Shown here: piece after piece, positions 1-64,000 of the stretch
Layout of the letters: the number at the start of each line of letters is the position of its first letter
Numbering within the stretch: the first letter of the stretch is position 1
Assembly: GCF_004118375.1 (NCBI RefSeq)
Contig: NZ_SDHX01000001.1
Location: 3,227,693 to 3,291,692, forward strand
DNA length: 64,000 nucleotides
DNA from: Oleiharenicola lentus
GTDB lineage: Bacteria; Verrucomicrobiota; Verrucomicrobiia; Opitutales; Opitutaceae
Direction of reading: 5' to 3'
Translations under genes and position numbers: made by a program
Notes under the pieces: model-generated
Database searches by the model: none
What the model was told of the DNA's origin: nothing
The model's input: only the letters and a program-made list of their open reading frames with translations

Positions 1-43
1 AGCGCAGCGGAACGACCCATCCGCAGGATGGGGGGCGCAGCCC
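1..43. repeat. 43-base hairpin repeat, copy 1
   Basis: Bases 1-43 recur at 165-207 with a single mismatch (g/a at position 37 of the repeat). The core CCCATCC-GCA-GGATGGG is a perfect 7-base stem with a 3-base loop. The window edge may cut the element on its left side. Confidence 0.85.
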
Positions 44-164
44 CGAGCGTAGCGAGTCAATCCCGTTGGCCGCCCCATTTTTAGCCCGGTTGACCTTTGC
101 GGACGTTCACCCCGTGACCGCACCGCACAGGAAGTAACGGGACAAGAACCCGCCGGGTTCGTGG

Positions 165-207
165 AGCGCAGCGGAACGACCCATCCGCAGGATGGGGGGC
201 ACAGCCC
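165..207. repeat. 43-base hairpin repeat, copy 2
   Basis: Direct copy of 1-43, with the same CCCATCC-GCA-GGATGGG hairpin. It lies about 110 bases before the DUF47/pit pair, so it could fall in that operon's leader or promoter region. No function is evident. Confidence 0.85.
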
Positions 208-317
208 GCTCGCGGGCGCGCTTCGAAGGCACGCCGCTGATTTTACAAACATGGCGCCGTAACATTTGTCAAAATTCGCCTCGCCACCTTCCGGCGCAGG
301 CGTTTCGGTTCGGAACC

Positions 318-953
318 ATGATTTCGTTCAAGAAGCTCCTGGGCAAAGAAGAGAAGTTCTACGATCTGCTGGAGGCCAGCGCCGACGAGGCCAAGGCCAG
401 CACCGCCCTCCTCGCCCGGATTCTGGGTCAGGACAGCCAGGTCACCGCCACCAGCATCCACGATATCATCCAGTCGCGCCGCAAGGACAAGCGCATCACC
501 CAGCAGATCACCGAGGAGCTCTGCAAGACCTTCGTCACGCCGCTGGAGCGCGAGGACATCGAGGCGCTTTCCCTCGCCCTCTACAAGATTCCCAAGACGG
601 TCGAGAAGATCGTCGAGCGCCTGACCATCTGCCCCGCTCGCGTCCCGCGCGAGAGCCTGCAGAAGCAGGTCGTCCTCCTCGAACAGGCCATCGACTGCGT
701 GGTCGCCATGGTGCGCCAGCTTCGCAAGGGCACGCAGATCGAGCGCATCCAGGACCACCAGTCCAAGCTCCAGTTCGCCGAGGGCGAGGCCGACAAGGTG
801 ATGCTCGCGCTCGTCAAGGACCTCTACAACGGGCCGCACGACGCCAAGGACGTCGTCATCCTCATGGAACTCTACGATCTCGTCGAAGCCGCCATCGACC
901 GCGCCCGCGACGCCGGCCAAGTGGTCTTCATGATCATGCTGAAATATTCCTGA
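318..953 (+). CDS. DUF47 family (PhoU-like) Pit accessory protein
   Basis: A 211-residue, largely helical, charged protein of the DUF47/PhoU-like family. In many bacteria these genes sit directly before a Pit phosphate transporter and are thought to modulate it. The N-terminus (MISFKKLLGKEEKFYDLLE) is typical of the family, which is why I start at 318 and not at the in-frame ATG at 192, whose extra 42 residues read like non-coding sequence and run through the repeat. There is no signal peptide, so it is probably cytoplasmic. The pit gene follows after 80 bases on the same strand, and the two are probably co-transcribed. Confidence 0.9.
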   Translation: MISFKKLLGKEEKFYDLLEASADEAKASTALLARILGQDSQVTATSIHDIIQSRRKDKRITQQITEELCKTFVTPLEREDIEALSLALYKIPKTVEKIVERLTICPARVPRESLQKQVVLLEQAIDCVVAMVRQLRKGTQIERIQDHQSKLQFAEGEADKVMLALVKDLYNGPHDAKDVVILMELYDLVEAAIDRARDAGQVVFMIMLKYS

Positions 954-1033
954 GCCCTGGCCGGGCGCCTGGCCCGGACAAACCCCGGCCGGTCAGCAGA
1001 CCGGAACGGTGCAAGCGGACCTCTCCGAGCCCC

Positions 1034-2101
1034 ATGACCATTTTCCTGATCGTCCTCACTGCCGCGCTGGTCTTCGAGTATATCAACGGCTTTCACGACG
1101 CGGCCAACGCCATCGCCACCGTCGTCTCGACCAAGGTCCTGACCCCGCGCCAGGCCATCTGGCTCGCGGCCTTCTTCAACCTCATCGGCGCGCTCGCCGG
1201 CACCGCCGTCGCCACCACCATCGGCAAGGGGCTCGTGGACACCAACGTCATCACGATGGCCACGATCTTCTCGGCCCTGGTCGGCGCCATCATCTGGAAC
1301 CTCATCACCTGGTGGCTCGGCCTGCCGTCCAGCTCCAGCCACGCCCTCATCGGCGGCCTCTGCGGCGCGGCCCTCGCCTCCGCCGACGGCGACTGGAGCG
1401 TGCTCACCTGGGACGCCGTGGACGCCAAGGGCAAGGCGATCGGCCTCTGGCCCAAGGTCGTGGGCCCGATGTTCACCTCCCCCGTCATCGGCTTCTTCGG
1501 CGGCGCGCTGCTGATGTTCATCCTGCTGATCTTCATCAAAAAACTCACCCCGCGCGTCGTGAACGGCGTGTTCGGCAAGCTCCAGCTCGTGAGCGCCGCG
1601 TGGATGGGCTTCAGCCACGGCACCAACGACGCGCAAAAGACGATGGGCATCATCGCGCTCGCCCTGTTCACCGGCACGAGCAGCGGCGCCTTCAACGACC
1701 TGCCCGCCTGGGCGCATTTCCTCAACACGCCGGAATTCACGGTGGATCGCTGGGTCATGATCACCTGCGCCCTCGTGATGGCCGCCGGTACGGCCGCGGG
1801 CGGCTGGCGCATCATTCGCACCATGGGCCACAAGATGGTGAAGCTGCAGCCGGTCCACGGCTTCGCCGCCGAAACCACCGCCGCCGTCGTGATCCAGACC
1901 GCCTCACACTGGGGCATCCCGCTCTCCACCACCCACGCCATCTCCACCTCCATCATGGGCGTCGGTGCCATGAAACGCTTCGGCGCCGTCAAGTGGGGCA
2001 TCGTCGAGCGCATCATCTGGGCCTGGGTCCTCACCCTCCCCGTCTGCGGCCTCATCGGCTTCCTGACCGAAATGGTCTGCCGGCACTTTGGAATGAAATA
2101 G
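1034..2101 (+). CDS. pit: inorganic phosphate transporter, PiT family
   Basis: Low-affinity, ion-coupled phosphate permease of the inner membrane, 355 residues with about ten hydrophobic segments. The two inverted PiT halves each carry the family signature: GFHDAANAIATVV near residues 16-28 and GFSHGTNDAQKT near 192. The start at 1034 gives a first membrane helix that begins directly (MTIFLIVLTAALVFEYI). The DUF47 gene immediately upstream is the usual partner. No terminator is visible after the stop; the following 215 bases hold an inverted repeat and a strong hairpin. Confidence 0.95.
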   Translation: MTIFLIVLTAALVFEYINGFHDAANAIATVVSTKVLTPRQAIWLAAFFNLIGALAGTAVATTIGKGLVDTNVITMATIFSALVGAIIWNLITWWLGLPSSSSHALIGGLCGAALASADGDWSVLTWDAVDAKGKAIGLWPKVVGPMFTSPVIGFFGGALLMFILLIFIKKLTPRVVNGVFGKLQLVSAAWMGFSHGTNDAQKTMGIIALALFTGTSSGAFNDLPAWAHFLNTPEFTVDRWVMITCALVMAAGTAAGGWRIIRTMGHKMVKLQPVHGFAAETTAAVVIQTASHWGIPLSTTHAISTSIMGVGAMKRFGAVKWGIVERIIWAWVLTLPVCGLIGFLTEMVCRHFGMK

Positions 2102-2129
2102 GCACCGGACGGCGCCAAGCGGGAAGGAT

Positions 2130-2276
2130 CAAGTAACAAGTATCAGGACCCGGAGCCGGGACCATCAGTCCCGCAGCCAGGCTTCGGTTCGGGCTCCTGT
2201 TACTTGATGCCGACACTTGTTACTTTCCTCCGTCCCGCTGCTTTCTTGTTACTTGTAACCTGATACTTGTTACTTG
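2130..2276. repeat. inverted-repeat element with 18-base arms
   Basis: Bases 2130-2147 (arm CAAGTAACAAGTATCAGG) are a perfect reverse complement of 2259-2276. Further copies of the CTTGTTACTT word lie between the arms at 2215-2255. A diverged relative sits at 16189-16294 between ftsW and murG. This is an interspersed intergenic repeat, not coding. Confidence 0.75.
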
Positions 2277-2308
2277 CGCGAAGATTCGCCGCCAGCGAAT
2301 CTTCGCGC
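2276..2308 (+). promoter_or_regulatory. 14-bp perfect hairpin before ROK kinase start
   Basis: GCGCGAAGATTCGC (2276-2289), loop CGCCA, then the exact complement GCGAATCTTCGCGC (2295-2308). It ends 10 bases before the ATG of the ROK kinase. There is no U-tract, so it is not a standard terminator. It could control translation initiation, stabilise the mRNA, or be the end of the adjacent repeat element. I see the structure; the role is a guess. Confidence 0.55.
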
Positions 2309-2318
2309 CTCTCTCCCC

Positions 2319-3368
2319 ATGAGCGACTCCAAGCAAGGCATCTTCCTCGGCACCGACAGCGGCGCCACCACTTCCAAGACCGGCGGCGTGTGGGCCGACG
2401 GCTCCATCATCTCCACCAAGCTCCGGCAGAGCTCCACCAATTCCCAGGCCGGCACCGCCGCCGTCGTCAGCGGCTGGGTCGAGGGCGTGAAGGGCTTCCT
2501 CGCCGACAACCAGCTCACGTGGGACCAGGTGCGCGGCGTTGGTCTCGCCATCCCCGGTCCCTACAACGGTTACGGCATCATGGGCCGCGCCTCCAACCTG
2601 CCGAAGAGTTTTGAAGGCTGGAATTTCCACGCCGACTACGCCGCCGCCCTCGCCGCCGCGGCCGGCCGCCCCCTCCCGCTCGTCGTCGGCAACGACGGCA
2701 ACTATGGCGGCGTGGGCGAGGCCCAGCGCGTGCGCGGTGATTCGAAGGCCACCGTGCTCATGCTCGCCCCCGGCTCCGGCCTCGGCGTGGCCTACGTGGA
2801 CGCCAACGGCCTGCCCCTCGAGGGCGACACCCTCAACGGCATGGAAGGCGGCCACATGCCCGCCGTGCTCCAGCTCCTCGGCGGCATCAAGGTCCTCAAG
2901 TGCGGCTGCGGCCGCGACTGGGGCTGCATCGAGCCCTACACCACCATCTCCGGCCTGCCCCAGCTGCTCGAGGAGTTCCTGCCCAAGCACCCGACGCACC
3001 CCTTCCACACCTCCACCGCCCCCATCAAGGAGAAGGCCTTCTCGCTCCGCACGCTCGCGCAGAAGGGCGACGCGCTCGCCGTGGACATCTTCAACTTCCA
3101 GGCCAAGGCCCTCGGCATCCACATGGCCTCGCTGCTTACCGCAGTGGATGCCGAATACGTCGTCATCGGCGGCGGCCTGATCGACCCCGAGGCCACGACG
3201 CCCGAGTTCCGCGAGCGCTACCTGCGCATCATCCGTGAGAGCGCCCAGCCCTACCTCTGGCCCAAGCAGGCCGAGAAGCTGAAGGTTGTTCCCGCCACCC
3301 TCGGCGAACTCTCCCAAGCCATCGGCGCCGCCCTCGTCGCCCTCTACACCGCCAAGGCGAAGGCCTGA
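2319..3368 (+). CDS. ROK family sugar kinase
   Basis: A 349-residue cytoplasmic kinase/regulator-fold protein of the ROK family, probably phosphorylating glucose or an N-acyl-hexosamine with ATP. The phosphate-binding motif GTDSGATT is near residue 10, the catalytic-region motif GNDGNYGGVGE follows, and the ROK zinc motif CGCGRDWGC starts near residue 195. A late GGGLID motif is also present. There is no N-terminal helix-turn-helix, so it is an enzyme and not a NagC/XylR-type repressor. The start at 2319 is preceded by no Shine-Dalgarno but by a strong hairpin. The substrate cannot be read from sequence. Confidence 0.85.
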   Translation: MSDSKQGIFLGTDSGATTSKTGGVWADGSIISTKLRQSSTNSQAGTAAVVSGWVEGVKGFLADNQLTWDQVRGVGLAIPGPYNGYGIMGRASNLPKSFEGWNFHADYAAALAAAAGRPLPLVVGNDGNYGGVGEAQRVRGDSKATVLMLAPGSGLGVAYVDANGLPLEGDTLNGMEGGHMPAVLQLLGGIKVLKCGCGRDWGCIEPYTTISGLPQLLEEFLPKHPTHPFHTSTAPIKEKAFSLRTLAQKGDALAVDIFNFQAKALGIHMASLLTAVDAEYVVIGGGLIDPEATTPEFRERYLRIIRESAQPYLWPKQAEKLKVVPATLGELSQAIGAALVALYTAKAKA

Positions 3369-3401
3369 GCGAGCGCAGGGAGGAAACGATCCACGCCGGT
3401 C

Positions 3402-3830
3402 ATGGACGTCCAAGTCACGCTGAACTTCCTTGGCCGCACCGAGGAAGCCCTCGCCTGCTACACCCGGGCGATCGGTGCTGAGACCACCTTCCTCCTGCGC
3501 TTTCGCGACTGCCCCGATCCGGCACAACGACGCCCGGGTTTCGAGGACAAGATTTTCCACGCCACCTTCCGCGTGGGCGGAACGGAGCTCATGGCCTCCG
3601 ACTGCGGTTGCGAAGATCCGTCTGCCCCCGCCCGCTTCGACGGCTTCGCCCTCGCCCTGCGCACCGACACCACGGAACAAGCCGAGCGTTGCTTCGCCGC
3701 CCTCAGCACCGGCGGTCACGTGGAGCTTCCCCTGCAGGAAACTTTCTTCGCCACCCGCTACGGCCTGGTGACCGACCGCTTCGGCGTCTCTTGGAAAATC
3801 ATGACCGAGAAGGCCCGGTCGGCGACCTGA
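3402..3830 (+). CDS. VOC superfamily protein, PhnB-like
   Basis: A 142-residue single-domain protein of the glyoxalase/VOC fold, PhnB (3-demethylubiquinone methyltransferase-like) subgroup. It begins MDVQVTLNFLGRTEEALACY and ends with the PhnB-type stretch YGLVTDRFGVSWKIM. The substrate is unknown; many members are uncharacterised and annotated only by fold. It lies 33 bases after the ROK kinase on the same strand and converges on lysE. Confidence 0.8.
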   Translation: MDVQVTLNFLGRTEEALACYTRAIGAETTFLLRFRDCPDPAQRRPGFEDKIFHATFRVGGTELMASDCGCEDPSAPARFDGFALALRTDTTEQAERCFAALSTGGHVELPLQETFFATRYGLVTDRFGVSWKIMTEKARSAT

Positions 3831-3881
3831 GACGGCCCCATGCGGTTTGATGGTGGAGCGGCTTGCCCCGAGCGGACCTCC

Positions 3882-4505
3882 TCACGAAATCCACAGCAGG
3901 CTCGCGGCGAAGCCGAGGAAAACCGCCCCCAGCGCCCGGTCGATCCAATGGCCGTGACGCAGGAAGGCCCGGCGCACTTCGGTGCGGGTGAAGACCACGG
4001 CCACGAAGCTGAACCACGCCACGGTGGTGAGCGTCATCCACACCCCGTAGCCGGCCTGCACGAGCCGCGGGGTGGCCGGACTCACCGCAAGCGGAAACAG
4101 CGAGATGAAGAACAGCGCGGCCTTGGGGTTGAGCAGGTTGACCAGAAAACCCGTCATCCAGGCCGCCCGCGCCGTCGGGGCGCCTTCGGCGGACGCCAGA
4201 TCAACATCGCCTTCGCGCGGCTTGGTCCGCAGGGCCTGCACGCCAATCCACACCAGGTAGGCGGCACCGAGCCATTTCACGGCCGTCAGCACCGTGGCCG
4301 ACCGGGTCAGCACCAGGCCGAGGCCAAGCAGGCTGTAGGCGATGTGGATCGATAGCCCGCAGCCGATGCCCAGGCTGGTCCAGATCGCAGTGGCCCGGCC
4401 ATGGCGGAGGCTCTGCCGCAGCACGATGGCGAAATCCGGCCCGGGGCTCGCCACGGCCAGCGCATGGGCCACGGCGATGGTGAGAAACTCGGGGAGAAAA
4501 TTCAT
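3882..4505 (-). CDS. LysE family translocator
   Basis: A 207-residue inner-membrane exporter of the LysE/RhtB family with about six hydrophobic segments and the early family motif SPGPDFAIVLRQSL. The family exports amino acids or related metabolites; the substrate here is unknown. I start at the ATG at 4505 (MNFLPEFLTIAVAHALAVA), because the upstream in-frame extension is polar and runs into a repeat. It is the last gene of the long minus-strand run, 218 bases after the secretion ATPase, with repeats in between, so it may have its own transcript. Confidence 0.88.
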   Translation of the reverse strand: MNFLPEFLTIAVAHALAVASPGPDFAIVLRQSLRHGRATAIWTSLGIGCGLSIHIAYSLLGLGLVLTRSATVLTAVKWLGAAYLVWIGVQALRTKPREGDVDLASAEGAPTARAAWMTGFLVNLLNPKAALFFISLFPLAVSPATPRLVQAGYGVWMTLTTVAWFSFVAVVFTRTEVRRAFLRHGHWIDRALGAVFLGFAASLLWIS

Positions 4506-4550
4506 GGGATGAGGCGGAGGGTCGGTCGGCCAAGGGCCGTTAGATTGAAG

Positions 4551-4627
4551 TGGAGCCGCTTTGGAGCGCAGCGACAAAGTGGTCGCCCCCGGCCCACGCT
4601 TTCGCCTGCGGCTTAAGCACGGCTACA
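4551..4627. repeat. 77-base palindrome-ended element, uninterrupted copy
   Basis: Runs from TGGAGCCGC to CGGCTACA. Bases 4571-4627 match the reverse complement of 34997-35053 over 57 bases with one mismatch, and 4551-4570 match the far end of the same second copy. The second copy carries a 78-base insertion that is absent here. Intergenic, between lysE and the secretion ATPase. Confidence 0.85.
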
Positions 4628-4656
4628 TCTCTGATGATTGTGCCATGGGCAACTGC

Positions 4657-4680
4657 GGCCGGGGCGGAGACCGGCCCTCC
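4657..4680. repeat. GGCCGG...CCGGCC hairpin repeat
   Basis: A short palindromic unit (GGCCGG, 8 bases, CCGGCC) that is nearly identical, one indel apart, to the hairpin inserted in-frame in murF at 22579-22597. It appears to be a dispersed small repeat. Confidence 0.5.
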
Positions 4681-4723
4681 AATCAGGGTGCAGCTTCCGG
4701 GCGCGGCCACCGCAGGGTCAACC

Positions 4724-6448
4724 CTAGCCCCGCAGTTCCATGTCCTGCGGGACGGTGCTGAGGGCCTCGGCCATGGTGCTGAGACCTTCCTTGACCTTGA
4801 ACATGCTGTCCTGGTGGAGCGTCTTCATGCCGCCCTTCATCGCGATGCGCTTCAGCTCGGCCGTTTCCTTCTCCTTGTTGATGGCCTCGATCAGCTCCTC
4901 GTTGGTGACCATGAGCTCGTGGATGCCCACGCGGCCCTTGTAGCCGGTGCCGTTGCACTTGGCGCAGCCCTTGGCGTTGGCCTTGTAGATGGGGCCGGTC
5001 CAGCCGAGCGCGCGCTGGAGCACATCCTTCTCCCGGCCCTCGGGCTCATAGGCGACGCGGCAGACCTTGCACACGCGGCGCATGAGGCGCTGGGCGCACA
5101 CGCACACGAGCGACGACGAGATCATGAACGGCTCGATGCCCATGTCGGTGAGACGGGCGACCGTACTGGGGGCGTCGTTGGTATGGAGCGTGGAAATGAG
5201 CAGGTGGCCGGTGAGCGCGGCCTCGACGGCGATGTTGGCCGTCTCCTTGTCGCGAATTTCACCCACGAGGATGATGTCGGGGTCCTGGCGCAGGAAGGCG
5301 CGGAGGGCGGCGGCGAAGGTCAGGCCGATCTGCCGGTGCATCTGCATCTGGTTGATGCCGGGCAGCGTGTATTCGATCGGGTCCTCGGCGGTGCGGATGA
5401 CGACGTCGGACGTGTTCACCTCGTTGAGCGCCGAGTAGAGGGTCATGGACTTGCCCGAGCCGGTGGGACCGCAGTGCAGGATCATGCCGTAGGGCTGGCG
5501 GATGCAGTCGCGGTATTTCTTGAGATTCTCCTCGGTGAAACCCAGCGCCGGCAGCGGCAGCGTGGACTTCTGTTTGTCGAGAATACGCATGACCACGCCC
5601 TCGCCGTGGTTGAGCGGCGCGGTCGAGACGCGGAGGTCGATGTCGATGTTCTTCTTGTTATACTGCTTGAAGACGATGCGGCCGTCCTGGGGCAGGCGGC
5701 GCTCCGCAATGTCCAGGTTGCACATGATCTTGAAGCGCGCCACGAGGGCGCCGGCGACCTTGCCGGGCAGGCGGAGCTTCTCCTGCGTGAGGCCGTCGAT
5801 GCGGTAACGGACGACAATCTCCTTTTCCCAGGGCTCGATGTGAATGTCCGACGTGCCGGCGAAATAGGCATCCTCGATGATGCGGTTGGCCAGCTGGATA
5901 ATGGGGGCGGAATCCTCGTTCTCGAGATCCTCGTCCTTGATCTCGGTCTCGTCCTCGTCGAACTGGGCGCCGAGCTGGTCCACCACGTCGGAGAACTGCA
6001 CCTCGTCGTGGACATGGTCCTTCTTGAGCTTCTCGCGGATGTCGGCCTCACGGCCGAGGAGCCGCACGACGCGCTGGCCGGTCTTGTCCTGGATCTTGGC
6101 CGCGACGGTCGTGTCGAAGGGATTGGCGAAGGCCACCAGCAGGAAGTCGCCCACCTGCCCGACCGGCAGGATCATGTTCTTCTGGCAGAACTCGAGGTCG
6201 ATCTTCTCGAAGGTGGAGGGCTGGACGCGGTAGCGCGCGACGTTGTAGGGCGCGAGGCCGAGGGCGCGACATTTGGCCAGCAGCAGCTGGAAAATGGTGA
6301 TGTGGTGATCCGTCTGCAGGATCGCGTCGAGCTGGTCACCGGTGGGCTCGTCGGGGCGGGCCAGCAGCACGGCCTTCTGGTCGGCGGTGAGCTTCCCCAT
6401 CTCCTCCAGCTTGTCGATGATCTGCGTCTGGGTGCGTCCGAGAGGCAT
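4724..6448 (-). CDS. gspE: GspE/PilB-type secretion or pilus assembly ATPase
   Basis: A 574-residue hexameric ATPase that powers type II secretion or type IV pilus extension from the cytoplasmic face. An N-terminal MshEN-like region (about 1-170) is followed by the motor domain. Walker A is [11 protein letters not shown] near 326, the Asp box and Walker B region ([14 protein letters not shown]) and His box (LISTLHTND) follow, and the zinc-binding cysteines are CKVC near 461 and CAKC near 495. It starts 3 bases after the stop of the N-domain-only protein. No pilin, GspF/PilC or secretin gene lies nearby, so pilus versus secretion cannot be decided here. Confidence 0.92.
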
Positions 6449-6451
6449 GGC

Positions 6452-7111
6452 TTAGAGGGTGGACGCGGGTTTGCCGGAACTCGACCCGGGGAAAGGCAGC
6501 GGGGTGTGCCCGGAACCGGTGGGCGGCGCGGGCATCGGCGGGTTGCTGGCGGGACGCGCCGGCACCGGCGGGTTGCTCCCGCCGACGGCAAAGGGGGGGC
6601 GCGATCCGCGCTTGGCCGACTCGGCGCGCTCGGCCTGCATGCGGTCGAGGAAATCCGCGATGATGTCCATCGTCGTCGCCTGCCAGATGATCTGGCCGCC
6701 GAGCTTTTTCTCCCAATGGCTGCGCACGGCCGGGCTCAGGTAATAGGCCGTGGCCACAAAGTGAAAGTCCTCCTCGCGGTCGAAGGGCACGCTCCAGGTC
6801 GCCCAACAGGCGTCGAGGTCCATCTCCTTGCGCACATCGTCCGGCACGTCGTAGCCGCGGAGGTCCACCACCCCCACCCCGTGGTCGTCCACGACATGGT
6901 GCAGCACATCCTCCTCGCGCAGGACCTTTTTCTCATAGACGAGGATGTTGAGCACGGAACTCTGCCGGACCTGGCCGCTGGCCGCGATTTCGAGCAGCCG
7001 CTCGTTGGCCGCCTCGAGGTCCTCGAACTTCACCAGGTTGTGCTCGATGAGCGCCGAGCCAAGCAGGCGGTTGGCGCGCATCAGCAGGGGGCGGTATTCG
7101 ACCGAGGACAT
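6452..7111 (-). CDS. MshEN-like domain protein paired with GspE/PilB
   Basis: A 219-residue protein whose first about 160 residues resemble the N-terminal (MshEN / GspE-N) domain of secretion ATPases: LGSALIEHNLVKFEDLEAAN, then paired helices and strands. It lacks the ATPase part. The last 50 residues are a Pro/Gly-rich tail (PPVPARPASNPPMPAPP). It lies directly before the full-length ATPase, 3 bases apart, which suggests a dedicated partner or regulator, perhaps binding a nucleotide second messenger as some MshEN domains do. That role is inference. Confidence 0.7.
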   Translation of the reverse strand: MSSVEYRPLLMRANRLLGSALIEHNLVKFEDLEAANERLLEIAASGQVRQSSVLNILVYEKKVLREEDVLHHVVDDHGVGVVDLRGYDVPDDVRKEMDLDACWATWSVPFDREEDFHFVATAYYLSPAVRSHWEKKLGGQIIWQATTMDIIADFLDRMQAERAESAKRGSRPPFAVGGSNPPVPARPASNPPMPAPPTGSGHTPLPFPGSSSGKPASTL

Positions 7112-7136
7112 GGCGGGGTGACGACGGGAAACTGAC

Positions 7137-8168
7137 TCAGGCGGTCCGGCTTGGCGATTTCTTTTCTTTGGCGCGCATCTTCTTCACGCGCTTCAGGAGT
7201 TCCTTGAGCAGCTTGGGGATGCCTTCCTCGGAAAGGCACGATATCGGCACCAGCTCGACCTTGCTGTAGCGCTTCTTGAACTTCTTGAGGTTCGCGACGG
7301 CGGCCGGCTCATCCATCTTGTTGGCGGCGACGAGGCGGGGCTTGTCGAGCAGCGCGGGATCGTAGAGTTCCAGTTCCTTGAGCAGCTGCTTGTAGTCGTC
7401 ACGCGGGTCGCGGGTGTCGGTGCCCGCCATGTCCACAATGATGAGGAGCAGCTTGCAGCGTTCGATGTGGCGCAGGAAACGGTGACCGAGACCCTTGCCG
7501 TCGCTGGCGCCGGCGATGAGGCCGGGAATGTCGGCGAGCACGAGGCGCTCGTATTCGGCGGCATACTCGATCACGCCGATCTGCGGATGCAGGGTCGTGA
7601 AGGGATACGGCGCCGTCTTCGGGCGGGCCTTGGTGATGAGATTCGTGAGCGAGGATTTGCCGGCATTCGGGAAGCCCACGAGACCGATGTCAGCGATGCT
7701 CTTCAGCTCCAGCCGGAAGTCGCCGACCTCGCCGGGCAGGCCCGGTCCCGTCTTGGTCGGGGCGCGGTTGGTGGAGGACTTGAACTTGGTGTTGCCCGCG
7801 CCGCCCTTGCCACCCTTGAGCAGCACGATTTCCTGGCCGTCCTCCAGCACCTCGCCGACGAACTCCCCGTCCGGCAGCTTGTAGGCGATGGTGCCCAGGG
7901 GCACGCGCAGGACGGCGGGCCGGCCTTCCCGGCCGGTGCAATCGCCGCCCTGGCCATGTTCACCGCGCTCGCCGTTCCAGTGCGGTTTGTATTTGAAGTC
8001 GATCAGGTTGTTCTGGTCGTCGTCGCCCCGGAGGATCACGTCGCCGCCCTTGCCGCCGTCGCCGCCGTTGGGGCCGCCCCACGGTTCGTATTTCTCGCGG
8101 CGGAAGCTGCGGCAGCCTTTGCCGCCGTCGCCGGCGCGGGCCTTGATGGTGGTTTCGTCGATGAACAT
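7137..8168 (-). CDS. obg: Obg/CgtA GTPase
   Basis: Essential ribosome-associated GTPase involved in 50S maturation, 343 residues. The glycine-rich Obg fold is at about 1-158 (FIDETTIKARAGDGGKGCRS). The G domain follows with G1 GFPNAGKSSL, G3 DIPGLIAGASDGKGLG, and G4 NKMD. It ends in a short basic tail (KKMRAKEKKSPSRTA) and lacks the extra C-terminal domain of some Gram-positive Obg proteins. It follows ftsZ by 41 bases in the same direction. Usually obg sits with rplU-rpmA; here it joins the division cluster. Confidence 0.96.
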   Translation of the reverse strand: MFIDETTIKARAGDGGKGCRSFRREKYEPWGGPNGGDGGKGGDVILRGDDDQNNLIDFKYKPHWNGERGEHGQGGDCTGREGRPAVLRVPLGTIAYKLPDGEFVGEVLEDGQEIVLLKGGKGGAGNTKFKSSTNRAPTKTGPGLPGEVGDFRLELKSIADIGLVGFPNAGKSSLTNLITKARPKTAPYPFTTLHPQIGVIEYAAEYERLVLADIPGLIAGASDGKGLGHRFLRHIERCKLLLIIVDMAGTDTRDPRDDYKQLLKELELYDPALLDKPRLVAANKMDEPAAVANLKKFKKRYSKVELVPISCLSEEGIPKLLKELLKRVKKMRAKEKKSPSRTA

Positions 8169-8209
8169 GGGGCTAACACGCCTGAACCGGGGCGTATGTC
8201 AAAGCTTCC

Positions 8210-9499
8210 TCAGAGCGCGACCTTGATGCCCTTGCGCAGGTAGGTCGGCACGTCGAGGTCCTGCCCCTCGAAGAGGTTGCGGTCGGATTTGTCGAAGGCG
8301 CCGCGGTTCTCCACGGGCTCGGCGCCCTGGAAGCCGAACTCCTCCTGCTTGGGCTTGTTGGGATGGACCGGCGGGGCGCTGGTGCGCGTGACGTGCGCGT
8401 CGGTCGTGACGGTGGTCTTGACGTTGGCAGTCGTGGCGACGGCCGTCGTGGCGGTGGCGGCGGGCCTGTCGGCCTTCCGCACCGGCGACGGCGGGGCCGG
8501 CCGGCGAACGAAATTGCGGCTGCCGACATCGGTCGTGCCGAGCACGCACAGTTCGACGCGGCCCTGCAGGGCCTCGTCGATCGCGGCACCCATGACGACG
8601 TGCGCCTCGGGGCCGAACTGCTCGGTGACGGCGGACATGATCTCGTTGACCTTCGTGAGGGTGAGGTCGGCGCCGCCCGTGATGTTGACGAGCAGGCGGT
8701 CGGCCTTGCGGGCGTGCTCGGGCGTGTGGAGCAACGGGCAGTGCTTGAGGTCCTCGAGGGCGGTCAACGCGGGGTTCTCCCCCGCACCGGTGCCAAGGCC
8801 GAAAAGGGTTTTGCCGCCCCGGTGGTGAAAGACCTGCCGGATGGCGGTGAAATCGACGTTGATCAGCCCGGTGCGCGAGAGCATCGCCCAGATGGACTTC
8901 ACGCCGCGTCCGATCCATTCGTCGGCGCGGGCAAAGGAGTCGAGCACGCTAGTCTGGTCGGTGCCTTCCTGGAGCAGCATGTCGTTGGCGAGCGGAATGA
9001 CCGCGTCGCAGGTGCGGCGCAACTCGGCGAGCGCCTCCTCGGCCTGCCGGGCGCGGCGTCCGCCCTCAAAGCTGAACGGCAGGGTGACAAACGCGATGAC
9101 CAGCGCGCCGGCTTCGCCAGCAATCTGCGCCACCACGGGCGCGGCGCCGGAACCGGTGCCACCACCCAGGCCGGCCACGAGGAACACGAGGTCCGTGTCC
9201 TTCACGATCTCGGCGATCTTGTCAGCATCGGCCTCGGCGGCCTTGCGTCCGAGCTCGGGATCGCCGCCGGCGCTCAGGCCGCGGGTCTGGGTGGCGCCGA
9301 TGAGGATCTTGTCCTGCACGGGCGAGGTGCCGAGGGCCTTGAGGTCGGTGTTGATGACGGCCAGCTGGAGCCGGTCGAGGTTCTCCATCTTGAGCCGGTC
9401 CACGGCGTTGGAGCCGCCGCCGCCCACGCCGATGAGCTTGATGCCGACGTCGCGGTCGGCGAGCGCCTCGAGGGGAAGTTCGTTGGAGGAGTTTTCCAT
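8210..9499 (-). CDS. ftsZ: cell division GTPase FtsZ
   Basis: Tubulin homologue forming the Z ring, 429 residues. The tubulin signature appears as GGGTGSGAAP near residue 113, after the N-terminal GVGGGGSNAVDRL nucleotide-binding loop. A variable linker rich in Thr/Val/Ala (about 325-400) leads to the conserved C-terminal peptide DVPTYLRKG, the docking site for FtsA and other partners. I start at the ATG at 9499, two bases after the ftsA stop; the in-frame upstream sequence is antisense-like and arginine-rich. It lies at the end of the classical ftsQ-ftsA-ftsZ trio. Confidence 0.97.
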   Translation of the reverse strand: MENSSNELPLEALADRDVGIKLIGVGGGGSNAVDRLKMENLDRLQLAVINTDLKALGTSPVQDKILIGATQTRGLSAGGDPELGRKAAEADADKIAEIVKDTDLVFLVAGLGGGTGSGAAPVVAQIAGEAGALVIAFVTLPFSFEGGRRARQAEEALAELRRTCDAVIPLANDMLLQEGTDQTSVLDSFARADEWIGRGVKSIWAMLSRTGLINVDFTAIRQVFHHRGGKTLFGLGTGAGENPALTALEDLKHCPLLHTPEHARKADRLLVNITGGADLTLTKVNEIMSAVTEQFGPEAHVVMGAAIDEALQGRVELCVLGTTDVGSRNFVRRPAPPSPVRKADRPAATATTAVATTANVKTTVTTDAHVTRTSAPPVHPNKPKQEEFGFQGAEPVENRGAFDKSDRNLFEGQDLDVPTYLRKGIKVAL

Positions 9500-9501
9500 G
9501 G

Positions 9502-10719
9502 TCAGGAGGTCGCGAACAGGCGGGTGAGGTTGCTGAGCAGACCCGGCTTGCGGCGGGCGGGCAGCGCGTGCTCGTGGGCGGCGCGCAGGCCGAACTGGAA
9601 GATGCCGAGAACGGAGGAGAACATCGGGTCCTTGAGCTCCTCCTTCACCCACGACGGCGGTTCGCCGCGGCGGGCGTTGAGGCCGAAGACGCGGGTGGCC
9701 GCCTCCTCGATGCCGGGCAGCTTGGCCGTGCCGCCGGTCAGGATGACGCCCGCGCCACAGTGCTCGGGCACAAAGGCCGGGCCGAGCTTCTGGCGCACGA
9801 CCTCGAGCAGTTCCATCGTGCGGGCGGCGGAAATCGTCTCGATCGCCATCTTGGGCAGCTGGCGGTCGCCGAAGGCGCCGTCGCCGTTGAGCCAGACCTT
9901 GTCGGTCTTGTCGCGGGTCTGCACGGTGCCGCGGCCGTGCCGGAGCTTGAGCATCTCGGCCTGGGAAAGCGTCACGCGCAGGCCGATGCTGAGGTCGTTG
10001 GTCAGGTGATCGCCCGCGACCGGCAGGGTGCCGGTAACGAGCACGTGGCCGTCGCGGTAGAGGACGTAGTCGGTGACGCCCTTGCCGATGTCGATGACGA
10101 GCACGCCCTGCGCCCGCTCCTCGGCCGTGGTCAGGAGCGAACCGCTGGCGAGGCTGGCGAGCACGAGTTCGCGCACCTCGAGGTGGTAGCCGCCCACGAC
10201 GTGGATGTTGTCGCTGATCTTGCCCTCGGAACCGTGCACGATCCAGTAACCGACCTCGAGGCGCTTGCCGGAGAGGTGCTCGGGATCCGGCACGGCGCGG
10301 CCGTCGAGGCGGAAGGGCCGGCGGATCTCGTGGATGCGCGAGCGGCCGGCGGGCAGTTCCTTTTCCTTGGCCAGCGCGCAGACCGAGTCGATGTCGAGGG
10401 CCGTCACGGTGTTGTCGGCCGACTTCACGTTCACCGAGGCCTCGTTGTAGAAGGCGTCCAGGTGGCCGCCGCTTTGCGCGAGCCAGACGGCCTCGAGTTT
10501 CGCGCCGGCCCGCTTCTCGGCCATTTCCAGGGCGTGGTGGGTCGCTTCGCAGGCGGCCTTGTAGTCCACGACCTCGCCCTTCATCACGCCGCGCGCCGGG
10601 GCCACGCCCACGCCGACGATGTTGAGGCTGCGGCCGCGGGTGATTTCACCCACGAGGACCACGACCTTGCCGGTGCCGATTTCGACGGCGCCGATGATTC
10701 TGCTGCTGTTAGAGATCAC
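9502..10719 (-). CDS. ftsA: cell division protein FtsA
   Basis: Actin-like protein that tethers FtsZ to the membrane, 405 residues. It has the actin-fold phosphate loops (GAVEIGTGKVVVLVGE near the N-terminus, VIDIGKGVTDYVLY, ILTGGTAKLPGIEEAA). It ends with a basic amphipathic membrane-targeting segment (RRKPGLLSNLTRLFATS). The start codon is GTG at 10719, overlapping the end of ftsQ by 11 bases, which suggests translational coupling. Confidence 0.96.
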   Translation of the reverse strand: MISNSSRIIGAVEIGTGKVVVLVGEITRGRSLNIVGVGVAPARGVMKGEVVDYKAACEATHHALEMAEKRAGAKLEAVWLAQSGGHLDAFYNEASVNVKSADNTVTALDIDSVCALAKEKELPAGRSRIHEIRRPFRLDGRAVPDPEHLSGKRLEVGYWIVHGSEGKISDNIHVVGGYHLEVRELVLASLASGSLLTTAEERAQGVLVIDIGKGVTDYVLYRDGHVLVTGTLPVAGDHLTNDLSIGLRVTLSQAEMLKLRHGRGTVQTRDKTDKVWLNGDGAFGDRQLPKMAIETISAARTMELLEVVRQKLGPAFVPEHCGAGVILTGGTAKLPGIEEAATRVFGLNARRGEPPSWVKEELKDPMFSSVLGIFQFGLRAAHEHALPARRKPGLLSNLTRLFATS

Positions 10720-11695
10720 GTTGTTTTTTCCGTTGGGAAGAGGTTGAGAGGGAAAAATCCGGCCGCTCCGGCACCGCCGGCATCAGCTCGTCGGGCGTGC
10801 CGTGCAGCTTCACCGGCACCTGTCCCTCGAGCGTGAGGTTGACCGACTGCAGCGCGGCGGCCTCGGGCAGCGCCTGGGCGGCATCGAGCACGAAGTCGAG
10901 CTGTGCGACCTGCTTGTAGTAGTCGCGCTTGCGGCTGAAGATGATCTCGGTGCGGTCCTTGGTCTTCACCCGCAGCTCGTCGCGTTCGGCCAGATGGGCC
11001 AGTGAGACGATGATCCAGTCGCGGTAAAGGTGGGGCGCCTGCAACTGGGCCGTGGACAGCAGGGCCGACACGTCGGCCATGCCTTCCACGGGTTCGAAGC
11101 CCCGGACGGAACGCAACAGGCGAAGGCCGTCGAGCCAGGGCAGTTCCTCGGTCAGGGCCTTCGCATAAAGCCGGCCCTCGTACACGACGCCATCCTTGGC
11201 CACGAACAGGGGCTTGGACAGGCCGGAGCTGTCCGTCGCCAGGATGCGCGCCACGGGGGTCCGTTCCTGGAGAGTCACGACCAGCGTGTCGGGAAAACTG
11301 CGCGTAAGCACCGCCACGCGGATCTGGCCATGGGCGAGCAGGCGGTCGCGCAGGGCGGGCAGATCGAGGGCCATCAGGCTGGCGCCCTTGGGCAGGGCCA
11401 GGGTTTCGGCGACCCATTTCTGGCTGAGCACCCCGTCGGTGATGAGCACGGTTTCGCGCACCGGGGCGCTGTGCACGGCGGTGGTCAGGGCCGCGCGATC
11501 GGTGGCCCAGGAATGGGCCAGCTCATAAACCGACCAGCCGCCCAGGCCGACGGCAGCCGCCAACACGCCGATCTTGAGCCAGGCCAGCCAGCGCCGCCGC
11601 AAGCCCTGCCGCGACATCGCGGGCGAGCTCACATCCTGGCGGATGTTGCGCCAGGAGCGGCCGGGGGCGTCGGCGGGTTGGTCGGCGGATTTCAT
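10709..11695 (-). CDS. ftsQ: cell division protein FtsQ
   Basis: Bitopic divisome protein, 328 residues. A basic cytoplasmic tail (SRQGLRRRWLAWLK) precedes one membrane helix near 36-55 (IGVLAAAVGLGGWSVYELAH). A POTRA-type domain and the FtsQ beta domain follow on the outer face (VAVLTRSFPDTLVVTLQERT). Its start overlaps the ddl stop in a 4-base ATGA, and its end overlaps ftsA. The C-terminal 30 residues are polar and low in conservation. Family sequence identity is weak, so the call leans on topology and on the ddl-ftsQ-ftsA-ftsZ order. Confidence 0.9.
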   Translation of the reverse strand: MKSADQPADAPGRSWRNIRQDVSSPAMSRQGLRRRWLAWLKIGVLAAAVGLGGWSVYELAHSWATDRAALTTAVHSAPVRETVLITDGVLSQKWVAETLALPKGASLMALDLPALRDRLLAHGQIRVAVLTRSFPDTLVVTLQERTPVARILATDSSGLSKPLFVAKDGVVYEGRLYAKALTEELPWLDGLRLLRSVRGFEPVEGMADVSALLSTAQLQAPHLYRDWIIVSLAHLAERDELRVKTKDRTEIIFSRKRDYYKQVAQLDFVLDAAQALPEAAALQSVNLTLEGQVPVKLHGTPDELMPAVPERPDFSLSTSSQRKKQRDL

Positions 11696-12624
11696 CGGTG
11701 GGCACGGGCCGGCCGGAGGCGTTCCACGGCGGGCGCAACCAGTTCGCGGCAAAGCGCGACAAAGTCCAACCCCACGCAGCGCGCACTCATCGGCAGCAGG
11801 CTGGTTTCCTTCATGCCGGGCAGCGTGTTGATTTCCAGCAAATAGAGCTCGCCCTCCGCGGAGAGCATGAAGTCGATGCGCGCGTAGTCGCGGCAACCGC
11901 AGGCGGCGAAGGCCGTCTCGGCCGCGCCGCGGACCTTGGCGGCGGTCTCGTCGGAGAGCAGGGCCGGGGCCAGATACTCGGTGAGGCCCTTGGTGTATTT
12001 GCTCGTGTAGTCGAAGACGCCCGACTTCGGCACCACCTCGACGATGCCCATGGCCCGTCCGCGCAGGAGCCCGACCGTCAGCTCGCGACCGAGGATGCGC
12101 CGCTCGGCGATCCAGTCGCCGGCGCGGAGGCCGCCGAGCGCGATCTCCAGCCCGACCCGGGAGGAAACGATCTGCAGGCCGACGCTGCTGCCCTGGCGGT
12201 TGGGCTTGAGCACGACCTGTTCGCCGAGTTCGGCGGCGAGTGCCGCCGCCGTGGGCTTGGTCGCGGCGGTGAAATTTCTCCCCGGGGCCACCTTCACGCC
12301 CATGGCGGACACGCTGAGCCGCGTGCGCCACTTGTCGAAGCAGAGGTCGCTGCTGCGCGCATCGCAGCCGGTGTAGCTGAAACCGCCCGCGTCGAGCAGG
12401 CCCTGCATCCCGCCGTCCTCGCCGAAGGTGCCGTGCAAGGCCGAGCACACCACATGCCGCGCCGGATCCAGCCCGGCCGGCAACGCATCGGCGTCCACCG
12501 TGTAGAACTCCGTGGGGTGCGAGTAAGCCAGGGCGAGGGCGATGGCCTTGCCGGAGCCGAGCGAGACGTCGCGTTCGGGGGAAGTGCCCCCGGCCAGCAC
12601 GGCAATGACGGGCGAGTGGCTCAT
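11692..12624 (-). CDS. ddl: D-alanine--D-alanine ligase
   Basis: ATP-grasp ligase making D-Ala-D-Ala for MurF, 310 residues, cytoplasmic. The N-terminal motif VIAVLAGGTSPERDVSLGSG, the ATP-binding motif VVLKPNRQGSSVGLQIV and the metal-binding C-terminal run LYLLEINTLPGMKETSLLP are all present. The family usually has 300-370 residues, so it is complete. In Chlamydia ddl is fused to murC; here it is a separate gene downstream of a murC-murB fusion. A 103-base AT-rich inverted-repeat spacer precedes it. Confidence 0.96.
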   Translation of the reverse strand: MSHSPVIAVLAGGTSPERDVSLGSGKAIALALAYSHPTEFYTVDADALPAGLDPARHVVCSALHGTFGEDGGMQGLLDAGGFSYTGCDARSSDLCFDKWRTRLSVSAMGVKVAPGRNFTAATKPTAAALAAELGEQVVLKPNRQGSSVGLQIVSSRVGLEIALGGLRAGDWIAERRILGRELTVGLLRGRAMGIVEVVPKSGVFDYTSKYTKGLTEYLAPALLSDETAAKVRGAAETAFAACGCRDYARIDFMLSAEGELYLLEINTLPGMKETSLLPMSARCVGLDFVALCRELVAPAVERLRPARAHR

Positions 12625-12727
12625 TTTTGATTTTGGGTTTTAGATTTTTGATTTCCAACGCCGGAGGCGGGCAAGCGCACGACTGCGCCTGCATTAAATC
12701 CAAAACCGGAAATCGAAAATCGAAAAT
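12625..12727. repeat. AT-rich inverted repeat between murC/B and ddl
   Basis: Near one end is GATTTTTGATTT-type sequence (12629-12656) and near the other its approximate complement (GGAAATCGAAAATCGAAAAT, 12709-12728). A similar word (GATTTTTGATTCCCGATTCT) occurs after efp at 41011-41040. This is an AT-rich interspersed repeat in an otherwise overlapping gene run. Confidence 0.55.
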
Positions 12728-15055
12728 TCATAACACGTCCTTCCATTCGGCTCCGTAGAGCAGCACCTCGGGCTCGAGGTCCACGCCCTTGGCCGCCTTG
12801 ACGCGCGCACGGACCTTCTTCACGAGCGCGATGATGTCGGCGCTGGTGGCATGGCCCCGGTTCACGATGAAATTCGCATGCACGGTCGAGACCTCGGCAT
12901 CCCCCACCCGCTCGCCCTTGAGGCCGCTCTCGTCGATCAACCGTCCGGCCGAGTTGCCCGGCGGGTTCTTGAAGATGCAGCCCGCGCTCGGCTCGCGCGG
13001 CTGGGACTCCACGCGCTTTTTCTGGTAAACATCGATCTGCCGGCGGATGTCGTCGGACTGCGCGCTGGCCGCCGGCTTCAGCCAGGCGCCGAGCGCGATG
13101 GCCTCGTGCAGCTCCGCGCAATGGCGGTAGTCCACATGCATCTCGGCCTTCTTCATCGTGCGGATTTCGCCCTGCAGGGTCATCAGCTGCACTTCGTCCA
13201 CCACGTCGAACATCCAGCCGCCCATGGCGCCGGCGTTCATGCGCAAGGCGCCGCCGACCGAGCCGGGGATGCCCTCAAGAAACTCAAAGCCCTGAAACCC
13301 GGCCTTGATCGCGAGACCGCAGAGATTCTTGAGCCGCAACCCGGCGCCGGCCCAGATGCGGCCATCGGCGTGTGGCTCGAACTTCTGCCAGTGCTCATGA
13401 CCGAGACTGATGACGAGGCCGTCCACGCCCTCGTCGGGGATGATGAGGTTCGAGCCACGCCCGAGCAGGTGCACGGGCAGCGCGCGCCGGTGCATCTCGC
13501 GCAGGAGAACCTGCAGGTCTTCCGCACCCGCCGGTTCGGCATAGACGCGCGCCGGCCCGCCGACGCGCATCGTCGTCTTGTTCGCCAGCGACTCGCGCTC
13601 GACCAGCCGGGTGGCGGCGGCGAGGCGCGGGCGCACGGCCAGCAGGAAAGCGTTCCACGCCGCCTCGCGCGCCTCGGTGGATTTGAGCCGGGCGACGAAA
13701 TCGCGCGCCGACTGCTCGATGTCGCCCGCGCCGACAAACGCCAGCGTGTCACCGGGCTTCAGCGCGGCCTGGAGCGCCCGCAGCAAGCCGGCGTCGTTGC
13801 CCGGCAAATAAGTGACGTGATCGGCCGCGCCGCTTTTCTTCAGCTCGGCGTAGATGTCGGCCGTCGTGCCGCCGGCCACGGGCGCCTCGCTGGCCGCATA
13901 GACATCCATCAGAAACAAGCTGTCGGCCCCGGCGAGCGCGGCGGCAAACTCGGCCTTGAACTGGGCGGTGCGGGTGTAACGATGCGGCTGGAACACCACC
14001 ACCAGCCGGCCGGATAGAGCCTGCTTCAGGCTGCCGAGCAGAGCCCGGATTTCCGTCGGATGGTGTGCGTAATCCTCGTAGATCGTAAGCGCCGACGCAT
14101 GCAGCACAGCCTGGCGACGGCGAACGCCGGAAAATTCCGCCAGCGAATCCGCCCTGAGCTTGGCGCCCAGCTCCTGCGCCACGGCGAGCGCGGCGGTGGC
14201 GTTGGCGGCGTTGAACTCGCCCCGGCTGCGCACCTCCGCATGCGGGAGGGCGAAGCGTCCGCCCAGCGTCAGTTCGAGCCCGGCCGGGGTGTAACGCAGT
14301 ACGTTGCCCTTGAACTCGCCGGCGCGGCCAAAGGTGTGGACCGGCGCGTTGAAACCGCCGCGGGCGGCGATGCGGGCCGACATCGGGCAGGCGTCGCTGA
14401 TGAACACGGCCGACCTGGTCCGGGCGAGCAGCGCGGCGAAGGCCGCTTCGAGATCGGCCAGCTTCGCGTAATGGTCGGGGTGATCCCAGTCGAGGTTCAC
14501 CACGAGCGTCACCTCGGGACTGAAGCGCCCGATGGTGCCGTCGCTCTCGTCCACCTCGGCGACGATCCAGTCGGAACCGCCGACCAGGGCCGGAGGCAGC
14601 GAGGAGTCGTTGAAAAGCCCGCCCAGCACCCAGTCGCTGGCGAAACCGGCGCGTTGCAACACGGTGATCAACATGGCCGTCGTGGTCGTCTTGCCGTGCG
14701 AGCCGACGACGGCGACAAGCTTCTTCCCCTTCACGACCTCGGCGAGCATCTCGCCGCGCCGCACCTGCGGCAGGCCGCGGGCGGTGGCGCGCCGGCGGGA
14801 TTCATGGGCCGGGGCAATCGCCGAGGAATGCACGACCAGCTGCGCGTCGTCGGGCAACGCGCCGGGCGCCACGATCCGAACGCCGGCCCGCTCCAGCAGG
14901 GTGCGCACGGCGGGATTCCAGCCATCGTCCTCGCCGCTGACCTGGAAACCGAGACCGGCCAGATAAAGCCCGAGCGGGGCCATGCCCATGCCGCCCGCGC
15001 CGATGAGGTGGAGGCGTTCCGCCGCGAGGCCGAAGACTGCGGGGCGCGGGGTCAT
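12728..15055 (-). CDS. murC/murB: MurC-MurB fusion: UDP-MurNAc L-Ala ligase / UDP-MurNAc dehydrogenase
   Basis: Bifunctional 775-residue protein. Residues 1 to about 460 are MurC: the UDP-binding LIGAGGMGMAPLGLYLAG, the ATP loop GSHGKTTTTAMLI, VDESDGTIGRFSPE, and YEDYAHHPTEIRALL. Residues about 470-775 are MurB, the FAD enzyme reducing UDP-GlcNAc-enolpyruvate: TMRVGGPARVYAEP, GRGSNLIIPDEGVDGLV, GIPGSVGGALRMNAGAMGG, SAGCIFKNPPGNSAGRLI with the catalytic-type Ser, and a final LEPEV glutamate. Both halves look intact. The reading order is MurC then MurB although MurB acts first in the pathway. It overlaps murG in an ATGA. Confidence 0.96.
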   Translation of the reverse strand: MTPRPAVFGLAAERLHLIGAGGMGMAPLGLYLAGLGFQVSGEDDGWNPAVRTLLERAGVRIVAPGALPDDAQLVVHSSAIAPAHESRRRATARGLPQVRRGEMLAEVVKGKKLVAVVGSHGKTTTTAMLITVLQRAGFASDWVLGGLFNDSSLPPALVGGSDWIVAEVDESDGTIGRFSPEVTLVVNLDWDHPDHYAKLADLEAAFAALLARTRSAVFISDACPMSARIAARGGFNAPVHTFGRAGEFKGNVLRYTPAGLELTLGGRFALPHAEVRSRGEFNAANATAALAVAQELGAKLRADSLAEFSGVRRRQAVLHASALTIYEDYAHHPTEIRALLGSLKQALSGRLVVVFQPHRYTRTAQFKAEFAAALAGADSLFLMDVYAASEAPVAGGTTADIYAELKKSGAADHVTYLPGNDAGLLRALQAALKPGDTLAFVGAGDIEQSARDFVARLKSTEAREAAWNAFLLAVRPRLAAATRLVERESLANKTTMRVGGPARVYAEPAGAEDLQVLLREMHRRALPVHLLGRGSNLIIPDEGVDGLVISLGHEHWQKFEPHADGRIWAGAGLRLKNLCGLAIKAGFQGFEFLEGIPGSVGGALRMNAGAMGGWMFDVVDEVQLMTLQGEIRTMKKAEMHVDYRHCAELHEAIALGAWLKPAASAQSDDIRRQIDVYQKKRVESQPREPSAGCIFKNPPGNSAGRLIDESGLKGERVGDAEVSTVHANFIVNRGHATSADIIALVKKVRARVKAAKGVDLEPEVLLYGAEWKDVL

Positions 15056-16188
15056 ACGACGGAGGCGGCCGGGGCCGGCCGGAGGGGCCGCCCGGGCGTG
15101 ACGCCGGAGGCCAGCGCCTCGAGGTCGTGCACGATGACCTCGATGGAGCTTTCCTGCTCCATACGGCGCAGGTTGGTGCGGAATTTGTTCAGGAGCCAGT
15201 CGTTGAAGACCATGTCGATGATCTCCAGCTTCAGGCCGGCGAGCGCGGTCTCGGCGACGACGAGTCCGCCGCCCTGCTGCTCGAAATATGCGGCGTTGGC
15301 CTGCTGGTGGTTGTCGGCGGCGAAGGGATACGGCACGAGCACGCCGGGCGTCTCGCAGCGGATCAGTTCCGCCAGGGTGCCCGCGCCCGCGCGGCTGATC
15401 GCCACGTCGGCGGCCGAGATCAGGACGCCCATGCGGTCGCAGAACGGTTCGCGCCAGACGCGCACGGTCTGGCCGTTGCGGCCGGGAAACTCGCGCACGT
15501 CAATCTCGCCCTTGCCCATGCCGGTGACGCACCAGACCTGCACGCCCTCCTGCGCGAGCGCCGCGGCCGTTTCCTCGACCCAGCGGTTGAGCGGGCCCGC
15601 GCCCTGGCTGCCGCCGAGCACGACCACGAGTTTCTGGTTGGGGTCCACGCCCAGCTGCGCGCGGGCCTCGTGGCGGGACAGGCGCACGATCTCGCGCCGC
15701 ACGGGCAGGCCGGTGTGCCGCACCATCAGGCCGAGCCGGCCGGGCAGACGCACGCCGGGCGGCAGGTAGAGTCGCTGGGCGATCCGGGAAAGCATGCGGG
15801 TCGCGCGACCGGGCACGCGGTTGGCCTCGTGCAGGGCCACCGGCACGCCCGCCATGCGGCCGGCCAGCACCACGCCCGCGTTGGTAAAGCCACCAAAGCC
15901 GATGATCACGTCAGGTTTCAACCGGGCGACGAGCCGACGGCTGTGCGCGAGACCGCGGGCCTGATCCCACGCAAAACGGGCAAACTTGCCGGGGCTCCAG
16001 CCCAGCGGCGCGCTTGGCACGCGCTCGAAGGTGAGCCGGGGATATTTCTCGCTGAGGCGCGCATCCACCCTCTTGTGGCTGATGAGCAGCGTCGCCGCAT
16101 GGCCGCGCTCCACGAGCGCCTCGGCCAGCGCGATGCCCGGCGAGAGATGACCGCCCGTGCCGCCGCAGGCGATGAGGAAGGTGCTCAT
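15052..16188 (-). CDS. murG: MurG, lipid II-forming GlcNAc transferase
   Basis: GT28 glycosyltransferase adding GlcNAc to lipid I on the inner membrane face, 378 residues. The N-terminal G-loop FLIACGGTGGHLSPGIALAE, a second VVLGGSQGAGPLNRWVEE loop, and the donor-site region ISRAGAGTLAELIRCETPG are present. I start at the ATG at 16188; the in-frame sequence upstream lies in the intergenic repeat. The stop overlaps the murC/murB start by 4 bases. A 106-base repeat separates it from ftsW. Confidence 0.95.
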   Translation of the reverse strand: MSTFLIACGGTGGHLSPGIALAEALVERGHAATLLISHKRVDARLSEKYPRLTFERVPSAPLGWSPGKFARFAWDQARGLAHSRRLVARLKPDVIIGFGGFTNAGVVLAGRMAGVPVALHEANRVPGRATRMLSRIAQRLYLPPGVRLPGRLGLMVRHTGLPVRREIVRLSRHEARAQLGVDPNQKLVVVLGGSQGAGPLNRWVEETAAALAQEGVQVWCVTGMGKGEIDVREFPGRNGQTVRVWREPFCDRMGVLISAADVAISRAGAGTLAELIRCETPGVLVPYPFAADNHQQANAAYFEQQGGGLVVAETALAGLKLEIIDMVFNDWLLNKFRTNLRRMEQESSIEVIVHDLEALASGVTPGRPLRPAPAASVV

Positions 16189-16294
16189 GCGCCGCCCTCC
16201 GGACGGAAGCAACAAGCAGCAAGGATCAAGCAACAGGATGCCCGAACCGCTCGGCTCCTGATCCTGGTTACCCGGCACTTGTTACTTTCCTGAT
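16189..16294. repeat. intergenic repeat between ftsW and murG
   Basis: Contains AAGCAACAAGCAGCAAGGATC near 16207 and the approximately inverted CACTTGTTACTTTCCT at 16276-16291. The latter word is identical to 2214-2229, linking it to the element before the ROK kinase. Confidence 0.6.
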
Positions 16295-17461
16295 TCACCC
16301 GATCACCTCCGTCAGCGCGCGTTTTCGGACCAAGGGCTTGGGGCGCTCCCAGGTACGCTGGGTGTTGATGATGACGCCGACGAGCAGGCCCATCAGCAGG
16401 AGATTGGAGCCGCCGGCGCTGATGAAGGGCAGCGACATGCCCTTCGTGGGCAGCATGCCGGTGACGACGCCGAGATTGATGATCGCCTGCAGGCAGATCA
16501 GCAGCAGGCAGCCGGTCACGAGCAGGAACTGGAACAGGTTCGGCGCGCGGCGCACATGCATGAGGCCCGCCACGAAGATCGTGACGAAGAGCGCCACCGT
16601 GAGCAGCGTGAAGATCAGGCCCATCTCCTCGCCCATGATGGCGAAGATGAAATCCGTGTGCGCCTCGGGCAGGAAGGAGTTCTGCTGGCGCCCCTGGCCG
16701 AGGCCCACGCCGTCCACCCCGCCGGCCGCAAAGGCGAGGATGGCCTGCCAGAGCTGGTAAGCGCCGTCGCCGCGGTTGGCCTCGATGTCCATGAACGACG
16801 TGATGCGCCGCAGGCGCACCGGGTTGTGCAGCACGAGGACGACGAAGGCGAGGAGCGCCGCGCCGATGGCGGGCAGCAGGAACTTCAGCCGCGCGCCGGC
16901 GAGGAAAAGCAGGATCATGCCGATGGTGCCGAGCAGAAAGGCGGTGCCGAAGTCGGGTTCGGCAAGCACCAGGAGCGCGAACAGGCCCGTCCATGCCGCC
17001 GGGATCACGAAGCCGCGCCAGAAGTCGTGCAGCTTGCTCTGGTTGAGCGCGAGGTAGTGCGCGAGCGAGAAGACGAGCGCGAGCTTGGCAAACTCCGACA
17101 CCTGCAGGCGCGTGAAGCCGAGGTTGAGCCAGCGGCGGCTGCCCTTCACGGACACGCCGATCTGCGGGATCAGCACCAGCACCAGCGTGACCAGCGCCAC
17201 CGCCGCCGCGATCCACGCAAAACGGCGCAACTGCTCCAGATCAGCGAGCGCCACCAGCCAGGCGGCGCCGATGGCGAGGGCGAGGAAGATGAGCTGCTTG
17301 TAGAGGTAGGAGTAGTAGGGCCCGCCCTTGATCGGCGAGCTCGCGCTGAACAACACCGCCAGCCCGATGGACACCAACGCCGCGACGCAGATGATGATGA
17401 CGCTCGCGGGGGTGATCGTGAGAGGGCGGCGGGGCAGAACGGCGCTCGTCGAACTCACCAT
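16295..17461 (-). CDS. ftsW: FtsW, septal SEDS peptidoglycan polymerase
   Basis: SEDS-family glycosyltransferase that polymerises lipid II with FtsI, 388 residues, about ten membrane helices. The family signature near the C-terminus is clear (VVTGMLPTKGMSLPFISAGG), as are the early LFSASSP and the KGSRRWLNLG loop (RodA/FtsW motif). It sits between the LysM lipoprotein (10 bases upstream) and murG. FtsW is favoured over RodA by its place in the division cluster. Confidence 0.95.
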   Translation of the reverse strand: MVSSTSAVLPRRPLTITPASVIIICVAALVSIGLAVLFSASSPIKGGPYYSYLYKQLIFLALAIGAAWLVALADLEQLRRFAWIAAAVALVTLVLVLIPQIGVSVKGSRRWLNLGFTRLQVSEFAKLALVFSLAHYLALNQSKLHDFWRGFVIPAAWTGLFALLVLAEPDFGTAFLLGTIGMILLFLAGARLKFLLPAIGAALLAFVVLVLHNPVRLRRITSFMDIEANRGDGAYQLWQAILAFAAGGVDGVGLGQGRQQNSFLPEAHTDFIFAIMGEEMGLIFTLLTVALFVTIFVAGLMHVRRAPNLFQFLLVTGCLLLICLQAIINLGVVTGMLPTKGMSLPFISAGGSNLLLMGLLVGVIINTQRTWERPKPLVRKRALTEVIG

Positions 17462-17471
17462 GGGGGTGATC

Positions 17472-18380
17472 TCAGTTCGGCTTGGGCGCGTCTTCGACCT
17501 TGATCGTGGGCACCTCGGTCTCGGCGCCCTTCAGGCCGGCGTCGAGATCCTGACCGGGGGGCGGCGGCGTGAGTTCAAACTTGGGCGCGGCCGGAGCGGG
17601 CGCGGTGGAAACCGCCGGCGTTTCCGCGGACGTGGTCGGCGCGGCGGGCTTGGGGGCGGAGGCCGCCGGTTTGGCGGTGACACCCTTGAAGCCCGGGATG
17701 ACGAGCACCTGGCCGGCGCGGACCATGGCCGGATCGGTGATGGGGTTGGCCTCCACGATATCGGCGACCCTGACCCCATACTTGCGGGCGATGACGCCGA
17801 GGCTTTCGCCGGCGGCCACGGTGTGCGTCACCTTCTCGCCGTTGGTCGGACGCGTGGTCATCGGAGTTTTCTCGGCGGGTAACGACATCGCGGAAGCGGC
17901 CATCGGTTCCTTGGCGGCGCCGGGTTTGCCGGGGATGATGAGCTTGCGGCCGGGCTTGAGGGCGGTGCCGGTGGGCAGGCTGTTGGCCTTGGCGAGTTCG
18001 GCCACGGTCAGGCCGTGTTTCTTGGAGATGCTCCAGAGGCTGTCACCGCGCTCGACGGTGTAGGTGGAGACGGGGGCGACATTCTCGACGGGCTTCGGCG
18101 GCGTGACCGCCACCGCGGCGGCGGAGCCGGGGCGCGTCGGCGTGGCGTGGCCGAGCGGCGATGCGGGCGTGTAGGAAACGGCGGGCGCGGTGCCGAGGTC
18201 CACCGGCTCGGGCGCAGCCGAGTTGTAGCTCACCGGCGGCGTGGTGGAGCCGGCCGGCATGGTGGCGTCGGGCGTGGGCATGTTCCGCGGACCGGTCGAG
18301 CAACCAGGGCTCGCAAAAATGAAGATAAACGCGAGCAGGTGGACGGCGACCACGGCTCCGAAGATCTTGAGAATGTTCAT
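17472..18380 (-). CDS. lipoprotein with two LysM domains
   Basis: A 302-residue exported lipoprotein. The signal peptide is hydrophobic (VVAVHLLAFIFIF) with a lipobox ending at Cys27 (ASPGC). A Pro/Thr/Ala-rich linker leads to LysM 1 at about 106-150 (YTVERGDSLWSISKKHGL) and LysM 2 at about 185-230 (HTVAAGESLGVIARKYGV). A Pro/Ala-rich tail with acidic end follows. LysM domains bind GlcNAc-MurNAc glycans, so it should anchor in a membrane and touch peptidoglycan. It has no catalytic domain. Its place between murD and ftsW suggests a division or wall-remodelling role, which is inference. Confidence 0.88.
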   Translation of the reverse strand: MNILKIFGAVVAVHLLAFIFIFASPGCSTGPRNMPTPDATMPAGSTTPPVSYNSAAPEPVDLGTAPAVSYTPASPLGHATPTRPGSAAAVAVTPPKPVENVAPVSTYTVERGDSLWSISKKHGLTVAELAKANSLPTGTALKPGRKLIIPGKPGAAKEPMAASAMSLPAEKTPMTTRPTNGEKVTHTVAAGESLGVIARKYGVRVADIVEANPITDPAMVRAGQVLVIPGFKGVTAKPAASAPKPAAPTTSAETPAVSTAPAPAAPKFELTPPPPGQDLDAGLKGAETEVPTIKVEDAPKPN

Positions 18381-18433
18381 GGCGGTATATGAGGGCTGAG
18401 GATTGCGATTTGCTATCTAAAAAACGGGGTTGT

Positions 18434-19702
18434 TCACAGGTTTTCCACAAGGCTTTCAAACTGCCGGCCACGATCGTCGTAGCCGCGGAACATGTCGAAG
18501 CTGGCGAAGCCCGGACTGAGCACCACCTGGTCGCCGGCGGTGGCGAGGGCCCGCGCCTTTTGGACGGCCTCGGCAAGGCTGGTGCAGGCTGTCGCGGCCA
18601 CGCGGAACTGCGCACAGTGGGCCAGCAACGCAGCCTGGGTTTCACCGATCAGGAAGGCGTGCTTGAGCTGGCGGGCGATCCGGCCGACGAAGGCGCCCAA
18701 GTCGCCGCCCTTGGCCTTGCCGCCGCCGATCCAGAGGACCGGGGAGGAAAACGTCGCCAAGGCCGCCTCGACGGCGTGGAAATTGGTCGCCTTCGAGTCG
18801 TTCCAGTAGGCCACCCCGGCCTTTTCCGCCACCCGGGTCAGGCGGTGCTGGCCCAAGCGGAAGGTCTCGGCCGCGCTGTAGAGCAGACTCGGCGGCAGGC
18901 CAGTCTGGCGCCACCAGGCGGCGGCGAGGATGAAGTTCTCCCGCTGCGGGTAGCTGGCAAAGATACTCCCCCCAAGCCGGATGTCGGCCGGCTGGCCTTC
19001 GGTGGCCACCGGGACCACGGGAGGCAGCGCTTGCCCCGCCACCAGGGCGAAACGTTGCACGGAGGATCCGATGAACACACCGCCCCGCATGGTGCGTTCG
19101 AGCAGCCGGCACTTCGCCGCGAAATACGCCGGCATGCCAGGGTGCCGCTCGAGGTGATCCTCGGCAAAATTGGTCCACAGGGTCGCCGTCGGCCGGAAGT
19201 GCTGCAGCGTCTCCGCCTGGAAGGAGCTCACCTCGCACACGGCGACGTCCACCTGACCCATCTGCTCGACCACAAAGCGGCTGAACGGATAGCCGACGTT
19301 GCCCGTGACGTGCGCCCGGCGTCCGGCCGCGTTCAACGCGTGGGCCAGAAATTCCGTGAGCGAAGTTTTGCCGTTCGTGCCCGTGACGGCGATGACCTCG
19401 CCACGCCAGAACAGCGAGGCAAAGTCCAGTTCCCCAAGGCAGGTGCACCCGGCCGCGCGGGCTGTGCTGAGCCACGGGTGCTCGGGCGCAAAGCCCGGGC
19501 TGAAGACCACGAGCCCGTGGGTGGCGGCCTCGGTGGCCGTGAAAACGCGCGCGGCGTGGTCCGCCCGCTCATCGTAGAGAACGCCCGTCGCCCCGATGGC
19601 GCCGAGCAACAGGAGCACGCCCTGCCCGCTCACGCCCGCGCCCAGCACGGCGACCGGCCGGGCGAGCAAGGGGGCGATGGATTGGGGCGGGGTGAACGGC
19701 AT
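18434..19702 (-). CDS. murD: MurD, UDP-MurNAc-L-Ala D-Glu ligase
   Basis: Cytoplasmic Mur ligase adding D-glutamate, 422 residues. The N-terminal nucleotide region AVLGAGVSGQGVLLLLGAIG, ATP loop VTGTNGKTSLTEFLAHAL, NDSKATNFHAVEAAL and the late VVLSPGFASFDMFRGYDDRG are typical of MurD. Length is slightly under the usual 440-450. A stem-loop (19713-19789) and a 60-residue ORF lie just upstream. Confidence 0.95.
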   Translation of the reverse strand: MPFTPPQSIAPLLARPVAVLGAGVSGQGVLLLLGAIGATGVLYDERADHAARVFTATEAATHGLVVFSPGFAPEHPWLSTARAAGCTCLGELDFASLFWRGEVIAVTGTNGKTSLTEFLAHALNAAGRRAHVTGNVGYPFSRFVVEQMGQVDVAVCEVSSFQAETLQHFRPTATLWTNFAEDHLERHPGMPAYFAAKCRLLERTMRGGVFIGSSVQRFALVAGQALPPVVPVATEGQPADIRLGGSIFASYPQRENFILAAAWWRQTGLPPSLLYSAAETFRLGQHRLTRVAEKAGVAYWNDSKATNFHAVEAALATFSSPVLWIGGGKAKGGDLGAFVGRIARQLKHAFLIGETQAALLAHCAQFRVAATACTSLAEAVQKARALATAGDQVVLSPGFASFDMFRGYDDRGRQFESLVENL

Positions 19703-19712
19703 GAAAATTAAC

Positions 19713-19789
19713 GCAGGAAGTCCGCTGACAGCAGATTTGGTAAGGTTCCGATTGGAGTTGGTATAAAGAACCTGTCAGCGGGCTCCTGC
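19713..19789. repeat. 18-19 base inverted repeat upstream of murD
   Basis: GCAGGAAGTCCGCTGACAG (19713-19731) pairs, with one mismatch and one bulge, with CTGTCAGCGGGCTCCTGC (19772-19789). The right arm overlaps the last codons and stop of the 60-residue ORF. It could be an RNA processing or attenuation stem, or another palindromic repeat. Confidence 0.5.
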
Positions 19790-19957
19790 GAAAGTCTTGG
19801 CGCTGCGCACGACCGGGCCCTCGGGCACGGCCTGCCCCTTGCGGAGGCGGCGCAGTTTGGAAAGTGAGCGCACCACCGGCTGCCTCAGCAGCACGAGGCT
19901 GGTCAGGGTCACATCACGAAAGCTGGGCGTGTTCTCGAAGTTGTAGTCGATGGGCAT
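19775..19957 (-). CDS. small hypothetical protein (60 aa) in dcw cluster
   Basis: Frame MPIDYNFENTPSFRDVTLTS onward, basic in the second half (SLSKLRRLRKGQ), no membrane segment. Third codon positions are mostly G/C as in its neighbours, which favours real coding. It is co-oriented between the 43-residue ORF and murD. No Shine-Dalgarno is visible and I recognise no family. Its stop lies inside the right arm of a stem-loop. Confidence 0.45.
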   Translation of the reverse strand: MPIDYNFENTPSFRDVTLTSLVLLRQPVVRSLSKLRRLRKGQAVPEGPVVRSAKTFAGAR

Positions 19958-20057
19958 GGGTGGGGGTGGTGAAAGTGAAAGGGTCGGGTGATACTCAACG
20001 TGCTCGGATCAACATGGGGCGATTGGGATGTCCCTGGTCGTTGGTCTCTGGCCCCGG

Positions 20058-20189
20058 CTAGCGCCGCAGGCCGAGGATGATGAAGGCGGTGAAGGCGCAG
20101 GCCCAGAGGGCCGCGATAAGCAGGGTCGTCCGCGAAAAGGGCATGCGGGCGTCGAACTGCTTGGTGAGGGCTTTGATCATGGCGGACAT
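20058..20189 (-). CDS. 43-aa single-span membrane protein in dcw cluster
   Basis: Frame beginning MSAMIKALTKQFDARMPFSR, then a membrane helix (TLLIAALWACAFTAFIILGL) and a final RR. The start lies 19 bases after the mraY stop and co-orientation and G/C-rich third positions support coding. A start at the second Met (20180) is also possible. The layout, an amphipathic N-terminus plus one helix, would suit a small membrane partner of MraY or the divisome, but no family is recognised. Confidence 0.6.
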   Translation of the reverse strand: MSAMIKALTKQFDARMPFSRTTLLIAALWACAFTAFIILGLRR

Positions 20190-20208
20190 GGTGCGGAACG
20201 AGGGATGG

Positions 20209-21324
20209 TTAGCGGAGCTTGAGCGTGGCGAGGCCGGCGAGGGCGAAGCCGAGGGAGAGAACCCAGAAACGGAGGACGACCTTGGTCTCGGGCCAGCCCT
20301 TCTTCTGGAAATGGTGGTGGATCGGGGCCATGAGGAAGAGGCGTTGCCCCGTGCCCGTGCGCCGGCGGGTGTACTTGAACCAGCCGACCTGGAAGATGAC
20401 CGACAGCGCCTCCATCACGAACACACCGCCGACGATCACCAGCGTGAAGGGCTGGTGGATCATGAAGGCCATGACACCGATGAGTCCGCCGAGCGCTAGC
20501 GAACCGGTGTCGCCCATGAAAACCTCGGCGGGATGCGAGTTGTACCAGAGGAAGGCCATGCAGGCGCCGATCAGCGCCGAACACACGATGGTCAGCTCGC
20601 CCGTGCCCGGCACGTAGCTGATGAGCAGGTATTCCGAGATGACGCTGTTGCCCGCCGCATAGGCCATGATGCCGAACACCAGCGCCACGGTGATCGTGCA
20701 ACCGGTGGCCAGGCCGTCGAGACCATCGGTCAGGTTGATGGCGTTGCTGAAGCCGACGATCCAGAGGTAGATCAGCACGAGCAGCAGCGACCAGTGCATG
20801 TGCGGAATGATCGCCGTCTTGAGAAACGGGACCCACAGCTCGCGGATCTTGGCGGAGCTCTGTGGATGCCAGAGCAGGATGCCGAGCGCGATCACGGTTG
20901 CGGCCGTCTGCCAGGCGATCTTCTCCCAGGAGCGGATGCCGTCCTTGTTCTTGTGGACGACCTTCAGGTAGTCGTCGCGCCAGCCGGGCACGGTCAGCGC
21001 CGTGTAAACGAAGAGCGCGACCACGGTCCACACGTTGGGCACGGCCCAGAGCACCGTGCTGAAAAACACCGAAAGGAAGATGATGAGCCCGCCCATCGTC
21101 GGCGTGTGCTTCTTGTCGAAGTAGGTCGCCCCGAGCGCGCCCGTGCGCTCGTCGATGTAACCGTGACCGAACTTCAGCTCGCGGAACCGGCGGATGAGCC
21201 ACGGACCGATGACGAAGCCGATGAGCAAGGCCGTGATCGCCGCACCCACCGAGCGCACGGTGATGTATTGCAGCAGGCGAAACGGCCCGAAGACGTGGTC
21301 GTATTGGGAAAGGTAGCTAAGCAT
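20209..21324 (-). CDS. mraY: MraY, phospho-MurNAc-pentapeptide translocase
   Basis: Inner-membrane enzyme making lipid I from UDP-MurNAc-pentapeptide and undecaprenyl phosphate, 371 residues, about ten helices. Catalytic motifs include FDKKHTPTMGGLIIF, NAINLTDGLDGLATG and a late HHHFQKKG. I start at the ATG at 21324 (MLSYLSQYDHVFGPF), which has a good Shine-Dalgarno (GGAGGAA) about 6 bases upstream. The 242-base gap before it contains a palindromic repeat, so this gene may need its own ribosome loading. Confidence 0.96.
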   Translation of the reverse strand: MLSYLSQYDHVFGPFRLLQYITVRSVGAAITALLIGFVIGPWLIRRFRELKFGHGYIDERTGALGATYFDKKHTPTMGGLIIFLSVFFSTVLWAVPNVWTVVALFVYTALTVPGWRDDYLKVVHKNKDGIRSWEKIAWQTAATVIALGILLWHPQSSAKIRELWVPFLKTAIIPHMHWSLLLVLIYLWIVGFSNAINLTDGLDGLATGCTITVALVFGIMAYAAGNSVISEYLLISYVPGTGELTIVCSALIGACMAFLWYNSHPAEVFMGDTGSLALGGLIGVMAFMIHQPFTLVIVGGVFVMEALSVIFQVGWFKYTRRRTGTGQRLFLMAPIHHHFQKKGWPETKVVLRFWVLSLGFALAGLATLKLR

Positions 21325-21393
21325 GGCCGTTCCTCCGTTGGAAGGTCGGTGTCCCGACCGACCGCGGCCGAACCCCACCCGTCACCTGTAGGC

Positions 21394-21491
21394 TGTCATT
21401 CTGAGCGGAGCGAAGTTCCGAGCGAAGCGACATCCCCATCCAGTTTGATACGCGACATGCTGCTGGATCCTTCGCTTCGCTCAGGATGACA
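21394..21491. repeat. GTCATYCTGAGC palindromic repeat, copy 1
   Basis: Begins TGTCATTCTGAGCGGAGCGA and ends with the complement-like CGCTCAGGATGACA, with GGATCC near the right arm. Related copies are at 41737-41839 and 50044-50126. This copy splits mraY from murF inside the dcw run. Confidence 0.8.
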
Positions 21492-21566
21492 CGATGGCGA
21501 ACCATTTTTGGTTCCGTATAATTCAGGAAGATCCGCGTCGAGAAGCTGTGGTGGAAGGAGAGCATG

Positions 21567-22979
21567 TCAGTGCGCGGTGACGGCCGAGGGTTCGAGCACA
21601 GTCTCAAGCTGGTAGCGGCGGCTGCCCTTCAGGAATACGGCGCCTTTGAAACCGGCCAGCCGGGCCCGCACGGGATCAAGCGTCGTGATGACCTCGACCT
21701 GCGCGGGATCGTTGCCGTTTTCCAGCAGCCCCTCGCGGAGGGCTGCGGCCTGGCTGCCGATGGCGTAGAGATGATCGCCCGGCTGCAGCAGGAGCGTGCG
21801 CCCGAACTGGCGGTGATATTCCGCCGCGTCGGCGCCGAGTTCCTCCATGCTGCCGATCACGTAGATCCGCGGCAGGTCCTCGCCGACCATGCCGTTGAAG
21901 GCGTCTACCGAGTCGGTCATCGAAGCCGGGTTGGCGTTGTAGAAATCGCAATAGACCGTCGCCTCGCCGCTCCGGCGCAGCTCGCCGCGCCATTTCGACG
22001 GCGCCCACGTCGAGAGCCGGGCCTGCAACGTGGCGTCATCCACGCCGAGTTCCGAGGCGAGCGCGAGCGCCAGCGCGGTGTTCTGCGCCATGCCGCCGGA
22101 AACGCGGCGCAGGATGAACGTGCGTTTGCCGTCGAGCCGCACCTCGGTGCGCTCCGGGCGGTGAAAGACGTTGAACTTCACCGTACGGCCGGTGACGCGC
22201 ACCATGCCCTCGTTCTCGGGCACGAGGACCAGTGGATTGGCCAGCTCGCGAAACACCGTGTGCGCCCAGCACGAAACGGGAAATACCTGCAGGCCGCCGG
22301 CACGCACGCCGGTCAGCAGCGTGACCTTCTCGGCCGCGACGCCGTCGAGCGATCCGAGTTTCTCCAAGTGCGCCGGACCGACCAGCGTCACGACCGCATG
22401 GTCCGGCTCGATCATGCCCGCCAACGGGAGCATCTCGCCGGGTGAGTTGATCCCGGCCTCGACCACCGCGGCGCGATGGATCGCCGGCTCAAGGCGGGTG
22501 AGGGTGAGCGGAACGCCGATGTGATTGTTCAGGTTGCCCTCGGTGGCGAGGACCGTAGGACCGGTCTGTGACTGGCCTGGCCGGTCGGAGACCGGCCCTG
22601 CCCCGCCCAGCAGCACGGCGAGAAGATCCTTGGTGGAGGTCTTGCCCACGCTGCCGGTGACGCCGATCACCGGTCCGTGAAACTCGCGACGATGCTCGCG
22701 GGCGATGGCCTGAAATGCCTCGAGCGGATCCTTCACCACCAACTGGGGAATCCCCTGCCCCGGCACGGTTCGCGCCACCAGCGCGGCCGCGGCGCCTTTG
22801 CCCTGAGCTTCGCCGAGGAAATCGTGGCCGTCGCGCTTGTCGGTCTTGAGCGCGACAAAGACCTGCCCGGCGCTCAGCGTGCGGGTGTCCTGATTGAAAC
22901 CGCGGATCGCCGCCGCCGGAAACGGCGACCAAGTGCCACCGGTCCAGGTGGCGAGCTTTTCTGCGGCAAACGTTGGCAT
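21567..22979 (-). CDS. murF: MurF, D-Ala-D-Ala adding ligase
   Basis: Completes the UDP-MurNAc-pentapeptide, 470 residues, cytoplasmic. ATP loop VIGVTGSVGKTSTKDLLAVL, then ATEGNLNNHIGVPLTLTRL and YCDFYNANPASMTDSVDAF are MurF hallmarks. Between the ATP loop and NLNNHIG there are about 15 extra residues (127-141, rich in Gly/Pro/Ser/Gln) encoded by a palindromic repeat; E. coli MurF has nothing there. The frame stays open, so the enzyme may tolerate the insert. I start at the ATG at 22979. Confidence 0.95.
   Translation of the reverse strand: MPTFAAEKLATWTGGTWSPFPAAAIRGFNQDTRTLSAGQVFVALKTDKRDGHDFLGEAQGKGAAAALVARTVPGQGIPQLVVKDPLEAFQAIAREHRREFHGPVIGVTGSVGKTSTKDLLAVLLGGAGPVSDRPGQSQTGPTVLATEGNLNNHIGVPLTLTRLEPAIHRAAVVEAGINSPGEMLPLAGMIEPDHAVVTLVGPAHLEKLGSLDGVAAEKVTLLTGVRAGGLQVFPVSCWAHTVFRELANPLVLVPENEGMVRVTGRTVKFNVFHRPERTEVRLDGKRTFILRRVSGGMAQNTALALALASELGVDDATLQARLSTWAPSKWRGELRRSGEATVYCDFYNANPASMTDSVDAFNGMVGEDLPRIYVIGSMEELGADAAEYHRQFGRTLLLQPGDHLYAIGSQAAALREGLLENGNDPAQVEVITTLDPVRARLAGFKGAVFLKGSRRYQLETVLEPSAVTAH
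22557..22601. repeat. palindromic repeat inserted in-frame in murF
   Basis: Codes residues 127-141 of MurF. Contains GGCCGGT-CGGAG-ACCGGCC (22579-22597), a perfect 7-base stem, followed by further GGTC words. A near-identical hairpin lies intergenically at 4657-4680. Confidence 0.6.
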
Positions 22980-23012
22980 GGTGAGTGAATACGTTACGCG
23001 GATTTCCCGACA

Positions 23013-23113
23013 CACCCCGCCCTGCGGGCACCCCTCTCCAGAGGGGATTGCAAACCCGCGCTGCGTGAGATCCCCTCTATCAAGAGGGGTGGCGCGCAGC
23101 GCCGGGGTGGGTT
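23013..23113. repeat. palindromic repeat between murE and murF
   Basis: CACCCCGCCCTGCGGGCACC and CCCTCTCCAGAGGGGA at the left are mirrored by TCCCCTCTATCAAGAGGGG and CGCGCAGCGCCGGGGTGGG at the right. This is a composite inverted repeat of about 100 bases, filling most of the 153-base murE-murF gap. Confidence 0.75.
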
Positions 23114-23132
23114 GATCGGTCGGGGCATCGGT

Positions 23133-24721
<1,589 letters not shown>

Positions 24722-24725
<4 letters not shown>

Positions 24726-26575
24726 AGGGCACCTCCCTGCATGGCCACCAGGTTGCGGGTCAGCGGAGTCACGGGTTTGATGTCGAGATACTGGATGAGC
24801 TGTTCGGCCACGCGCCGGAAGGCCGGCGCGGCGACGGCGCGGCCGTAGTTGTTGCCCTTGGGCACCTGGGCGTCGTCCACGATGACGGAGAGGACGATCT
24901 CGGGGCGGCTGGCCGGGAAGAAGCCGACGAAGGAGCCGACGTGGCGGTTGGTCACGTAGCGGCCGTCCACGATTTTCTGGGTCGTGCCGGTCTTGGCCGC
25001 GATCTCGAAGCCGGGGATGTCGAAGCCATTGGCCGTGCCCTCGGGGCCGACGACGCGATGGAGCAGCTGCGCGAGGGTAGCCGCCGTGCTGGGCTTGAGC
25101 ACCTGCGTGACCTTCTCGGGTTCAAAGGTGCGCACCACGTTGCCGGCGCTGTCGCGGATTTCCTGAAGGATCTGCGGGCGCATGCGGGCGCCGCCATTGG
25201 CCACGACGCTCATCGCCATGTGGATCTGCAGTGGCGTGGCCGCGACCGCGTGGCCCATGGGCATGCGCGTGATGGTCAGGCCGTCCCAGCGCGCCGGCGG
25301 CTCCATGATGCCGCGCACCTCGCCGCCGAGGGGGAACTTGGTGGACGTGCCGAAGCCGAAGCGCTGGGCGTATTCGTGGAAACTGTCGCCGCCCATGAGC
25401 ATGGCGAGCTGCGCGGCGCCACGGTTGCTGGAATGACTGACGATCTCCGAAACCGTCAGCAGGCCGAAAGGATGGTCCTCCTTCGGCAGCTTCAGGTCGC
25501 GGCCGCGGTAGTTGGCCACAGGGTTGCCGCAGTCGAAGGTGGAGGCGGGCGACACGATGCCCTGGTCGAGCGCGGCGCCGGCGGCGACGATCTTGAAGGT
25601 CGAGCCGGGCTCGATGATGTCGGTCACCGCGTAGTTCCGCTGCGCCTCGAGCGGGGCCTTGCTGTAGTTGTTCAGGTCGAAGCTCGGGTAGTTCGCCATG
25701 CCGAGAATGCGGCCGGTGCGCGCCTCGCTGACGATGATGGTGGCAAAGTTCGGGTTAAAGCTCTGCGCGATCTCGCGGAGCTCGTCCTCGATGATGTGCT
25801 GCACAACCGAGTCGATGGTCAGCACCACATCATGACCGTCGCGGGCGGTCACCTCGCGGGAGCGGAACTGCGCGAGTTCGCGGCGGGTGCCGTCCTTCTC
25901 CGACTCGATCCAGCCGTCCTCCCCCTTCAGGTAGAGATCCAGGTGGCGCTCGACGCCGGTCACCGAGGTGCCTTCGCGGTTGAGGTAGCCGATGAGGTTG
26001 GCGGCGAGGCTGCTGCCGGGATAAACGCGGCGATAAACCCGCTCGGCGGTGAGGCCGCGCACGTTGAGCGCGGCGATGCGCGCGTAGGTCGGCTCGTCGA
26101 GTCCCTCGCGGATCTTTACCCACCGGTCCTTGATCTGGCCGTCGCGGGCGCCGTCGTGGTTGTCCTTTTCCACCGGCGCGGCTTTCAGGCGGGGCACGAA
26201 GGCGGTTTCGATCTCCGCCGTTGTCACGCCGAGCAGGCCGGCCAGCTGGATGCGCTTCAGGCGCTCATCGGCCGCCTTCTTGGCGCGGCGGGCCTCGTTC
26301 TTGTCGAGGTCGAGGTAGTCCACGAGCGACCAGGGATCCACCGCGAGCGTGACCTCCGAACGGCTGGTCGCGAGCAGGTTGCCGCGGGCGTCGAGGATCG
26401 CGCCGCGCCGGGCATGCTCGACCACGATCTGGCGGCGGGCCTTGTCCACAAAGCCCAGCAGCTCCTCCCGGTCCACCACGTGCAGGAACACCAGCCGCAC
26501 GCCGACCGCCATGAAGCAGGCCAGCACGCCGACGGCGAGCAGGGTGAGACGGTTGGAGGCGAAACCCTTGGACAT
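24722..26575 (-). CDS. ftsI: FtsI/PBP3, septal transpeptidase
   Basis: Monofunctional class B penicillin-binding protein, 617 residues. One N-terminal membrane helix (LTLLAVGVLACFMAVGVRLV), a PBP dimerisation domain, then the transpeptidase with SxxK in EPGSTFKIVAAG near 320, SxN in SHSSNRGAAQLAM near 382, and KTG in AAKTGTTQKI near 528. No PASTA domains follow. It cross-links septal peptidoglycan with FtsW. It starts 9 bases after ftsL and overlaps murE. Confidence 0.96.
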
Positions 26576-26584
26576 GGCAATGGA

Positions 26585-27001
26585 TCAGCGCAGGGCGGCG
26601 GTCACGAATTGAAAGGAGGGAGCGCGGGCCGGCGTCTCCAGCGAGGCGACGGAGACGCGGAAGATCTCGCGGTTGCGCTTCTCGGCGAGCCGCAGCTCGG
26701 GCGAGACGTTCACGCGCTGGACCTGGATCTCGCGGGGCGTGACCAGGCCGAGGCTCATGCTCTGGTTCTTCTTGAGGAGCGCGTCGGGGTTGACCGCGGC
26801 GGCGACCAGGGCGTTGACATCGTCAAGCCGGCGCTCGACATCCGCGATCTGCACGTGGATGGCGCGGCTCTCGTTGGCGGCCTGGGAGATGCCCTGGCGC
26901 ATCCAGACGGCGCCCAGGCCGAGGGAGCCGGAAAACACCAGGAGAGCGAGCGTCAGAAGAATGGCGCGGTTGACGAGGGCGTTGGTCGGGGGGGGCTTCA
27001 T
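26585..27001 (-). CDS. ftsL: FtsL-like divisome protein
   Basis: A 138-residue bitopic protein: short N-tail, one membrane helix (ILLTLALLVFSGSLGLGAVW), then a heptad-like stretch (HVQIADVERRLDDVNALVAA). This topology, together with the position between rsmH and ftsI, is that of FtsL, whose sequence is poorly conserved. FtsL forms a complex with FtsB and FtsQ and activates FtsWI. The segment after the coiled coil is longer than usual. The name rests mainly on synteny and topology. Confidence 0.75.
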   Translation of the reverse strand: MKPPPTNALVNRAILLTLALLVFSGSLGLGAVWMRQGISQAANESRAIHVQIADVERRLDDVNALVAAAVNPDALLKKNQSMSLGLVTPREIQVQRVNVSPELRLAEKRNREIFRVSVASLETPARAPSFQFVTAALR

Positions 27002-27014
27002 GTGCGGGACAGGG

Positions 27015-27965
27015 TCAGAGTTTGCGGAGGACGCGCAGCTTGGCGGAGCGGCTGCGCGGGTTGGCGGCGATCTCGGCCGCGGAAGGGGTGACGGGTTTGC
27101 GGGTGAGCAGGTCGGCGTGCTTGGCGCGGAGCTGCTGCGGCGTGGAGTCGTTCTCGTCCACGGGCAGGCCGCAGGCCTGGCGGAAGTAGCGCTTCACGGG
27201 GCGGTCCTCGAGCGAGTGGAAGCTGATGACCGCGAGCACGCCGCCGGGGGCAAGCTTCGAGAAGGCCGCGGGCAGGCCGCGCTCGATGGCGCCGATCTCG
27301 TCGTTCACGGCGATGCGGATGCCCTGGAAGGAGCGCGTGGCGGGATGGATGCGGCTGTCGCGCTTGGCGTAGGCGGGAATGGCGTCGGCAATGAGCGCCG
27401 CGAGCGAAGCGGTGCGGGCGAGCCGGCCCGAGCCGCGGGCGGCCTCGATCGCGGAGACGACCTTGCGCCAGTTGTCCTCCTCGCCGAAGTCACGGATGGC
27501 GCGGACGAGCGCCTCGTGGCTGGCGGTTTCCAGCCAGCGTGCGGCGGACGAGCCGGCGCGCGGATCCATGCGCATGTCGGCCTCGGCATCGTGGCGGAAG
27601 GCGAAGCCGCGGTCCGCCTCGTCGAGCTGGAACGACGACACGCCGAGATCGAAGAGGATGCCGTCGAAACCGGTGTCGGGCAGCGACGCGAGATCGCCGA
27701 AGTTCAGGTCCACGAAGCGGAAGGTCGCGGGAAACTCCGTGGCGGTGCGCGCGGCGCGCGGGGCGGCGGCGGGATCGCGGTCGAGCGAGGTGACCCGGGC
27801 GCCGGCCGCCAGCAGGGCGCCAGTGTGGCCGCCCCCGCCGAAGGTGCAGTCGAGGATCTGCCGGCCCGCCTGCGGCGCGAGGTATTCGAGGACCTCGTGC
27901 AGCATGACAGGAAGGTGCCCCGGGGTCATGGTGCGCGGTTGAATCTCAATGACGGGCGCGGGCAT
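27015..27965 (-). CDS. rsmH: RsmH, 16S rRNA C1402 N4-methyltransferase
   Basis: S-adenosylmethionine-dependent methyltransferase (MraW), 316 residues. Motifs: [48 protein letters not shown], and the C-terminal [17 protein letters not shown]. It modifies 16S rRNA in the decoding centre and is a standard dcw member after mraZ. Its start overlaps the end of a 47-residue ORF by 20 bases. Confidence 0.96.
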
Positions 27966-28089
27966 GGGGCTTCTTCCAGGGCAGAACGATCGAGATCGGT
28001 TCGCGCAGGAGTGACCGCCGGTGCGCGCAGAACACCGTCGAAAGTTTCGGGAGGGGCTGGGACTTGATCAGGGGCGTCAGAATCTTCAT
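27946..28089 (-). CDS. 47-aa hypothetical ORF between mraZ and rsmH
   Basis: Frame [20 protein letters not shown], with a strongly basic C-terminal part ([10 protein letters not shown]). It starts 8 bases after the mraZ stop and overlaps rsmH by 20 bases, a tight arrangement typical of coupled genes. No family is recognised and it could merely be the leader of rsmH. Comparison of related genomes would decide. Confidence 0.4.
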
Positions 28090-28097
28090 GGAAAATT

Positions 28098-28550
28098 TTA
28101 GAGGCCGATGCGGCGCATCATGTCGCCGAAGTTCTCGCCCGCCGTGCTGCGCTGCATCTCGGTCCAGCGGGCCGGACTGAGGATGTTGAAAGTGTCGCCC
28201 ATGCCGGTGAGCACCGCGTCCTTCGCGATGCTGGCATGTTTCAGGAGGTCCGCGGTCACGCCGAAGCGGCCCTGCTTGTCGAAGGTGAAGGTGAGCGCCT
28301 CCGAGAAAATCTTCGCCTTCACGGCCTGTGCGTCGCGGTCGGAGATCTTCATCTCCGAGACCTGCGCGAGGAGCTTCTGCACGCGCACGGGCGGGAGCAC
28401 GGCGATGTAACCGTCGGGGTGCGGCATCGCGAGAAACTGCTCCGTGTCGGAGTGCGTCCAGCGCCAAGCCGACGGAATCGTGAGACGATTCTTGTCGTCG
28501 AGAGCGTGCTCAAAACGCCCCGAGTAAATGCTTGTGCCGGTTAACGCCAT
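28098..28550 (-). CDS. mraZ: MraZ transcriptional regulator
   Basis: 150 residues, two tandem SpoVT/AbrB-like half domains (IYSGRFEHALDDKNRLTIPS and EALTFTFDKQGRFGVTADLL). MraZ binds repeated TGGG boxes and represses its own dcw operon. Exactly such boxes lie 16-60 bases before this ATG. It is the first gene of the run. The segment between the halves is charged (KLLAQVSEMKISDRDAQAVK). Confidence 0.95.
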   Translation of the reverse strand: MALTGTSIYSGRFEHALDDKNRLTIPSAWRWTHSDTEQFLAMPHPDGYIAVLPPVRVQKLLAQVSEMKISDRDAQAVKAKIFSEALTFTFDKQGRFGVTADLLKHASIAKDAVLTGMGDTFNILSPARWTEMQRSTAGENFGDMMRRIGL

Positions 28551-28565
28551 GGAAGGAGTCCGGGT

Positions 28566-28610
28566 GCCCTAGCTCCCCAGAACGCCCCATTTCTCACCAT
28601 TTTCCTCCCA
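28566..28610 (-). promoter_or_regulatory. MraZ operator: TGGG boxes at 10-11 base spacing
   Basis: Read on the minus strand the leader contains TGGG (28610-28607), TGGT (28599-28596), TGGG (28589-28586), TGGG (28579-28576) and a degenerate AGGG (28570-28567). They are 11, 10, 10 and about 9 bases apart. Direct TGGG repeats with roughly 6-base spacers are the known MraZ-binding pattern in E. coli. Confidence 0.8.
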
Positions 28611-28615
28611 ACAAT

Positions 28616-28643
28616 CAAGTAAAAACCCGGGGGGAATCGTCAA
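28616..28643 (-). promoter_or_regulatory. candidate mraZ/dcw promoter
   Basis: On the minus strand TTGACG (28643-28638), a 16-base spacer, then TACTTG (28621-28616), just upstream of the MraZ boxes. The -35 is good and the -10 weak. Its placement makes boxes cover the transcription start, consistent with repression. Confidence 0.35.
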
Positions 28644-28842
28644 AACTTGTTCACAAATTGAGCACTTGCGCGGTTCGACGAAAATCTGTCGGAACGGCAT
28701 TATTTTAAGTTTAAATTATCCGCGCCTAAGATGGATCGCCCGCTCGATCAGGCACCGGGCCGGGAGCCCCCCCCCCTACTCCACTGGCATCAAAGGTCCT
28801 CTTGAGGACAAGCCGCTCCAACGCGCGCGCACGGCTTTGGGC

Positions 28843-29199
28843 TCAGCTTAGCTTCAGCTCGGCCGCAGCCGCGGCCAGCGCGCGATCATGAGTCCAAAGC
28901 CGGAGCCCATCGATGCGTGCGGCCGCCAGCAACTGGATGTCTGACCAAGAAAGCCCGCGGCCCATCAAAGTGTTTTCATCCAAGAGATGGAGCCCCTCCC
29001 CCAGATCAATCTCATCGGCCCGCGGCAGCTTTTGCAGGTGTCGCAAGATCTCCGCCCGGTGTTTCAGGCGTCCGGCCGCCAGCTCGCCAATCACCACCGT
29101 ATGAGTCCAGACCTGCCCCGCCTGGAGACAGGCCTGCAGCTCCGGATTCGCCCGGTGAAAATGATCTATCCAGACAGAGGTATCGACCAGCACGCTCAC
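28843..29199 (-). CDS. vapC: VapC-type PIN domain ribonuclease toxin
   Basis: 118 residues, PIN-fold toxin of a type II module. The acidic metal-binding residues are visible: VDTSVWIDHF (Asp6), IGELAAG (Glu), SWSDIQLLAAA (Asp) and WTHDRAL (Asp). VapC toxins cut RNA, often tRNA. The start is GTG at 29199 overlapping the antitoxin stop (GTGA), so the two are translationally coupled. It points towards, but is 292 bases from, mraZ. Confidence 0.9.
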   Translation of the reverse strand: MSVLVDTSVWIDHFHRANPELQACLQAGQVWTHTVVIGELAAGRLKHRAEILRHLQKLPRADEIDLGEGLHLLDENTLMGRGLSWSDIQLLAAARIDGLRLWTHDRALAAAAAELKLS

Positions 29200-29396
29200 C
29201 GCCGTGGTCTGGTCTTCCGCCGGGGTGCCGCCGCCGCCTTGGTCTCCTTGCCTCCGAGTGCCGCGAGCCGCGCCGCCGCCTCGCGCTGGATGAGCGCCCT
29301 CAGGCCCTCGTGCAGCAAGGCCGTCTTCTCCTTCAGGCCAGCATACTCACCCGCCTCCTCCATCAAGGCGCTGTCGAGATTCAGGGTCGTCCTCAT
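29196..29396 (-). CDS. vapB: VapB-type antitoxin
   Basis: 66 residues. N-terminal ribbon-helix-helix-like segment MRTTLNLDSALMEEAGEYAG for DNA binding and a basic C-terminal tail (AAPRRKTRPRR) likely to contact the toxin. Position directly before the PIN toxin with overlapping stop/start supports the pairing. It probably autoregulates the module with VapC; I could not identify the operator with confidence in the 194-base gap upstream. Confidence 0.85.
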   Translation of the reverse strand: MRTTLNLDSALMEEAGEYAGLKEKTALLHEGLRALIQREAAARLAALGGKETKAAAAPRRKTRPRR

Positions 29397-29590
29397 GCAG
29401 ACTAAGCTGCACATTCCGTATGCATGGTCAAGGAGGCTGGTCCATTTCCATCAGCGGTGAATATGAAATCCGCAGCCTGACTCTTTTCTCAGCCCCTCGG
29501 CGGCCTTTGCGCGGGGTCTGGCTCCAGTCATGAGGTAAACCGTAAAGCATGACTCCCTGCGCCCGTATCGTTGGCTGCGGCGGTTGTTGG

Positions 29591-30160
29591 TTAGCCTCTT
29601 GCTATGAGGTAGATTTGGCATCCGGTATTTAATGTCGGATCACCCGTAGTATTCGGTTTCGGAGGCATGATGAACCAAACCTCATCAAACGAACCAGATT
29701 CGAAATCGAAGTCTGCGGAGCAAAGAAAATCATCCCGGCAGAGCTCTGGCTCGTCTGAGTAGATAACGAGGGCTTTCCCCTCATAGGGTGGGTCATTGAA
29801 TTCTGACTTACTCTTGCTCCCGATTCGTTCGCGGAGGAGTGCAAAGAACTCCTCTTTCTCGTAGAGCTTGAAGTCGGTGTTGAGTCCTTTCTCCCATGCC
29901 GAGATTGTTGGGCCATCTACTAACTCCGTAACTTCGACGCCGACTCGCGCTCCCTTGATGTCCGTCAAGACCACGTCTGGCGGATCTAACGGATTCGGTC
30001 GGGGCTCAATCTTAGAATAGTGTTCTTCCGGGTGTTCGAATCGTGCCTGCAACCAATCGTAGACGACGCCCATTTCCGTCATCATCTTATCGCCTCGAAA
30101 GTGGAAATAGCCTGCGTATGAAAGCTGGCGTCTCAACATTTCCTTTAAATCATCCTGCAT
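29591..30160 (-). CDS. low-GC orphan protein, possible PD-(D/E)xK-like fold
   Basis: A 189-residue cytoplasmic protein without signal or membrane segments. Base composition is clearly lower in GC than all neighbours, suggesting recent transfer. The central stretch PDVVLTDIKGARVGVEVTEL has the spacing of a restriction-endonuclease-like D...ExT core, and the acidic C-terminal half contains FDEVWFIMPPKP. I recognise no named family. No partner gene is adjacent except VapBC about 200 bases further on. Nuclease relationship is a weak inference. Confidence 0.65.
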   Translation of the reverse strand: MQDDLKEMLRRQLSYAGYFHFRGDKMMTEMGVVYDWLQARFEHPEEHYSKIEPRPNPLDPPDVVLTDIKGARVGVEVTELVDGPTISAWEKGLNTDFKLYEKEEFFALLRERIGSKSKSEFNDPPYEGKALVIYSDEPELCRDDFLCSADFDFESGSFDEVWFIMPPKPNTTGDPTLNTGCQIYLIARG

Positions 30161-30370
30161 GGGTACGTCGTTTATGCCACCGCCAGTGGCTCAATCAAAT
30201 GGGCATGAAGTTGCATGGGGGCGCTTTGGCGAAAATCAGGTCCGGCCCAAACCCGAGCTGGCAGTTTTTTGGAGATTTGTGTCGCTGCACCCGGGTGGCA
30301 ATTCTGAAGCCGCGGGCGCAACACACCGGGACGAGGGCGCCTCGGCTCCAGCACAAGCCGAGCGATCAAA

Positions 30371-30391
30371 GCGGCTTGGGGAGCAAGCCGC
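30371..30391. repeat. hairpin downstream of 5'-nucleotidase
   Basis: GCGGCTTG-GGGAG-CAAGCCGC, an 8-base perfect stem, within a degenerate copy of the GCTCCACC-ended repeat (30330-30400). On the minus strand it is followed by only three T, so terminator function is doubtful. Confidence 0.4.
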
Positions 30392-30405
30392 TCCACCCTG
30401 CCCGA

Positions 30406-32061
30406 TCAGGGCAGGAGGCGCCAGTTGGCGGAGGGCTCGGCGGGGATCGTGCCGTGGCGCTCGACCCAGTCGATGATGAGGTCGCGGATCTCGGTGCTCG
30501 AACGGGCGAGGACCTTGGCCTCCTTGAACATCGCGTAGCCGCCACCGCCGTTGTAGCGGTAGTTGTTGATCGCCACCTTCAGCTTGCGATCGGGCGCCAG
30601 GGGCTGGCCTTGGTAGGTGAGGTTGAGCACGCGGTCGCCGACGGGCCGGCGGAGGTCGATCTCGTAGGCCACGCCCTCGGCGATGTCGAAATTGTAGAGC
30701 GGGACCGAGCGGTCCGCGAGTTCGGCCGCCGTCTTGCCCGCCTCGTAGGGCCGGTAGTAGCGCGCGGCGTGCTCCAGCGCGGCCTTCACCTGCGCGCCCG
30801 TGGCCTCGACGAGGTAGAGCGTGTTCTCGTAGATATAGAGGTTGCTGATGTCGCGCACGGTCACGTCACCCGCCGGCACCTGCGCACGGAGGTTCAGGTT
30901 GGCGGTGAACGACACGTCGGCGCCCAGCGACTCGAGCTGCACGCGATGGATGACGTCGAGCAGGGCCGAGTCCTGCAGGTGCGCGGTGTTGGCGTCGAGG
31001 GCGCGCTCGCTGCGGCCGATCACTCGGCCGAGCCAGGCCTGCGTGGCGCGGTGATAGGGCTCGGCGAGCGCGACGATGTCGGGATCGGCTGCCACGGCCG
31101 CCGTGACCGGGATGGTCTGCGCGGCCTTGGCGAACACGGTCCAGCGGGCGGAGGCATCGGGGCGGTCGAAGGTCAGGTCCGCGCGGGAGAGACGGTCGCC
31201 CCAGCGGCCGGCCTGGGAGATGAGCACGCCGTTGACGACCAGGGAAGGCACGTCGCGATGCGTATGGCCGAGGAAGATCACGTCGAGGCCCGGCACTTCG
31301 CGGGCGAGCGCGAGGGCGGCGTTTTCGCCGACAAAGTCGCCGGGGGCCATGCGGCCGGTGGCGAGGTTCTCCTCGACGCCGCTGTGCATGCTCACGACGA
31401 CGGCATCCACCTTTTCCTTTTCGCGAAGATGGGCGACCCACTTGCGCGTCTCGCTCACGAGCGGACGGAATTCCAAGCCCGCGTAGTTCTCGGGGTTTTC
31501 CCAGTTGGGGATGGAAGGCGTGGTGAGGCCGAGCAGGCCGAGGCGCACGCCGGCAACCTCCTTGACCAGATAAGGCGTGTAGGCCGGCTCATCGGTGCCG
31601 ACGCGGTAGGTGTTGGCGGAGAGCCAGGGGAACTTCGCCTCGCTCTGTGCCTTGCGCAGCACGCCGAGGCCGAAGTTATACTCGTGGTTGCCGAGCGCCA
31701 TGGCGGTATAGCCGAGCGCGTTCATCGCGGCCATCATCGGGTGGACGGGGGTGTTGTCCTTGCGGTTGAAATAATACGCAAGCGGCGTCCCCTGGATGGT
31801 GTCGCCGCAGTCGAGCAGCAACGTGTCGGGCGCCTGCCGGCGGATCTGCTTCACGAGGGTGGCGATCTTGGCGAGGCCGACCTCGGCGGGCCGATCGGTG
31901 CCGTAGTCGTAGGGCAAAATGCGGCCGTGCAGGTCGGTCGTGGACAGCAGCGTGACCTGCGCTCGCTCGGCCAAGACGGAGACCGCGGCGCAGAGGGCGA
32001 GAAGCAGAACGGAGAGCGGACGACGGGCGAGAAGTGAGAACGGTGACATGCGCGAACACAT
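30406..32061 (-). CDS. periplasmic 5'-nucleotidase / 2',3'-cyclic phosphodiesterase family
   Basis: 551 residues with a signal peptide (LSVLLLALCAAVSVLA). The N-terminal metallophosphatase domain carries STTDLHGRILPYD, LLLDCGDTIQGTP, ALGNHEYNFG and IFLGHTHRDV. The C-terminal 5'-nucleotidase domain carries NNYRYNGGGGYAMF. It should hydrolyse extracellular nucleotides outside the inner membrane, for phosphate and nucleoside salvage. Starts at 32061 (MCSR) and 32049 (MSPF) are both possible; neither has a good ribosome site. Confidence 0.9.
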   Translation of the reverse strand: MCSRMSPFSLLARRPLSVLLLALCAAVSVLAERAQVTLLSTTDLHGRILPYDYGTDRPAEVGLAKIATLVKQIRRQAPDTLLLDCGDTIQGTPLAYYFNRKDNTPVHPMMAAMNALGYTAMALGNHEYNFGLGVLRKAQSEAKFPWLSANTYRVGTDEPAYTPYLVKEVAGVRLGLLGLTTPSIPNWENPENYAGLEFRPLVSETRKWVAHLREKEKVDAVVVSMHSGVEENLATGRMAPGDFVGENAALALAREVPGLDVIFLGHTHRDVPSLVVNGVLISQAGRWGDRLSRADLTFDRPDASARWTVFAKAAQTIPVTAAVAADPDIVALAEPYHRATQAWLGRVIGRSERALDANTAHLQDSALLDVIHRVQLESLGADVSFTANLNLRAQVPAGDVTVRDISNLYIYENTLYLVEATGAQVKAALEHAARYYRPYEAGKTAAELADRSVPLYNFDIAEGVAYEIDLRRPVGDRVLNLTYQGQPLAPDRKLKVAINNYRYNGGGGYAMFKEAKVLARSSTEIRDLIIDWVERHGTIPAEPSANWRLLP

Positions 32062-32201
32062 ACTCAGAAGCGTCCGGACCGCGAGCGCGGAGATGCAGCC
32101 TGTGTGCAGGCAAGCAAGCCCACGAGAAGCGCGGGCTCCACCGAGAACATCGACTGGGCAACCACGTTGTCGCCAGAGCTCCAACGCGGCTGCACTTCAG
32201 A

Positions 32202-33509
32202 TCACACCAGCGGGGTCGTGCCGGGGACGGGGATGTTCACGGCGGGAGCGTCGCCCCAGGCGTAGGCGGAAGGTTTCAGCTCGAGCTTGGAGGCTTCCAG
32301 CACCCACGCGTAGCTCACCTCGCGGCCGGTGTAGGCCGACATGCGGCCGAGGATGGCCGTGAGCGTGGACTCGGCGACCTGGCGGCCCTCGTTGAGCGGC
32401 GTGCCGGCGCGGATGCTGCGGATGAGGTTGATGTGCTCCTGGTCGTAGGGATTCACGAGCTTGCCCTCGAACTTCCACGGCGCAGCGCCCTGGATGACGC
32501 CCGACGGCCGGGCCGTGCCCTTGGTGCCGACGAGGCGCTCGGTGACGCGGGTCGAGCTGCCCGCCACCTGCCGGCAGAGGCTCTGCACCCGCACGCCGTT
32601 GGCATACTCGAACTCGACGGAGAAATGGTCCCACGCGTCGCCGTATTTCGGATCGGTGCGGCTCTGGCGCCCGCCCATGCCGAAGGCCTTCACCGGCGGG
32701 CCGCCGAAGGCCCAATTCATGACGTCGATGTTGTGCATGTGCTGCTCGACGATGTGGTCGCCGCTCAGCCACGTGAAATAGAGCCAGTTGCGCATCTGGT
32801 ATTCCATCTCGCTCCATTCGGGTTTGCGCCCGCGGTGCCACAGGGCCTCCTGCATCCAGTAGCAGGAACCGCCGACGAGCTCGCCGATGGCGCCGTCCTT
32901 GATGCGCTGCATCGTCTCGAGGTAATCCGCCGAGTGGCGGCGCTGCGTGCCGGCGACGATGGCGAGTTTCTTCTGCGCGGCGAGATCGGCGACCTTCATC
33001 ACTAGCCGCACGCCGGCGGGATCGACGGCCACGGGCTTCTCGGTGAACACGTGCACGCCGGCCTCGATGGCGGCCTGGAGGTGCAGCGGACGGAAATGCG
33101 GCGGCGTGACCAGCAGCACGAGGTCGATGCCGGACGCGAGCACCTGCTTGTAGCCGTCGAAGCCCACGAAGCAGCGCTCGGGCGTGACGGCGAACTGGTC
33201 CTTCGGCAGCGGCGGGCGGAGGTTGTTGCCGTCGCCGCCGCCCTCGGCGAACTCCTTCATCGCCGCATCCACGCGGTCGGCGAAGGCGTCGCACACCGCC
33301 ACCAGCTGCACGGAAGGATCGGCCGCCACGCAGTTGCGCACCGCGCCGATGCCGCGGCCGCCGCAGCCCACGAGGCCGACGCGGATGCGGTCGGTGCCGG
33401 CGGCGAAGACGGGCTGGAGCGAACCGAGCAGCGGGAGGAGCGAGGCGGCGGCACCGGTCTTGATGAACTGGCGGCGCGAATTACCGGGAAGCAACGAGGA
33501 GGCACTCAT
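32202..33509 (-). CDS. Tat-exported Gfo/Idh/MocA family oxidoreductase
   Basis: 435 residues. The Tat signal (NSRRQFIKTGAAASLLPLLG) indicates folded export with bound cofactor. The Rossmann loop is RVGLVGCGGRGIGA, followed by the family motif FTEKPVAVDPAGVR. The C-terminal domain has HNIDVMNWAFGGPP and SYCWMQEALWH-like substrate-side residues. Such exported members are common in Planctomycetota/Verrucomicrobiota and act on sugars or their derivatives; substrate unknown. It is 140 bases upstream of the 5'-nucleotidase on the same strand. Confidence 0.9.
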   Translation of the reverse strand: MSASSLLPGNSRRQFIKTGAAASLLPLLGSLQPVFAAGTDRIRVGLVGCGGRGIGAVRNCVAADPSVQLVAVCDAFADRVDAAMKEFAEGGGDGNNLRPPLPKDQFAVTPERCFVGFDGYKQVLASGIDLVLLVTPPHFRPLHLQAAIEAGVHVFTEKPVAVDPAGVRLVMKVADLAAQKKLAIVAGTQRRHSADYLETMQRIKDGAIGELVGGSCYWMQEALWHRGRKPEWSEMEYQMRNWLYFTWLSGDHIVEQHMHNIDVMNWAFGGPPVKAFGMGGRQSRTDPKYGDAWDHFSVEFEYANGVRVQSLCRQVAGSSTRVTERLVGTKGTARPSGVIQGAAPWKFEGKLVNPYDQEHINLIRSIRAGTPLNEGRQVAESTLTAILGRMSAYTGREVSYAWVLEASKLELKPSAYAWGDAPAVNIPVPGTTPLV

Positions 33510-33690
33510 GACGGGAGGGGTTGGACGGTTGGGTTGAGCCGGCCGGGCCGGCGAAGCCGAGGGATGCTTCTACTACAGGGCTTTTCGCCCAGCACGCAAA
33601 CGGCTTCCGCCCAAAAGCCAAGGCATGCGCAGAGTTTCCCAAACGGATACCGGCCTTGCCTCGCCGCCAATCAGGATAATTTTCAACCCC

Positions 33691-34986
33691 GTGCCGCTGC
33701 GCTACCTCACCATCGACTTCAACTCCTTCTTCGCCTCGGTGGAGCAGGAGGAGCGGCCGGAGCTGCGGGGCAAGCCCGTGGGCATCGTGCCGGTGATGGC
33801 GGAGACGACCGGGTGCATTGCGGTGAGCCTGGAGGCCAAGGCGGCGGGCCTGACCCGCAACGCGCGCGTGGCTGACGCCCGCCGCATCTGCCCCGGTCTC
33901 GTCGTCGTCGAGGCGCGGCCCGAACTCTACATCACCTACCACCGCCGGCTGGTGCAGGTCATCGCCGCGCACGTGGCGGAGACGGAGGTGCAGTCCATCG
34001 ACGAGGTCACGGCCAGGCTGCACGGCTTCCTCAGCCGCCCGCAGGCGGAGAAACTGGCGAAGCAGATCAAGGCCGACCTCGCCCGCGAAATCGGTCCCCG
34101 CCTGCGCAGTTCCATCGGCATCGCCCCGACCTGGCTGATGGCCAAGGTCGCCTCCGACATGCAGAAGCCCGACGGGCTCGTGATCCTCGAGGACGCCGAC
34201 ATCCCGGAAAAAATCCTGCACCTCAAACCCGGCGACATCGCCGGCATCGGGCCCAACATCCAGCGCCGCCTCGAGGAGCACGGCATCACCACGATGGCCC
34301 AGCTCTTCGCCGCCAACGCCCATGTGCTGCGCGGCGTATGGGGCGGAGTCCGGGGCGAGCAGATGTGGCGCCTGCTGCATGGTGAGGACCTGTCCTACTT
34401 CGAACACGAGGGCGGCAAGACCATCGGGCACGGCCACGTGCTGCCCCCGGCCAAGCGCAACGCGACCGACGCCCTCGCCGTCTTGCACCGCCTCCTGCAG
34501 AAGGCCGCGATGCGCCTGAGGCATTCGCAGCTGTTCGCCTCGGCGCTCAGCATCTCGGTGGATTACCTCGACGAAACCCGCTGGTCCGACGAGCTGCGGC
34601 TGAGCGAGACGCAGGACACGCTGCGGCTGACCCACGCCTTGAACGAACTCTGGGCGAAACGGCCCGCGCAATCCGCCCGGCTCAAGCCGCTGCGCGTCGG
34701 CCTCCACCTCACCGGCCTGATCGACCTGAAGCTGCACACGCCCGACCTGTTCGAAGGGCAGACGGAAAAGGCGCGGGGCAAGCTCTTCGCCGCCGTGGAC
34801 CACCTCAACAAGGTGCTCGGCAAAAACACGGTCTATCTCGGCGGCGCGCACGGCGCCACCAAGGACGCGCCGATGCGCATCGCCTTCACGCGCATTCCCG
34901 AGCCCGAGATCGAGGAAATCGACCGCAGCTTCGAGGGCCGGCTGAAGAAACGGAAGCCTCCGCCGAAGGAGCCGGAGGTGTGGTGA
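33691..34986 (+). CDS. Y-family DNA polymerase (DinB/ImuB-like)
   Basis: 431 residues from a GTG start; an ATG at 33625 would add 22 residues that look non-coding. Catalytic carboxylates are intact: Asp in LTIDFNSFFASVEQ and Asp-Glu in VQSIDEVTARLHG. The palm, a thumb helix-hairpin-helix (DIAGIGPNIQRRLEEHG) and a little-finger region follow. It performs error-prone lesion bypass. There is no beta-clamp motif that I can name at the C-terminus (KKRKPPPKEPEVW). No imuA or dnaE2 partner is adjacent, and the finger region is more diverged than in ordinary DinB. Confidence 0.85.
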   Translation: MPLRYLTIDFNSFFASVEQEERPELRGKPVGIVPVMAETTGCIAVSLEAKAAGLTRNARVADARRICPGLVVVEARPELYITYHRRLVQVIAAHVAETEVQSIDEVTARLHGFLSRPQAEKLAKQIKADLAREIGPRLRSSIGIAPTWLMAKVASDMQKPDGLVILEDADIPEKILHLKPGDIAGIGPNIQRRLEEHGITTMAQLFAANAHVLRGVWGGVRGEQMWRLLHGEDLSYFEHEGGKTIGHGHVLPPAKRNATDALAVLHRLLQKAAMRLRHSQLFASALSISVDYLDETRWSDELRLSETQDTLRLTHALNELWAKRPAQSARLKPLRVGLHLTGLIDLKLHTPDLFEGQTEKARGKLFAAVDHLNKVLGKNTVYLGGAHGATKDAPMRIAFTRIPEPEIEEIDRSFEGRLKKRKPPPKEPEVW

Positions 34987-34996
34987 AGGGTGCCGT

Positions 34997-35150
34997 TGTA
35001 GCCGCGCTTAAGCCGCAGGCGAAAGCGTGGGCCGGGGGCGACCACTTTGTCGCCGTTTCGACAAGCTCAAGCCGTTCGACAAGCTCAGGCCCTGAGCAGC
35101 AGCCGAAGGGGTCCCGAGCCTGTCGAGGGACTGCGCTCCAAAGCGGCTAC
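34997..35150. repeat. palindrome-ended element carrying a nested repeat
   Basis: The outer parts (34997-35053 and 35132-35150) reproduce the 77-base element at 4551-4627 in inverted orientation. Bases 35054-35131 are a 78-base insertion containing TTCGACAAGCTCAGGCCCTG and CGAGCCTGTCGAGGG, itself a palindromic repeat. Confidence 0.85.
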
Positions 35151-35245
35151 TTGCTGGGCCGCGGCACATCGGGAGATATGCCCTCCACAAAAAACGGGGA
35201 GCGGACCGGGGTCAGTGCCCCCGGCTACACTCAAACCGCCCCGCC

Positions 35246-36112
35246 TCACGCCACGCGGCGTTGGCCGAGGCCGAGGCGGTTCCAGAGCGTGTCGAGTTCG
35301 CCCGTGACCCGCTGCGTGATCTCGATGAGGTCGGCAATCCGCATGCCCTGTTCGCGCAGGAGATTGGGTTCGGGCAACGGGCAGCTCTCGTTGCCGCCGC
35401 AGATCTGCCGGCGGATCCAGCGGGCCATCTGCATCAGCGCCGCCATCCGGTAGGCGTTGCGCGCGCCGTCGGGCCGGGTTTGGAAACGCGCGGCCTCGAC
35501 CATGTTCGCGGGAAAATTCAGGGTCTGCATGACCTCCGCGGTCGCCTCCGCGTGGTCGAAACCCAGCAGGCGCATCTCGGCGGTCTGCCATTCGTCGGGC
35601 CAGTCTTGACGCTCCAGGCGCGCGTCGGGCCGGCGCTGCATGACCCAATTGTCGATGAGCACCATGCCGATGTTGTGCAGCAGACCGAGCGCGTAAGCCT
35701 TGGCCGTATCCTCCTGCCGGATTCGCGCCAGCTCGCGCATCGCGCAGGCCATGGCGAGGGAGTGACGCCAAACGATCTGCGGCGGATAACCGTAAAGACG
35801 CAACGGCCCGGGAAATACCTCGATGGCCATGAGCGCCATCGCGGCATCCTGCACGACCGAGTAGCCCAGCCTTTGCACCGCCTGATCAATCGAGTCGCAA
35901 GGCTCGCCGACATAGGCGGCGCTGTTTGCCATGTGGATGACCTTGGCGGCCAGGCTCCGCTCCAGGCGAATCAGTTCCACCAGGTCATCGAGGCTGGAAT
36001 TCGGGTCCTCGAGCAACTGCATGGCCCGTTGCATCGAGTGCAACGAGGAAGGCAGGGCCTTCATCTGTTGGATCAGATGCTCGGGAGACGGATATCGCTG
36101 GGGCGCACTCAT
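35246..36112 (-). CDS. HDOD domain protein
   Basis: 288 residues, a single HDOD domain (HD-related, output domain), about 15-230. The pattern includes AAKVIHMANSAAYVG and YALGLLHNIGMVLIDNW. HDOD proteins lack strict HD phosphodiesterase residues and usually act in signalling or stress responses through protein contacts. No receiver, GGDEF or EAL domain is attached. It is divergent from the DUF971 gene. Confidence 0.85.
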   Translation of the reverse strand: MSAPQRYPSPEHLIQQMKALPSSLHSMQRAMQLLEDPNSSLDDLVELIRLERSLAAKVIHMANSAAYVGEPCDSIDQAVQRLGYSVVQDAAMALMAIEVFPGPLRLYGYPPQIVWRHSLAMACAMRELARIRQEDTAKAYALGLLHNIGMVLIDNWVMQRRPDARLERQDWPDEWQTAEMRLLGFDHAEATAEVMQTLNFPANMVEAARFQTRPDGARNAYRMAALMQMARWIRRQICGGNESCPLPEPNLLREQGMRIADLIEITQRVTGELDTLWNRLGLGQRRVA

Positions 36113-36213
36113 GACAAACTTCGTCTAGTATCGGTCCCGCCCGGGTAAACTTTAGCCCAAATAGCGGAGCACGAGCGAGTTTTGGGCTGGCCGCCCGGCG
36201 GCGAACCGGCTCC

Positions 36214-36531
36214 ATGAAGACCATGCCCTCCCCTGCCGACATCCAGCTCATCGGCTCCGAGGTCGCCATCCGTTGGGATGACGGCGTTGAGAGCTACCTC
36301 ACTTTTGCCACGCTGCGGGCCAACTCCCCCAGCGCCGAGGTGAAGGGCGAACGCGACATCTTCGGCCATCAATACGGCGGCGAGGTCCCGCGCGACCATC
36401 GCGGCGTGGAAGTCACCGGCTGGGAACGCGTCGGCAACTACGCCATCCGCTTTGATTTCAGCGACGGCCACCGCACCGGGCTCTACAGCTACGAACTGCT
36501 GCGGAAGCTGGGCGGAGACGGCGCGCCGTGA
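36214..36531 (+). CDS. DUF971 (gamma-butyrobetaine hydroxylase-like N-terminal) protein
   Basis: 105 residues. The sequence VAIRWDDGVESYLTFATLRA and YAIRFDFSDGHRTGLYSYEL are the typical DUF971 pattern, the small zinc-ribbon-like/winged domain found alone in bacteria and at the N-terminus of GBBH. Linked elsewhere to iron-sulfur or cofactor carriers (Mrp/ApbC fusions), but its function as a stand-alone protein is not established. Confidence 0.85.
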   Translation: MKTMPSPADIQLIGSEVAIRWDDGVESYLTFATLRANSPSAEVKGERDIFGHQYGGEVPRDHRGVEVTGWERVGNYAIRFDFSDGHRTGLYSYELLRKLGGDGAP

Positions 36532-36561
36532 GGGAGTAAGACCGCGGGCGGGATCACGGGT

Positions 36562-36680
36562 GGGTGGAGCGACCTGCTCCTCAGGGCGCTTTCGGCGCAG
36601 CGGACATCCTTGGCGCGTTGGGGGAGCCGTTTCGGCAGGCTCCAGGCCCAGAGCTCGTCGGATGGGCACCGCGCTCCACC
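36562..36680. repeat. 119-base GCTCCACC-ended palindromic element, copy A
   Basis: Starts GGGTGGAGCGACCTGCTCC and ends GCACCGCGCTCCACC. Reads as the reverse complement of 41083-41200 with roughly 80 % identity by eye. Located between the DUF971 gene and the unknown exported protein. Confidence 0.8.
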
Positions 36681-36725
36681 GTTCGGATGCCCCGCGGGCG
36701 ACCTCGCCCGCGTTTCAAGAACAGC

Positions 36726-37943
36726 TCAGTGCGCGAGGTCGGCGAGCTTGAGCTTGGCGATGCCTTCGACCGCTTTGCCCTTGGCGAGCGCGGGCGTGAA
36801 CCTCGCGACCGCCACCAAGCGCTCCAACGTCTCGCCCCCGGGCCGGATACACTCCGCATCGCGGAACACCCCGAGCGGCAGGCCATCGCGGCTGACTTTG
36901 ACGTAGATGGCCTGCTCCAGCTGGGTGGGATCAAAATGGGCCTGGAGATCCGCGGCCGTCAGCCCCAGGGCCACGCCCGGTGACAAGGTCGCGCCCTTGT
37001 GCGCGGCGACATGCTCCATGACCAGGTATTGGTGCGCCTCCTCGCGGGTGAGTCGCACGCTCTTGTCCGCCACGTTGGTCCCGAATTCCAGGCCGGTGCC
37101 GTAGAGGTGAACGGTGGACCGGACGAGTTCGTAGCCCTCGGGGAAGCCGCCCTGCATCACGCGCACTTTCTGGGGCTCCGGGCCGAGTTGCTCGAGATCC
37201 TTGGCAAAGATCCAGCGCTTCAGGTTGGTCGGGTCCTGCTTGTCGCGGTAGTGCGCCACGACGACGAGGTAGGCGTCCGGCACCGCCATGGGCGCCGAGA
37301 CCTCGCAGGTGACCAGCACCGCGTCGAAGAGCTGCTTGGCCAGTTCATCCTGGAGCTGACCGGCGGCCACGCCCGCGTTATTGAGGTCGGAGCCGGCCGC
37401 CCGGCTGGCGTCGTTGAAGGCCGTGATCTGCGGTGCGGCGGAACCGCCGCCGAGGCTGGCCATGCCGCCGCCGAGGGCGCCGGCGCGCTGGTCGGCCAGC
37501 TGCGCTCCCATCAACGCGCTGGACATCTGCCCGGCCGCGGTGCCGACCGCGGATTGCGCGGCACTGCCGGACTGGGCGGCGGCGAACTTGCGGTGCGGGT
37601 CGTTCTGCGGCGTATAGGCCCGCTCGATCTTTAACCCCGCGACCTGCGCGGTCCGGTCGCTGAGCTTCAGCTGGGGTGTGACCTGCATGTTGAGCACATT
37701 GCGGTTCATCGGCACCAGCAGCGGCCCTTCCTTCAGCTGCACGACAAAGGCGTCGCCCTCGACGCCGCTGACGCGGTGCATCTGGCGGTTGGCCTGCACC
37801 TCGAGGTCAGCCCCCATGAAGAGCACAAAGGGTTTCTCCAGCGGCGTGGCAGTCGTGGCATCGGACGCAAACGAAGGCAGGGCGGACAGCAGAGCCGCGG
37901 ACACAACCGCGCGCCCGGCGTTGAACCGGAGGCAGACATTCAT
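36726..37943 (-). CDS. exported hypothetical protein
   Basis: 405 residues with a signal peptide (AVVSAALLSALPSFAS). After about 100 residues of probable beta structure (FVLFMGADLEVQANRQMHRV), a Ser/Ala/Gly-rich segment follows (about 125-195). The C-terminal half is more ordered (TCEVSAPMAVPDAYLVVVAH, VSRDGLPLGVFRDAECIRPG). There is no lipobox and no transmembrane helix after the signal. No family recognised. It is upstream of nothing obvious; the neighbours lpxA and the DUF971 gene point to an envelope location only. Confidence 0.75.
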   Translation of the reverse strand: MNVCLRFNAGRAVVSAALLSALPSFASDATTATPLEKPFVLFMGADLEVQANRQMHRVSGVEGDAFVVQLKEGPLLVPMNRNVLNMQVTPQLKLSDRTAQVAGLKIERAYTPQNDPHRKFAAAQSGSAAQSAVGTAAGQMSSALMGAQLADQRAGALGGGMASLGGGSAAPQITAFNDASRAAGSDLNNAGVAAGQLQDELAKQLFDAVLVTCEVSAPMAVPDAYLVVVAHYRDKQDPTNLKRWIFAKDLEQLGPEPQKVRVMQGGFPEGYELVRSTVHLYGTGLEFGTNVADKSVRLTREEAHQYLVMEHVAAHKGATLSPGVALGLTAADLQAHFDPTQLEQAIYVKVSRDGLPLGVFRDAECIRPGGETLERLVAVARFTPALAKGKAVEGIAKLKLADLAH

Positions 37944-38095
37944 GGGAGGGAGGGTTAGGGGGACTGTCAGCGGCCCGCCTTAGGGAGCGGACCGCAGGGC
38001 TGGTTCAGCCAATTCCGCCCGCACCGGGTGTCAAACGGCAACCCGGGGGAGAGGGCCGCAGGATGCGTCTCAACCCACCGCAGTCGGGGAGAAAA

Positions 38096-38881
38096 TCACT
38101 TGCCGGCCACGACGCCGCGCTCGCTCCGGGTGACGAAGTCCAGGAAGTGCTGGAACTCCGGCGTGCCGGCGAGCTTGTGGGTGCGCATGTGCTCGAAGGC
38201 CTGGGTGCGGTTGTAACCCGAGCGGTAGAAGAGACGGAAGGCCTGCTTGATGGCTTCGAGCTGCTCGGGCGTGAAGCCGTTGCGCTCGAGCCCGACCTTG
38301 TTGATCGAGCGCGCGATGGCGGCGTTGCCATCGGCGATGATGTAGGGCGGCACGTCCTGCACCACCTTGGACATGGCGCCGATCATGGCGTGGGAACCGA
38401 CGCGGCAGAACTGGTGCACGCCACTGCCCCACCCGATGTTGATGTGGTCTTCGGCCACCACATGGCCGGCCAGCGCGGTCTGCGCGCTCATCACGAGGTG
38501 GTTGCCGACGATGCAGTCATGCGCGATGTGGCTGTAGGCCAGCATCACGTTGTCGTTGCCCATGCGGGTGAAGTCGCCCTCGTTGGTGGCGCCGTGGACG
38601 CTGACGTATTCGCGGAAGACGTTGCGGTCGCCGACGACCAGGCCGGGTTCGCCGCCCTTGTATTTCAGGTCGTGCGTCTTGGTGCCGACGCAGGCGAAGG
38701 GGAAAATCTCGCACTGGGCGCCGATGGTGGTGCGGCCCTCGACGTTGGCGTGGTGGTGCAGGGTCGTGCCGGTGCCGATGGTCGCGAGGTTGCCGACAAA
38801 CGCGTAGGCGCCGACCACGACGTCCTCACCCAGCTGCGCGCCGGGTTCAATGATGGCGGTGGGGTGGATCTGGCGGGCCAT
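38096..38881 (-). CDS. lpxA: LpxA, UDP-GlcNAc O-acyltransferase
   Basis: First acyltransferase of lipid A synthesis, 261 residues, left-handed beta helix built of hexapeptide repeats (IHPTAIIEPGAQLGEDVVVG), followed by a C-terminal helical domain (FTPEQLEAIKQAFRLFY). The catalytic-His region MLAYSHIAHDCIVGNH is present. It starts 3 bases after lpxC/fabZ, so the two are co-transcribed. This marks an outer membrane with lipid A. Confidence 0.95.
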   Translation of the reverse strand: MARQIHPTAIIEPGAQLGEDVVVGAYAFVGNLATIGTGTTLHHHANVEGRTTIGAQCEIFPFACVGTKTHDLKYKGGEPGLVVGDRNVFREYVSVHGATNEGDFTRMGNDNVMLAYSHIAHDCIVGNHLVMSAQTALAGHVVAEDHINIGWGSGVHQFCRVGSHAMIGAMSKVVQDVPPYIIADGNAAIARSINKVGLERNGFTPEQLEAIKQAFRLFYRSGYNRTQAFEHMRTHKLAGTPEFQHFLDFVTRSERGVVAGK

Positions 38882-38884
38882 GGC

Positions 38885-40216
38885 TCAGTCAAAGTCGGCG
38901 TTGTCCACGAGGGCGAACATGAGCTCGGCCGAGGACACGACCTGGCCGCCGACGCTGCACTCGCCCTCGGCGCAGGCGATCGCGCCGCGCAGCTTGGTGA
39001 GCTTGACCTTGAGGCTGAGCTGGTCGCCGGGCCGCACGGGCTTGCGGAACTTGACCTTGTCGGCGCTCATGAAGAGCGCGACCTTGCCGTCGATGGTCAT
39101 CTTGCGGATCAGCAAGATGCCCGCCGCCTGGGCCAGCGCCTCGAGCTGGAGCACGCCCGGCATCACGGGGTTGCCCGGGTAGTGGCCCTGGAAAAACGGC
39201 TCGTTGATCGTGACATTCTTGATCGCCGTGAGCTCGTCCACGCCCAGCTCGGCGATGCGGTCGATCATCACGAACGGATAACGGTGCGGGATGGTGTCGA
39301 GAATGCGGCGGATATCGAGGGAGGTCTCGGTGGTGATCTCGGCCTTCGGCGCGGCGGGCTTGGCGGGTTTCTTGCCGCCCTTCTTCCACGCCTCGTATTT
39401 TTCGAGGAGATGCTTGGTCAGCTCGGCGTTCAGCGCGTGGCCGGGGCGCGTGGCCACGATGTGCGCCTTCAGCGGGATGCCGAGCAGCACGATGTCGCCG
39501 ATGATATCGAGAATCTTGTGGCGCACGAACTCGTCGGCGAAGCGCAGCGGCTCCTTCGAGATGATCTTGTCGCCCTTGATGACGACGGCGCAGTCGAGCG
39601 AGCCACCCTTGATCTTGCCCAGCTTGATGAGCTCCTCGATGTCCTCGTAAACCGTGAAGGTGCGCGAGGCGGCGACCTGCGTGACGTAAACGTCGGGATC
39701 GATCGTGAGCGAGAGGTGCTGCGTGTGGATGCCGCGGTCGTCGGCGCTCGTGCAGGTGATCTTCAGGCCGTCGAAGGGCAGCGCGATGATGGAGGAGTTG
39801 CCCTTGGAGACGGAGACGGTCTCGGTGAGGGCGAAGTATTCGCGCTCGGCGTTCTGCTCCACGGGCTCGCCCTGCTGGATGAGCTTCACGAACTCGCGGG
39901 CCGAACCGTCCATGATCGGCGGCTCGCTGGCGTTCATCTCGATGAGCAGGTTGTCGATGCCGCAGCCGCTGAGCGCGCTGAGCACGTGCTCGACGGTATG
40001 GATCTTGGCATGACCCTGCTGGATCGTGGTGGCGCGCACCAGGTCGGTGACGAGGTCCACCCGCGGCTTGATCTCGGGCTGGCCGTGCAGGTCCACGCGT
40101 TTGAACACGAGGCCGTGGTTGGCCGGGGCGGGTTTAAAAGTCATTTGCACGGCGTCTCCGGTGTGCAGGGCATTGCCCTTGATGGAGACCTCGCGCAGAA
40201 GGGTGCGCTGCTTCAT
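38885..40216 (-). CDS. lpxC/fabZ: LpxC-FabZ fusion: lipid A deacetylase / hydroxyacyl-ACP dehydratase
   Basis: Bifunctional, 443 residues. LpxC, about 1-285: the zinc-site motif [54 protein letters not shown] and [15 protein letters not shown]. FabZ, about 305-443: [20 protein letters not shown] and the catalytic [20 protein letters not shown]. The linker is Lys/Ala-rich. Fusion pairs the committed deacetylation with the dehydratase that competes for the same hydroxyacyl-ACP. It is known in Bacteroidota and related lineages. No lpxD nearby. Confidence 0.96.
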
Positions 40217-40302
40217 GGGTGAAGGCGGAGTGTCCTAAAGCACTTGTAAATGACAAGCTTGGAGATGGTCCGGACCGGCCGCCAGGGATCGACGATGACC
40301 GG

Positions 40303-40363
40303 GGTGGAACCCGCGCTCCGCGCGGGTTGATCGAAACAGCCCGCGCGGAGCGCCGGCTCCACC
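40303..40363. repeat. GGTGGARCC...GGCTCCACC palindromic element
   Basis: GGTGGAACCCGCGCTCCGCG ... CGCGGAGCGCCGGCTCCACC, about 61 bases with long complementary arms. A relative is at 48818-48877. It lies just before the efp promoter. Confidence 0.75.
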
Positions 40364-40380
40364 TTTCTGGGAGACGGCTG

Positions 40381-40410
40381 TTGACAGCTCCGAAAGCCGG
40401 TCGGTATTCC
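40381..40410 (+). promoter_or_regulatory. candidate efp promoter
   Basis: TTGACA at 40381-40386, an 18-base spacer, and TATTCC at 40405-40410, followed by a leader of 40 bases to the efp ATG. The -35 matches the sigma-70 consensus exactly; the -10 is partial. Consistent with efp being a monocistronic gene with its own terminator. Confidence 0.5.
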
Positions 40411-40450
40411 TGTCCCCTTTCAAACTAGAAACCTCCGACCCGATTCCGTC

Positions 40451-41008
40451 ATGCCCGCAGCCAACGACGTCCGCAAAGGCCAAGTCATCAAGTTCAACGG
40501 CGAGCCCCACCTCGTCATGGAAACTCAGCACCGCACGCCGGGCAACCTGCGCGCCTTCGTGCAGATCAAGATGCGCAACCTGCGCTACGGCAAGACGCTG
40601 GAACAGCGTTTCAACTCGCCCGACCCGGTCGAGGTGCTCCCGACCGACCGCCGCACCCTCGAGTTCAGCTACGCCGACCGCGAGACCTTCACCTTCATGG
40701 ACCCGGAGTCCTTCGAGAGCTTCGAGCTGAGCGCCGCCATGATCGGTGACGCCAAGAACTACCTCGTCGCCAACGGCAAGGCCGAGGTGCTCTTCATCAA
40801 CGAGGCCCCGGTCACCATCGACATCCCCTCCTCCGTCACGCTCAAGGTGACCCAGAGCTCCGAGGGCATCAAGGGCGACACCGCCTCCAACGTCCAGAAA
40901 CCCGCCACCTGCGAGACGGGCCTCGTGGTCCAGGTGCCGCTCTTCATCAAGGAAGGCGAGCTGATCAAGGTCAGCACCGCCGACGGTTCCTATCTCGGCC
41001 GCGCCTGA
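40451..41008 (+). CDS. efp: elongation factor P
   Basis: 185 residues, three beta-barrel domains (KOW-like N domain and two OB domains; C-terminal SYLGRA). It binds between P and E sites and relieves stalling on polyproline. The tip loop reads HRTPGNLRAF, where E. coli has KPGKGQAF: the position of the lysine modified by EpmA/B (or the arginine rhamnosylated by EarP) is Asn32 here, with Arg34 two residues on. No modification gene is in the window. The start is the first ATG after the promoter. Confidence 0.95.
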   Translation: MPAANDVRKGQVIKFNGEPHLVMETQHRTPGNLRAFVQIKMRNLRYGKTLEQRFNSPDPVEVLPTDRRTLEFSYADRETFTFMDPESFESFELSAAMIGDAKNYLVANGKAEVLFINEAPVTIDIPSSVTLKVTQSSEGIKGDTASNVQKPATCETGLVVQVPLFIKEGELIKVSTADGSYLGRA

Positions 41009-41043
41009 CGGGATTTTTGATTCCCGATTCTTGATTTCCGATT

Positions 41044-41077
41044 GGCCCGCGATGCAAGTCGCGGGCCTTTTTGTTTT
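41044..41077 (+). terminator. rho-independent terminator of efp
   Basis: GGCCCGCGA-TGCAAG-TCGCGGGCC, a perfect 9-base G/C-rich stem with a 6-base loop, followed by TTTTTGTTTT. It lies 35 bases after the efp stop. Confidence 0.92.
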
Positions 41078-41082
41078 CCGGA

Positions 41083-41200
41083 GGTGGAGAGCGTTGCCCA
41101 TTCGACAAGCCAGGGCCTTGAGCCTGCCGAAACGGCTCCTCAACGCGCTGATGACTCTCGCTTCGGAGAAAGCGCCCTGTGGAGCAGGTCGCTCCACCCT
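41083..41200. repeat. GCTCCACC-ended palindromic element, copy B
   Basis: Starts GGTGGAGAGCGTTGCCCA and ends GAGCAGGTCGCTCCACCCT. Reverse-complement relative of 36562-36680. Confidence 0.8.
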
Positions 41201-41217
41201 GATACGCGAAGCCGCGC

Positions 41218-41646
41218 TCAAAACTGCAGGCTCTTCGGCGTGTATTCCATCAGCTCGATAACGTTGCCGTCGGGGTCGTGGACCCAGGCTTGTTTCGAAT
41301 GATCCATGCCGACCTTCACCGGGCGGTCGATCTTCACGCCGCGCGACTCGAGCGTCGCGAGAAACTGCTCGAGCCCCTGCACCTCGAAGCAAAAGTGATT
41401 GAAGTGTGTGCCCGCATGAGGCCGCAGCTTCTCGGCCGCGTCCCCACCCCATTGCTTCGCCGCACCGGCGCGGTCGAAGATCTCGATGAAGCTCATATGC
41501 CCGGCCTCGAAGTAGTGTCCGAAGGCCGTGCCATCGTCATGCTGTAGCGAGAACTTGATCGGCAGACCGAGCCCGTCGCGGTAGAACGCCGTCATCGCGG
41601 GCAGTTGGTGGGACATCAGGCAGAGGTGGGCGAGCTGGCGGATCAT
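41218..41646 (-). CDS. VOC/glyoxalase family protein
   Basis: 142 residues, one VOC (glyoxalase/bleomycin resistance/dioxygenase) domain with two beta-alpha-beta-beta-beta units. Candidate metal ligands are His in RQLAHLCLMSHQL, Glu in MSFIEIF, His in HFNHFCFEV and Glu in GNVIELMEY. The C-terminal AWVHDPDGNVIEL is typical. The substrate cannot be assigned. Probably monocistronic. Confidence 0.85.
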   Translation of the reverse strand: MIRQLAHLCLMSHQLPAMTAFYRDGLGLPIKFSLQHDDGTAFGHYFEAGHMSFIEIFDRAGAAKQWGGDAAEKLRPHAGTHFNHFCFEVQGLEQFLATLESRGVKIDRPVKVGMDHSKQAWVHDPDGNVIELMEYTPKSLQF

Positions 41647-41736
41647 GGGGCTGGGGTTATTGGCTGAGAGTTACTGGTTATGGGGGGACGCCGCGAAGCC
41701 CGAGGACGTCTATCTGTAGAGCCGCTCTTCGATTCC

Positions 41737-41839
41737 GTCATCCTGAGCCGCGCGATGGATCCAGGTAAGCGATCGACACCCCCCTGGATTCGAGCCCTGT
41801 CGCCTTCGGCTCGGTAACTGCGCGCGGCTCAGAATGACA
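41737..41839. repeat. GTCATYCTGAGC palindromic repeat, copy 2
   Basis: Begins GTCATCCTGAGCCGCGCGAT and ends CGCGGCTCAGAATGAC. Same family as 21394-21491 and 50044-50126. Between the VOC gene and carbonic anhydrase. Confidence 0.8.
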
Positions 41840-41905
41840 GCACCGAGGCATGTCCCATCAATAACCAACAGCCCTCATCCCATAACCGCGCGGCACGCGC
41901 CGCGC

Positions 41906-42574
41906 TCACCACGGCACCGACGTGCTGCCGTGTTGCGCGGCCTCGACGGCGTGCTCGTAGGCCAGCGCCGCCTCCTCGCTCGTGCTCGCCGAGGTCTTCA
42001 GGTCGCGCAGCAGGCCATCGCGCAGGCCGTAGATCCAGCCGTGAACCGAAAGCGACTGCCCGCGGGTCCACGCATCCTGCACGATCGTGGTCGAGCAGAC
42101 GTTGGCCACCTGCTCGATGACGTTCAGTTCGCAAAGCTTGGCGCTGCGCGCCGTGTCGTCGCCCAGCATCGAGAGGCAGTCATCGTGCTTGGCGCGCACA
42201 TCCTGCACGTGGCGCAGCCAGTTGTCGGCGAGACCGACGCGCGTGCAGCGATAGGCGGCCTGCACGCCGCCGCAGCCGTAGTGGCCGACAACCATGACGT
42301 GTTTTACCTTGAGCACGTCCACGGCGTATTGGAGCACGGAGAGGCAGTTGAGGTCGGTGTGCACGACCACGTTGGCGATGTTGCGGTGCACGAAGACCTC
42401 GCCGGGGAGCAGGCCGATGATCTCGTTGGCCGGCACGCGCGAGTCGGAGCAGCCGATCCACAGGTATTCGGGGTTCTGCTGGCGCGACAGCTTTTGGAAA
42501 AACTCCGGATCACGCCGCTTGATGGCTTCGGCCCAGGCCTGGTTCTGTTCAAAGAGGTGCTTCAGGCTTTGCAT
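41906..42574 (-). CDS. beta-class carbonic anhydrase
   Basis: 222 residues, converting CO2 to bicarbonate. Zinc ligands and dyad: Cys42, Asp44 and Arg46 in WIGCSDSRVPANEI, His98 and Cys101 in VVGHYGCGGVQAA. All are intact. The length fits the Can/CynT-like bacterial group. I start at the ATG at 42574 (MQSLKHLFEQNQAW), since the upstream in-frame extension is arginine-rich and unlike the family. Divergent from the alpha-2-macroglobulin gene, 194 bases apart. Confidence 0.93.
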   Translation of the reverse strand: MQSLKHLFEQNQAWAEAIKRRDPEFFQKLSRQQNPEYLWIGCSDSRVPANEIIGLLPGEVFVHRNIANVVVHTDLNCLSVLQYAVDVLKVKHVMVVGHYGCGGVQAAYRCTRVGLADNWLRHVQDVRAKHDDCLSMLGDDTARSAKLCELNVIEQVANVCSTTIVQDAWTRGQSLSVHGWIYGLRDGLLRDLKTSASTSEEAALAYEHAVEAAQHGSTSVPW

Positions 42575-42768
42575 CGTGCCCAAATGCTTGGCGGTGACCC
42601 GCGCTTGTCCATCCCGGAGTTTGCGTCGCGGTTCACGGCTTGCCCCGTTTGGAACCGCGACAAAGATGGAGGCCCATGGCACCTGAGGCCGGGTGTCCTG
42701 TTCTAAGAACCGATCGTCCGCCGCGTTTAATCCCCGGCGACACCCCACCGCCCCCGTTTCCCGTGCCC

Positions 42769-45700
42769 ATGAAAACCCGTTTCTCCCTCGGCCTTGCCCT
42801 GCTCCTCGCCTGCGTCACCGCCCTGTCCGCCGCCTCGCGCAAAGCCCAATGGGAAAAGGTCGAGCAGGCCCGCGACCAAAAGCTCCCCCAGTCCGCCATC
42901 GCCGCGCTCGAGCCCATCATCGCCGGCGCCATCGCCGACAAGAAATACGCCGAAGCCCTCAAGGCCATCGGTCAGAAGAACTCCTTCGAACGCCAGATTC
43001 AGGGCAACAAGCCCGAGGAACAGATCGCAGGCCTCCTCGCCGAGCTGACCCGGACGCCGCCCGAGATGAAACCCGCCGTCGAGGCCCTCGTGGCGCGCTG
43101 GTATTGGATTTATTTCCAGCGCAACCGCGGCCGCTTCCTGCAGCGCACGCAGACCGCCGCGCCGCCCGGCGCGGATTTCCAGACTTGGGACCTCGCGCGC
43201 ATCCTGACTGAGATCGACCGGCACTACTCCGCCGCCCTCGCCGACGAGAAGATCCTCAAAGCCACCCCGATCAGTGCCTACGACGATCTGCTCGAACGCG
43301 GCAACGTGCCCGATGCCTACCGCCCCACCCTGTTTGATTTCTTCGCGCACGAGGCACTCGAGTTTTACCGCACAGGGGAACAGGGAGCGATCCGCGCGGA
43401 AGACCGCTTTGTGATCGACGCCGACAACCCGATCTTCGCCGACACCGACGCCTTCATCCGCTGGCAACCGACCACCACAGATACTGAATCCCCCGCCCTG
43501 AAGTCGGTGCGACTCTACCAGAAGCTCCTCGAGTTTCACCGCAACGATCGCGACAAGTCCGCCTTCTACGACGCTGACTTCGCCCGCCTGACCTTTGGTC
43601 GCAACCTCGCCGTCGGCAGCACCAAGGAAGAGCGCTACCAAGCCGCACTCGAGCGCTTCATCCAGACCACCTCGAAGCACGAAATTTCCGCCCGCGCCCT
43701 GAACGAGTTCGCCACCCGTCTGAACGCAGCCGGTGACCCCACCAAGGGCCATGAATTGGCCCGCCGCGCGATCGAGGCCTTTCCGAAAAGTGCCGGCGCC
43801 ATCGGCTGCTCCAATCTCATCCAGCAAATCGAGGCGAAACAAGCCTGGCTGAACACCGAGTCCGTCTGGAGCGCACCATGGCCGACGCTCAACGTGAACT
43901 ACCGCAACGTCACCCGGGTCTATTTCCGGGCCGTGCCGGTCAGCTTCGCGGACCACCTCTCCCGGTCGCATTGGGGCGAGACGCCGAACTTCATCCAGGA
44001 AAACCTCGCGCGCACCCCGGCGCTGGAGTGGTCGGCCGAGTTGCCGCCGACCAAGGATTTTCGACTGCGCACGGAGAGCCTGCCGGCACCGACGACGCTG
44101 AAGCCGGGCTATTACGTGATCTTCGCCAGTCACGACCCGTCCTTCGGCTTCGAGGAGAATCAAGTCAGCATGGCCCGGGTCTGGGTCAGCAATCTCGCCC
44201 TGGTCACGCTGCCCGACCGCGACGACGGTTATCTGAGCGGTTTTGTGCTCAAAGGCGAAAGTGGCGAACCGGTCGCCGGGGCGCTCGTGCAGGCGTGGGA
44301 ACGCAACCGGGAGGGCTGGTTCAAATCGGCGGAGCGCATCCTCACCAATGCCGACGGCCGCTTTCGTTTCAAGGCCCCGAGAAACAACCCCCGCAACCTG
44401 ATCCTGGTGGCCGAACACGAAGGCCACACTCTGGCCAACTCCGAGCCCGTCAGCGTCTCCCCCGAGGACACCACCCCGAACCGACCCGAGCCTGAAACCG
44501 TTTTCTTCACCGACCGCGCCCTCTACCGCCCGGGACAAACCATCCAGTTCAAGGGCATCTGCATCCGCAGCGACCCGGACAAAGCGAACTACTCCGCCCT
44601 CGCCGGCCGGTCGGTGACGGTCGCGCTCTTCGACAGCAATGACAAGGAAGTCGCCCGCAGCAACCATGTCGCCAACGATTACGGCTCCTTCAGCGGCAGC
44701 TTCACCGCCCCGCGCGACCGCGTGACCGGCGGCATGACGCTGCGCGTGCTCGAAGGGCCGGTCGGCCATTCCTGGTTCCGCGTCGAAGAATACAAACGCC
44801 CGAAATTCCAGGTCGAGATCGCGGCCCCGACCGAGGCGCCCAAACTCGGCGCCCCCACGCGCGTGACTGTCAAGGCGGCCGCCTACACCGGCGCCGCCCT
44901 CGGCGGGGCCAAGGTCAAATGGAACGTCATGCGCACGACCCAGCTGCCGCCGTGGTGCTGGTGGTGGTCAGGCCATTCCATCCAAGCCATCGCCCATGGC
45001 ACCGCGGTGACCGAGGCGGACGGTACCTTCACGGTCGAATTCACCGCCGCGCCGGATCGCGCAGTGCCCGAAAAGAACGAACCGGTCTTCATCTTCACCA
45101 TTCACGCCAGCGTGACCGACAGCACCGGTGAGACGCGCTTCGCCAACCGCAACATCAGCGTCGCCTACACCGCCTTGCAAGCCACCCTCCTTGCCGACGA
45201 ATGGCAGACTCCGGACAAGCCCGTGACCTTCGTCATCGGCACGCGCTCGCTCGACGATGTCCCGCAGGCGGCCGAAGGGAAGATCACCATCCACTCGCTC
45301 AAACAGCCCGCGCAGGTGGTCCGGGCTAATCCGGGAATGGAGGGATTTTCGTATCACCCCAACATGGTGATCATCCGCCCGAAACCTCCCGGAGAACCCA
45401 AGGTCGATCCCACTAAACCCGAAAGTTGGGAAACCGACCGCAAGGTGTCCGAACTCGCCTTCAAGACTGGCAGCAACGGACTCACAGAACTCAAGGCAAC
45501 CCTGCCCGCCGGCATCTACCGTGCCGAGCTCACGACCAATGACCGCTTCGGCAAGACTGTCACCGCCCGTCACATCCTGCAGGTCCTCGACCCGGCGGCT
45601 CCGCGCTACGGCGTGAAGATTCCCAATCACCTCGCCGCGCCGAAGTGGAGGGTCGAGCCCGGCGAGGAATTCACGGCGCTCTGGGGCACGGGTTATCCCA

Positions 45701-48700
45701 CGGGCCGGGCTTTCGTCGAGCTGGAGAGCGCGGGCAAACTGCTCAAGAGCTACTGGACCGACGCAACGCGCACCCAGGAGTTAATCACCCTCCCCATCAC
45801 GGAAAAACTTCGCGGCGGCCTGACCCTGCGCGTTACCTATGTGCGGGAAAACCGGGTCTATCCCAATGAGCAGATCGTGGACGTGCCGTGGAGCAACAAG
45901 GAGCTGAGCCTCAAATGGGAAAGTTTCCGTTCGAAACTCCTGCCCGGTCAGCCGGAGACGTGGACCGCCGTCATCACCGGCCCCGAAGCAGAGCGCGCCA
46001 CCGCGGAGATGGTGGCCTCTCTCTACGATGCCTCGCTCGACCAGTTCTCGTCCCACGGTTGGCGGGACGGATTTGGCGTGTTTCGCCGGGAGGAGGCGTT
46101 CGGCACCGCCTTTCTGCACAATTCCTTGATCGGCTTCAATCCGGTGGGAGGCCATTGGAGGCTGGCGATGCGTCCCGTGGAGTGGCGCTATCGCTCGTTC
46201 AGCGATGATCTGCGCGGCTGGAATTACTACAGCGACGACGATGTGATTGTTTTGTCGCCGTTTGCGGTTTCCGCCGAATACGACGGCGTTGGCTATGCCT
46301 CGGCCAGCACCCTGGCCGGCAGCCGCGTGCGCACCGAACTGCGGGATGTCGGGAATGCCGTCACGGTCGTGAACAGCCAGTTCATGATGGACGTGTCGGC
46401 AAACGACATCGCTACGCCGGCCGAAGCCCCGGCACTAGCCGAAACCGCCGATAGCGCACTGCCACCGCCCGACCTCTCTCAAGTCACCGCCCGCAAGAAT
46501 CTCAACGAGACCGCTTTCTTCTTCCCGCACCTGCTGACCGACGAAAACGGCGTCGTGAAGATGCAGTTCACGATGCCCGAGGCGCTGACGGAGTGGAAAT
46601 TTCTCGGGTTCGCACACGATTCCAAGATGCGCTCCGGTTTCCTCACTGCCAAGGCCGTCACGGCCAAGGACCTCATGGTCGAGCCCAACCCGCCACGATT
46701 CGTGCGCGAGGGCGACGTCATCGAGTTCACCGTCAAGGTCAGCAACCAGTCCGAGAAACCGCAGGCCGGCCGCGTGCGCCTCACCTTTGCCGACGCCGCC
46801 ACGCTCGCATCCGCCGACGCCGCGTTGGGCAACGCCTCGCCCGAGCAGGCCTTCGACGTGCCGGCGAAACAATCGCGCAGCTACTCGTGGCGCATCGCCG
46901 TGCCCGACGGCGCGGGCTTCCTCACCTACAAGGCCGTCGGCGCCACCGCCGCCGGGAGCGACGGAGAGGAGGGCTTCCTCCCCGTGCTGAGCCGCCGCAT
47001 CCTTGTCACCGAGTCGCTCCCGCTCCCGATCCGCGGCCCGGCGACCAAGGAGTTCGACTTCAAGAAAATGATCGAGTCCGGGCAGTCCGACACGTTGCGC
47101 CACCAGTCGCTCACCGTGCAGATGGTGTCGCAGCCCGCGTGGTATGCCGTGATGGCCCTGCCCTACCTAATGGAGTTCCCGCACGAATGCAGCGAGCAGC
47201 TCTTCAACCGGCTCTACGCCAACTCCCTCGCCCGCCACATCGCTGGCTCCGACCCGAAGATCCGCCGCATCTTCGACCAGTGGCGCAACACGCCCGCCCT
47301 CGACAGTCCGTTGCTCAAGAACCAGGACCTGAAATCGGTGATGATCGAGGAGACGCCTTGGCTGCGCCAGGCCACGGCCGAGAGCGAGGCCCGCCGCAAC
47401 GTCGGCGTGCTCTTCGATGCCAACCGCCTCGATTCGGAATCGGAACGCATTTTGAGCCAGCTCGCCGAGCGTCAGCTCAGCGACGGCCTCTGGCCGTGGT
47501 TCCCCGGCGGTCGCCCCAGCGAATACATCAGCCTTTATATCGTCACCGGCTTCGCGCGCCTGCGCCACCTCGGGGCCGAGGTGGACGTCGCGCCGGCTAT
47601 CCGCGCCCTCACCGCGCTCGACGCGTGGATGACGAAGCGCCACGCGGAAATCCTGAAATGGGACCACCCCGAGCTCTACGTGCCCGGTTCGCTCGAAGCG
47701 CTCTACCTCTACAGCCGCAGCTTCTACCTCAAAGACCAGCCCGTCGCCCCCGCGCACCGCGCTGCCGTGGACTTTTTCCTCGGCCAGTCGCGCAAGTTCT
47801 GGACCAAGGTCGGCAGCCGGCAGAGCGAGGCGCATCTCGCCCTCGCCCTGCAGCGCTTCGGCGACCGCGAGACTCCGCCGGCGATCATAAAGTCGCTCAA
47901 GGAACGCAGCGTGAACCACGAGGAGATGGGCATGTTCTGGCGCGACACCGAGCTGAGCTGGTGGTGGTATCACGCACCGATCGAAACGCAGGCGCTCATG
48001 ATCGAGGCCTTCGACGAGATCGCCCGCGACACCCAGGCCGTCGAAGACTGCAAGGTCTGGCTGTTGAAACAAAAGCAGACCCAAAACTGGAAAACGACCA
48101 AAGCCACCGCCGACGCCGTCTATGGCCTGCTGTTGCGCGGCACCAACCTGCTCGCGAGTGACGCCCTCGTGGAAGTCGCCCTCGGCGGCGAGACAATCAA
48201 GCCCGAGAAAGTCGAGGCCGGCACCGGCTTCTACGAGCAGAAGTTCGTGCGCGGGGAGATCAAACCGGAGATGGGCCGCGTCACGGTGAAAAAGACCGAC
48301 GAGGGCGTCAGCTGGGGCAGCGTCCACTGGCAATACCTTGAGGACATGCGCAAGATCACGCCCCACGAGGGCACGCCGCTGAAGTTGAAGAAGGCGCTAT
48401 TCATCAAGGAAAACACCAAGCGCGGCCCGGTGCTGACGCCCGTGACCGGCCCGGTTGCCGTCGGCGACGAGCTTGTCGTGCGCCTCGAGCTGCGCACCGA
48501 TCGCGACATGGAATACGTCCACCTTAAGGACCAACGCGGCAGCGGCACCGAACCCGTCAACGTGCTCAGCGGCTACCGTTACCAGGACGGACTCGGCTAC
48601 TACGAGAGCACGCGCGACACCGCCTCGCACTTCTTCATCGAATACCTCCCGAAAGGCACCTACGTCTTCGAATACTCGACGCGCATCCAGCTCCGCGGCA

Positions 48701-48789
48701 GCTACCAGACCGGCATCGCCGAGATCCAGTGCATGTATGCCCCCGAGTTCAACAGCCACTCCGAGAGCCTGCCGCTTGAGGTGAAGTAG
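42769..48789 (+). CDS. alpha-2-macroglobulin family protein with TonB-plug-like segment
   Basis: 2006 residues, signal peptide (LGLALLLACVTALSAAS). An N-terminal helical/TPR-like part is followed by a carboxypeptidase-regulatory-like domain near 485-540 (SGFVLKGESGEPVAGALVQA), the MG2 domain near 579 (FFTDRALYRPGQTIQFKG) and the A2M core near 1245 (NETAFFFPHLLTDENGVVKM). The thioester motif is intact (PHECSEQLF, Cys1474-Gln1477), as in protease-trapping members. Between them, residues about 1156-1209 read like the N-terminal plug of Opitutaceae TonB receptors (VIVLSPFAVSAEYDGVGYAS, STLAGSRVRTELRDVGNAVT). Bacterial A2Ms usually pair with PBP1C; none is here. Cytochrome c gene follows. Confidence 0.92.
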   Translation: MKTRFSLGLALLLACVTALSAASRKAQWEKVEQARDQKLPQSAIAALEPIIAGAIADKKYAEALKAIGQKNSFERQIQGNKPEEQIAGLLAELTRTPPEMKPAVEALVARWYWIYFQRNRGRFLQRTQTAAPPGADFQTWDLARILTEIDRHYSAALADEKILKATPISAYDDLLERGNVPDAYRPTLFDFFAHEALEFYRTGEQGAIRAEDRFVIDADNPIFADTDAFIRWQPTTTDTESPALKSVRLYQKLLEFHRNDRDKSAFYDADFARLTFGRNLAVGSTKEERYQAALERFIQTTSKHEISARALNEFATRLNAAGDPTKGHELARRAIEAFPKSAGAIGCSNLIQQIEAKQAWLNTESVWSAPWPTLNVNYRNVTRVYFRAVPVSFADHLSRSHWGETPNFIQENLARTPALEWSAELPPTKDFRLRTESLPAPTTLKPGYYVIFASHDPSFGFEENQVSMARVWVSNLALVTLPDRDDGYLSGFVLKGESGEPVAGALVQAWERNREGWFKSAERILTNADGRFRFKAPRNNPRNLILVAEHEGHTLANSEPVSVSPEDTTPNRPEPETVFFTDRALYRPGQTIQFKGICIRSDPDKANYSALAGRSVTVALFDSNDKEVARSNHVANDYGSFSGSFTAPRDRVTGGMTLRVLEGPVGHSWFRVEEYKRPKFQVEIAAPTEAPKLGAPTRVTVKAAAYTGAALGGAKVKWNVMRTTQLPPWCWWWSGHSIQAIAHGTAVTEADGTFTVEFTAAPDRAVPEKNEPVFIFTIHASVTDSTGETRFANRNISVAYTALQATLLADEWQTPDKPVTFVIGTRSLDDVPQAAEGKITIHSLKQPAQVVRANPGMEGFSYHPNMVIIRPKPPGEPKVDPTKPESWETDRKVSELAFKTGSNGLTELKATLPAGIYRAELTTNDRFGKTVTARHILQVLDPAAPRYGVKIPNHLAAPKWRVEPGEEFTALWGTGYPTGRAFVELESAGKLLKSYWTDATRTQELITLPITEKLRGGLTLRVTYVRENRVYPNEQIVDVPWSNKELSLKWESFRSKLLPGQPETWTAVITGPEAERATAEMVASLYDASLDQFSSHGWRDGFGVFRREEAFGTAFLHNSLIGFNPVGGHWRLAMRPVEWRYRSFSDDLRGWNYYSDDDVIVLSPFAVSAEYDGVGYASASTLAGSRVRTELRDVGNAVTVVNSQFMMDVSANDIATPAEAPALAETADSALPPPDLSQVTARKNLNETAFFFPHLLTDENGVVKMQFTMPEALTEWKFLGFAHDSKMRSGFLTAKAVTAKDLMVEPNPPRFVREGDVIEFTVKVSNQSEKPQAGRVRLTFADAATLASADAALGNASPEQAFDVPAKQSRSYSWRIAVPDGAGFLTYKAVGATAAGSDGEEGFLPVLSRRILVTESLPLPIRGPATKEFDFKKMIESGQSDTLRHQSLTVQMVSQPAWYAVMALPYLMEFPHECSEQLFNRLYANSLARHIAGSDPKIRRIFDQWRNTPALDSPLLKNQDLKSVMIEETPWLRQATAESEARRNVGVLFDANRLDSESERILSQLAERQLSDGLWPWFPGGRPSEYISLYIVTGFARLRHLGAEVDVAPAIRALTALDAWMTKRHAEILKWDHPELYVPGSLEALYLYSRSFYLKDQPVAPAHRAAVDFFLGQSRKFWTKVGSRQSEAHLALALQRFGDRETPPAIIKSLKERSVNHEEMGMFWRDTELSWWWYHAPIETQALMIEAFDEIARDTQAVEDCKVWLLKQKQTQNWKTTKATADAVYGLLLRGTNLLASDALVEVALGGETIKPEKVEAGTGFYEQKFVRGEIKPEMGRVTVKKTDEGVSWGSVHWQYLEDMRKITPHEGTPLKLKKALFIKENTKRGPVLTPVTGPVAVGDELVVRLELRTDRDMEYVHLKDQRGSGTEPVNVLSGYRYQDGLGYYESTRDTASHFFIEYLPKGTYVFEYSTRIQLRGSYQTGIAEIQCMYAPEFNSHSESLPLEVK

Positions 48790-48817
48790 CACACGCCTCC
48801 CGACCGTTGCCCAGCAA

Positions 48818-48877
48818 GGTGGAGCCTGCGCTCCGCGCAGGCTGGTTCGAAAAGCTGCGCGGAGCGCCGGTTCCATC
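48818..48877. repeat. GGTGGAGCC...GGTTCCATC palindromic element
   Basis: GGTGGAGCCTGCGCTCCGCG ... CGCGGAGCGCCGGTTCCATC, about 60 bases, same family as 40303-40363. It lies between the alpha-2-macroglobulin and cytochrome genes. Confidence 0.75.
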
Positions 48878-48931
48878 CGAGCCCGCCGACAAACCCTTGC
48901 CGCCGCCCCGGCGCCCGCTACTTAAGACCTC

Positions 48932-49942
48932 GTGCGTTCTCCCCTCCACCGCGCCACTGCCGCGGCCTGTTTGCTCGCTGCCTCCACCTTCTTTGCCGCC
49001 GAGCCGCCCCCGCCCTGGGCCTACGGATTCAAGGAACCGCCTCCGCCCGGCACCGCTCAAGTTCCGCCCGGCAAGGCCGGCCCACCGCCGACCGACCCGG
49101 TGAAGCACGGCCTCCCCGGCACCGACCGCGCCTTCACGCGCGCCGAGATCACGGACATCTTCGCTCCGGCCGACTACTTCCCCGGCGAGCACCCCGCTCC
49201 GCCGGAAATCGTTTCGCACGGCAAGCCGCCCGTCGTGTGGTCCTGCGCCCGCTGCCATTATTACAACGGCCAGGGCCGCCCGGAAAACGCCGGCCTCGCC
49301 GGCCTGCCCGTGGATTACTTCATCGCGCAGATGCAGGCGTTCCGCAACGGCGACCGCCACAGCGCCGACCCGCGCAAACCGAACACGCCGATGATGATCG
49401 AATTCGCCCGGGGCATGACCGACGCGGAAATCCGTGCCGCCGCCGAATACTACGCCGCCCAACCATGGCGGCCGTGGATCCGCGTCGTCGAGACCGAGCG
49501 TGTGCCGCAGACCACGATCTCCGCCGGCATGTATCTGCAGGTGCCCGGCGGTAGCGACGAACTGCTCGGCCACCGCATCATCGAGGTCCCCGTGGACCCG
49601 GAGTCCGTTGAAATCCAGCGCAGCCCGCAGGTCGGGTTCATCGCCTACGCGCCGGTCGGCAGCATCAAGCGCGGCGAGGCACTCGTCACCACTGGCGCCG
49701 GCAAGACCGTCGCCTGCGCCGCCTGCCACGGCCCGGAACTGAAAGGCATGCCCCTGCCCAACGTCGGCACAATGCCCGGACTCGCGGGCCGCTCGCCCAG
49801 TTACGTGGTCCGTCAGCTGTTCGACATCCAGCACGGCCACCGCCGCGGTCTGCACGTCGAGCTGATGAAGCCCGTTGTGGCCAATCTCACCACCGATGAC
49901 ATGCTGGCTATCGCCGCCTACCTCGCCTCGCTGAGGCCGTAA
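48932..49942 (+). CDS. diheme cytochrome c
   Basis: 336 residues, GTG start, signal peptide (RATAAACLLAASTFFAA). Two c-type heme sites: CARCH at 105-109 and CAACH at 262-266. A proline-rich segment (about 24-60) precedes the first domain. The two halves resemble class I c4-like domains, with GMTDAEIRAAAEYYAAQ and TTDDMLAIAAYLASLRP as the C-terminal helices of each. It is a periplasmic electron carrier or part of an oxidoreductase; the partner is not evident. It follows the macroglobulin gene by 142 bases. Confidence 0.9.
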   Translation: MRSPLHRATAAACLLAASTFFAAEPPPPWAYGFKEPPPPGTAQVPPGKAGPPPTDPVKHGLPGTDRAFTRAEITDIFAPADYFPGEHPAPPEIVSHGKPPVVWSCARCHYYNGQGRPENAGLAGLPVDYFIAQMQAFRNGDRHSADPRKPNTPMMIEFARGMTDAEIRAAAEYYAAQPWRPWIRVVETERVPQTTISAGMYLQVPGGSDELLGHRIIEVPVDPESVEIQRSPQVGFIAYAPVGSIKRGEALVTTGAGKTVACAACHGPELKGMPLPNVGTMPGLAGRSPSYVVRQLFDIQHGHRRGLHVELMKPVVANLTTDDMLAIAAYLASLRP

Positions 49943-50043
49943 GCCGTATTTTCAAACCCTCCCAGTTCTCAACAGCTGACATTCTGAGTCCCCTATCCAA
50001 GTCGGAGCCAACATAAGTGCGACCATCAATAAACGTCCCTACC

Positions 50044-50126
50044 GTCATCCTGAGCCGTGCGAAGGATCCAGCGGCACAACCGACTGCGGACATCAGCTTG
50101 GATCCTTCACTGCGTTCAGGATGACA
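50044..50126. repeat. GTCATYCTGAGC palindromic repeat, copy 3
   Basis: GTCATCCTGAGCCGTGCGAAGGATCC ends (split) mirrored by GGATCCTTCACTGCGTTCAG and GATGACAG. Same family as the copies near 21.4 and 41.7 kb. Confidence 0.8.
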
Positions 50127-50159
50127 GCCAAGTTTGAAAGCAATTCTTTGACGCACCCG

Positions 50160-50963
50160 ATGTCCCTGATCTGCCCGCTCTGCCGCGACGCGCTGCTTCC
50201 CGCCGGAAAATCCTACCGCTGCGGCAAGGGCCACAGTTTCGATCTCGCGAAGGAGGGCTATCTTTCGCTCCTGCACGGCCGACAAAAGGGTGACGGACGC
50301 GGCGATTCGAAAGCCATGATGCTGGCCCGCGACCGCGTGCACCGTGCCGGCGTGTTCGATCCGTTGCTGCAGGCGCTGTCCGCGCTGCGCTTTGACCCAC
50401 CTTTGCGCTCCGTTCTGGAGCTGGGTTGCGGCGAGGGATTCTTCCTCGGTCATGTCGCCCGGGCGCACCAGGTCCCCGTGAGTTACGGCCTCGACCTGTC
50501 GGTCGACGCCGTGAAGCTCGCCGCCCGGACCCAGCGGCAGTCGCTCATCCTGCGCGCCGACCTGCTCACCGGCCTGCCATTCGCGGATGCGAGCCTTGAC
50601 CTCGTACAATCGATCTTCGCCCCTCGTCCGCTGGCCGAGATCCGGCGCGTGCTGCGTCCGGGAGGTCATGCACTTTTCATCTATCCCCAAGCGGACCACT
50701 GGCACGAACTCCGCGCTTTTCTGCCGCTGGCCGGAATCGGCGAAGAGAAGCTTCAGGCGGCCGGTCTCGCGGGCTTCGTGCCGGTCAGCGAGGAGGCGGT
50801 CGTGACCCCGCGTGAACTCACCCATGACCTGCTCACGGACTTGGTGGAAATGTCGCCCTCGATCCACCGGCTGGAGCGGGACGGCGTGCCGTGGCGGGAG
50901 CAGTTGCCCGCCCGTCTCACCGCCACGCTTTCCGTACGCGTGATGCTTTGCCGCAAGCCGTGA
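50160..50963 (+). CDS. RlmA-like 23S rRNA guanine-N1 methyltransferase
   Basis: 267 residues. A zinc site (CPLC ... CGKGH, residues about 4-26) is followed by the family phrase FDLAKEGYLSLL, as in RlmA. The methyltransferase domain has motif I VLELGCGEGFFLGHVA, and SIFAPRPLAEIRRVLRPGG. These modify G745/G748 in the 23S loop and influence tylosin/viomycin sensitivity in characterised members. I start at 50160, since the preceding in-frame 13 residues run through the repeat. Confidence 0.9.
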   Translation: MSLICPLCRDALLPAGKSYRCGKGHSFDLAKEGYLSLLHGRQKGDGRGDSKAMMLARDRVHRAGVFDPLLQALSALRFDPPLRSVLELGCGEGFFLGHVARAHQVPVSYGLDLSVDAVKLAARTQRQSLILRADLLTGLPFADASLDLVQSIFAPRPLAEIRRVLRPGGHALFIYPQADHWHELRAFLPLAGIGEEKLQAAGLAGFVPVSEEAVVTPRELTHDLLTDLVEMSPSIHRLERDGVPWREQLPARLTATLSVRVMLCRKP

Positions 50964-51136
50964 GCGGCACTGAGCGCGACATGCGTGTCAGCGACAGGGA
51001 ATGGCTTGCGCTCGCCGTAGCCGCCCGCCTAGTTAGAAATCGTGATGAGCGCCCCCCGGAACCACGCACAACCGGCGGCCCCCTGCCAACTCACGACCGA
51101 TGATGGCTGGCGTGAGTTCTGCAACCCCTGAACGAC

Positions 51137-53071
51137 ATGGCCCGTCCCGATCACCGGCGTTTACTGCGTTCCGTCCTGCTCGCTTTCGCGTGGATTTTGG
51201 TCTTCCACGGCACTGCTCTGCCACCGGCGTATGCGCAGACCGCAGCCGATCCGCGGGTCACCGCCGACGCCGCGCGCTGCCTGCAGATTGACCAGGCCCT
51301 GGCCGAGCTGAACACGGAGGCCCGCAGCGGTGCTCTCCCGCCCGAACTCTACAAGCAGCGCTCCGCCGTGCTCACCGAGGAACGCACCCGCATCACCGCC
51401 GCCTACGGCGCGCGCAATACGCCTCCCGCCCAAGGCCTGCTGGCCGAATACAACCGCCTCAAAGCTGCCGCCGCCGCCGAAGCCCGCGCACGGACCGCTG
51501 CCGAGACCAAGGCGAAACGCGAAGCGGCCGCCGCCGAGGCCAAAGCCAAGCGTGACGCCGCCGCCGCGGAAGCCGCCGAGAAAGCCCGGGTGAAAAAAGA
51601 GGCCGCCGAGGCCGCCACCGCGGAAAAAGCCCGTCAGGCCGAACTTGTCGAGGACGCCATCTTCGCCGACGTCAGTGCGGTGGCCGACGAGCGCATCGCG
51701 CGTGCACGGGATGCGTTCTATCGCGATTTCAGCCTGCCAGCCCCCACGCCCGACGCCGTCGCCGCGCAGCAGACGGCCGCCGCCGAGCAGCTGCGGGCCA
51801 AGCACGTGCCGCCGCAGAGCTCCGAATTGCGGCCGCCCTTCGACCAGCGCGTCAACACGCTCTTCCAGACGCGCCTGCCCGAACGCCGCAACGGATGGTT
51901 CGGCGAGGTATTCCCCTCGGCGACAGAAATCATGGCCCGCGTGTCGGGTGACATCGAGCAGACAGCCGCGCTTGAAATTGCCGCCCGCCGCCTCGCGGAA
52001 AATACGACCGGCGTTCGTCCCTACGCCGTGCAGACACTGATCGAGTCCTATCAGGCCGCCCGCCGCGACCTGAAGATGGATTTCACCGGGGTCTCCCGTC
52101 TCGCGCAGGACAAGGAGTTCGAAGCCCGGGTCTTTGAGAAAAGCCTGCCCGCCTACGCCGCCAACCTCCGCAAGCTGGCGGAGCGTGACCGGCTGGCCGC
52201 CGAAGCCGAGGCCAGGCGCAAGCGGATGAACCAGATGTCCAACCTGCTGACGCTGCTGGTTCTCGTCGTGGGCCTATGGTTTCCCGTGCGCCTGATGCGT
52301 CGCCGGGCATTTCGTTGGGACCGTCAGGCGCTGACGGAAGCGGCCTGGGAAAAGCAGATGGCCGCCACCCCCCTGCCGAAAGACCTCTGGTGGATCGAGG
52401 TGCCCGGCTACCGCTACCCGGCTTCGCTGTTTTCCGGCCAGATTTACGACAAGGAAGTGTGGACCGAAACCACGGTGTCCACGACCACCACTGTTAACCC
52501 CGGTACCGGGTCCGGCTCCTACTACACGCCGCCGAGCACTTCCACGACCACCCATGTCTCCTCGACCACCTATCACCGCTACTGGCTGCGGACCCCGGAG
52601 GGAAAGCAGACCTGGTTGAAATTCTCCGACCACGAGGTCCTGGCGTCCGTCGGCCACAAGCTCAGCTCAATCTGGAGTTCCAGCAACCAGGTGCTGATGG
52701 CCTATAACCATGCCACGGGCACGTTCGTCTCGCCAAAGTGGTGGAGCCAGGCAGTGCATACCCCGCCATACTGGCGCACCATCTGCCTCACCATGCTGCT
52801 GTGCCTCGCCGTCACCGGTCTAGGCGTAGCGGGCATCGCCCTCGGCACGGGCCTGACCGAAGAAAACCTCGAAGAGCACATCGCCTTCGCCATCAGACTC
52901 GGCTGGGCCCTGCTCATCCCGGCCTTGTTTCTACTGATGATGTATGCGGGCATCGTCAGTGCGGTGATCACCACCCGGAGACAGAATCATTTTCGAAAGC
53001 AAGTCGCGCCCCGCTACGAAGCCTTCCTGCGCAGCTACGATCCGGAGATTCCGGAGGTGACGAAGGACTGA
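51137..53071 (+). CDS. unknown membrane protein with coiled coil
   Basis: 644 residues. Probable signal or anchor at 10-34 (AFAWILVFHGTALPPAYA). A highly Ala/Lys/Glu-rich stretch at about 105-175 (AAETKAKREAAAAEAKAKRD) looks like a long coiled coil. Membrane helices are near 366-386 (NLLTLLVLVVGLWFPVRL), 548-573 (TICLTMLLCLAVTGLGVAGI) and 587-612. Between the first and second is a Thr/Ser-rich run (TTTTVNPGTGSGSYYTPPST). The region VWTETTVSTTTT to YHRYWL is possibly beta-rich. No named family. Membrane-anchored structural or sensing role is speculation. Confidence 0.75.
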   Translation: MARPDHRRLLRSVLLAFAWILVFHGTALPPAYAQTAADPRVTADAARCLQIDQALAELNTEARSGALPPELYKQRSAVLTEERTRITAAYGARNTPPAQGLLAEYNRLKAAAAAEARARTAAETKAKREAAAAEAKAKRDAAAAEAAEKARVKKEAAEAATAEKARQAELVEDAIFADVSAVADERIARARDAFYRDFSLPAPTPDAVAAQQTAAAEQLRAKHVPPQSSELRPPFDQRVNTLFQTRLPERRNGWFGEVFPSATEIMARVSGDIEQTAALEIAARRLAENTTGVRPYAVQTLIESYQAARRDLKMDFTGVSRLAQDKEFEARVFEKSLPAYAANLRKLAERDRLAAEAEARRKRMNQMSNLLTLLVLVVGLWFPVRLMRRRAFRWDRQALTEAAWEKQMAATPLPKDLWWIEVPGYRYPASLFSGQIYDKEVWTETTVSTTTTVNPGTGSGSYYTPPSTSTTTHVSSTTYHRYWLRTPEGKQTWLKFSDHEVLASVGHKLSSIWSSSNQVLMAYNHATGTFVSPKWWSQAVHTPPYWRTICLTMLLCLAVTGLGVAGIALGTGLTEENLEEHIAFAIRLGWALLIPALFLLMMYAGIVSAVITTRRQNHFRKQVAPRYEAFLRSYDPEIPEVTKD

Positions 53072-53258
53072 GGGCGAGGTTGATAAGCTTTAGGCTTGGG
53101 CCACGGCCCCCAACCGACATCGCCGGCTGCAGGATGATCGCACGGCTCGGCACCGTCCCGGTTGATGAGCCGAGGGTCAAAACCGCCATCGCCAACCCGG
53201 CGGGCTCCCCCATGCTGGGCGTCCTTGCCTGACGGGGCCAAACCCTTTCCCTTCTGTC

Positions 53259-54782
53259 GTGTCATCCTCCTCCGCTTCATCTGCCGCCCCGACCCTGCCG
53301 CCGACCCTTCACCGCTGGCTCTCAGGCGCGGCGCTGCTGGGAATCCTGGCCTCCAACATCCTCGGCGGCGACCGCAGCGCGGGCAGCTGGCTATTTCTGG
53401 TGCTGTTCAGTCTTTGGGCCATGGCACCGTGGGTGGCGCTGCTGCTGGCCGGACGGTTTCTACAGAATGCCTGGATCACGACGGGCGCCGCACTGCTCGG
53501 CCTCGCGGTGGAGGCGGGCATCCGGTCCTCGGTGTTTCTTTTCCCGCGCGGCTCCACCGCTGCCATCGCGCTGGTGTTTTCCCCCGCCCTGATCTTCGCC
53601 GGCGCCTTTCCTGCGGGCGCGGTGCTCGGTTGGCTCGCCGGCCGGCTCTGGCGTTGGCACCCGCTGGGGCGGATCGCCGTCGTGCTTCTGGCCGGGATCG
53701 CTCCCGGACTGGTCTGGTTGAAACTGGCGCGCCCCGAGCTTTTTCCGACCACCGTTCTGGCCCGGAACGCCGCGCTCGCACGCATCGGACCGCCGCGCGT
53801 GGCTGTCGGCGGCGACACCTTTCTGCGCACGCCGGTGCCGGAAGCGCGATCGGCTTGGACTGAGGCTGACGATCTCCATCCGCACCCGGGGACGGAGCTG
53901 GTGATCGCTTCCCAGACCGGCGCACGGCTGATGGACCCCGCCACGCTCGCCACCCTCGCGCAGCTAGATTTTCCGCACCTGCCAGCCGGCACCTGGAACT
54001 GGTTTTCGCGACTGGTGCGAATCGGCGACCGTTACGCCATCGCCCAGACCGGCGGCGGATACTCGGAAACCAAGGTCCTTGGCCTCGATGGTTCCTTGCT
54101 CTGGGCCTACCGGCCCGACCCGAAACTGCCGCCCAGTTCCCTGGTCCCCGCCGACCTCGACCGGGATGGCCAGACCGAATTTTACAGCACCACCACCCAT
54201 TCGCTCGTGCGCCTCGACCAGGCGGGACGCGAAATCTGGAGCCAGCCGGCTGGACTCGCCGGGATCACGACTCTCCTGCCGGCGGATGGCCCGCACCCCG
54301 CCGTCATCCTCACCGTCGAACACGGCCGTCGCGCCGCCGTGTGGGACACGCAGGGCAAATTGCTGGCCGAGAAACCGGTACCCGCGGACGACGCGCCCCT
54401 CGCCTTGGTGAACCACCCGCGCGGACGCGTCCTGATTTATGGCGGGGCCAGTGCCCGCGGCCATGCGCTGACGGGCGAACTGCTGTTCGAGGTGCCCCTG
54501 CCGGACATGCGCCTCGTGTCCGCCCATGGCGTGCGCCTTCACCCCGGCGACCCGGGTCACCTCGCGCTTGTCGCCACCGCCGATCGTGACACCAATCGCA
54601 GCCGGGCCCTCTTGGTCGCAGCGGACGGGAGGATCGCTTACGATGAGATCACCGCCGACCTGCCCCGCTGGCTACCGGTGCTCCAGGCGGACGGCAGTCA
54701 TGGGCTCTTCCTGGCTCGCCCCCATTTGCTCGAGCGTCTCAATCCTGTCGCCCCGCCTTCCGGCATCATAAACTCGCCATGA
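53259..54782 (+). CDS. membrane protein with FG-GAP/propeller-like domain
   Basis: 507 residues, GTG start. Four to five hydrophobic helices in the first 160 residues (LSGAALLGILASNILGG, WLFLVLFSLWAMAPWVALLL, VVLLAGIAPGLVWLKL). The C-terminal 330 residues are beta-rich with an FG-GAP-like calcium motif (VPADLDRDGQTEFYSTT) and repeated blades such as TKVLGLDGSLLWAYRPDP. This suggests a membrane-anchored beta-propeller. The stop overlaps the sulfatase start (ATGA), so the pair is translationally coupled and may act on the same polysaccharide or its products. Exact function unknown. Confidence 0.75.
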   Translation: MSSSSASSAAPTLPPTLHRWLSGAALLGILASNILGGDRSAGSWLFLVLFSLWAMAPWVALLLAGRFLQNAWITTGAALLGLAVEAGIRSSVFLFPRGSTAAIALVFSPALIFAGAFPAGAVLGWLAGRLWRWHPLGRIAVVLLAGIAPGLVWLKLARPELFPTTVLARNAALARIGPPRVAVGGDTFLRTPVPEARSAWTEADDLHPHPGTELVIASQTGARLMDPATLATLAQLDFPHLPAGTWNWFSRLVRIGDRYAIAQTGGGYSETKVLGLDGSLLWAYRPDPKLPPSSLVPADLDRDGQTEFYSTTTHSLVRLDQAGREIWSQPAGLAGITTLLPADGPHPAVILTVEHGRRAAVWDTQGKLLAEKPVPADDAPLALVNHPRGRVLIYGGASARGHALTGELLFEVPLPDMRLVSAHGVRLHPGDPGHLALVATADRDTNRSRALLVAADGRIAYDEITADLPRWLPVLQADGSHGLFLARPHLLERLNPVAPPSGIINSP

Positions 54783-56194
54783 AAAAACCGATCCTCCGAC
54801 TGCTGCTTGCGTTGCTGCTGCCGGTTACGGCACTGACCGCCCCGCCGCCGAATATTATCCTGATCCTCGCCGACGATCTCGGATACGGGGAACTTGGCAG
54901 TTACGGCCAGAAGCTCATCGCCACGCCGCATCTCGACCGCCTCGCCGCGGAAGGCGTGCGCTTCACGCAGTTCTACGCCGGCAGCACGGTGTGCGCGCCC
55001 TCGCGCAGCGTGCTCATGACCGGCCAGCATACCGGCCACACCCGGGTGCGAGGCAACGCGGGTCGCGACCGCCCCGCCGCACAGACGCTCCTCGCCGAAG
55101 ACGTGACCGTGGCGCGCGTGCTCCAGCAGGCCGGCTACCGCACCGGCCTCGTCGGCAAATGGGGCCTCGGCCTCATTGACCAACCCGGCGAGCCCCGCCA
55201 GCAGGGTTTCGACACCTATTTCGGCTTCCTCCACCAGACCCACGCCCACAACCATTTTCCCGACTTCCTCTGGCGCGATGGCGTAAAGGTTCCGCTGCCC
55301 AACGATCTCGTCCCGATCGGCCCAATCGAGGGCGTCGGCTACGCCACGAAAAAATTGGCCTACGCCGGCGACCTGTTCGCCCAGGAGGCCAAGGACTTCG
55401 TGACGGCCAATGCCAAGCGACCATTCTTTCTTTTTCTCTCCGTGGTCGTGCCGCACGCCAACAACGAGCGTACCCGCGAGCTCGGCGACGGTCACGAGGT
55501 CCCGGACTTAGGTGCTTACGCGGACAAACCCTGGCCCGACACGGTCAAGGCCCACGCCGCCATGATTACGCGGCTCGACACCCAGGTGGGCGAACTGATG
55601 GCCACGCTCAAAGCGCAGGGTCTCGACAAAAACACGCTCGTGCTTTTCACGAGCGACAACGGTCCGCACAACGAGGCCGGCCCCGGCTACGACCCGCAGT
55701 TTTTCTCGCCGAGCGGCCCGTTCACCGGGCTGAAACGCTCCCTCACCGACGGCGGGATCCGGGTGCCTTGTATCGCCCGTTGGCCCGGCCAGATCGCCCC
55801 GGGACGCGTCTCGGATCACGTCGGCTATTTCGGTGACCTCATGGCCACCTTTGCCGATCTCGCCGGGGCCAAGACGCCCGCCGACGCCACCGACAGCATC
55901 AGCCTCTTGCCCACCCTGCTCGGTCGTGGCCAACAGGCCCTACACGACCACCTCTACTGGGAATTCTACGAGAACGGCGTGAGCCAGGCCGTGCTCCTCC
56001 ATGGCCGATGGAAAGGCATCCGCGAAAAGAACGTGATGGCCCCGATCCGCCTTTACGACCTCACGACGGATCTCGCCGAGCAAACCGACCTCACCGCCAA
56101 GTACCCCGAGATCGTCGCCCGCCTCGCCGCCCTGATGCGCGACGCGCACACGCCAAACGAGCACTGGAAAATTCCGGGGCTGGTCGCACAATAA
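54779..56194 (+). CDS. secreted sulfatase (formylglycine type)
   Basis: 471 residues, signal peptide (LRLLLALLLPVTALTA). The active-site signature CAPSRSVLMTGQHTG starts at Cys72, which is converted to formylglycine by a maturase; a metal site DDLGYGELGSYG precedes it. Further arylsulfatase motifs are GLVGKWGLG and FTSDNGPHNEAG. Secreted sulfatases are frequent in polysaccharide-degrading Verrucomicrobiota; the substrate is a sulfated sugar or ester, not determinable. No maturase or glycosidase gene is adjacent. Confidence 0.93.
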   Translation: MKKPILRLLLALLLPVTALTAPPPNIILILADDLGYGELGSYGQKLIATPHLDRLAAEGVRFTQFYAGSTVCAPSRSVLMTGQHTGHTRVRGNAGRDRPAAQTLLAEDVTVARVLQQAGYRTGLVGKWGLGLIDQPGEPRQQGFDTYFGFLHQTHAHNHFPDFLWRDGVKVPLPNDLVPIGPIEGVGYATKKLAYAGDLFAQEAKDFVTANAKRPFFLFLSVVVPHANNERTRELGDGHEVPDLGAYADKPWPDTVKAHAAMITRLDTQVGELMATLKAQGLDKNTLVLFTSDNGPHNEAGPGYDPQFFSPSGPFTGLKRSLTDGGIRVPCIARWPGQIAPGRVSDHVGYFGDLMATFADLAGAKTPADATDSISLLPTLLGRGQQALHDHLYWEFYENGVSQAVLLHGRWKGIREKNVMAPIRLYDLTTDLAEQTDLTAKYPEIVARLAALMRDAHTPNEHWKIPGLVAQ

Positions 56195-56245
56195 ATGATT
56201 TGGTCAATCCTTGGAGCCGGGGCGCGCTCGCCCCGGCCTGGTCCG

Positions 56246-56566
56246 CTACCGCAGGTAAGCGTCCAGACATTCGTCCAGTTCCGCGAGCTTGTCGTGCGTC
56301 AGTTGTCCGAGCGCACCTTTGAGGCGCCCCTTCCGCACCTGTCGGATGCCGGGAATCACTGCAAAGCTATCCTTGCCGGCAAAGCTGCCGACCGCGAGAC
56401 GCAGAGGCCAGATTTCCGGCGCGATGCTGGATGTCGGCACGACGACCACCGTGTTGAGCACCTCGTTGTGCGCCGTGCCCGACACGACGATGGCCGGCCG
56501 CACCTTGCCCATCTCGGGCGGATACGTGTCACTCAAGTCCACCCACACGACCGTGCCGCGCTTCAT
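56246..56566 (-). CDS. MazF/PemK-type toxin
   Basis: 106 residues, MazF/PemK/CcdB-like fold: MKRGTVVWVDLSDTYPPEMG, GKVRPAIVVSGTAHNEVLNT and VVVVPTSSIAPEIWPLRL. These are endoribonuclease toxins cleaving mRNA. The start overlaps the antitoxin stop by 4 bases. It converges on the sulfatase gene. I start at 56566; the extra in-frame upstream residues belong to the antitoxin frame region. Confidence 0.88.
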   Translation of the reverse strand: MKRGTVVWVDLSDTYPPEMGKVRPAIVVSGTAHNEVLNTVVVVPTSSIAPEIWPLRLAVGSFAGKDSFAVIPGIRQVRKGRLKGALGQLTHDKLAELDECLDAYLR

Positions 56567-56808
56567 GGCTTTCGCGGCTCGATCTCGTCGCTGAGCGGGG
56601 CCGACTCCCATACTTCCATCGCCGCGCACTCCTCGGGATTCTTGTCCAAAAATTCCTGATAAACCACCGCCGCCTCGCGGTTTGCCCGCGCCCGGTGCTC
56701 CTTCTCGATCAAATCACGCACATAAGCCGAGATGCTCTCGTCCTTCGGCTTCAGCGCCGTGACTTTTTTGACCAAGTCGGCCTCTAGCTTTATGGTAGTC
56801 GCTGGCAT
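56563..56808 (-). CDS. antitoxin of MazF-type module
   Basis: 81 residues. N-terminal ribbon-helix-helix segment (MPATTIKLEADLVKKVTALK), then a helical, acidic C-terminus (LDKNPEECAAMEVWESAPLS) suited to wrap the toxin. Stop/start overlap with the toxin gene supports co-translation. It likely represses its own promoter in the region upstream (56809-56860), which I cannot resolve. Confidence 0.82.
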   Translation of the reverse strand: MPATTIKLEADLVKKVTALKPKDESISAYVRDLIEKEHRARANREAAVVYQEFLDKNPEECAAMEVWESAPLSDEIEPRKP

Positions 56809-57093
56809 ACCTGATCAGTAGTTATTTGGTATTCGCTGTCAACCATCGCGAAACGGCGAGCCGCGAGGGTGCCACAATGCGGAGCTGGAAGGCCCCGCGG
56901 CAGGCTTGTCCTCACCCGGCGAGCATGCAGAATTTCGGGCATGGCAGCGCCACGCCAGCCAGGGGATCAAGCATCCGAACCGGAGGATGCCTGTCGCGCG
57001 GAAAACCAAGAGGCGCTCCCGGCGTCTTTCTCATCTTTCGCCCTCATCGTCCCATCTGTCCGCCCGTTCCCTGAAACCCCAACCTGCCAAGCC
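56809..57093. other. 285-base intergenic region
   Basis: Lies between the divergent antitoxin and SnoaL-like genes. I see no clear repeat, RNA or ORF with good codon use. It should hold promoters for both, which I could not place confidently. Confidence 0.4.
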
Positions 57094-57645
57094 ATGAATA
57101 ATTCGATGATCCGTCCTGACAAATCCGGTTTTATCTCTGTAGGGAAAATGCAATTTCTGCGCGCGATTTGTCTCACCGTTCGCGCAGTTCTCGTTGGTGT
57201 CATCCTTGGCGGCGCCGCGACCCCGGCCGCTGCGCAGTCGACCCGGTTCGAACCGGCGCCTGACGATCCCCGCATCATCGCCGTGATCGCGAACCGGGAT
57301 CGCTTGAACGCGGCCCTCCGGACAGGGGATGCGAGTGTCGTCGACGGTTTGCTCGCCTCGGACTTTGTAGTGAACGCGCCGATCGGACAGGTCGTCGACC
57401 GGGCGAATCTCCTGGGCCGTATTCGAACAGGCGAGGTCCGGCAGGAAGAAACGGTCCTTAACCTGAAATTCGCCGGTGTGCGCGGCAACCTGGTCGTGCT
57501 GATGGGTGAAGAGATCGTGCGCCCGGCCGCGCTGATGCCGAACGCCGGCAGCACCGTGCGCCGCCGCTTTACCGACGTATGGCGCGAAGACGGCGGCACT
57601 TGGAAGCTCGCGATCCGCCAGGCGACGATTGTCGCGGTCGATTAA
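57094..57645 (+). CDS. secreted SnoaL-like/DUF4440 protein
   Basis: 183 residues from 57094; a start at 57148 (MQFLRAIC) is also reasonable and gives a cleaner signal peptide (AVLVGVILGGAATPAAAQ). The mature part has the cone-like NTF2 fold pattern: NRDRLNAALRTGDASVVDGL, SDFVVNAPIGQVVDRANLL, and FTDVWREDGGTWKLAIRQAT. Related proteins bind small ligands or isomerise; no catalytic residues are claimed. Tail-to-tail with the methyltransferase: the stop codons overlap (TTAA at 57642-57645). Confidence 0.8.
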   Translation: MNNSMIRPDKSGFISVGKMQFLRAICLTVRAVLVGVILGGAATPAAAQSTRFEPAPDDPRIIAVIANRDRLNAALRTGDASVVDGLLASDFVVNAPIGQVVDRANLLGRIRTGEVRQEETVLNLKFAGVRGNLVVLMGEEIVRPAALMPNAGSTVRRRFTDVWREDGGTWKLAIRQATIVAVD

Positions 57646-58943
57646 CTCACCCGCGCCCAGAGCAGCTTGAGGTAGCGGCTTTCGAGGCAGTTGGAGTAAA
57701 CGGGATGATCCACACCGGGGCCGGTGCGGTCAAAGATCTGGAGACGGCGGTTGAGGCGGTGCACGCCCTTGATCACGCACTCCTCGAAGGTCTCCAGCGA
57801 CACGAGGCCCGAGCACGAACAGGTGACGAACAGGCCGCCGGGCTTCACGAGGCTGGCGGCGATGGTGTTCAGGTCGGCGTATTTCCGCATGCCCTCGGCG
57901 GCGAACTCCGGATCGCGCGTCATCACGAACTTCGGCGGGTCGCAGAGCACGGCGTCGAACTGCTCGCCGTTGGTCTTCATCTGTTTCGCGTAGGCAAAGG
58001 CGTCGGCGTGCACCCACTTGAGCTTGTTGGGCGAGACCTGGTTGAGGTTCGCGTTGCGCCGGCCCTGGGCGATGACCTTTTCATCGAGGTCCACGGCCGT
58101 GATCTCGGTCGCGCCGCCGAGCGCGGCGTTGATCGAGAAGCCGCCGGTGTAGCTGCACAGGTCGAGCACGCGCATGCCCTTCACGAGTTCGCCGAAACGC
58201 TTCCGGTTGTCGCGCTGGTCGCAGAAGAAACCCGTCTTGTGCCCCTCGGCGAAATCCACCTCGTATTTCACCCCGTGTTCACGGATGCGCACCTTGTCGG
58301 GCGCGGAGGCCGTTAGCTCCTTCATCTGCGAAGGCTTGATGCCCTCGAGGCTGCCGAGGTCGTGGTCCACGTGGACGCGCACGTGCTTCGTGCCGCACAG
58401 CTCGTGCAGGAGCGGCAGCCACTTCGGCAGGCGCTGGAAGATGCCGAGCGAATAGACGTCGCAGTAAAGCGTGTCGCCATAGCGGTCGATCGTCAGGCCG
58501 CTGATGCCGTCGCCGTCGGAATTGATCACGCGCCAGGCGTCGGTCACGGCGTCGAGCTTGCCAAAATCCTTGCGCAGCGCGACGGCCCGGCGGATGGCCG
58601 TCTCAAAATACTCCTCGCCCAGCGGCTGCGCGGTGTGGACGACCACGCGCAGCGGCATCTTGGCGCGCGGGTTGAAGAGCCCGATACCGACGCGGTGGCC
58701 GAACTTGTCGTAAACCGACACCAGATCACCGGGCCGGGCGTCGGACGACACCTCGCCGAGCATGCGCGGGAAGATCGCCGGCTGGAACGACACGAACTTC
58801 AGCTGTGCCCACGGCCGCTGCCACTGCGATTGGGGTAGCGGCTCAGGCTGGTCGGCCCAGGACGGAGCCTTGGTCTTCACCGCCGGCTCAGGGCGGAGGG
58901 CGGGTTTGTTGGCAGCGGATTTGGCCTCGCGGGCGTCGGACAT
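57642..58943 (-). CDS. RlmI-like class I rRNA methyltransferase
   Basis: 433 residues. An N-terminal PUA-like domain (about 55-130: FQPAIFPRMLGEVSSDARPG) is followed by a THUMP/EEHEE-like linker and a Rossmann methyltransferase (VLDLCSYTGGFSINAALGG, FDAVLCDPPKFVMT with a catalytic DPP, FVTCSCSGLVS). This architecture is that of RlmI/YccW, which makes m5C1962 in 23S rRNA. A low-complexity head (PALRPEPAVKTKAPSWADQP) precedes it. The start ATG at 58943 is preferred over the one at 58961. Confidence 0.9.
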   Translation of the reverse strand: MSDAREAKSAANKPALRPEPAVKTKAPSWADQPEPLPQSQWQRPWAQLKFVSFQPAIFPRMLGEVSSDARPGDLVSVYDKFGHRVGIGLFNPRAKMPLRVVVHTAQPLGEEYFETAIRRAVALRKDFGKLDAVTDAWRVINSDGDGISGLTIDRYGDTLYCDVYSLGIFQRLPKWLPLLHELCGTKHVRVHVDHDLGSLEGIKPSQMKELTASAPDKVRIREHGVKYEVDFAEGHKTGFFCDQRDNRKRFGELVKGMRVLDLCSYTGGFSINAALGGATEITAVDLDEKVIAQGRRNANLNQVSPNKLKWVHADAFAYAKQMKTNGEQFDAVLCDPPKFVMTRDPEFAAEGMRKYADLNTIAASLVKPGGLFVTCSCSGLVSLETFEECVIKGVHRLNRRLQIFDRTGPGVDHPVYSNCLESRYLKLLWARVS

Positions 58944-58982
58944 GGGCGGATTGGGAAGCATGCCGCGACGCTTGGCAATCCA

Positions 58983-59067
58983 TTGGAGGCGGGACTAGCA
59001 GTCCCGCGAAATAGGGATCACGACACCTGGAACACGCGAGGCGGATGGTCCCGCCTTGTTGCTCCAC
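58983..59067. repeat. GGCGGGAC-ended palindromic element
   Basis: Starts TGGAGGCGGGACTAGCAGTCCCGC and ends GGTCCCGCCTTGTTGCTCCA. Contains the hairpin GCGGGACT-AGC-AGTCCCGC (58989-59007). Intergenic between two minus-strand genes. Confidence 0.65.
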
Positions 59068-59069
59068 CA

Positions 59070-59101
59070 AACGAAAAGGCCGGTCCCGAAGGACCGGCCT
59101 T
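59070..59101 (-). terminator. rho-independent terminator of the phosphorylase gene
   Basis: On the minus strand AAGGCCGGTCC-TTCG-GGACCGGCCTT is a perfect 11-base stem with the stable TTCG loop, followed by TTCGTTT. It lies 50 bases after the phosphorylase stop. Confidence 0.92.
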
Positions 59102-59150
59102 GAAAGATTTCGAGACGGAGGGGTCCCGGCTCCCGTTTCGGCAGCGTGCC

Positions 59151-60497
59151 TTACGCCACGCGCTCGACGACGAGCGGGGGCGGGATCGGGCGTTTCGGGG
59201 CGAGACGGTAGGCGTCCTTGAAGTAGTTCAGCGCCTGCTCGAGCTTCGCCTCGTCGTTGTAGTGGATCATCATCAGCGGCTCGCCCTGCTTGACCTGCGT
59301 GCCGACCTTCTTGATCTCCGAGACGCCGACGGCGTAGTCGATCTTGTTGTGGTGCGCGGGGTCCTTGCCGGCGCCGAGGAGCGAGACGCCCTTGGCGATC
59401 ATGGCGGCGTTGATGGTGTGAACGTAGCCGCGCTTCGGGGCGGGCAGCTTGCGGATGTGGCGCGCGGTCGGGAACTTCTCCGGGTGGTCGATGAAGGACG
59501 TGTCACCGCCCTGGGCGCGGATCATGTCCTTGAACTTCTCCAGCGCGGAGCCGTCGGTGAGGTGGCGCTGCACGGTCTGCTTGGCCGAGAGCGTGGAGCC
59601 CGCGACGCCGGCGAGGCGCACGATTTCCATGCCGAGCTTGAGCACGAGCTCTTTCATGTCCTCCGGGCCCTCGCCCTTCAGGAGCGCGATGGCCTCCTTG
59701 AGCTCGAGCGCGGTGCCGACGGTGTCGCCGAGCGGCTGGTTCATGTCGGTGACGAGCGCGACGCAGCGGCGCTTCATGGAGCGGCCGACGCGGGTCATGG
59801 AACGGGCGAGCTGCTTGGCCTGCTCGAGATCCTTGATGAAGGAGCCGTTGCCCCACTTCACGTCGATCACGAGGCCCTCGGCGCCCTCGGCCAGCTTCTT
59901 GGAGAGCACGCTGCCGGTGATGAGCGGGAGGCTCGGGATGGTGCCGGTCTCGAGGCGCAGGTCGTAGAAAATCTTGTCGGCCGGCGCGAGATCGGTGCTC
60001 TGTTCGGCGATCGCGCCGCCGACACGGGCGAGCTGATCCTGGAAGTGCTGGATCGTCATGTGGCTCTTGAAGCCGGGGACGGCCGAGAGCTTTTCCAGCG
60101 TGGTGATGACGAACTCCTGTTCGACACCGCACATCATCGGCACCACGACGCCGCTGGCCATCGCGAGCGGGGCGAGCACGAGGGCGGTCTTGTCGCCCAC
60201 GCCGCCGGTCGAATACTTGTCGATCTTCGGCTTGGCGATGTGGGACAGGTCAATGACCTCGCCCGACAGCATCATTTCCTCGGTGAGAATCGCCGTCTCC
60301 TGCGCCGACATGTTCGCGAAGTAGATCGCCATCAGCAGGGCGGCCTGCTGGTGCTGCGGCATCTCCCCGTCGAGGGTCGAGTCGATGATGTAGCGGATTT
60401 CTTCCTGCGTGAATTCCTGGCCGTCGCGTTTCTTCTCAATCAGGGAAGTAAACGACGGCTTGATGAACCGACGCGTGGGAATGGGACGTTTTCTCAT
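59151..60497 (-). CDS. pyrimidine-nucleoside (thymidine) phosphorylase homologue, atypical active site
   Basis: 448 residues. The fold is clear: SFTSLIEKKRDGQEFT, DKYSTGGVGDKTALVLAPLA, LITGSVLSKKLAEG, VTDMNQPLGDTVG, C-terminal IDYAVGVSEIKKVGTQVKQG barrel-like hammerhead. In DeoA the phosphate/base site includes His85 in KHSTGG, Ser113 in SGRGLGHTGG, Arg171, Ser186 and Lys190. Here the first is Tyr95, and GRGLGHTGG is replaced by GVEQEFVIT (with Cys123 for Ser), while Arg181, Ser196 and Lys200 remain. I start at 60497 (MRKRPIPTRR). It may act on another nucleoside or be a non-canonical enzyme. Confidence 0.9.
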   Translation of the reverse strand: MRKRPIPTRRFIKPSFTSLIEKKRDGQEFTQEEIRYIIDSTLDGEMPQHQQAALLMAIYFANMSAQETAILTEEMMLSGEVIDLSHIAKPKIDKYSTGGVGDKTALVLAPLAMASGVVVPMMCGVEQEFVITTLEKLSAVPGFKSHMTIQHFQDQLARVGGAIAEQSTDLAPADKIFYDLRLETGTIPSLPLITGSVLSKKLAEGAEGLVIDVKWGNGSFIKDLEQAKQLARSMTRVGRSMKRRCVALVTDMNQPLGDTVGTALELKEAIALLKGEGPEDMKELVLKLGMEIVRLAGVAGSTLSAKQTVQRHLTDGSALEKFKDMIRAQGGDTSFIDHPEKFPTARHIRKLPAPKRGYVHTINAAMIAKGVSLLGAGKDPAHHNKIDYAVGVSEIKKVGTQVKQGEPLMMIHYNDEAKLEQALNYFKDAYRLAPKRPIPPPLVVERVA

Positions 60498-60710
60498 GGA
60501 GGAGGTCACTGTAGGTAATTGGCGAAACGGCGCCTTGCGGCGCAAAGCTCGAAGAGGCAATGGTTTTTGACGATTTTGTCGAGCCTAAAAACCCGGCATG
60601 ACCGCGAGTTATTCACCGCGGCAGCCAGCCGGGCACGCAGATCAGGCCTGGCCGGCGCACCCGCGAAAATGCTTCTTGCTCAGAGCCAAGCGCAATTCCT
60701 CAATCGCCCG

Positions 60711-62462
60711 ATGTCCCTCCCGTTCAACGTCGCCGCCCATCTCGATGCCCGCCTTCGGGCCGCTGCCGATCGTCTCGGCCTGGCCGGACGCGGCTTTGAT
60801 CCCGAGGTCCGCGTGGCCGATCCGGCACATGGCGACTACCAGGCCAACGGCGCCCTCGCCTTCGCCAAACGCGAAAAACAAAACCCGCGCGCCCTCGCCC
60901 AGCAGATCGTGGATCAGGCGGCGGAATTGTCGGCCGATTTCGACCTCACGCTCGCCGGCCCGGGCTTCATCAATTTCCGCGCCAAGCCCGCCTCCCTGCT
61001 CACCTGGCTCAGCACCCACGATTCCGAGGAACAACTGCGCGCCGGCGCCTCCGCCAGCCACGCCGGCCAAACCTGGGTCGTTGACTACTCTTCGCCCAAC
61101 ACCGCGAAACAGATGCACGTCGGCCACCTGCGCTCCGCCGTGATCGGCGAGGCCATCTGTCGACTGCTAGCCTTCACCGGCGCGAAAGTCATCCGCGACA
61201 ACCATCTCGGCGACTGGGGCACGCAGTTCGGCAAGCTCATCTACGGCTACAAGCGCTGGGTGGACGACGAGGCGCTGATGACCGACCCGATCGAGGAACT
61301 GGAGCGTCTCTACAAGCTCGGCCATGCCGCCACGCCCGACGGCTCGCCCGAGCTCGAGGAAGCCAAACGCGAACTCGTCAAGCTCCAGACCGGCGACGCG
61401 CAGAACGTCGCTCTCTGGAAAAAATTTTCCGACGTCAGCCTCGCGGCCTTCCAGCAGATCTACGACCGGCTCGGCATCGTGTTCGACCACAACCTCGGCG
61501 AGTCGTTCTACAACGACAAGGTCGAGCGCATCTACCGCGAACTGGGCGAGACCAAGCTCGCCGAGACCAGCGAGGGCGCCCTCGTGGTCTTTCACCCCGA
61601 GCACCCGCGCTTCGCCAAGCAGCCGTTTCTCATCCGCAAGGCGGACGGCGCGAGCAACTACGCCTCGACCGACCTCGCCACCGCACTTTACCGCACCGAG
61701 CACTTCACGGCCGATGGCATCGTCGTCGTCACCGACTTCCGCCAAGGCGACCATTTCGAGCAGCTCTTCCTCACGGTGAAGAAATGGTTCGCCGCGAAAA
61801 GCTACCGCCTGCCCGAGTTGCACCATGTGACCTTCGGCGCCGTGACCGGCGAGGACGGCAAGGCGCTCAAGACCCGCGACGGCGGCGTCATCAAGCTCAA
61901 GGCCCTGCTCGACGAGGCGGAAGACCGCGCCTTCGCGATCGTCACGGAGAAAAATCCCGACCTGTCCGAGGACGAGCGCCGCGAGATTGCGCGCGCCGTG
62001 GGCATCGGCGCCGTGCAATACGCCGACCTCGCGCAAAACCGCTCGAGCAACTACGTGTTTTCGTGGGACAAGATGCTGGCGCTCGAGGGCAACACCGCGC
62101 CCTACCTGCTCTACGCCGTGGCGCGCGTGCGTTCCATCTTCCGCAAAGCCGAGCTTGATCCCGCCCAGCCGCCGGTCGCCGGTGCCACCGCCCCCGAGAC
62201 CGCGCAGGAACTCGCGCTGGCCCGCAAGCTCGTGCAGTTCGCCGACGCCGTGAAACTCGCCACCGACCAGCTCCGTCCGCACTTCCTCTGCCTCTACCTG
62301 TTCGAGCTGGCCGGCGCCTACAGCGCGTTCTACGCCGCCGACAAGGTCATCGTGGACGACCCGGCCGTGCGCGCCCGCCGCCTGCTGCTCTGCCACCGCA
62401 CGCTCATCACGCTCGAGACCGGCCTGCACCTGCTCGGCCTGCGCACGCTGGAGAGAATGTGA
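60711..62462 (+). CDS. argS: arginyl-tRNA synthetase
   Basis: Class I synthetase charging tRNA-Arg, 583 residues. The N-terminal Add-1 domain (about 1-110), the HIGH-type motif HVGHLRS at 136-142, and the lysine-bearing KMSK-like loop GKALKTR near 385 are present. The C-terminal anticodon-binding helical domain ends with GLHLLGLRTLERM, the usual ArgS ending. I start at the ATG at 60711 (MSLPFNVAAHLDARL); the 64 residues upstream in-frame look non-coding. Confidence 0.96.
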   Translation: MSLPFNVAAHLDARLRAAADRLGLAGRGFDPEVRVADPAHGDYQANGALAFAKREKQNPRALAQQIVDQAAELSADFDLTLAGPGFINFRAKPASLLTWLSTHDSEEQLRAGASASHAGQTWVVDYSSPNTAKQMHVGHLRSAVIGEAICRLLAFTGAKVIRDNHLGDWGTQFGKLIYGYKRWVDDEALMTDPIEELERLYKLGHAATPDGSPELEEAKRELVKLQTGDAQNVALWKKFSDVSLAAFQQIYDRLGIVFDHNLGESFYNDKVERIYRELGETKLAETSEGALVVFHPEHPRFAKQPFLIRKADGASNYASTDLATALYRTEHFTADGIVVVTDFRQGDHFEQLFLTVKKWFAAKSYRLPELHHVTFGAVTGEDGKALKTRDGGVIKLKALLDEAEDRAFAIVTEKNPDLSEDERREIARAVGIGAVQYADLAQNRSSNYVFSWDKMLALEGNTAPYLLYAVARVRSIFRKAELDPAQPPVAGATAPETAQELALARKLVQFADAVKLATDQLRPHFLCLYLFELAGAYSAFYAADKVIVDDPAVRARRLLLCHRTLITLETGLHLLGLRTLERM

Positions 62463-62473
62463 TGGGAGGGAAT

Positions 62474-62560
62474 CCCCAAACACCAAACCGCCCAAGCCAA
62501 ATAGATTTCGAGCCTCCCGGTTTTTAGCCCTTATTTGGCGTTTGGCTTGGGGCGTTTGAG
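62474..62560. repeat. imperfect inverted repeat after argS
   Basis: AACACCAAACCGCCCAAGCC (62481-62500) is mirrored imperfectly by ATTTGGCGTTTGGCTTGGGG (62533-62552). The gap of 154 bases between argS and the GYF gene holds no ORF; no U-tract follows. Confidence 0.45.
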
Positions 62561-62616
62561 GTTTCCAACCTGACTTCGCTCTTGCGGCGACCCGCCTGCC
62601 GGGCAACATCCGCGGC

Positions 62617-63366
62617 ATGGCCAACCAAGAGATTTACGTCCGCGGCGTGAACGACACCGAGGCCCGCGGCCCCTTCACGGTGGAACAGCTGGTTTCGCTG
62701 GTCGAAGCCGGTCAGGTCACGCAGGAAACCTATTTCTACGACGCCACCACCGAACAGTGGCTGCTCCTCACCGCCAACCCCGAGCTGAAGGCCGCCCTCT
62801 GGCCCGAGAAGAAGAAGATGGGTTTCAAGCACCACGAGTTCAAGGTGGTGAACCAGGAGAAGACCGACAGCGCCCCGCCCATCACCGTGCAGCAGTTCCT
62901 CGACGCCGCCGAAGGCAAGACCGAGGACACGAAGGGCAAGAAGGACAAGGGCGAGATCATGATGAACGCCGCCCAGTGGGGCACCCGCGCGGCCGGCCTC
63001 ATCTCCATCGCCAGCGCGGTCGCGCTGGTGCTGCCCGGCATCGAGGGCCTCACGTCCATGGATTTCGGCAAGATCATGCAGACCCCCGGCGTCATGCTCG
63101 GCGTGGTGGACCTGGTCATCGGCGTGCTGCTCTTTCTCGGTGTGATCCAGATTTATCCTTTCGTGCGTTTCCGCGCGGTGTTCGGGCTGGGTTTCCTCGG
63201 TTTCGTCTTCATGACCCAGGGCCAGCTCACGCCGATGATCGCCGTGGCCGCCGGCTCGGCGGGCCTGTATTTCTGCACGATTTTCCTGAGCTACGTGCCG
63301 CTGGCCGTGGCCGCGCTGCTCGGTCTGGGCGGCATGGCGATGTTGGCGACCATGGCCTACGTCTGA
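62617..63366 (+). CDS. GYF-domain membrane protein
   Basis: 249 residues. A GYF_2-like domain at the N-terminus (GPFTVEQLVSLVEAGQVTQE) binds proline-rich peptides in other families. A Lys-rich hinge follows (KTEDTKGKKDKGEI), then four to five membrane helices (about 125-249: GLISIASAVALVLPGIEG, VDLVIGVLLFLGVIQIYPF, AVFGLGFLGFVFMTQG, LSYVPLAVAALLGLGGMAML). No enzymatic motif. Bacterial GYF_2 membrane proteins are common and uncharacterised. Followed 22 bases later by the YihY gene on the same strand. Confidence 0.8.
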   Translation: MANQEIYVRGVNDTEARGPFTVEQLVSLVEAGQVTQETYFYDATTEQWLLLTANPELKAALWPEKKKMGFKHHEFKVVNQEKTDSAPPITVQQFLDAAEGKTEDTKGKKDKGEIMMNAAQWGTRAAGLISIASAVALVLPGIEGLTSMDFGKIMQTPGVMLGVVDLVIGVLLFLGVIQIYPFVRFRAVFGLGFLGFVFMTQGQLTPMIAVAAGSAGLYFCTIFLSYVPLAVAALLGLGGMAMLATMAYV

Positions 63367-63388
63367 CCGGCCGCCGCGGCCCCCGCTC

Positions 63389-64000
63389 ATGCCCGCCGCC
63401 GCCCTGCTCCAGCGCCTGCGCCAGCTGTGGCAGGAGGACATCTGGTCGGCCAGTTTCAACCGCGACCGCACCATCCGCAACCGCTTCTACGCGCTGCTTC
63501 GCATCGTCTCGATCACGATCTCCGGCCTGCACGAGCTGAAGGTCGCCACCCGCGCCGCCGCGCTCAGCTACAGTTCGCTGCTCGGCCTCGGCCCGCTCAT
63601 CGCCATCGCCGTGCTCATCTCGGGTTTCGCCCTGGGCAACCGCGACCCCGCGATCATGGCGCAAAAGCTGAACAGCATCATCGGCTTCATCGCACCCCAG
63701 GTCGCCCAATACGACCACCCCGAGGAGGACGGCACTCTCGAGCTCCGGCCCGTCACAGTCGGCGCCGACGGCCGCCCCGTCGTCGCGGCCACGGCCGACC
63801 CGGAGTTGGTGAAGCTCATCACTCAGTTCATCTCCAGCAGCCGCTCCGGCGCGGCCGGCGTCATCGGCGTGTTCGCGCTGCTGATCATCGTGCTGCAGCT
63901 GTTCACCAGCATTGAGAACACGTTCAACGACATCTGGGGCGTGCGCCGCGGCCGCGGATGGCTGACGCGCATCATTTACTACTGGACCACGGTCACGCTC
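63389..64000 (+). CDS. YihY/BrkB family membrane protein, 3' end beyond window
   Basis: At least 204 residues, open at the window end. The sequence ELKVATRAAALSYSSLLGLG, then LIAIAVLISGFALGNRDP, is the start of a YihY/RNase BN-like family protein, followed by FTSIENTFNDIWGVRRGRGW, the family's conserved stretch. An insert between about 110 and 145 (VTVGADGRPVVAATADPELV) is longer than I would expect. The family was once called ribonuclease BN but is now thought to be a transporter-like membrane protein of unknown role. Probably an operon with the GYF gene. Confidence 0.88.
   Translation, partial: MPAAALLQRLRQLWQEDIWSASFNRDRTIRNRFYALLRIVSITISGLHELKVATRAAALSYSSLLGLGPLIAIAVLISGFALGNRDPAIMAQKLNSIIGFIAPQVAQYDHPEEDGTLELRPVTVGADGRPVVAATADPELVKLITQFISSSRSGAAGVIGVFALLIIVLQLFTSIENTFNDIWGVRRGRGWLTRIIYYWTTVTL

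Follow-up and report, generated by a model that had tools for sequence, protein, structure and literature searches.

The closest described relatives of the protein studied here are the bacterial alpha-2-macroglobulins (A2Ms) ECAM (YfhM) of Escherichia coli and SaA2M of Salmonella, with which it shares the family domains, the thioester motif and a disordered bait before the A2M domain. To our knowledge, the ECAM bait has no receptor sequence in it. Human A2M and A2ML1 are extracellular, and their baits are not known to be related to receptors. In the excerpted text of PMC4498604, the bait of the A2M protein family is described as largely disordered, CXEQ is given as the thioester motif, and ECAM-type proteins are described as anchored in the inner membrane, whereas the relatives of the protein studied here have no conserved lipobox. 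Excerpts of two further papers report that part of the E. coli A2M bait can be swapped for a chosen protease site, the matching protease then being captured (PMC9918453), and that a TEV site replacing bait residues 700-706 of A2ML1 was cut and covalent complexes formed (PMC9156758).

A second comparison concerns the TonB system. The TonB-dependent receptors (TBDRs) of Opitutaceae, of the LSPFxV ... TLAGTR ... type, are the source of a stretch in the present A2M that comprises the TonB box and the plug start; unlike these receptors, the A2M has neither a barrel nor a complete plug. In the literature searched, by a search part of which could miss hyphenated forms, A2Ms bearing a TonB box or plug were not described in any paper. 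Individual database annotations of Bacteroidota cases may exist, and an A2M with a receptor-derived bait is a variant on a known theme. TonB-dependent bacteriocins (colicins, pyocins) are similar in that a non-receptor carries a TonB-binding motif in a disordered part, as excerpted from PMC7593965, but they are imported toxins, whereas the A2M would be a resident trap.

The macroglobulin of the window and its bait region

The window is the whole 64,000-nucleotide stretch of Oleiharenicola lentus DNA that was analysed. Its A2M gene and the main landmarks of the encoded protein are as follows.

42769..48789 (+): A2M gene, 2006 aa, with signal peptide (Pfam domains, Foldseek, N-termini by eye)
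46132..46497 (+): disordered linker, residues 1122-1243, bait region by position (pLDDT <50; directly before R1242)
46489..46521 (+): ARKNLNETAFF with R1242, start of the A2M core (HMMER alignment, translation)
46510..46782 (+): Pfam A2M domain (PF00207), E=2.9e-21
47188..47199 (+): CSEQ thioester motif (CxEQ), residues 1474-1477 (read in translation)

Four Pfam families were found over their cut-offs in the window A2M, namely MG2 (residues 578-672), A2M_BRD (955-1065), A2M (1248-1338) and bMG10 (1872-1993). The protein has the domains expected of a bacterial A2M and, by its CSEQ motif, is a candidate thioester former; both this motif and the core motif are present as the initial annotation of the window had stated. 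An AlphaFold2 model of residues 560-1345, made from an alignment of 41 sequences, had a mean pLDDT of 78.6 and a pTM of 0.71, and the MG arms beside the linker were mostly near or above 90. When the model was compared with solved structures by Foldseek, the E. coli A2M entry 5a42 (E=1.8e-26) and the entry 4u48 (E=1.7e-24) were matched, and the best 50 solved matches (E<=2.5e-20) were all A2M, TEP, CD109, complement, or complexes containing them. The MG arms of the model have the macroglobulin fold, but TM-scores by query length were low, 0.30-0.45 (0.38-0.40 for 5a42 and 4u48 over the whole model), so that the relative placement of the arms is not confirmed.

Residues 1122-1243 had pLDDT values below 50 throughout, with at most two short helix turns. 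This predicted disorder ends at R1242 of ARKNLNETAFFFPHL, which HMMER pairs with TVRKYFPETWIWDL of human A2M at 7.1 bits, a score that is alone not significant; the human counterpart in that weak alignment is TVRKYFPETW. According to the excerpted text of PMC9156758, the unmodelled bait of A2ML1, His696-Asp726, lies just before Arg730-Pro734, and retraction of the latter from the channel is proposed to begin the conformational change. We infer that Arg730 is the Arg of the RK..ET motif; the human proteins and the window A2M would then share, as far as the weak alignment goes, both the position of the bait and the motif after it. Because the disordered linker ends at R1242, which is weakly aligned with this human A2M/A2ML1 motif, the receptor-derived stretch is placed by position and predicted disorder within the bait region, cleavage itself being putative. 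The initial annotation had offered a tether to outer-membrane transport, binding to TonB-system components, or bait-like filler as possible roles of the stretch, and the last of these came closest, given that the position is that of the bait region.

By eye, no conserved lipobox was found among the N-termini of 27 loci including that of the window, and one of them (L173) lacked any lipobox candidate. A lipoprotein anchor was rejected on this ground, the LLAC of the window protein itself being ambiguous. The N-termini suggest instead that the window A2M and its relatives are soluble exported proteins. Soluble export would place the bait beside receptor N-termini and TonB, if the protein remains periplasmic. 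The gene is flanked by a beta-carbonic-anhydrase-like gene (41906-42748, - strand) and a c-type cytochrome gene (48932-49942, + strand), both assigned by eye. Inspection by eye revealed neither a protease gene nor one for a penicillin-binding protein next to the A2M gene, and the neighbours were discarded as a functional clue, nothing related being seen among them. A phage origin was also rejected, as PHROGs gave no match at E<=0.1.

Receptor homology of the stretch

The stretch and its two motifs, all within the linker, are located as follows.

46234..46410 (+): receptor-derived stretch, residues 1156-1214 (28/28 other own-genome matches overlap a Plug domain)
46234..46275 (+): TonB-box-like motif DDDVIVLSPFAVSA, residues 1156-1169 (34.2 bits, profile of 27 own-genome receptor boxes, p=0.0005)
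46309..46386 (+): plug-start motif TLAGSRVRTELRDVGNAVTVVNSQFM, residues 1181-1206 (54.4 bits, profile of 28 own-genome receptors, p=0.0005)

When the 59 residues 1156-1214 were used as a query against the window genome at E<=10, 29 places were obtained, the A2M itself and 28 others, of which 23 were at E<=0.001. All 28 overlap a Plug (PF07715) match, and no non-receptor protein of this genome besides the A2M was found to carry the stretch. By sequence, residues 1156-1214 are thus homologous to the N-terminus of TBDRs, and the initial annotation, which had recognised here the opening of Opitutaceae TBDRs, was borne out by these matches and by the box profile, its coordinates also being correct. 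The best match, a 1325-aa frame (E=2.4e-20), is identical at 38/55 residues. Its DNA is only 71% identical to that of the A2M stretch, with the same codon at only 19/38 identical residues; the stretch was therefore not recently copied, and recent gene conversion within the window genome was rejected. The genome has 48 Plug matches, 0 of them inside the A2M, and 34 TonB_C matches. Nine of the TonB_C matches are clustered at C1:155876-C1:159107, in open frames of 817, 388 and 485 aa.

The profile of 27 receptor boxes scored 34.2 bits at the stretch vs 0.8 at the next best place in the protein, and 0/2000 linker shuffles reached the box score. DDDVIVLSPFAVSA lies upstream of the plug, and the stretch continues into the first plug strands. 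From its position before the plug and its acidic-then-hydrophobic pattern, DDDVIVLSPFAVSA is probably the TonB box of this receptor type; papers on TonB boxes of Opitutaceae or Verrucomicrobia were not found in the literature searched.

The stretch comprises the TonB-box region and the opening strands of the plug, and is not a plug domain. Pfam gave no Plug match in either the whole window A2M or a cut-out of 100 residues, and no beta-barrel family, the C-terminus being bMG10. NCBIfam gave no receptor match for the whole protein; for the cut-out only, FhuE appeared far below threshold (E=0.011, 14.1 bits vs a cut-off of 666). A plug domain in the window protein was rejected on the missing Pfam match, the sub-threshold NCBIfam score and the disordered model. 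The initial annotation had called the segment plug-like and had suggested a profile search and a structure prediction. The former found no plug-family match in the window protein, and the latter, with residues 1122-1243 below pLDDT 50, gave no plug fold; what stands of the claim is a receptor N-terminus with a TonB box, and what falls is the plug domain. Two grounds for abandoning it had also been named, namely a missing plug match, or disorder together with poor conservation in close relatives: the match is missing and the segment is disordered, but relatives conserve it as a TonB box.

Recurrence, composition and tempo of the baits

We searched 252 Opitutaceae genomes for the A2M domain and found it in 37 of them, at 49 places, 48 of which have upstream sequence (G077:C60, which has none, was left out of the linker counts). 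The box was scored with a 14-column profile from the 27 receptor boxes of the window genome, with p taken against shuffles of each linker itself. At p<0.01 the box was present in 33/48 linkers, 32 of the 33 lying at the floor of 0.0005; since the family linkers are related to one another, 33/48 is a count and not a number of independent events. The search for the same chimera that the initial annotation had proposed therefore gave a positive answer in other Opitutaceae. In the control, A2M linkers of other Verrucomicrobiota, the box was found in 0/26. A wider set consisted of the best 80 of 436 relatives (Verrucomicrobiota, Planctomycetota, others) minus L214 and L217, and overlaps partly with the 48 family linkers; it had the box in 8/78, all 8 from Opitutaceae and including two Ereboglobus. 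Two more of the eight, L154 and L186, are assigned to the family by linkers identical to those of the Opitutaceae genomes G084 and G105. Most of the other Verrucomicrobiota and Planctomycetota linkers that were read are Met/Ala/Gly-rich by eye.

The A2M cores were grouped by eye into class I, with R.NL.ETAFF or a near variant of it, class II, with RRHFSSTAFW or a similar motif, and a third type. The box at p<0.01 was present in 26/33 class I and 7/15 class II linkers, and in 21/24 class I loci scanned over the full frame the linker box was the best place in the whole protein. Visible but weak boxes, not among the 33, were seen in class I for G029 (p=0.0105), G003 (0.013), G046 (0.028) and G598a (0.09), and in class II for G004b (p=0.10) and G064 (0.0115; the match is not at the visible motif). 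No box was visible in 3/33 class I and 6/15 class II linkers. Note that the box-less group in the tree comprises three members, G510 carrying the box. The genome G083 has three A2M places, one of class I with the box, one of class I without it and one of class II without it.

The sample was extended to the order with 177 genomes (Opitutaceae included), which have 45 non-family A2M places, two places outside the order being left out. The box at p<0.01 was found in 4/45, all in one second family (4/12), whose A2Ms have a core motif that differs again from classes I and II. In addition, L284 has by eye a box and TLAGSRLQT (p=0.10), and L261 has no box (p=0.78). The A2Ms that carry the box thus fall, when grouped by eye, into three core types or more. 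The plug-start profile reached p<0.01 in only 13/48 family linkers vs 33/48 for the box, and one of the 13 (G083c), located in an MG domain, is probably a chance match.

Some class II baits carry long runs of receptor sequence. That of G555 contains 81 receptor residues, 72% identical over 79 to an own-genome 1284-aa frame, and its Plug match is 22.5 bits vs a cut-off of 23.9 (the same score is listed for L237). Baits of Ereboglobus and relatives carry pieces of a second receptor type. Specifically, the L198 bait exceeds the Plug cut-off (25.6 vs 23.9 bits), with a match that spans profile positions 3-69 of 107. Over 89 residues it shares 54% identity with L252, a receptor-like frame of 1123 aa in its own genome; note that the 1284-aa frame and L252 are called receptors on length and reading by eye. 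In the second A2M copy of L198's genome, the box is kept and the middle is gone, followed by VRVGGLDPKYAGFSMDGITLAS, where L252 has VRVGGLDPKYAGFSMDGISLAS. In the G051a bait, RIGGLD precedes EFMKSMPGVSLE, the reverse of the order in L252. Because of the predicted disorder and these permuted pieces in G051a, we read the second-receptor baits as probable collages made up of linear peptides rather than domains. Pattern matching places the box ahead of the recognisable plug pieces in 17 baits, and reading by eye does so for G087; a possible exception is G103a, where the candidate piece RMGGLD stands ahead of the box. Receptor-like sequence was also seen on the C-terminal side of two very long open frames, L249 and L250 (G002, Ereboglobus; 3423 and 3127 aa), whose long N-terminal part is repeat-like or Ig-like by eye.

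Pairs of A2Ms were compared over 450 residues upstream, the bait and 300 residues downstream, and the bait was less alike than either flank in 13/13 pairs computed. Identities upstream, in the bait and downstream were 95/54/84% for G105-G082 and 91/60/95% for G056-G010, each pair having one member with the box and one without, and 68/38/97% for G002a-G051a. The baits are hypervariable. Codon and identity figures cover the g20 and g1 sets, the g3/g46 set being left out for a misplaced box in its G002a row. In genus g20, residue pairs in an 11-residue box were identical in 69/110 (63%) vs 470/1211 (39%) in the remaining bait, and the same codon was used at 25/69 identical box residues vs 954/1887 in the neighbouring domain. 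On these alignments, g20 box residues are kept despite codon divergence. In g1 and near, the box excess was slight (74/165 vs 676/1753 in the rest; same codon 20/74).

These data bear on a neutral explanation, in which the bait accepts any sequence, abundant receptor DNA sometimes recombines into it and the box is functionless. Hypervariable baits, boxes that can be lost and the richness of the window genome in TBDRs (48 Plug matches, counted in this genome only) would all fit such filler. It explains less well that 28/28 other own-genome matches lie at a Plug domain, that the box is far commoner than the plug part and stands ahead of plug pieces (17 baits and G087, with G103a possibly excepted), that g20 residues are retained at diverged codons, and that the box recurs in at least three core types (by eye) and receptor-like baits in two phyla. 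We regard neutral filler as possible, though doubtful.

Possible roles of a receptor-derived bait

Building on homology, position, predicted disorder, recurrence and preferential box retention, all seen in sequences and a model, we tentatively propose, at somewhat short of an even chance, that the bait acts as a decoy. In this reading, the window protein is an A2M that is exported and traps proteases, and its bait has been assembled from the N-terminal part (TonB box and plug start) of TBDRs of the kind that the cell itself has. Once in the periplasm, the bait would present in flexible form that portion of a TBDR which is naturally exposed in this compartment. Cleavage by a protease that attacks these receptors would free the C-terminal arm of the bait and expose the thioester, and the exposed thioester would catch the protease. 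The bait would thereby be a decoy of the asset that the trap protects, occasionally renewed from receptor genes and then diverging fast, as expected for a protease-facing sequence. Plant immune receptors with integrated decoys, defence proteins that bear a copy of the attacker's target, offer an analogy only. If baits are indeed modelled on the receptors of the cell itself, they tell which asset is under attack and give a sequence handle on the attacking proteases. Against the decoy, we are not aware of any protease in these bacteria that cleaves the N-termini of TBDRs.

Three points favour the decoy: the slot coincides with the trigger loop; baits also retain plug pieces (in one case permuted) that are not known to us to take part in TonB binding; and the TonB-box region of receptors is flexible and exposed in the periplasm. 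For example, residues 1-18 of FhuA are disordered in the periplasm, according to an excerpt of PMC11658791. The preference over the other readings is weak. Any disordered cleavable sequence can act as bait, and other linkers are mostly Met/Ala/Gly-rich; the box has been lost in 3/33 class I linkers and is absent from 6/15 class II linkers, G083 having class I copies both with and without it; and the more frequent retention of the box than of the plug part (33 vs 13 of 48) is also predicted if the box serves to dock the trap to TonB.

For such docking, the box in the bait would bind the TonB C-terminal domain and hold the soluble trap at energised TonB complexes, or trigger it there, so that the trap would sit beside the receptor gates where proteases and bacteriocins may enter. 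The box is the best-kept part (33/48 vs 13/48 for the plug start), its residues in g20 are conserved at differing codons (69/110; same codon 25/69 vs 954/1887), the window genome has its 34 TonB_C matches, and with no lipobox conserved in the 27 N-termini an alternative anchor would be useful. Excerpts of PMC7593965 supply a point on each side: colicins and pyocins are non-receptors with TonB-binding motifs in disordered parts, but TonB-box peptides bind weakly, at 9.4-57 uM. A tether would moreover be expected at a protein end and not in the loop that triggers the trap. Some baits retain plug pieces beyond the box, in one of them permuted, and in the g1 set the box is barely better kept than the rest (74/165 vs 676/1753). 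We consider docking unlikely; if TonB does bind the baits, the trap is wired to the energy system of the envelope. A further variant, which we judge very improbable, is that TonB grips the box and, powered by the proton-motive force, draws the bait arm from its channel much as it acts on the plug of a receptor; the thioester trap would then fire with no cleavage by a protease. Such a protein, if real, would be a covalent weapon set off by force at the TonB machinery; we know of force-triggered activation from no macroglobulin.

Receptor-like baits were also seen in Bacteroidota, in a sample of seven A2Ms (six from plasmid records, and L236) that comprises three from Cytophagales and four from Bacteroidales. 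In Aureibacter L235, a Plug match (E=3.6e-11, 43.9 bits) covers residues 1216-1298 and profile positions 21-107 of 107, and the A2M domain begins after it, at 1344. L234, from the same strain, has CarbopepD_reg_2 (E=5.3e-16) followed by SusC-like LNGVVVTALGVSR...AGKVAGVQII, and the order is the same in Hymenobacter L236, there with LSEVVVTGFG; SusC-type receptors presumably begin with sequence of this kind. Pfam gave no Plug match in L234, L231, L232 or the scanned piece of L236. By eye, L231 and L232 (Bacteroidales) have possible receptor remnants, and nothing clear was seen in L230 and L233. The initial annotation had mentioned Bacteroidota A2Ms with plug domains, which is supported by one Plug match over the cut-off (L235) and two SusC-like cases by eye.

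The L235 match, which reaches the end of the model, is the one point in favour of a folded plug domain that tethers the trap to an outer-membrane barrel, as the initial annotation had also envisaged. The window protein itself has no Plug match, only the first plug strands and a disordered model, and, of two Opitutaceae A2M baits that were scanned, the better one spans profile positions 3-69 of 107, which makes such a tether extremely improbable. For the decoy that we prefer, the three Cytophagales A2Ms are relevant in that their bait slot appears, by sequence, to be occupied by a stretch resembling the receptor type of the lineage to which they belong. Since the pattern is seen in two phyla and several A2M types, in each case with sequence like the receptors of the lineage concerned, the origin of these baits is a general question and not a matter of one odd gene. 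In the record of L236 (a plasmid of Hymenobacter sp. DG25B), the A2M appears as two annotated genes, its reading frame being broken within the carboxypeptidase-regulatory domain, and ~900 bases downstream, on the opposite strand, lies a gene labelled 'energy transducer TonB'.
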